Virus record (IMG/VR): IMGVR_UViG_3300027847_001653
Span: 1 to 23,868 of that record
From: a virus
Direction: 5' to 3' (one strand)
DNA: 23,868 bases
In this document: piece by piece, positions 1 to 23,868 of the stretch
Numbering within the stretch: the stretch's first letter is position 1
How the letters are laid out: every line of letters begins with the position of its first letter
Program-made: the position numbers and the translations under genes
The notes under the pieces: model-generated
The model's input: the letters and a program-made list of their open reading frames with translations, nothing else
What the model was told of the DNA's origin: nothing
Databases searched by the model: none

Positions 1-343
1 TTACTTCCAATGGTGCCGCGATAGACGCACCTATTCTTGCAAGAAAAATAGCTGTTCTTACATTCCGACTCATATAGCAATCTTCTACAGCAATAGCGTT
101 ACAGGATAAAAGAAACGGCATGTTAGAAATAAGATTGCCTATATGTGCTGGGGTTCTAACAAGCATTGTTTTTACTTCATTTTCATAAGATATAGATACC
201 TTAAAAAGCTTTCTCTTCTTTCTTACACATTTCTTCCATAAAGCAACAGCAACAACATCGTCATCATGTAGTATTACTGCCGCACCTGCACTTGCTGGAT
301 CAATACCAACAATAACTCTTTTATCAGAAAGGGATGTCTTCAT
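1..343 (-). CDS. RuvC-like Holliday junction resolvase (C-terminus outside window)
   Basis: Partial gene, about 114 residues visible, running off the left edge without a stop. The N-terminus reads VIVGIDPASAGAAVI, the first beta-hairpin of the RNase H/RuvC fold with its first catalytic Asp, and about 80 residues later IAVEDCYMSRN supplies the expected acidic residue (Glu) on the next catalytic strand. RuvC-family enzymes cut four-way DNA junctions, and in phages they resolve branched DNA before packaging. The ATG at 341-343 overlaps the end of the SSB-like gene by 20 nt in another frame, so it is the last visible gene of the leftward recombination operon. The later catalytic acids cannot be seen, so a related RNase H-fold nuclease remains possible. 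Confidence 0.72.
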   Translation of the reverse strand, partial: MKTSLSDKRVIVGIDPASAGAAVILHDDDVVAVALWKKCVRKKRKLFKVSISYENEVKTMLVRTPAHIGNLISNMPFLLSCNAIAVEDCYMSRNVRTAIFLARIGASIAAPLEV

Positions 344-893
344 CAATTCCACTGTCGGTAGTGCTATTGCTATTTACGAATACAGTACCATTTTCCTTTC
401 TCTTTTTATTTATTTTAGGAAAGTAAGTTTCTGCATTTGAGATAAGTTCATCCATTTCTTCACTAACTGCAATTTCTCCATCTTCAATCATATCATGTGG
501 TCTATAAAAAGAATCGATTTGACGGTTTTCATAACCGTTACTCTTTTTTATACTTACCACCCCATGAAAAGCAACTCCATTTGCTATGATTTTTTCAATG
601 TCTTCTCTATCAGAAGAATCAAATGTATCGCTATGACCCATAGATATAGACCAATTTGCAACCTTCCATGACGCTGCTGGTGTTAGCCAAAAAGACTCAC
701 GATGAATTGCTCCTTCTTCTCCTTTATTTTCAAGGTCTTTAATAACAACAGAAGTAATTTCAAGAATTACTTTATCTCTTGGTTTGACATAAGAAACCCC
801 TATAGGGGCAAATATTTTATTACCTGCTGTTAGTTTTACAGTTACCCCGCTTGTTGTTTTTTGATTTGCTTGTTGTTGTGGATCTATTTTCAT
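324..893 (-). CDS. Putative single-stranded DNA-binding protein (acidic SSB-type tail)
   Basis: 189 residues ending in DEDIPF, almost identical to the C-terminal tip of bacterial SSB (DDDIPF), which docks partner proteins of replication and repair. The tip follows a polar, probably disordered stretch (about 155-183), also as in SSB. I cannot confirm an OB fold by eye in the N-terminal 150 residues, so the call rests on the tail and on context. It sits 8 nt downstream of a RecA-like ATPase and upstream of a RuvC-like gene; in several phages Sak4-type recombinases act with a neighbouring SSB. The start ATG has AGGAG 5 nt upstream. It probably coats ssDNA and recruits the recombination enzymes. 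Confidence 0.62.
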   Translation of the reverse strand: MKIDPQQQANQKTTSGVTVKLTAGNKIFAPIGVSYVKPRDKVILEITSVVIKDLENKGEEGAIHRESFWLTPAASWKVANWSISMGHSDTFDSSDREDIEKIIANGVAFHGVVSIKKSNGYENRQIDSFYRPHDMIEDGEIAVSEEMDELISNAETYFPKINKKRKENGTVFVNSNSTTDSGIDEDIPF

Positions 894-901
894 TTTTACT
901 C

Positions 902-1750
902 CTAAGTGTTATTTTGAATTTCGGTTTCTTTTCTGGTTCTTCTCTTTCTACGAACTTTTTTAGGTTGATGCTCTGCTACAACAGCTAGTTTCTCATCTTT
1001 TTCCCCATTACCTTTCTGGACAACAGAGTGATCTGGTTCTTTTTCTTCAATTTTAACGTTTGAAATAATAGAGTTAATTATTTCAGTCATATTTGGATCA
1101 ATAATCTTACCATCAATAGGATGACAAGGTTTAACCATCATTCTTCTAGGCCCATGAAAATGTAAGGTTCGTTGTGTCTTTCCATCAGCTTCCTCAGAAA
1201 CCAAAGCAGCAACAGCCGAGAAGTATTGCATTACCTCATTTCCTGTTTTGCGCCCCTCAAAAGAAGGTCCAATAGTAACAATTCCACCTTCTTCATTGGT
1301 GCTTTCAGAACGTAATGCAGTGCATACTATATGAAAAGGAAGGTCACGAATTGTGCGAATAAATCCCAGCATACGGTCTGCTAATTTTCCCCAATCTTGT
1401 CGCTGCATGGTTTCAGAACCACCACCATTTAAGATTCCATCTTTAATAATCTTCTGAATTTCAGTTAATGAATCAAATACAAGAGTATCGTATTCTTTGA
1501 AGTCACCATTTTTAGCCATGGTTATAAATTCATAAAGTTGTTTTGGTTCTTGAATAATGATTACATCTGCTTTTGAATTTGAATTAGCTATTGAAACCAT
1601 TCCATTTGGTTCAGTAAGAACAATGAGCGGTTTTGGACTCCCAGCTACAAGCCAAGATTTACCTCTTCCAGAGTTGCCCCAAATAAGAATCTTTGCATGA
1701 CCCCATCCTGTTGTTAAAGCGGTGGAAGCTTTTCTGATTTTCAAAGCCAT
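902..1750 (-). CDS. RecA-like P-loop ATPase, Sak4-type recombinase
   Basis: 282 residues. Walker A is GNSGRGKS at residues 25-32, and a Walker B strand, YDTLVFDSLTEI, ends in Asp at about 93. The domain is short and single, like the phage Sak4/AAA_24 group of RecA-like proteins, which help anneal single strands during phage recombination. The last 20 or so residues are strongly basic (KKVRRKRRTRK), likely for DNA contact. GGAG lies 5 nt upstream of the ATG. Its position between a RecB-type nuclease and an SSB-like gene supports recombination over DNA packaging or helicase loading. The exact biochemical class (annealing or strand exchange) is inference. Confidence 0.75.
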   Translation of the reverse strand: MALKIRKASTALTTGWGHAKILIWGNSGRGKSWLVAGSPKPLIVLTEPNGMVSIANSNSKADVIIIQEPKQLYEFITMAKNGDFKEYDTLVFDSLTEIQKIIKDGILNGGGSETMQRQDWGKLADRMLGFIRTIRDLPFHIVCTALRSESTNEEGGIVTIGPSFEGRKTGNEVMQYFSAVAALVSEEADGKTQRTLHFHGPRRMMVKPCHPIDGKIIDPNMTEIINSIISNVKIEEKEPDHSVVQKGNGEKDEKLAVVAEHQPKKVRRKRRTRKETEIQNNT

Positions 1751-1777
1751 TTTTTCTCCATTTTGTTGTAAGTGATG

Positions 1778-3127
1778 TTATTCGTATTCTATCCAAGACA
1801 ATTTTTGTTGTCTCTTCAAAAATATATCATTAGATTTTGAATTAGCAAAGCAATTTGTTGAGAATTTACAAGAAGCATAATTTGTACAAACACTAAACCT
1901 TGGTGACTTTAAGTCCCAATCTCCCTTCGTTTCCAAATCTATATTTTCAATGCTTTTTCTTGTTTTAGATATACGAATAGCAGTTGCATAATCTTCTACT
2001 CCTATACGATCCATTTCACTTTCAGATATAAAAACTTCTTTAATTATAAAGAATCTTTCGTCTTTGCTTTTGCATAATTCATAAAAATCCTGGTAATCTT
2101 CTAAAGGTGTTCCGTGTTGTTCTAGTTCTCTTTTTAACAACCATGATGGAGGACAGCGAGAAGCTGATTTGGAAAACTTTCCAGATTTAAGGGGCTTTGG
2201 TACTTTAGATTGATTTATATCGCTACTACATATGTCCCAAATTACTCCACCAACAAATAATGGTCCTTTACCTTTAATGTGATCAAAGTCTCCATTTTTT
2301 AAATGGTAACGCAACAGATTACAGTATCCAGAAAGCTGAAGATCAAATTGAGTCTTCTTTTCATACTGTTGTGGGCTTTTTGTGGTTTTGTGATCTAAAA
2401 CCCATAAAGAATTGTATTCCCTATGAAGCAGCACAACATCTATCTTACCAACTTTATAATAAGGCATTTCTATTTCGTATAATTCTGAGGTTATACAGTC
2501 AGGCGACATATCTTGTGTATATAAACTTTCAGCCGTTCTAAGTAATCTAGAGATATATTTATATCGAAAAGGCTCAATATCACTTTGATATTTTTCTCTT
2601 ATTATGCCAACTTTGTCTTTAAATCCAGTTTTATTAAACATAACAGGAGCAAAGACAACTTTTTCTACGTCAATAACTTGGTAATGAGGATGAATGTATT
2701 TGAGCCAATTAGTAGCCCACCCCTCTATTGTTAAGTCTACACGTTCTCTAATTGAATCTTTAAGTTTTTGAATATCTAGAGCCGAAATCATATCGGTTTT
2801 ATATTCTTCAAATACTTTGTTGACTACTTGCTCGTCAAAATTTTGACGTATCCATTCTCTAATCTCAGTTATGTCTGGAAAACTATCAGTTTCTTTAACT
2901 TTATTTAGTAAATTTTCCAATAATAGATGCCAACATGAGCCATAAGCAAAGTTTTCATTGATTCTATCTGTTGCAAAGTTTTCTACATAATCAAACGTGT
3001 AATTTCTAGTACACGGCAATGCTAGTTTTTCACTATTAGTAAAAGGTCTAACAAACCCAAGATTTTTAATCTCATCATTTAAATATCTTGCCATTATCAG
3101 TTTCGGGCTTTTTATTTCTTTATCCAT
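1778..3127 (-). CDS. PD-(D/E)XK nuclease with probable Fe-S cluster (RecB/Cas4-like)
   Basis: About 449 residues. The nuclease core shows GKIDVVLL (Asp), LDHKTTK (Asp-x-Lys) and QLSGY (the QxxxY motif of RecB-family nucleases); an upstream SCWHLLLE matches the usual helix with a conserved His. Cysteines at 39, 414, 420 and 426 are placed like the one-plus-three cysteines that hold a 4Fe-4S cluster in Cas4/AddB nucleases. It probably degrades one DNA strand to make ssDNA for the Sak4/SSB pair. Start: the frame extends to an ATG at 3175 with no ribosome binding site, whereas the ATG at 3127 has AAAAGGGAA about 7 nt upstream, so I prefer 3127. First gene of the leftward operon. Confidence 0.78.
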   Translation of the reverse strand: MDKEIKSPKLIMARYLNDEIKNLGFVRPFTNSEKLALPCTRNYTFDYVENFATDRINENFAYGSCWHLLLENLLNKVKETDSFPDITEIREWIRQNFDEQVVNKVFEEYKTDMISALDIQKLKDSIRERVDLTIEGWATNWLKYIHPHYQVIDVEKVVFAPVMFNKTGFKDKVGIIREKYQSDIEPFRYKYISRLLRTAESLYTQDMSPDCITSELYEIEMPYYKVGKIDVVLLHREYNSLWVLDHKTTKSPQQYEKKTQFDLQLSGYCNLLRYHLKNGDFDHIKGKGPLFVGGVIWDICSSDINQSKVPKPLKSGKFSKSASRCPPSWLLKRELEQHGTPLEDYQDFYELCKSKDERFFIIKEVFISESEMDRIGVEDYATAIRISKTRKSIENIDLETKGDWDLKSPRFSVCTNYASCKFSTNCFANSKSNDIFLKRQQKLSWIEYE

Positions 3128-3249
3128 GTTCTGGTTCCCTTTTGTTGATTTTTCAATTTGATGTATCCATATCATAAGCTTTATCTATATATAATCCAAT
3201 TTATTTCTCATAAACGGACAAGATTTGTACAAAATATAAACTGTAGATG

Positions 3250-3340
3250 ATTATTAATCATAATAAACAATTATTAATTATTGTAATGTAATTATATATA
3301 TTATATATATTATATATATTAATTATAATTAATTAATAAT
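3250..3340. repeat. AT-rich repeat cluster in divergent control region (possible origin)
   Basis: The gap at 3128-3451 has no gene and is almost entirely A+T between 3180 and 3400. It contains an 11-nt sequence, ATTATTAATCA (3250-3260), repeated 20 nt later as ATTATTAATTA (3270-3280), with a perfect inverted copy TAATTAATAAT at 3330-3340. Between the inverted arms lie three exact tandem copies of TTATATATA (3292-3318). A second inverted pair, ACAAGATTT (3218-3226) and AAATCTTGT (3344-3352), flanks the cluster. Iterons plus an easily melted tract between divergent early operons suggest a replication origin or regulatory hub. Promoter function alone would also explain the base composition. Confidence 0.45.
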
Positions 3341-3369
3341 CTAAAATCTTGTGGTTTCTGAAAACAATA

Positions 3370-3398
3370 TTGATATAAGATCAATTATATGTTATATC
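3370..3398 (+). promoter_or_regulatory. Candidate sigma70-type promoter for the rightward operon
   Basis: TTGATA (3370-3375), a 17-nt spacer and TATATC (3393-3398) lie about 50 nt before the first rightward gene. The -35 box overlaps an imperfect dyad, AATATTGAT (3366-3374) and ATCAATTAT (3380-3388), and the -10 box abuts a perfect palindrome CTGTA-A-TACAG (3398-3408). The heptamer ATACAGT recurs 19 nt further on (3403-3409 and 3422-3428). These could be operators for the small DNA-binding protein encoded nearby. The -10 match is only 4 of 6 and the region is AT-rich, so chance is a real alternative. Confidence 0.35.
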
Positions 3399-3451
3399 TG
3401 TAATACAGTGTAGTGTAATTTATACAGTAACAGCAAAACCGGGAATGTAGA

Positions 3452-3805
3452 ATGAATCAAAGTCCAGACTTTGTGGTAAGAATAGTCCGATCAGAAGATC
3501 AAAATATTGCAAACATAAAAATACTTGAAAAGATAACAGAATTCATCACGAAAAATCCGTCCTTGGCTATTTCTGGTGGATTTACAATTTCCCCAAAAGT
3601 AGGGGATTGTTCAATTTTTTTGAGTTGCATCGATTTCTTATCCCTCTTTGAAGATCTTCCATGCTCAATTAAAATAGAAAACACTTATACAAAAATCTCA
3701 GTAGAACAAAATGGAATAAAGTTTTGGACTAAGATTAGAAAAGATTTAAAACAATCAATAGTAACTAAAGAATTGTTTCAACAACACAATCAAAACAGAG
3801 GTTGA
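3452..3805 (+). CDS. Hypothetical protein, first gene of rightward operon
   Basis: 117 residues; I do not recognise a family. It looks like a small soluble alpha/beta protein: a polar N-terminus, a helix-like stretch (about 20-35), then alternating hydrophobic strands (SGGFTISPKVGDCSIFLSC and SIKIENTYTKISVEQNGIKF), ending in a basic tail. No membrane segment or signal peptide. GGGAA precedes the ATG. Only 1 nt separates its stop from the next gene, which encodes a putative DNA-binding protein, so the two are probably made together. The first-in-operon position after a control region fits an early host-takeover or regulatory role, but that is inference from place only. Confidence 0.6.
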   Translation: MNQSPDFVVRIVRSEDQNIANIKILEKITEFITKNPSLAISGGFTISPKVGDCSIFLSCIDFLSLFEDLPCSIKIENTYTKISVEQNGIKFWTKIRKDLKQSIVTKELFQQHNQNRG

Positions 3806-3806
3806 T

Positions 3807-4079
3807 ATGACTAAACAAAGGTTACCAAATAATGAAATAATCAGAAATCTGCGCGATATTTGGTTCTCAAAAGAAGGTAAAAAAAGAAATTCTGAATTAG
3901 CTGAATTAATTGATATAAATGCGAGTGCTTTATCCGCTTACTGTTCATCTAAAGAAATGAGTCCACCACGGAGATGCCCTGATTGGGTTATTTTAAAAAT
4001 GTTAGAATTATTGAATATGAAGATGACTATCTCTGGAAATGAAGTGTTATTACACAACCAAGATGAAGAAGTAGCATAA
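3807..4079 (+). CDS. Small putative helix-turn-helix DNA-binding protein
   Basis: 90 residues. The segment NSELAELIDINASALSAYCS (about 33-52) reads like the helix-turn-helix of XRE/Cro-type proteins: a first helix, a short turn, then a recognition helix, followed by a proline/arginine-rich loop (SPPRRCPDW) and another helix. Small size and the adjacent palindromes around 3366-3408 fit an autoregulator of the divergent early region. AGAGG lies just before the ATG, and the gene follows its partner by 1 nt. The match is by eye to a loose motif, so a non-DNA-binding helical protein remains possible. Confidence 0.55.
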   Translation: MTKQRLPNNEIIRNLRDIWFSKEGKKRNSELAELIDINASALSAYCSSKEMSPPRRCPDWVILKMLELLNMKMTISGNEVLLHNQDEEVA

Positions 4080-4118
4080 GAATTATATTTCAAGTCAGAA
4101 ACAATAATAGAGGTCATT

Positions 4119-4367
4119 ATGAAAGAAGGGCTTATTTCAAAAACACCACTGCAATCCAAAAAATTCATTGCAGCTATGTCATGGAATTTTATCTGGCTAG
4201 TGTTAATTGCATATGGGATTAGAACAGGTATTGAAGTAAGCTCTTTAAACGCTATGATCTACGTTACAGGTGCATCTCAGCTTGGTTATGTTGGTGGGCA
4301 AAGTGCAGTTGATGCTTGGGTTAAAGGAGCAATAGCCAAGCACTCTTCATCAACTACAGAGGAATGA
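4119..4367 (+). CDS. Small membrane protein, holin-like topology
   Basis: 82 residues. A short basic N-terminus is followed by a clear hydrophobic segment, SWNFIWLVLIAYGI (about 21-34), then a weaker one (LNAMIYVTGASQLGYVGGQS, about 44-63), and a charged C-terminus. Two segments joined by a short turn resemble class II holins and other small phage inner-membrane proteins; GGQSAVDAW is reminiscent of a motif I have seen in small phage membrane proteins. A holin would make membrane lesions for lysis, but no endolysin is visible nearby, so the role is unproven. AGAGG precedes the ATG. Confidence 0.5.
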   Translation: MKEGLISKTPLQSKKFIAAMSWNFIWLVLIAYGIRTGIEVSSLNAMIYVTGASQLGYVGGQSAVDAWVKGAIAKHSSSTTEE

Positions 4368-4371
4368 TTCT

Positions 4372-5442
4372 ATGTCTTTAGAAATGCGACCTTCTCAGAT
4401 GCGTGAAGACACTCTGGAAGATGCAGACAAAAATACCAAAGTAATGACAGAGAAAAATCCTAACGAAAATAAGATTAGGTTTGATACGAATAGTTCTGAA
4501 AGAATGATTATTGATGAGACAGGAAATGTCGGTATTGGAACCGATAATCCGACCGAGAAGCTAGATGTTAATGGAATCATAAAATCTTCTGAACTAAAGA
4601 CAGCCCAAATTAGCGATACAAATAGTAACAATGCAATAACCGTAGAAGACGGTGGCTACTTAAAATTCAATAAGGGAGTGAAGTCTTCAAGAGGGGTTCA
4701 TATCTCTGCGACCTCTACAGGAGGTTTCTACAACAAATGGATAAAGATTGCTGAAACAACGGATGTTGGTGATCATATGGATACTGCGACTTCTGTTTTC
4801 TTGATCACGATGGTTGGTGAGTCTATCTCTAACGTTAAGTCAATGGATGGTACTTTTATTGTTCAGGTCAAGTACACAGCCAAGTCAACCACCCCGTATT
4901 ATTATGCGATTGCGACGACGATTTCTGTAACTCCGCTTGGTAGTAGGAATGAATATGGGTATGCAGCAAGAGGAACACCGACCACATGGAACCCGACGAA
5001 TAGTATTTTTATAACTTCAAGCGATAGTAGCTTGACTGGTGTTGTCGAGTTGTGGCTTCGTGTTCCGTTGAGGATGCAACATGTATTTGTGAGTCAAATA
5101 GCAGGTACAACATTAGCAGACACTTCGGAAACAGACCCCGCTTTTGTTATCCTGTCTGGTCAGTCCTACACATTAGGGCAATGGGCTTCTGGTACTCCGA
5201 CATATATACCAGGAGACAGTGCATATGAGCCAGCAGGGTTAGGTTGGAAAGTGTTTGGAACTTGGGTTAGTACGAGGCTAAATGATATACAGGTAACGGG
5301 ATCTGTAACAATTGAGAACAGTTCTGTACCGGCCTCAGCAACGGCTTCTGGAACAAAAGGAACTATCACATGGGGTGACAGCTATGTATATGTTTGTACT
5401 GATACTGATGAATGGAAGAGGGCGGCCTTAGTTACTTGGTAG
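4372..5442 (+). CDS. Tail-fibre-like virion protein
   Basis: 356 residues. Residues about 35-68 contain RMIIDETGNVGIGTDNPTEK followed by LDVNG, a motif widespread in phage tail fibres and other trimeric surface proteins, where it forms a beta-rich stalk repeat. The C-terminus (about 315-356) carries SASGTKGTITW-type and YVYVCTDTDEWKRAALVTW sequence, another module common at the ends of phage appendage proteins. The middle (about 100-310) is beta-rich, Ser/Thr/Gly-rich and unassigned; it would be the receptor- or glycan-binding part. It starts 4 nt after the small membrane protein, with AGAGGAATGA upstream. Base composition from about 4700 on is near 50% G+C in sampled lines, against about 30% in the recombination genes, suggesting acquisition from elsewhere. 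Confidence 0.7.
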   Translation: MSLEMRPSQMREDTLEDADKNTKVMTEKNPNENKIRFDTNSSERMIIDETGNVGIGTDNPTEKLDVNGIIKSSELKTAQISDTNSNNAITVEDGGYLKFNKGVKSSRGVHISATSTGGFYNKWIKIAETTDVGDHMDTATSVFLITMVGESISNVKSMDGTFIVQVKYTAKSTTPYYYAIATTISVTPLGSRNEYGYAARGTPTTWNPTNSIFITSSDSSLTGVVELWLRVPLRMQHVFVSQIAGTTLADTSETDPAFVILSGQSYTLGQWASGTPTYIPGDSAYEPAGLGWKVFGTWVSTRLNDIQVTGSVTIENSSVPASATASGTKGTITWGDSYVYVCTDTDEWKRAALVTW

Positions 5443-5453
5443 ATATATATTTA

Positions 5454-5516
5454 TGGTAGGAGGTCTTCTTCCAATCTTTCTCTTTTTCATTAAATCTTTT
5501 GAAGACTCTCCTACCA
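5454..5516 (+). terminator. Large intergenic hairpin, possible terminator or attenuator
   Basis: The arm TGGTAGGAGGTCTTC (5454-5468) pairs with GAAGACTCTCCTACCA (5501-5516) as a 15-bp stem with one bulged base and a 32-nt loop. It begins 12 nt after the fibre stop codon. There is no U-tract after the stem, so it is not a standard intrinsic terminator; an RNA-processing site, a 3'-end stabiliser or an attenuator before the next two genes are alternatives. Confidence 0.45.
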
Positions 5517-5538
5517 CCTTCTATTTGAGCGAATTATT

Positions 5539-5961
5539 ATGGACTCTGAGAGTATTACAAGATTAGTTGACACTACAAGATTAATTGAATTGTGGATGAA
5601 TAATCTATGTGAGAGAAATATAGATAGAATTGTTGAATTCTATCATAAGAACGCAATTTTGGTTCCAACTCTCAGTAAAGAAATTCGGCAAGGAACTCGT
5701 GAGATAACAGATTACTTCATAGATTTTGTTGGCAACCATCCGAATCTGTGTGGCGAAGTAATATTTGAGCTTTGCCAAGAAATAAAATCTAAAGGGATAG
5801 TTATATCAGGGATCTATAATTTTACCTGGGGTGACGATGAGCAAGAAGAATTAACGGCTCGTTTCACCTATGTTTTTACCTTAGACAATGATAGTAATTG
5901 GAAGATTTTAACTCATCATTCTTCTGCAATGCCAGAAGCCAAACCTGTGCTTGGATATTGA
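5539..5961 (+). CDS. NTF2/SnoaL-like fold protein
   Basis: 140 residues, the normal size for a single NTF2-like domain. The N-terminal helices (WMNNLCERNIDRIVEFYHKNA) lead into a cone-shaped sheet, and the C-terminus NWKILTHHSSAMPE strongly recalls the last strand of SnoaL/DUF4440 and CaMKII-association-domain proteins (WxIxxHHSSxxP). Such folds serve as small enzymes, ligand-binding pockets or oligomerisation modules; the activity here is unknown. It is separated from the fibre gene by a large hairpin and is followed after 1 nt by the ATG of the thaumatin-like gene, so the pair is likely translationally coupled. This fold is rare among phage genes I know. Confidence 0.68.
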   Translation: MDSESITRLVDTTRLIELWMNNLCERNIDRIVEFYHKNAILVPTLSKEIRQGTREITDYFIDFVGNHPNLCGEVIFELCQEIKSKGIVISGIYNFTWGDDEQEELTARFTYVFTLDNDSNWKILTHHSSAMPEAKPVLGY

Positions 5962-5962
5962 T

Positions 5963-6967
5963 ATGCTAAATCTTTTATTTTTATGTATGTTTCAATTCTC
6001 TTGTAGTCATCCCGTAGATCCCGTAGAGACTGTAGATCTCGTAGAGATTATATCTATTACAGAAGAAGTGCCACAGCATAAGGTATCATTCCAAAACAAG
6101 TGCAAAGAGTCAATATGGATTGGCTCTGTAGGTGGAACGGGACATACGTCCCTTGGTAATGGTGGATGGAAAATGGAAGCAGGGTCTTCTTCTTCTATGA
6201 CGGTTCCACAAGGATGGTCAGGGCGTATATGGCCCAGAACCAATTGTAGTTTTAATGATAAAGGGCATTGCCCAACAGAGGGAGTAGATTGTTGTTCGTC
6301 TGGATCTTGTCTCGAATCCGATAATAAAACCTTTGGTCTTGAATGTGCTTATTCAGGTAAGCCGCCAACATCTTTAATTGAGATGACTTTCGACGCTCCT
6401 AGTGGCAATGGCCCATATGATACTTATGATGTTTCATTTGTAGATGGATGGTCTGTACCCGTATCCATGAACCCAAATCAAGGAACGTTTAATATTGACC
6501 CAGATAAAGGGCTTGAAGCTCCATGGTGCAAAGAAAATGGTTGTTTAGAAACCCTTTCTTGTCCAGAAGAGTACGCAGTTAAAGATTCGCCAAACTCTTG
6601 TTGGAGCCCATGCCAACACGCAGTAAACACTAATCAACCAAAAGAAGAGCAGTCAAGGCTATGTTGCGCTTGTACTATGGACCCACCGCCAAAAGGAGAG
6701 AAGGCATGTACTTGTCCTGATGCTTGTTGCGAAGGCGGGTTTGGATGCACACCGTATCATACCCCTTCTTATAGCGAAAGCATGACTTGCGACCCATGGA
6801 GTACCGATTCCAACAGAGGTTGGGATCGAATGGCATTAACGTATATACATAGTGTAAAGTCTTCTTGCCCAGAAGTGTACTCATGGCAATTTGACGATAA
6901 AGCAGCAACATTCCAATGCCGTAAAACTGACGGTATAGTTGATTATACTATAGAATTCTGTCCCTAA
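5963..6967 (+). CDS. Thaumatin-like protein (PR-5 family), probable lipoprotein
   Basis: 334 residues from the ATG at 5963 (an in-frame TTG at 5951 is less likely). The start MLNLLFLCMFQFSC is a short hydrophobic leader ending in a loose lipobox, with Cys14 as possible lipid anchor. A linker with a repeated P/T/L-V-D/E pattern (17-28) leads to the thaumatin domain from about 40 to the end. Diagnostic blocks are in family order: GRIWPRTNC, CPTEGVDCCSSGSC (compare CxTGDCGGxxxC), LIEMTF, YDVSFVDGW, CPEVYSWQFDD and the terminal DYTIEFCP. The five acidic-cleft (REDDD) residues align to R88, E140, D156, D161 and D312. The protein has 25 or so cysteines, with a Cys-rich insert at about 235-290 absent from plant members. 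Family members bind or cleave beta-1,3-glucans; that role here is inference. Confidence 0.88.
   Translation: MLNLLFLCMFQFSCSHPVDPVETVDLVEIISITEEVPQHKVSFQNKCKESIWIGSVGGTGHTSLGNGGWKMEAGSSSSMTVPQGWSGRIWPRTNCSFNDKGHCPTEGVDCCSSGSCLESDNKTFGLECAYSGKPPTSLIEMTFDAPSGNGPYDTYDVSFVDGWSVPVSMNPNQGTFNIDPDKGLEAPWCKENGCLETLSCPEEYAVKDSPNSCWSPCQHAVNTNQPKEEQSRLCCACTMDPPPKGEKACTCPDACCEGGFGCTPYHTPSYSESMTCDPWSTDSNRGWDRMALTYIHSVKSSCPEVYSWQFDDKAATFQCRKTDGIVDYTIEFCP
6011..6046 (+). repeat. Four 9-nt in-frame tandem repeats
   Basis: Units CCCGTAGAT, CCCGTAGAG, ACTGTAGAT and CTCGTAGAG encode PVD-PVE-TVD-LVE. They form the acidic spacer between the putative lipid anchor and the thaumatin domain. Each unit keeps GTAGA, consistent with slippage expansion of a linker. 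Confidence 0.8.
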
Positions 6968-6969
6968 TT

Positions 6970-8082
6970 CTATGTTCCAAAAACCGAATTATACTGCTGT
7001 GAACACCTGATAAATGTAGTGCATTTGCTAAGATCTTTTAATCTTTTTGCTCCTACATAAGTACATGTTGATCTTAAACCGCCTAGAATATCTAGAATTG
7101 TAGACTCAACTTCTCCTTTATATGGGATTCTTACAAGTCTTCCTTCACTTGCTTTATAAGCTGCGATTCCTCCATGATGAGTATTCATGGCTTTATTTGA
7201 ACTCATCCCATAAAACTCTATGAATTTTTTCTTTTCATATATAGGATTTAGTATTTCTCCATCTTCACTAACAGAATAGGAATTTGTTTTATAGGCTATT
7301 TCTGTTACTTCTCCCAACCCTTCATTATGTCCCGCTAACATACCCCCTAACATTACGAAGTCTGCACCAGCAGCAAAGGCTTTAGCTACATCACCAGCGC
7401 ACACACAGCCTCCATCTGCGATAATATGACCACCCAATCCGTGAGCAGCATCCGAACACTCTATTACCGCACTTAGTTGTGGAAAGCCTACTCCTGTCTT
7501 AATTCGGGTAGTACATACTGATCCTGGTCCTATTCCAACTTTTATTATATCTGCACCAGCCAGAAGTAATTCTTGTGTCATATCGGCAGTAACAACATTG
7601 CCAGCGATTATTATTATATCAGGAAAAGTCTTTCTTACGTTTTTTACAAAATCTACAAAATGTTCAGAATAACCATTTGCAATATCTAGACATACCCATT
7701 TTAAATCTAAGCATCCTATTATGTCTTTTGTTTTTTGCCATTCTGACTCTTTTGTTCCACTACTAATAGCGAGTAAGTTTTTATTTAATTCGTATTTTGA
7801 AGAAGAAGTATGACGCGAGTATGAGTCTAACCAATCATCTTTTGAATAATGTTTTACTGTACAAGTAAATATTTGATGTTGTTGAAGCGCATAGTGCATT
7901 TCAAATGTTCCTACTCCGTCCATATTTGCCGACATAATAGGAATTCCACACCAAGATTTGTTGGAATTTAAAAACTTATATTCTCGTTTTAATTCTACTT
8001 CTTTTCTTGACTTTAGTCTGCTTCTTTTAGGTCTTATTAAAACGTCTTTATAGTCTAATTTAAGATCTTCTATTATTCTCAT
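6970..8082 (-). CDS. guaC: GMP reductase
   Basis: 370 residues, full length and collinear with E. coli GuaC (347 residues). It begins [20 protein letters not shown], has the TIM-barrel motif [10 protein letters not shown], the phosphate and catalytic loop [11 protein letters not shown] with Cys190, then [26 protein letters not shown], and an end like [16 protein letters not shown] reductase converts GMP to IMP with NADPH and release of ammonia; the close relation of these blocks to GuaC argues against IMP dehydrogenase, and no CBS domains are present. It is the last gene of the leftward structural operon, coupled by an ATGA overlap to the virion-type gene upstream, and it ends 2 nt from the convergent thaumatin-like gene. 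Likely purpose: moving purines from G toward A during infection. Confidence 0.93.
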
Positions 8083-8690
8083 AGATTTTGGTATCTTTGT
8101 AAATTAAGCATCCAATAGGAATTAAATCCCACTTGTTCTATAAATGGATTTCCTGTCACTAGAAACTTAACGCTTGTTTGTTGTAATGTTATTATATCTC
8201 CTTCTGTTGGTTCAAAAACCTCAGTAAAAGGAAGAAGCGCAGTAGCCTTTTCTACTGGATTAGAACCGCTTTGTGGAACTAATAGATTTTCTGATCCTCT
8301 ATTCACCCTCAAAGGGTAACCAGATACAATAGATTTGGAAGAAGAAATAGAACCACCATCTGCTCCTATATATTTAGCAGTAAAAGTTCCAGCACCTATA
8401 AGCATAGAACTATCAAATAGAAATTCTGTTATAGAAGAAAATAATTTTACTCCACCAGCAACAGTATTGAGACTAATATTGATAACTTCACTTTGTGGAG
8501 TACCAGATAAAGTTCCTGTAATGGTTATTTGCCCTGTTTTTATTGCAGAAAAAATAAAATTTACTGAACAGTTAATGTCGGGAGTAGCAGTAGGAACTAT
8601 TGTTATTGGTGATGCAATAGTTTCATTTTCTATTATTAGATTTGTTCTTCTTGAAATATCAACTAATGATTGGCAAAGACTTATTAGCAT
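8079..8690 (-). CDS. Putative beta-rich virion protein
   Basis: 203 residues, family not recognised. From about 45 on it is rich in Ser, Thr, Gly and short strands, with [20 protein letters not shown] followed by [13 protein letters not shown]. The pattern of a 'TITGT...' strand, an acidic strand and 'F..IT.....S' resembles beta-sandwich proteins encoded among phage tail genes. The later [21 protein letters not shown] could be a second sheet. TGAGGAA precedes the ATG, which directly follows the previous gene's stop; its own stop overlaps the guaC start as ATGA. Position inside the tail-completion block supports a virion or assembly role. Confidence 0.6.
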
Positions 8691-9284
8691 TTATTCCTCA
8701 TCTTCCTCTTTAGTTTTAGCTGCTTCACTAGGTTTTTTGGGAATAACTAATGTTACTGGTTTTGATATTGGTATTACTTCTGATCTTACTTTTGGAATTG
8801 TAGAAGCTTTTGGAATTGTAGAAGCTTTAATATCATCATATTTTAATGGTTTCGCTACAAACACAGAGGTTTTTAGAATTGATTCTGTTATTTTAGTAGT
8901 AGAATTTATTAGTTGTGCTTTTTGAGTCGAAATAATACCAGAAGCAGTTGCTTCTGAGTGTTTAATAATAATAATTGCTTGATTTCTATGCAATGAAGCT
9001 TTTAGAGGTGAATTATGAAAATACAAATCATCTTTATTGTTTGTATAAGTAATATATTCACTGTTTTTATGTGAGTCACTTAATTCTAATCCGAATATTG
9101 GCTGGTTTTCAGAATGGTTTTTCCCAACAGTAATAACTGAAGCTGTTCTGATCTTTTCAGTTTTTTTACTATTCTCAATAACAAAAATCGCTCTAAGGCT
9201 TTCGTTTCGTGGGTTTCCAAGAATCCCATAGAACGAATCTAAATCATCAAGTGAATACAAATATATTGTTCTAGATGGTCGCAT
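8691..9284 (-). CDS. Hypothetical protein with low-complexity C-terminus
   Basis: 197 residues, not recognised. The N-terminal ~120 residues look like a compact alpha/beta or all-beta domain (RTIYLYSLDDLDSFYGILGN, then RAIFVIENSK, then QAIIIIKHSE). The C-terminal ~75 residues are Lys/Pro/Ile-rich and end in an acidic KEEDEE; they include an exact duplication of ASTIPK from an 18-bp DNA repeat. The layout suggests a folded domain with a flexible tail, perhaps a virion decoration or adaptor protein. It abuts the next gene with no gap, so the two share an mRNA. Confidence 0.58.
   Translation of the reverse strand: MRPSRTIYLYSLDDLDSFYGILGNPRNESLRAIFVIENSKKTEKIRTASVITVGKNHSENQPIFGLELSDSHKNSEYITYTNNKDDLYFHNSPLKASLHRNQAIIIIKHSEATASGIISTQKAQLINSTTKITESILKTSVFVAKPLKYDDIKASTIPKASTIPKVRSEVIPISKPVTLVIPKKPSEAAKTKEEDEE
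8791..8826 (-). repeat. Two exact 18-bp tandem repeats inside a gene
   Basis: TTTGGAATTGTAGAAGCT occurs twice back to back (8791-8808, 8809-8826). The length is a multiple of three, so it adds six residues to the flexible tail of the encoded protein without breaking the frame. Confidence 0.85.
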
Positions 9285-9299
9285 TAAAATTCCAATTTT

Positions 9300-9866
9300 T
9301 TAGTCTTCTGAAAATTCTTCATCTTCGATATGATAACATATTTCACTAACTATGTCTCTGGTGGCATCTACAGCAATAACTGGAAAGTCACCATGTACTT
9401 TTAAAGTAATTTTAGGTACAATTTCATCACAATTTCTTTCTAAACAGGTTTCTGCTATTACAGTAGAACTTCTGCTAACCCATCCTCCAATCTTTCCTTT
9501 TAAACCGTTAGTTATTTTGCAATTCACAAATGTAACGTCATATTTTATTTTATTTAACTCCGAAACGATTCCATTTACATGGGTGCTAAATAAAGGAATA
9601 CTATATCCAGTAGAACATTCCTCTAATCCACATAAAACATATGCAATTCCAGAAGAACATCGTTTTCGTAACGAATAAAGATCTTCTATTTGTTCAGTAA
9701 GAGAAACAGACAAATCACTACAATTGTTACCTTTTATGAATCTAAAACTTAGATTTTCCGAATCATTGCAATTATGTCTTATTAGTTCTACTAAACTAAC
9801 TTTGCTTAGTGGTATAGAATAAACTGCATCTGCTAATATGATTACTGCCCTCATTTTTTTTCTCAT
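9300..9866 (-). CDS. Hypothetical protein
   Basis: 188 residues, no family recognised. It has alternating strand-like stretches (AVIILADAVYSIPL, YDVTFVNCKITNGL, KITLKVHGDFPVIAVDAT) and eight cysteines, which is many for a cytoplasmic phage protein of this size; paired cysteines could bind metal, but no standard zinc motif is evident. It ends in a short acidic tail (EDEEFSED). A second Met at residue 5 is an equally plausible start because neither has a strong ribosome binding site. It lies 5 nt downstream of the MT-A70 gene within the leftward operon. Confidence 0.55.
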   Translation of the reverse strand: MRKKMRAVIILADAVYSIPLSKVSLVELIRHNCNDSENLSFRFIKGNNCSDLSVSLTEQIEDLYSLRKRCSSGIAYVLCGLEECSTGYSIPLFSTHVNGIVSELNKIKYDVTFVNCKITNGLKGKIGGWVSRSSTVIAETCLERNCDEIVPKITLKVHGDFPVIAVDATRDIVSEICYHIEDEEFSED

Positions 9867-9871
9867 TTTTT

Positions 9872-10423
9872 CTATTTAGAAAACTTTATCTTTATATCGC
9901 TGTTAATTTCTTTTCCCCAATGATCCCAACCGGGTACTTTCCGTCTTGAAAATAACTCAATTTTATTTTGGTTAGGAAACATTTGATTTATTCTGTGTCT
10001 AACCACTTCTGGTTTCTGACTATGTTTTTCTCTAGGAAACTTGACTAATTGACGAATATTTCTTTTCCCTCTTGGGGTTGGTATTTTTCCTTTTTTACCA
10101 ATCAAACATAATTCACATTGACTCATAGTATAAAAACCGGGATTAACTCGAACCTTATCCCATACAAATCCTACAGTAGCCCATTTGAATCCCCATGCTT
10201 TCATAAGCTCAATAGCTTGATCTAAGTGAGGACTTGTAGCCCATAAAAATAATATACAGTTCTCATCTGTTATTTCAGAAATATTTAGTTTTTTAAGCTC
10301 TTTCAATTTTAGAGTTTCATAGTGAATTAATGCTCCACCAGTATCTCTACCACCTTTTCCGTTGTGTTGTGTTTGGCCTTTGTAGTCCCACGGTGGATCT
10401 GCATATATTATTTGATATTTCAT
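9872..10423 (-). CDS. MT-A70 family N6-adenine methyltransferase
   Basis: 183 residues from the ATG at 10423. The catalytic DPPW is at residues 9-12, preceded by the strand YQIIYA; other family blocks are CILFLWATSPHLDQAIELMK, GFKWATVGFVWDK, SQCELCLIGKKGK, EKHSQKPEVVRHRI, and KIELFSRR followed by GWDHWG. It transfers a methyl group from SAM to adenine N6, most likely in DNA, as for many phage members. The ATG overlaps the preceding stop as ATGA; a GTG two codons earlier (10429) is the alternative. It sits in the structural operon, so it is probably late and may mark DNA before packaging. Confidence 0.85.
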   Translation of the reverse strand: MKYQIIYADPPWDYKGQTQHNGKGGRDTGGALIHYETLKLKELKKLNISEITDENCILFLWATSPHLDQAIELMKAWGFKWATVGFVWDKVRVNPGFYTMSQCELCLIGKKGKIPTPRGKRNIRQLVKFPREKHSQKPEVVRHRINQMFPNQNKIELFSRRKVPGWDHWGKEINSDIKIKFSK

Positions 10424-10809
10424 TTCCACTTATTAATTACAGAAGATTTGAGAAATTGGGTTCGTGATATATTTGTATCTAAAGTAGTTGAAAGATTTTC
10501 TGGTACAGGTGAGAAACCATCTAAATGAAGAGTTTCGTAAACGTGTCCCCTTCGTGATCTCCTTACTTTGAGCGTTATACCAGCAGAAGGAATCATTGCT
10601 CTTCTAGTATTACTTTGTTTTGCAACACCTATTAAGTGTTCTAGTGTTTCAATGTCCACTAAAAACCTAACGTCCCTTTTGCTTTCTGTTCCTCCCAAGG
10701 TGTATACTCTTAAAACCTCATCTTGTCCCGAAAGCTGTAAAGGAGTTGAATTTATTAAAACCTCCTCTAATAGAGGCGCGTTACTTTGCCATTCTTTTTT
10801 TATAGTCAC
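10420..10809 (-). CDS. Hypothetical protein in tail-completion block
   Basis: 129 residues, not recognised. It begins at GTG, overlapping the upstream stop as GTGA, and its own stop overlaps the MT-A70 ATG as ATGA, so it is translationally coupled on both sides. The middle contains RDVRFLVDIETLEHLIGVAK and a basic run KVRRSRRGHVYE. Placement directly after the tail-terminator-like gene suggests a minor tail or assembly protein. No signal peptide or membrane segment. Confidence 0.6.
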   Translation of the reverse strand: MTIKKEWQSNAPLLEEVLINSTPLQLSGQDEVLRVYTLGGTESKRDVRFLVDIETLEHLIGVAKQSNTRRAMIPSAGITLKVRRSRRGHVYETLHLDGFSPVPENLSTTLDTNISRTQFLKSSVINKWK

Positions 10810-11228
10810 GATGTTGCCGTATTTATAATAAATTCACCCAATGAATACCAGGCTCTAATCTCTTTGTTGTATCCAGTATCAGGTCTTTTTGATTCGTATA
10901 CATACCCTTTAGGGTCTAAATTATCATTCCAAAGCCGTAATCCATTTAAGTTTTTATATAAAGCATCATATACAGACAGGGTTTGTGCCGATGAGGTTTT
11001 ACTATAGCAATATATATTTATAAGTATTCTTTGTACCCCCATTCCATAATTAGCTTTTCCACCTTGAAGGTCCAGAATAATTAAAGGCATGGTAATAGTT
11101 CCTTGATCAAAATCATAAAAATGATCTGTTAGAACTCTTTCAGAAACTAAAGCCGTAACATCAGAAATTGATAGTATTTTTGTTCTTAGCAATGATAGAA
11201 CTTCTCCAGCACTATTAGTTGTACTCAT
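10806..11228 (-). CDS. Putative tail terminator / tail-completion protein
   Basis: 140 residues. The pattern is an N-terminal helix (EVLSLLRTKILSISDVTALV), a VLTDHFYDFDQGTITMPLIILD segment, a beta strand pair, a helix QTLSVYDALYKNLNGL and a final strand near the end. This matches the layout of DUF3168/HK97 gp10-region tail terminators, which cap the tail tube and join it to the head. It follows the gp10-like basic protein by 8 nt, the usual order in HK97-like phages. AGGTGA precedes the ATG. The assignment rests on fold pattern and order, not on a strong motif. Confidence 0.5.
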   Translation of the reverse strand: MSTTNSAGEVLSLLRTKILSISDVTALVSERVLTDHFYDFDQGTITMPLIILDLQGGKANYGMGVQRILINIYCYSKTSSAQTLSVYDALYKNLNGLRLWNDNLDPKGYVYESKRPDTGYNKEIRAWYSLGEFIINTATS

Positions 11229-11236
11229 TATTTCAC

Positions 11237-11719
11237 CTATGCTGCTTTACCAAATAAGATTTTACGGATTTCTCTTTTTACTGGCCTACTTCTGGCGACA
11301 CCTCTTATTGGGTTTCGTTTAATCATTTTCTTAGACCCTGTAAAAATAGCTTCTGCCCATTTAGAACCATCTTCATAATAAATTCTTCCTATAGCCCCAT
11401 CATTAGTAAATGAAGCAGGGATGAATTTCTTTTTCAGTCCTTTTGGGAAACTTCCTTTAGAACCTACTTGGTAAACATATCTTGGAGATATAACGCCTTT
11501 CTGTATATAACCATGACGTTTTGCATAGGGATGACCCATTGCTTTTAACTGATCTTTTGACCACCTTTCTAAAGTAATAGATTCTTTAACTTTTTTGAAT
11601 AAATAATTTAGAGCTTTTTTTACTTTTCGATTTTCTGCTTTAAATATATAATTACCAATTTCCTTTTTCATACTCTTCGGGTTTTTCATACGAACTCTTG
11701 TAAACGCTCTAATCGACAT
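11237..11719 (-). CDS. Putative HK97 gp10-like tail-completion protein
   Basis: 160 residues, strongly basic. An N-terminal helical region (KKEIGNYIFKAENRKVKKAL) is followed by a helix with KVKESITLERW, a glycine/aromatic-rich middle (HGYIQKGVISPRYVYQVG), a strand segment (GRIYYEDGSKWAEAIFTG) and a last helix ending KREIRKILFG. HK97 gp10-type proteins have the same helix-sheet-helix plan and lie between the head-tail connector and the tail terminator, as here apart from the inserted glycosyltransferase. The start overlaps the glycosyltransferase stop by 11 nt, and GGGAA lies upstream. Confidence 0.5.
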   Translation of the reverse strand: MSIRAFTRVRMKNPKSMKKEIGNYIFKAENRKVKKALNYLFKKVKESITLERWSKDQLKAMGHPYAKRHGYIQKGVISPRYVYQVGSKGSFPKGLKKKFIPASFTNDGAIGRIYYEDGSKWAEAIFTGSKKMIKRNPIRGVARSRPVKREIRKILFGKAA

Positions 11720-14657
11720 TAGTTATTCCCAACTCACCCAAACCAAGTAATTTACTAGAAGGTAATCCTATTTGTTCAATCTTTTCTGATAAATCTTCAT
11801 CCAATGTAATAGTATATCCTTCTGTGTTTATTATCGGAATTTCTATATTTAACTTCTCAAGTGTTAAGATCATTGACCTTGCTTTATCATAAAATTTATG
11901 ATTTTTAGATAGTCTCATCGGAACCTGTCTTAGATAGAATAAAGCTATTCTAAGATGATTCATAGATGCTTCTTTAAATGGTAAAAAGGCTCCCGACTTT
12001 TGAGACTGTTTACATGCCTCTTCAAGACAAATGGTTCCGTTTTTTACATTTCCGTCATTTATAAATTGTAACCCTAGAGAGATCCAAGCTTTAGCATCTT
12101 TTGGATCTTCTATTAGATGATCTAGTAACAGTTCTCCGTATTTCTTTAACTTTTCACCCATCTGTTTTCCATCAAGTGAAAGACCTCTATTTATAATAAC
12201 TATTTCGGAATCTCTCAGTGTAGATCGTTCTTTAGTGTTTATTAGTTTTAGTATAGCTTTCTCAAATCCTTCATGTACTAGCCCATCCATTTTCATACTT
12301 GGGTGTAGAACAAACATTCTAATAGATTCACTAGGCGAAGATTTAGGTAAGCCTGTTTTACGATCAAAATCATTAAGGATATTTTTAAAATTGAAGAAGT
12401 ATCCCAAAGTATCTTCGTTTTCAGCTAGTTTTGATATTTCTTGAAATGTCTCTAAATAATCTACTGGTTCTTCGTCTGGATCAAAGAAAATAGCCCATCT
12501 CATAAGAGAATCTGGATTGTTTTCCATTAAATATTCTATTCCCTTATTTCTACAATGAGATAATCCTTTGTTATTACAAAGTAATCTATGACAAATATCA
12601 ACACTGTATATTTTACATATAAAAGCAAATTCCCAAGAAGGACCAGTATTATAGACTTCTCTCCATGTTTCCTTTTTAGGTAATTCTTCTATACTATGGT
12701 TTATCCAAATTTGATCTTCAATATCCCATTTTTCAGTCCATGTGATTACTTGTTTATCACACAACATATATGTCTTATCTATCCAGTTATGAAGATCAAA
12801 TAGTTGATCATCTTTATGACTAAGCATAAATAAACCAATTCCATTTTTTGGCATATAAAATCTTACAGATACTTGTCTATCTAAAATATGATTAAATCCA
12901 TCTACTCCAAATAACTTAGGATCTAACTCATCTTGACTCATATAATTATTATACTTTGCTACTCTATCACCAGTTCTTATATGAGATAATTTTCTTGTCC
13001 TTAATCCAGCAACGCTTACACTAAGGTGTCCTGTTTCTGGTGCATGACTAAATCCAACACCTTCTTCTGTACCATCTACAAGTTTTTGTTGAACAGGTAT
13101 ACAACGGAATAATTTGTTAGAAACCATGCTTCCAAAGTTTCTGTCTGTTCTTAATAATTGTGTACTTTCCCAATGATGTAATATTCTTGTTGTGATTGTT
13201 TGAGTTTTTAAGTTTGGTGTTCTACACCACTTATGAAGCAACTCATAACTAATTCGATCTTCAATGATTTCGTCAGAATCTAAACTTAAAATCCAATCAG
13301 CGTTTAAAGAATATGCATTAGTATGACAAAGATTTGTTTCTTCTCTTGGATTTTGTTCTTTATTCCAGAATTCTACAAGCAGATCCACATTGTAATTTAT
13401 ATAAATATTTTCTTCATTATTAACAGGACTGTTATCTATGAATTGATTGTATTGGGTTTGACAAAAATCGAGACTGTCTTTTATCCATTTTGTAGTTAAT
13501 TCTTCAATTTTTTCTTTTTCATTTTCTGAAGCTGATACCCTTAAACAGTCATTCAAATATTGAAAATCTTGTGGAATTAATTGTTGAGCTAAAGCCGAAT
13601 CATATGACTGTAAACATATCGATGGATTATGAGGAACAACTATAGAAATACCATCGACATTTTTAGCTGTTCTAGCAACAGAAGATTTAAATTGGGCTAT
13701 GTCGTTTATGGTTTCAAGGTCAGCACGATAACAAGCAATGATTTTTTGTTCTTTTAGAGTTTTTTCAGAATATTTTCTAATAAGATATATGTTATCTGCT
13801 ATCAGATTGTCTTTATATTTTTTATCCAAAGATTTATCTAGTCTTGTATGACCTATATAACAATCCGCACAAATCACTCCGATCCAATTTTTCTCATTAG
13901 CCCTAAAAATCAAATCGTCAACTTGGCGTTCATATCCTTGTAAAGACTCATCATATAACCCTCCAATAGAGCTATCCCATACTTCTTCAAGAAAGTCCTT
14001 TTTCAATGTTAAACAGAATCCATCTAAGGATTCAGTAACAATATATGTTCCAACATTATGACGATGATATTGTGCTGAATATTTGTCAATACCTATACCA
14101 CTAAGCATCTCTGCGTTGGCTACCTGTTGATTTCCTATAGCTCCATAACTAAGCGGTCCAGCAAATCCTATTTTGACTTTTTGGTTATATACCTCTTCTA
14201 ATTCAAGGGGTAGTTCATCTTGTATTTGACGGTTTTTAGTGTTGATATAGTCCGATACACAAGCTCTCTCTATGTGTTTTAACCAATCTTTGGTTACGAT
14301 TAAATCATCATGTGCGATTGTTAGAAATTCAGTTAAAGCATATTTTTCTTTTAAAAGATTTATTCCTACGTTTACAGCAGTAGAAAAACTTGTGTCTTTT
14401 TCAGATAAAACAAAATCAATATCTGGGCATTGTAACTTGTAAGAGGCTTCGATTGTATCCTTTAAACTTTTACACAGTTCAATAATGCGCGTGGTTTCAT
14501 CTTCGTCATTAGATTTAACCAAAGATAAGATTATAATACATTTTCTATTTACAGTGAATTCTAGAAATCTAGTAAAATATTGTTCATATGTATTAAAACA
14601 CGCTTTACTTGGCATTATAATCGCATGATTATATTTAGAACCATTTGTTATGTTCAT
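11709..14657 (-). CDS. Multi-domain glycosyltransferase (GT-A folds plus TPR-like tail)
   Basis: 982 residues, the longest gene here. Three glycosyltransferase-like parts are visible by their acidic metal/sugar-nucleotide motifs: HDDLIV (about 116), LDSDEIIED (about 458) and FFDPDEEPVD (about 722). The first region has NVGINLLKEKY and GGLYDESLQGYERQVDDLIF, like GT2 enzymes; the second and third resemble the 'LDSDE/DPDE' GT2 group. Residues about 850-930 (DAKAWISLGLQFINDGN and on) look like tetratricopeptide helices. It likely adds several sugars to a protein or glycan on the virion or host surface. It is inserted between connector and gp10-like genes with its own 215-nt upstream gap and AAGGA site. 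Substrate and number of active sites are unknown. Confidence 0.78.
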   Translation of the reverse strand: MNITNGSKYNHAIIMPSKACFNTYEQYFTRFLEFTVNRKCIIILSLVKSNDEDETTRIIELCKSLKDTIEASYKLQCPDIDFVLSEKDTSFSTAVNVGINLLKEKYALTEFLTIAHDDLIVTKDWLKHIERACVSDYINTKNRQIQDELPLELEEVYNQKVKIGFAGPLSYGAIGNQQVANAEMLSGIGIDKYSAQYHRHNVGTYIVTESLDGFCLTLKKDFLEEVWDSSIGGLYDESLQGYERQVDDLIFRANEKNWIGVICADCYIGHTRLDKSLDKKYKDNLIADNIYLIRKYSEKTLKEQKIIACYRADLETINDIAQFKSSVARTAKNVDGISIVVPHNPSICLQSYDSALAQQLIPQDFQYLNDCLRVSASENEKEKIEELTTKWIKDSLDFCQTQYNQFIDNSPVNNEENIYINYNVDLLVEFWNKEQNPREETNLCHTNAYSLNADWILSLDSDEIIEDRISYELLHKWCRTPNLKTQTITTRILHHWESTQLLRTDRNFGSMVSNKLFRCIPVQQKLVDGTEEGVGFSHAPETGHLSVSVAGLRTRKLSHIRTGDRVAKYNNYMSQDELDPKLFGVDGFNHILDRQVSVRFYMPKNGIGLFMLSHKDDQLFDLHNWIDKTYMLCDKQVITWTEKWDIEDQIWINHSIEELPKKETWREVYNTGPSWEFAFICKIYSVDICHRLLCNNKGLSHCRNKGIEYLMENNPDSLMRWAIFFDPDEEPVDYLETFQEISKLAENEDTLGYFFNFKNILNDFDRKTGLPKSSPSESIRMFVLHPSMKMDGLVHEGFEKAILKLINTKERSTLRDSEIVIINRGLSLDGKQMGEKLKKYGELLLDHLIEDPKDAKAWISLGLQFINDGNVKNGTICLEEACKQSQKSGAFLPFKEASMNHLRIALFYLRQVPMRLSKNHKFYDKARSMILTLEKLNIEIPIINTEGYTITLDEDLSEKIEQIGLPSSKLLGLGELGITNVD

Positions 14658-14845
14658 TTTTTTTCCTTGATTTTTAATTTATTTTTATTTTAAATATTCT
14701 ATTTGCTTCTTCATTTGTGTTTTAATTTTTAAGTTGTCTTGAATTATAAAAAGAATAGTTGATGACAGACAAACATAATTTATTGGCTATGTTTAAAATC
14801 TTTCTTTCTGTTTAATTTTTTTCAAAGTATTAAACAACAAATTGT

Positions 14846-14864
14846 GATATTGATGATCAATATC
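14846..14864. promoter_or_regulatory. 19-bp perfect palindrome in 215-nt intergenic region
   Basis: GATATTGAT-G-ATCAATATC lies 8 nt beyond the stop of the small basic gene, at the head of the leader before the glycosyltransferase gene. It has no T-tract, so it is unlikely to be a terminator; a protein-binding site is more plausible. The half-site ATATTGAT recurs at 3367-3374 opposite ATCAAT, but with a 5-nt spacer. The rest of 14658-14872 is AT-rich with no gene visible. Confidence 0.4.
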
Positions 14865-14872
14865 CCCATTTA

Positions 14873-15190
14873 CTATTTAATAGACTTCTTCTTACCACCC
14901 CTTTTATAAGTATCCTTCTTTGTAACAGGCTTTTTTTCTGGAATTATAGAGGGTTTTTTCATTGGAACAGAAGCTTTTTTCACTGGAACAGAAGCACTTT
15001 CTTTAATGGGAGTAACCTTTTTTATAACCACCTCTACAAAATTCCATGGTTTTCCTTTTAAAAACTTAATTCTTCTATCATTAGAAGGCAAAATAACTAC
15101 AGAACAATTGGCCTCTATGATAGCTGTTACAGAACCCGCGCCAGTATGGAAATGTGTTTTTTTTCCTTTTCTTATTAGTTTTACATTCAT
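14873..15190 (-). CDS. Small basic protein with Lys/Pro-rich repeat tail
   Basis: 105 residues. The first ~57 form a compact beta-like domain (MNVKLIRKGKKTHFHTGAGS, SVVILPSNDRRIKF). The rest is low-complexity Lys/Pro/Val, with SVPVKK and SVPMKK from a 21-bp DNA repeat, then PEKKPVTKKDTYKRGGKKK. Such a tail could contact DNA or the inner capsid wall. Its ATG overlaps the stop of the connector gene as ATGA, so it is part of the head-completion operon; a head accessory role is inferred from that place. Confidence 0.58.
   Translation of the reverse strand: MNVKLIRKGKKTHFHTGAGSVTAIIEANCSVVILPSNDRRIKFLKGKPWNFVEVVIKKVTPIKESASVPVKKASVPMKKPSIIPEKKPVTKKDTYKRGGKKKSIK
14954..14995 (-). repeat. Two 21-bp tandem repeats inside a gene
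   Basis: Units 14954-14974 and 14975-14995 differ at one base in 21. They lie in frame and duplicate the ASVP-(V/M)-KK block of the basic tail. Confidence 0.8.
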
Positions 15191-15783
15191 TGTATTCTCA
15201 TCCCTCTAGCAAATAATCTTCTATGTTTACTTAAAATTCGTTGGGCCAATTGTGGAATTGTTGATCCCACTCCTTTTCCCATACTATATGAATAATTCCC
15301 TGCCTTCTCATTGACAAACCCAACATGACTTTGTTGGTTAAACATTGAACAACAGATCAGATGACCAGCATATACCAAATCTTTTGGAATAGTGCCAACA
15401 CTAGAATATCCCGCATTGTATGTTATTACCACCGAAGCCCTCCCCGTAGGAAAGAACGACGATAAAGGAACAAGTTTTATCATTCCTAATTCATCGTTAA
15501 TTTCATAATCAGTTACAGGTGTTTGAAGCTCGTTCTTTATTGTTAATCCAACTACAGAAATTACAGGAATATAAGACAAGGCTACTTCATTTAGACCATT
15601 TTGAGATATATCTATCTTTTCTGAATAAACAGTAGAAACAAAATCATCTAATCCAATTTCATCAACTAGTATCTGTTCAGAAACAGTTAAAGTTATAGTT
15701 ATTGCATCATCATATCTTGTAATACCAGCAGGTATTCCAAGCATCGTTTTTACTGTATCAGAAGATAAAATAGTAGTTGTCAT
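15187..15783 (-). CDS. Head-tail connector / adaptor protein (gp6/gp15-like)
   Basis: 198 residues. It starts with a helical part (SSDTVKTMLGIPAGITRYDD then TLTVSEQILVDEIG), continues with strands (IPVISVVGLTIKN, TDYEINDELGMIKLVPLSS, ASVVITYNAGY) and closes with IPKDLVYAGHLICCSMFN. The YNAGY...(I)P.dL..A pattern is typical of HK97 gp6-like/SPP1 gp15-like adaptor proteins, which form the ring under the portal. The order after the capsid gene and before gp10-like and terminator-like genes agrees. AGGTGA precedes the ATG. It is somewhat longer than the smallest gp6 proteins because of the added beta region. Confidence 0.72.
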   Translation of the reverse strand: MTTTILSSDTVKTMLGIPAGITRYDDAITITLTVSEQILVDEIGLDDFVSTVYSEKIDISQNGLNEVALSYIPVISVVGLTIKNELQTPVTDYEINDELGMIKLVPLSSFFPTGRASVVITYNAGYSSVGTIPKDLVYAGHLICCSMFNQQSHVGFVNEKAGNYSYSMGKGVGSTIPQLAQRILSKHRRLFARGMRIQ

Positions 15784-15790
15784 AATTCAC

Positions 15791-16111
15791 CTAGTTAGAT
15801 TTTTTAGGTCGCCCTCTGCGTTTAGTTGCTTTTGTTGGATTTGATGCTTTTTTCTCCACTGTAGCAGCACTTATTTCAGATGTTTTAGCTTCTTTTTTAG
15901 AGACAGAAATATAGTATCTTTCTGTCTCATCAGTCCATCCGAGTTTTTGCGCTCTTAAAAACCCATTTTCATCATTAGCAAAAATAGTTGGTGCAACAAT
16001 TCCATCTATCTCTACAGCTTTAGATTTAAGCATTTCTGAATAAGTGCTTACTATCCAAGTTAGTTTTGGATCTTTATCGTATCTTCTTAAAACAAATGGC
16101 TTTTTTTGCAT
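15791..16111 (-). CDS. Small head-module protein with AT-hook-like tail
   Basis: 106 residues, not assigned to a family. About the first 75 residues form a small domain (KPFVLRRYDKDPKLTWIVST and GWTDETERYYISV). The last residues, TKRRGRPKKSN, match the AT-hook core (RGRP flanked by basic residues), which binds the minor groove of A/T tracts. In a capsid operon this could tether the AT-rich genome, or it could be just a basic tail. AGGAG lies 5 nt upstream. It is the first gene after the capsid terminator and probably has its own promoter. Confidence 0.6.
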   Translation of the reverse strand: MQKKPFVLRRYDKDPKLTWIVSTYSEMLKSKAVEIDGIVAPTIFANDENGFLRAQKLGWTDETERYYISVSKKEAKTSEISAATVEKKASNPTKATKRRGRPKKSN

Positions 16112-16126
16112 TTTTTCTCCTATTTT

Positions 16127-16154
16127 ATTTTAACCTTAATATTGCTTCTAACAA
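16127..16154 (-). promoter_or_regulatory. Candidate re-start promoter after the capsid terminator
   Basis: On the leftward strand TTGTTA (16154-16149), a 16-nt spacer and TAAAAT (16132-16127) lie between the terminator U-tract and the AGGAG of the next gene. It would restart transcription of the connector and tail genes after the capsid gene is terminated. The -10 matches 5 of 6 consensus bases and the -35 matches 4 of 6. Confidence 0.42.
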
Positions 16155-16155
16155 T

Positions 16156-16180
16156 AAAAAAGGGGGGTTTTACCCCCCCC
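16156..16180 (-). terminator. Intrinsic terminator after the major capsid gene
   Basis: Leftward strand: eight G (16180-16173), a short T-A loop, six C (16167-16162), then six T (16161-16156). A pure G:C stem of six or more pairs followed directly by a U-tract is a textbook Rho-independent terminator. It lies 35 nt past the capsid stop codon and stands out in this AT-rich genome. Confidence 0.88.
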
Positions 16181-16214
16181 ACACTTTAACACATTAATTG
16201 TAGATCAGTTTTTA

Positions 16215-17222
16215 CTATGATGCACTAAGACCTAAAAGCAATGCTCCACCAAGAGTATTAGCAAGCACTGGTGCGCCATCCCAATACATATCAAACTCAT
16301 CAAATTGAGAACTTGTTTTAGCTAAAGGCATCACTGTAACAGGAGTAAGTTCAGAGAGATATGAATAGCGTGTATTAAGGATCAATAATGCAGTAGTAGC
16401 TTCTACTCCAGTACCTGAAGCACTAGAAATAGTTCCAGCACTATCAATTAATATTGTATTTGCCATCTGAGTAGAAACAATCAATGGGATTCCATCATAA
16501 GTTCTAACTCTAAATCCAGCAGCAATTTCAGTTACATTGTTGAACTGTTGCTGTGATTGAAGGGCATTATTAAGCTGTCTAATTCCAGCAAAAGACCCAA
16601 CAATAACCAAGTCACTTCTCTGAGCAGATCCTTTTACCTTATCAATTGCTTCATCGAGTTTTGATAAAGTTAAATCCGTTGCATAGGTAGTCACTCCACC
16701 GTTTATCACACACTGTGAAAGATTTACATTAATTAGAGTCAAGAACCCATTAACGTTTTTACTTTCTGCACTAAAAGCGTTTCCGTTCATAATTCCGTCT
16801 TCTAGTGCATTTGCAAAATCTTCTGCTTTAGCAGACATTTCCAAAGCAAGAATATCTGCATATGAACGACCTGTTGCCTGAAGTTTCCTGGTTACCTGAC
16901 CCTGAGTGAGAAGGGTTTTGAACTCAAAGGTTGCCCTATCGTATGCCCCTACTTCTGAAGTCGTCGCCTCAGTATCATTAACCCATGCTCCGCCCGTTGT
17001 TCCAGCAGTTCTTTGGTTAATAATTTCAGCTTGACCTGTTCCTGGTCTACGAGAAAGAACGGCTTGAAGACCAAACTCACGAAGAGTAAGTTGTTGAACA
17101 GTTCGATTCACAAAGGTTTGAAGCAGATCACTACCTGCATCAGTTACCGTTAATTCTGTTGCTCGTTGGAACCTTTGACGGGTAGCATCATCGGAACCAA
17201 ACCAATTTTGTTTTTTAGCCAT
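16215..17222 (-). CDS. Major capsid protein (HK97 fold)
   Basis: 335 residues. Features of HK97-fold capsid proteins: a helical N-terminal arm (RQRFQRATELTVTDAGSDLL), the segment GTGQAEIINQRTAGTTGGAW leading to an E-loop, a long spine helix (ADILALEMSAKAEDFANALE), the A-domain strand SDLVIVGSFAGIRQL and the late IPLIVSTQM. There is no long N-terminal delta domain, which fits a scaffold supplied by the upstream gene. It starts 27 nt after the protease/scaffold gene with AGGAG 9 nt before the ATG, and is followed at once by a strong terminator, as expected for a highly expressed protein. The gene order protease, scaffold, capsid is the classic one. Confidence 0.85.
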   Translation of the reverse strand: MAKKQNWFGSDDATRQRFQRATELTVTDAGSDLLQTFVNRTVQQLTLREFGLQAVLSRRPGTGQAEIINQRTAGTTGGAWVNDTEATTSEVGAYDRATFEFKTLLTQGQVTRKLQATGRSYADILALEMSAKAEDFANALEDGIMNGNAFSAESKNVNGFLTLINVNLSQCVINGGVTTYATDLTLSKLDEAIDKVKGSAQRSDLVIVGSFAGIRQLNNALQSQQQFNNVTEIAAGFRVRTYDGIPLIVSTQMANTILIDSAGTISSASGTGVEATTALLILNTRYSYLSELTPVTVMPLAKTSSQFDEFDMYWDGAPVLANTLGGALLLGLSAS

Positions 17223-17249
17223 GATATAATCTCCTATAGATTTTAAAAA

Positions 17250-17771
17250 TTATTGCCAGCCTTCGACTGGAGTTCCAAGAAGACCATCGAGAAATGCTGC
17301 CCTCAATCCTCTAGTTAAAACTTGTTTTAGTTGATGATTATTAAGAGTACTAGGCATTACTTCATCTGAATCCCGAAGCAAATGACTTTTGTTTCGTTTA
17401 AGGACAGTAGCAAGACTTTGGTTTCCTTCTTTCTCGCTACTATTGATCAAATGATCTAATTCTACTTCTGAACCGATTCCTCTAACAGTGGTTGAGGTAT
17501 GTCGTCCCTTACGAAGTGGCTGATCAAGAACTCTGCTCAAAGTATCTTCTGCCCTTTCAAGTCGAGCTTTCAATTCTTCAAGTGTAGGCTCTTTAACCCC
17601 ATAAGCTGCTGACACTGCTTCCGAACGTATTTCAGGTTTTTCATCAATACTTGGAATTGGAGTTAGAGTTTCTACTGGATCGTTTTTAAGTCCAGCTTTC
17701 TCCGTATTGAGTTCAGCAACTACAGATCTAGTTACCTGCTCAATAAGGGTTTTAATATCTTCGGCTTTCAT
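17250..17771 (-). CDS. Nested internal-start scaffold protein
   Basis: In frame with the protease gene, a Met (MKAEDIKTLIEQ, residue 542) at 17771 has AGGAG at 17783-17779 with a 7-nt spacer. Starting here gives a 173-residue acidic, mostly helical protein (helices near EQVTRSVVAELN and ELKARLERAEDTLSRV) that ends with the same C-terminus as the protease. Scaffolds made from an internal start within the protease gene are known for lambda Nu3. The C-terminal sequence (QLKQVLTRGLRAAFLDGLLG) could be the capsid-binding part. Translation from this site is inferred from the ribosome binding site only. Confidence 0.6.
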   Translation of the reverse strand: MKAEDIKTLIEQVTRSVVAELNTEKAGLKNDPVETLTPIPSIDEKPEIRSEAVSAAYGVKEPTLEELKARLERAEDTLSRVLDQPLRKGRHTSTTVRGIGSEVELDHLINSSEKEGNQSLATVLKRNKSHLLRDSDEVMPSTLNNHQLKQVLTRGLRAAFLDGLLGTPVEGWQ

Positions 17772-19394
17772 CTTATTACTCCTAGTATCGGAATCAGGTT
17801 GTATATCAATTGAACTATTGTTTAATTCAGTGGTTCTGTCAAGTTTTGCAACAGGATCTTGTTCTAGCTTTTCAGAAAGCTCAACAAGATCAGGAACAAA
17901 TTTGCCAAATTTAGTATAATACTTCTTTAACGTTTCATAAACTTTTCGACGATCATTGTCTGGTATGTCAACCCCACCCCTTGATCCATTAAGTGCTGCC
18001 ATCGCTGCATAAACACCTTTAAGAACTACCATTAATTCATTATTTATCATTCGAGCGATTGGTAATTTATAGGCTGACTTTGTTTCTGAATCAGCACCCT
18101 TAACCATATATACATGTGCATCTCTGTAACGATCCCAATTGTCTAGACCTTTACCAAGAACTTCATCCTGTGTAGTAGTATCAAATGTCCAAGGAACATC
18201 TTCTGCTGCTAAAGGTAAATCACCGTGGAATGGAAGTGCTGTTCTAGATTTCAGTTCATCTTCTACTAAATCTTCAACGTCTTCTTCTTCGTCTTTTTCT
18301 AAAGCTTCTATATGGTCTTCATCATCAGCAATAGCACCTTCTTCGTGATCTTCCTTTTCTTCTGTGTCTTCATCGTTAAGATCAAGTTTTAGCTCTTTTT
18401 CTTTATCTGCATATTCTTTAAGATCTGACTTCATTTTATGAAACTCTGCTACCATTTCTTCCATTTTGTTTTTCATGGATTCATGTTCTTCTTTCATGGC
18501 TTCATATTCAAGTTTAAATGGAACTGCCGATTGGTCTGCTTCTGCATCACCGGTTGCTTCTATTTCTTTTCCAATAGCCGCAACAAGTAAAGGAGTAGTA
18601 TCAATTATAGCAGTCGCCCCGCGATTTTCTTCAACAATAGTTGTTTCCGTAATGATGTTAGTGTCACCTAAAATTTCTTCTGTATTTTCGGTTTTGAGGT
18701 CCATTGCGTTTCTCCTATCTAAAAATGATTGAATTGAACTTCTAATTCCCATCACAGATAAACCACCGCTATCTGGGTTTGCTGGTGCCCTAGTTATAGC
18801 TATATGATCTAAGACAACATCTTCCACTATAACTCTTTTTATTTCACCCTCTTTATCTTCTTCAACTCGCACATTTTCAAACCATCCACCAATAGATTGA
18901 CCAATTGGTTCACCTCTTGACAATCTTTTAATTAATGCTTGTGTTCTTGTGTCATCTACATACAATCTGCTTTCTACTTTAAGAACAAATCCTTTTCGGT
19001 TTACAATAGAGGGTTCGGCTATGTCCGATTCTGTAACTTCTGCATCATACGTTCTTCCGATGACTTCATCCCATTCAGCTAACCCTGATCCTGTTAAGCT
19101 TTCATGCCTTGGCAGAATTACGATTCCTTTTTTAATTTGGGATGCCATTTCCTTTAGAGCTTTAAAACTCATTTCGGTTCCGTAATGGTCTACACTGGTA
19201 CTACTAGCTATTCCTGTAATGGTTATATATTCTTTGTTTTCTTCTGTGTCTGTTTTTTTAGATAAAGGTATTACCTGTGCAACACTCATGTTAAAGCGTT
19301 GTTTCTCTACAGAAGAAAGCTGATAAATCTTTGATCCATTTTCCTCTTGGGAAACACCCTTAACAACACAGTCGAAATTTTTTGTATTGTTCAT
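17250..19394 (-). CDS. Prohead protease fused to middle domain and scaffold
   Basis: 714 residues. Residues about 50-215 are an S78/U35 prohead protease: ITGIASSTSVDHYG, LPRHESLTG (His97), EPIGQSIGGWF (Ser167) and DHIAITRAPANPD. Residues about 285-345 form a Met/Lys/Glu coiled coil, followed by a very acidic stretch (345-385). About 390-500 is a conserved-looking domain with DAHVYMVK, KLPIARM and AALNGSRGG, seen in other phage protease-scaffold fusions. The C-terminal ~170 residues are scaffold-like, with a helix about EELKARLERAEDTLSRVL. Two in-frame internal ATGs, residues 231 and 542, each have AGGAG 7 nt upstream, so shorter products are likely, as with lambda C/Nu3. The main start has GAGG upstream. 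Confidence 0.82.
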   Translation of the reverse strand: MNNTKNFDCVVKGVSQEENGSKIYQLSSVEKQRFNMSVAQVIPLSKKTDTEENKEYITITGIASSTSVDHYGTEMSFKALKEMASQIKKGIVILPRHESLTGSGLAEWDEVIGRTYDAEVTESDIAEPSIVNRKGFVLKVESRLYVDDTRTQALIKRLSRGEPIGQSIGGWFENVRVEEDKEGEIKRVIVEDVVLDHIAITRAPANPDSGGLSVMGIRSSIQSFLDRRNAMDLKTENTEEILGDTNIITETTIVEENRGATAIIDTTPLLVAAIGKEIEATGDAEADQSAVPFKLEYEAMKEEHESMKNKMEEMVAEFHKMKSDLKEYADKEKELKLDLNDEDTEEKEDHEEGAIADDEDHIEALEKDEEEDVEDLVEDELKSRTALPFHGDLPLAAEDVPWTFDTTTQDEVLGKGLDNWDRYRDAHVYMVKGADSETKSAYKLPIARMINNELMVVLKGVYAAMAALNGSRGGVDIPDNDRRKVYETLKKYYTKFGKFVPDLVELSEKLEQDPVAKLDRTTELNNSSIDIQPDSDTRSNKMKAEDIKTLIEQVTRSVVAELNTEKAGLKNDPVETLTPIPSIDEKPEIRSEAVSAAYGVKEPTLEELKARLERAEDTLSRVLDQPLRKGRHTSTTVRGIGSEVELDHLINSSEKEGNQSLATVLKRNKSHLLRDSDEVMPSTLNNHQLKQVLTRGLRAAFLDGLLGTPVEGWQ
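18702..18716 (-). promoter_or_regulatory. Internal ribosome binding site and ATG (middle product)
   Basis: AGGAG (18716-18712), a 7-nt spacer and ATG (18704-18702) lie in frame inside the protease gene, exactly between the protease domain and the coiled coil. Starting here would make a 484-residue protein without protease activity (coiled coil, acidic stretch, ALNGSRGG domain and scaffold). The same sequence and spacing occur at the second internal site, 17783-17769. Confidence 0.58.
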
Positions 19395-19440
19395 TTATGC
19401 CTCAACCCAGAGCTTCAATAAATCTAACAAATTCATAATA

Positions 19441-19446
19441 ATTATA
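19441..19446 (-). promoter_or_regulatory. Candidate promoter (-10) for the leftward head operon
   Basis: A perfect TATAAT on the leftward strand lies about 47 nt before the protease ATG; upstream TTGTGT/TGTAAA gives only a weak -35. The 185-nt gap 19395-19579 contains no gene and separates the divergent protease and portal genes. TATAAA at 19545-19550 could serve the rightward portal gene, but without a good -35. Confidence 0.4.
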
Positions 19447-19579
19447 CTAACCCACGAAAACAATTTACACAATCCCCAACTTCTGCTGTTGGTTTTATGA
19501 ACTCTAGTATAGTAACAAAGAATTACAGTTATAGTATAAAGAATTATAAAATTATTCAAATCTTAAATTTTGGTTCCAA

Positions 19580-21463
19580 ATGAAATTAGCTTCAAATTTA
19601 TTAAATCTTGACTCTTTCAAAAAACAACAAGGAACATGGGGAATAGAATCCAGAAAAAGAAAAGGATTGCATTATAGTTCTAGTTATTTTGGAGGTTCTA
19701 GTGTTGGAGTAGGGCTAAATCGCTATAGTGATCGACTTTTATCGGATTCTGACTTATGGGTAGTATATAAAAGATGTGCTGATGTTAGAGCATGTATAGA
19801 CTCTATTGTTAGAAGAGTAGCCACATTTGATTGGTTAGTAATTCCCAAAGTCAGTCCACAAAATCCAGAGTATGAAGAGCTTCAAAAAATAGCACATAGT
19901 GTAAATAATTTCTTTTTAAACCCAAACAGAAATGGTGACACTTGGCAAGAAATAATGACTTCTATGCTAACGGATTGTTTAGTTTTTGATGCAGGGGTTT
20001 TAGAGCTTGCATATGATCGTAGAGGAAATCTACAAGAATTAATTCCACTTCGTGGTTGTACTATCTCTCCAGTTATTGATGAATTTGGAAGGCTTTTACA
20101 TTATGATCAAAATATTTTTGAAGAAGGAACATATTTCTCGACCCCATCAAATAGCACTGGAGAAGAACAAAAGTTTAAAGCCAAACAAATAATGTATTTA
20201 TCATTATTTAAGAACACAGCATTGCCATCAGGCAACCCTTTAATTGAATCGCTTGTCAATCAAGTAATAGCGTTAATGAGGGCGACTGAACACGCTATGT
20301 TAAATCTTGATGCCGATGAGGTTCCTCCCGGTATTTTAATATTAGCTGGAATTGCTGGAAAAGCAGCAGAAGAGGCTAAAGCCGATTTGCAACGCCTAAA
20401 AGGACAAGATCATAAAGTAAGAGTAATGACCACCCCCGATCCAACTGGTATAGGTGCAAAGTGGCTTGAATTGCGAAGAACCCCCAAAGACATTCAAATG
20501 CACGAAATAATTCAAGATATTAGGCGAGTTATTTATCGCGTATTTGGGGTTATGCCTGTTGAAATGGGAATGACACAAGGCATCCCCAAAGCTACCGCTA
20601 CTGTTCAAATGGACGTTGCTGCTTCTCATCTTGTAACTCCTATACTGGAATTAATTCAAGCTAAAATCAATGCTCAAATTATACCTGCAATTGTAAAAAG
20701 CAGAGAAGTTGCTCGTCTTATTGAATTTAAATTTGATAGAGAATCTAGATTATCAACTCAAGAACAACTTCATCTTTCAAGCACATATCGTAACTATGTC
20801 ACACAGGGAATAATGACACGAAACGAAATACGGGAAGGTCTTGGTCTTCTTCCAATTATAGGTGGCGATGTTCCAACAGTTGAAGTAGCGGGAATGCCAC
20901 AAGCTCTTGCTGAAATAATACAAGGTCACGAAGTTAGCAAAGCCCCTAAAGATGAAGTAAAAATAGAGATAGATCAAGTGTTAGAAGAGTTAGAAGAGGA
21001 GGTACCTCCACCTTTATTTGGTAATGAAGAAATAAAACAACCGATTACTTTAGAAAGTAGAAGTGAGGATGAACTAGAAAATTTAGATATAGCATTACCA
21101 GAAACAATTAATAATGTAGAAATCACAGTTATAGATCATAAATTTGCATTTGATGGAAATGTAATTGATAAAATTGTTCTAGTAAAAGGATTTACTTATA
21201 TTCTTAATCAAAATGATATTAGTAATTCGGATCATTCTTTTCGGTTTAGTGAAACCTATGATGGAATTCATGCAAATGGAAAAGAATATAAGAAAGGAAT
21301 TAAATATTACGGAAAAGCAGGTGAAGATGGTGCATATGTTGAAATGATTACCGATAATACAACACCTGATAAACTATATTTCTACTGTGAACATTTACAA
21401 GGCATGGGTGGACTAATTGATTTCTCAGGAGAACTAATAGATACCGAAGATATTCCTGAGTAA
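19580..21463 (+). CDS. Portal protein with C-terminal cupredoxin-like domain
   Basis: 627 residues. Residues about 50-430 are an HK97/SPP1-type portal: WVVYKRCADVRACIDSIVRR, an upper-stem-like FDAGVLELAYDRRGNLQEL, KQIMYLSLF, GVMPVEMGMT and QEQLHLSSTYRNYVTQG. Twelve copies would form the DNA gate at one capsid vertex. After an acidic linker (about 450-510), residues 511-627 match a beta-rich module common in aquatic phage proteins: GFTYILNQNDISNSDHSFRF, DGIHANGKEYKKGI, GAYVEM and YFYCEHLQGMGG. It has cupredoxin-like candidate ligands His552, Cys603, His605 and Met609. The gene is opposite to the protease and capsid genes and lacks a good ribosome binding site, which fits a low-copy protein. 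Confidence 0.85.
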   Translation: MKLASNLLNLDSFKKQQGTWGIESRKRKGLHYSSSYFGGSSVGVGLNRYSDRLLSDSDLWVVYKRCADVRACIDSIVRRVATFDWLVIPKVSPQNPEYEELQKIAHSVNNFFLNPNRNGDTWQEIMTSMLTDCLVFDAGVLELAYDRRGNLQELIPLRGCTISPVIDEFGRLLHYDQNIFEEGTYFSTPSNSTGEEQKFKAKQIMYLSLFKNTALPSGNPLIESLVNQVIALMRATEHAMLNLDADEVPPGILILAGIAGKAAEEAKADLQRLKGQDHKVRVMTTPDPTGIGAKWLELRRTPKDIQMHEIIQDIRRVIYRVFGVMPVEMGMTQGIPKATATVQMDVAASHLVTPILELIQAKINAQIIPAIVKSREVARLIEFKFDRESRLSTQEQLHLSSTYRNYVTQGIMTRNEIREGLGLLPIIGGDVPTVEVAGMPQALAEIIQGHEVSKAPKDEVKIEIDQVLEELEEEVPPPLFGNEEIKQPITLESRSEDELENLDIALPETINNVEITVIDHKFAFDGNVIDKIVLVKGFTYILNQNDISNSDHSFRFSETYDGIHANGKEYKKGIKYYGKAGEDGAYVEMITDNTTPDKLYFYCEHLQGMGGLIDFSGELIDTEDIPE

Positions 21464-21466
21464 TGA

Positions 21467-22423
21467 TTATTTCTTAACAAGATTGTTTTCAACCCATTCA
21501 ATTCTTCTTTTGATTATTGAATAGTACAATTCGTTTTGTTCTATACCAATAACATTGTAGTCTTGTAATACAGCGGCAATAGCAGTAGTTCCACTACCCA
21601 TGAAAGGATCTAATACCGTTCCACCTTCTGCTGTTATAAGCCTTATACACCATTTAATTAACTTTAAAGGCTTCACAGTTGGGTGTGGATTCTGATCCAT
21701 TCCTTCTGTTAATTCTAGACCTAAATTCTTCTCTTTTCTAGACGCTTTTTTACAATGATAAATATTACCTGCCCACCTACCCCCTTTAGGTTTATAAGAA
21801 CTTAAATCAACTCTTTTTCTTCTTGAAGAATTAATTAAACAAGAACCTTTAGTAAAATTGGTTAAAGTCGGTTTATCCCATTGTCCAGAATGATCGTGTT
21901 GTGGTCCGACCCAACAGGGATCTCCATAAGCAAATCTAGTAGCACCAATATTCATAGCTCCTGTTCTACTTTTCAAAAGTTGTTCAGCTACAGTTTTTTC
22001 TTGTAGTGGTTTCTGTGCTAAGACTGCTGGTTCAAAACATGGTTTTAAAGCTGTTGACCAACCTTCTAATCGTGCATCAATCTTACCGTAGTGTTGTGAT
22101 TTTGGTACACCACTAAAATAAAGCCAGTTAATGCAATCCTTTATGTTGAATTTTGCGTCTTCGATTCCGCAAACCATTCTATGATATGTTCTAGGTGAAG
22201 AAAATGAAATCATATATCCACCGGGACGAAGAACTCTAAAACATTCTTTTGCCCACACTCTACACCACATTGAAAATTGAGCATTAGAGCCAAAGTTGTC
22301 CCATTTGGACTTATCCATTTCTAAATTGTAAGGTGGATCTGTTACTACTGAATGGATTGAATTTGAAGGTATTTTCTTCATTTCCTCAATACAATCACCA
22401 AGAAATAGTTGCAATTTACTCAC
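21467..22423 (-). CDS. Beta-class DNA methyltransferase (N6-adenine or N4-cytosine)
   Basis: 318 residues from a GTG start. The catalytic DPPY (residues 29-32, TDPPYNL) comes first and the SAM-binding DPFMGSGTT (about 272-280) comes last, the order of beta-class enzymes. VLRPGGYMISFSS and HPTVKPLKLIKWC are other family blocks. The region between (about 115-235) is the target-recognition part, with Cys/His/Gly-rich stretches. The enzyme methylates an amino group in a specific DNA sequence; no restriction partner is seen, so it is probably an orphan protecting phage DNA. The GTG overlaps the previous stop by 1 nt (TAGTG), and the gene ends 3 nt from the convergent portal gene. Confidence 0.87.
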   Translation of the reverse strand: MSKLQLFLGDCIEEMKKIPSNSIHSVVTDPPYNLEMDKSKWDNFGSNAQFSMWCRVWAKECFRVLRPGGYMISFSSPRTYHRMVCGIEDAKFNIKDCINWLYFSGVPKSQHYGKIDARLEGWSTALKPCFEPAVLAQKPLQEKTVAEQLLKSRTGAMNIGATRFAYGDPCWVGPQHDHSGQWDKPTLTNFTKGSCLINSSRRKRVDLSSYKPKGGRWAGNIYHCKKASRKEKNLGLELTEGMDQNPHPTVKPLKLIKWCIRLITAEGGTVLDPFMGSGTTAIAAVLQDYNVIGIEQNELYYSIIKRRIEWVENNLVKK

Positions 22424-23388
22424 TATAATTCTTCGTTATAATTTGCAGATATAAACTTATCTAAATTTGATTTTATTGATTCTGGCAATTCTTCTATAGA
22501 ATATGGAACCGCTTTAGGAATCTGCCATTCAAAACCTACAGCTTGTTCTAAATTTGTGTTGTTTTTTGTTGGATGCCAAGTGACCCACTTTTCTTCAAAC
22601 CAATTTGGATTTGCTGCTGTATCATTAATTTTTGAAGCAATTCCTAAACTAATCACATGTTTCCAAAAATTTGTTTTATATGACCAAGCAAATCCTAAAT
22701 TGTGTGTTCTTGCCGACAATCTATTTAATGGGTATTGGCTAGAGTTACAGTGCATATGTGTACTTGGCAACAACCCTATTTTTTCAGTATTCCAGAACAT
22801 GCTACACAATCTAAATCTTGGGTTTTTAAGGGATCTAATTTTATATTTAGAGAAGAATTCCGATATAGATATTCCCATTTTGTCTATATGTTCTTTTAAA
22901 TCAGGCAATGGAGGATCACATAATTGTGGAACACAGTGATTAAATCCCTTCCATACCTCCCATTGTTCAGTAGTCGCTTGTGAGTATTCCCTTTCAATAA
23001 ACTCATCTAATGCCATCTCTATTTGATCTTTTCTAAAAACATGGTCAACTTCCATCATTATCAAAATATCTGAACTGCCATATTTTGGTACAATTATATT
23101 GTTATACATAATTGTAAATTGATTATTATTGGTGCTGAAATATTGTTTAATTAAAACTATTTTTTCTTCTTTTAAATCAGTAATCTTATCTACTATATTA
23201 TCTATCTTTTTTGGTATCTTATATATTTCATTATTGTACTCAACACTATGAATTTTCCCGAACGCTCTATCGGTCCAAAAAACAAATATTTTATCAGCGT
23301 ATGGGAGTATGGATTTTAAAGACTCTTCAATGAAATCATCACCATAAAAAGCCCTATAAACCACATATATTTTTTTCCCTTTATACAT
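22423..23388 (-). CDS. Glycosyltransferase-like protein (GT-A type)
   Basis: 321 residues. The N-terminus KIYVVYRAFYGDDFIEESL and YADKIFVFWTDRAF resemble the nucleotide-binding start of family-2-like glycosyltransferases, and ILIMMEVDHVF places an acidic E-x-D motif after a strand, as in the DxD site. WNTEKIGLLPSTHMHC and RTHNLGFAWSYKTNFWKH follow. It lies between a SAM methyltransferase and a DNA methyltransferase on the same strand, so a role in sugar addition to virion, host surface or modified DNA is open. GGGAA precedes the ATG. Substrate unknown; the family call is by pattern, not by a strong signature. Confidence 0.6.
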   Translation of the reverse strand: MYKGKKIYVVYRAFYGDDFIEESLKSILPYADKIFVFWTDRAFGKIHSVEYNNEIYKIPKKIDNIVDKITDLKEEKIVLIKQYFSTNNNQFTIMYNNIIVPKYGSSDILIMMEVDHVFRKDQIEMALDEFIEREYSQATTEQWEVWKGFNHCVPQLCDPPLPDLKEHIDKMGISISEFFSKYKIRSLKNPRFRLCSMFWNTEKIGLLPSTHMHCNSSQYPLNRLSARTHNLGFAWSYKTNFWKHVISLGIASKINDTAANPNWFEEKWVTWHPTKNNTNLEQAVGFEWQIPKAVPYSIEELPESIKSNLDKFISANYNEEL

Positions 23389-23411
23389 TTATATTTCCCT
23401 TTTTTATTTAG

Positions 23412-23868
23412 TCAATATGTATTTAGACTAAAAAACCCATTCCCCTTTGGATAATGACTCCAGTTTTCCTTTATGCCTTTTACTTGGTGTTTTGCTTCGC
23501 ATACCCGAAACCCGTTCCTAATAAACAACGATAGCCACCAGTGCATATCTTCTCTTATTATATGCGTTACATCCCCCTCGTACTCTGTAACAACATACTG
23601 TTGATTTAAAGCAAGTGGAACCACAACAAATAAAGCATTACAGTATCTTGAAAGAACAGAAACAATTGACTCTATTTCAGAGTATTCAATATGTTCAAAT
23701 ACATCTTTTGAAATAATAAAATCAAATTTATCTTTTCCTGAATACGACAAGATTTTTTCTATAGACTCATATCCTGAAAACATAATTATTTTATTTCTTA
23801 TATCGGATGGGCTTTTAGATATTGCGTATTGGCTTATATCTGTTCCGAAACAATTGTATCCCAAGTCA
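23412..23868 (-). CDS. Class I SAM-dependent methyltransferase (N-terminus outside window)
   Basis: About 152 residues are visible; the frame continues past the right edge, so the glycine-rich SAM motif I lies outside. Visible blocks fit the Methyltransf_11/23 group: GYNCFGTDISQYAI (acidic residue binding the ribose of SAM), KFDFIISKDVFEHI (motif with EH) and NALFVVVPLA. WWLSLFIRNGF near the end is also usual. Such enzymes often methylate sugars or small molecules; the neighbouring glycosyltransferase suggests a glycan target. It ends 23 nt before the next gene. Confidence 0.75.
   Translation of the reverse strand, partial: DLGYNCFGTDISQYAISKSPSDIRNKIIMFSGYESIEKILSYSGKDKFDFIISKDVFEHIEYSEIESIVSVLSRYCNALFVVVPLALNQQYVVTEYEGDVTHIIREDMHWWLSLFIRNGFRVCEAKHQVKGIKENWSHYPKGNGFFSLNTY

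Follow-up and report, generated by a model that had tools for sequence, protein, structure and literature searches.

Thaumatin-like proteins have the fold of sweet thaumatin and of the antifungal osmotins of plants, and are known mainly as defence and wall-modifying proteins of plants and fungi. The locus described here raises the question of how a gene for such a protein comes to lie in phage DNA, and what it may do there. The window, that is the whole stretch of DNA analysed, comprises 23,868 nt (positions 1–23,868 of the virus record IMGVR_UViG_3300027847_001653 in IMG/VR). The gene is an ORF of 334 aa at 5963–6967 on the plus strand with an ATG start and zero internal stops; an in-frame TTG at 5951 lies ahead of the ATG at 5963. 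The features on which the argument draws are as follows.

4119–4367, plus strand: small protein with a weak holin match (phrog_9987, E = 0.0043; PHROG search)
4372–5442, plus strand: tail-fibre-like protein (phrog_9942, E = 9.2e-8), upstream of the thaumatin gene in the plus-strand cluster
5539–5961, plus strand: NTF2/SnoaL-like protein (Pfam match to CaMKII_AD, PF08332)
5963–6967 (stop included), plus strand: thaumatin-family protein, 334 aa (PF00314; Pfam match, predicted fold, REDDD residues kept)
5963–6004, plus strand: short hydrophobic leader MLNLLFLCMFQFS-C14, from its sequence a candidate signal peptide/lipobox, non-canonical
6080–6964, plus strand: thaumatin domain with an enlarged Cys-rich part (24 Cys, 22 of them common to the large-phage homologues L007 and L008)
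16215–17222, minus strand: major capsid protein of HK97 type (PF05065; profile match)
19580–21463, plus strand: portal protein (PF04860; profile match)

The gene in its phage setting

The window is phage DNA, as the original prediction had claimed, and the phage is a tailed one: it encodes a portal protein and an HK97-type capsid protein, and a longer contig of the same phage adds a GpA-like terminase. Together these three rule out an origin from a eukaryotic virus. The longer contig (IMG/VR 3300010883_016180, 53,803 bases), which may come from the same sample as the window, differs from it by 1 mismatch in 17,804 aligned bases (99.99% identity), with none in the thaumatin gene. It extends the genome by tens of kb and carries, besides the terminase, tail genes, LamG-type proteins and a protein of 1900 residues that we read as a likely tape measure. 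Phage genes flank the thaumatin gene on both sides, in one direction within the window and in the other on this twin contig. Misassembled or contaminating cellular DNA, the danger to which the original prediction had pointed, is therefore unlikely, given that a second contig agrees over 17.8 kb and holds an identical gene.

To judge from its sequence, the window phage is distant from isolated phages: a tblastn search with the capsid against 50,697 phage records gave no match, and the best matches of its terminase are ~24% identical. The window also encodes a PD-(D/E)XK protein and an AAA protein. A C-terminal extra region of the portal protein (residues ~510–620) matches virion structural proteins and tail fibres of cyanophages.

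The thaumatin gene is one of six same-strand ORFs that span 3452–6967 (plus strand). The stop of the NTF2/SnoaL-like ORF lies one base ahead of its ATG, a gap which suggests that the two ORFs are probably translationally coupled. A scan of this setting for promoters and terminators gave nothing decisive.

Fold, cleft and cysteines

The ORF encodes, with near certainty, an intact thaumatin-family protein. It matches PF00314 (Thaumatin) with E = 2.6e-36 and a score of 125.7 bits, where the curated cut-off is 27.4, and thaumatin-like proteins in the PDB match it by sequence with E values down to 6.6e-20. The blocks GRIWPRTNC, YDVSFVDGW, CPEVYSWQFDD and DYTIEFCP, which had led to its assignment to the family, are found in the ORF. 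The further claim that all five cleft residues align with osmotin is borne out by the phmmer alignment with 1pcv, in which R44, E84, D97, D102 and D185 of osmotin correspond to R49, E101, D117, D122 and D273 of the window protein (counted from base 6080, the domain start). In an alignment of 32 sequences from phages and bacteria, E84 and D97 do not vary at all, and D102, D185 and R44 are almost as constant.

An AlphaFold model of the mature protein (mean pLDDT 82.2, pTM 0.81) has the thaumatin beta-sandwich, the outcome expected by the original prediction. Its best structure matches in the PDB are Pru av 2, an osmotin, Mal d 2 and a Puccinia thaumatin-like protein (probability 1.00), followed by thaumatin itself and then by the bacterial structure 7p22. 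For the top matches, TM scores normalised to the target are mostly 0.78–0.86; normalised to the 320-residue query they are 0.5–0.6, because the phage protein is longer than the PDB targets. The solved structure 7p22, from Amycolatopsis rifamycinica, has the same fold (E = 5.7e-12), although this actinobacterial protein is a more distant relative.

Plant thaumatin-like proteins and osmotin (PR-5; PF00314; CAZy GH152) share with the window protein the fold and the REDDD cleft and, at the level of alignment columns, the conserved cysteines of the family framework. The window protein differs in being phage-encoded and ~100 residues longer, with an enlarged Cys-rich part, and it has 24 cysteines in its mature form where the plant proteins have 16 (forming eight disulfides, PMC6272156). 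Alignment columns 249 and 272 are both Cys in the window protein and in the bacterial relative L010, and both lack Cys in L007 and L008; gain or loss as a pair is the pattern expected of a disulfide. Together with the 22 shared cysteines, this fits folding outside the cytoplasm, in an oxidising compartment.

The original prediction had read the protein as a lipoprotein, and this is partly supported. The three large-phage homologues L007, L008 and L009 and the bacterial relative L010 all have canonical lipoboxes, and the three phage leaders pass the PROSITE-type pattern, so the reading is good for the relatives. The leader of the window copy, MLNLLFLCMFQFSC, is short, has no Lys or Arg, carries Q at -3 and fails the pattern, so that this copy is no more than a candidate lipoprotein.

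Relatives in large phages and in bacteria

When 2.9 million IMG/VR contigs were scanned, at least three viral homologues came to light besides the twin contig, a minimum count since the scanning relied on patterns that are short and conserved: L007 (contig of 618,736 bases), L008 (146,769) and L009 (151,955). The three contigs form one syntenic group with dozens of common genes, many of them 50–88% identical. Each of them has the thaumatin gene at the same place: on one side stands a conserved gene of 538 residues, common to the three, and on the other an RF-1-type release factor, which is followed by an N6/N4 methyltransferase and then by the DNA polymerase. That they are phages is concluded from this synteny, from DNA polymerase and baseplate wedge matches, and from a match to terminase in the largest contig (G002, 618 kb); searches of these large phages with Terminase_6N and the portal family PF04860 found nothing. 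Single members of the group encode a VWA-domain protein and an R2K-type ATP-grasp protein.

The window protein is 54–55% identical to L007 and L008 in local alignment, and the only other gene common to the window phage and the large phages is a generic methyltransferase. As the phages are otherwise unrelated, the gene must have moved from phage to phage or entered from a shared bacterial pool. Between L007 and L008 dN is 0.197 and dS 1.022 (dN/dS ~0.19), and the gene is therefore under constraint in that pair; synonymous sites are saturated in the pairs that include the window, for which dN/dS is not computable. The L009 copy (10001–10732) occupies the same syntenic place, yet its identity to its counterparts is only ~25%, much lower than that of the genes around it, which may reflect either fast evolution or replacement in place.

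These data bear on whether the gene is simply a recent passenger without function in the phage. Its rarity among phages would suit such an origin, as would its GC content (42.7% compared to 34.3% for the window), but the tail-fibre-like gene likewise has 42% GC, and both its shared location in three large phages and the low dN/dS argue for a maintained function there. We consider a passenger very improbable.

In a tree of 40 rows, the window copy groups with L007 and L008 (support 100/95), and L011 (Nitrospirae) and L010 (Deltaproteobacteria) join next in a five-row group (98/99); L009 lies on a long branch and its placement is unsure. In AU tests a single origin of all four viral copies was not rejected (p = 0.27), and the same holds for a pairing of the window copy with L010 (p = 0.35), so that it is the bootstrap and SH-aLRT values that support the phage clade. 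L010, encoded in a metagenome-assembled genome, is 45% identical to the window protein, has a lipobox and, with L012 and L013 from Myxococcota, exemplifies bacterial thaumatin-like lipoproteins with the same domain. These differ from the phage copies in being chromosomal and rare, and L010 is in addition fused to a long N-terminal part. Cellular members were found in 6 of 297 genomes of one phylum and 8 of 379 of another, query genomes counted.

The simplest account would be capture from bacteria and subsequent movement between phages, in that presumed direction. A recent transfer from plants or fungi is disfavoured, as the copies nearest to it come from phages and bacteria, in a tree that holds as few as four eukaryotic rows, three of which lack the middle part. 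Spread by plasmids was likewise set aside, the only plasmid matches being distant ones in Streptomyces (29–31%).

Thaumatin folds encoded by viruses are annotated in Tupanvirus soda lake (A0A6N1NQK4, E = 5.5e-20) and Feldmannia species virus (B5LW99, E = 8.6e-13), but the hosts of those viruses are eukaryotic. Searches of PHROGs and of 50,697 annotated phage genomes gave no thaumatin homologue, the significant structure matches of the model to viral proteins included none from a phage, and literature searches turned up no paper on a phage thaumatin-like protein, all of which agrees with the earlier statement that no phage example had been characterised. What appears to be new is that the family occurs in tailed phages, and in two lineages unrelated to each other, with copies that group together and hold a fixed position in the large phages.

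Possible roles at the host surface

Thaumatin-like proteins bind or hydrolyse beta-1,3-glucans, and known members are antifungal (PMC6272156); a whitefly GH152 protein with the same REDDD motif and cleft is a demonstrated active glucanase (PMC11800479). The window protein may possibly have beta-1,3-glucanase activity, although the REDDD cleft does not predict catalysis because it is kept in nearly all family members.

The closest relatives of the gene hold a fixed place in unrelated giant phages, and it follows that phages probably maintain the gene to act on glycans of the host surface. Our preferred reading, which we offer tentatively and at somewhat less than an even chance, is that this is a functional thaumatin-family protein which tailed phages obtained from a rare bacterial lineage and keep under selection, and that it acts on a glycan of the cell envelope. 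The protein would be expressed with the tail-fibre-associated gene cluster and, after export, would fold outside the cytoplasm with about 12 disulfides; it would be lipid-anchored in the large-phage homologues and perhaps loosely so in the window copy. Its acidic cleft might then bind, and possibly cut, a beta-glucan-like glycan at the envelope of the infected cell, where the likely gain would be a changed cell surface, with less re-adsorption of phage and easier release. Glucan attack, superinfection exclusion and change of the host surface, the roles suggested originally, are matters of inference, as had been said then.

In favour of this reading we count the fold, the REDDD residues, the many cysteines with two of them gained or lost as a pair, the lipoboxes, the synteny in three large phages, the dN/dS of L007 and L008, the place downstream of a tail-fibre-like gene, which is reminiscent of T5 (below), a UDP-glucose/GDP-mannose dehydrogenase on the longer contig and a sub-threshold glycosyltransferase match in the window. 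Against it we count the window leader, which is short and uncharged and does not fit the lipobox pattern.

The cluster shared with the tail-fibre-like gene on the same strand could instead indicate a virion component, with the thaumatin domain displayed on the tail or fibre, where it would aid adsorption by binding or cutting a glycan of the host surface, in the manner of a tail-associated depolymerase or carbohydrate-binding domain. The beta-glucan binding of thaumatin folds (PMC6272156) is compatible with this. However, the lipoboxes of the large-phage homologues point to the cell envelope rather than to virions, the gene in those phages adjoins a release factor and a DNA methyltransferase, and virions are assembled in the cytoplasm, a compartment in which so many disulfides would not form. 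We regard a virion role as fairly unlikely.

The same arrangement recalls phage T5, in which the gene for the exclusion lipoprotein Llp lies just downstream of that for the receptor-binding protein pb5 (PMC9586334); the likeness in gene order is suggestive only, the two systems being compared by position and leader. If the thaumatin-like protein acted as Llp does on FhuA, it would be a superinfection-exclusion lipoprotein directed at a protein receptor, with the glycan cleft incidental, and the lipoprotein leaders of the large-phage homologues would be in keeping with that. Yet Llp is far smaller (61 residues in structure comparison) and is not described as thaumatin-like (PMC9586334), and the REDDD cleft is fully kept in the window protein, which argues for a glycan role. 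This alternative seems to us unlikely.

It is also conceivable that the gene is cargo that helps the host bacterium, for example against fungi or protists with beta-glucan walls. Both the antifungal and the glucan-binding or glucan-cleaving activities of family members (PMC6272156) and the sporadic carriage of such genes by bacteria would favour this. But none of the proteins examined was recognised as an integrase, so that a lysogenic life is hypothetical, and the homologues sit in very large phage contigs, and we judge cargo distinctly unlikely. A PADLOC search gave no match that would mark the gene as a known defence gene.

Returning to a glycan-directed envelope protein, we advance with a shade more reserve the broader proposal that at least two unrelated lineages of tailed phages exchange and maintain a dedicated thaumatin-fold protein of the envelope, and that this protein binds or cleaves glycans of the host surface in the course of infection, which would be a new phage function for the fold. 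The family in any case extends to phages. This suggests that its glycan-binding cleft plays some part when bacteria are infected, and it raises the question of which bacterial glycan the phage proteins recognise. Should they cut bacterial beta-glucan, they would represent a new class of phage depolymerase.

Some other genes of these phages deserve mention. The window encodes a full-length GMP reductase, GuaC, of nucleotide metabolism (6970–8082, minus strand; NF003470, E = 2.6e-161, above cut-off) and two DNA methyltransferases (9872–10429 and 21467–22423, both minus strand), by sequence one of MT-A70 and one of N6/N4 type; an RF-1-type release factor is encoded by the large syntenic phages. 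Possible glycan-related genes lie at 11709–14657 and 22423–23388 of the window (both minus strand) and at 9288–15070 of L005. They include a 982-residue window protein, the source of the glycosyltransferase 2 match, the dehydrogenase, which is carried by the 53.8 kb contig, and cupin, methyltransferase-like and radical SAM proteins.
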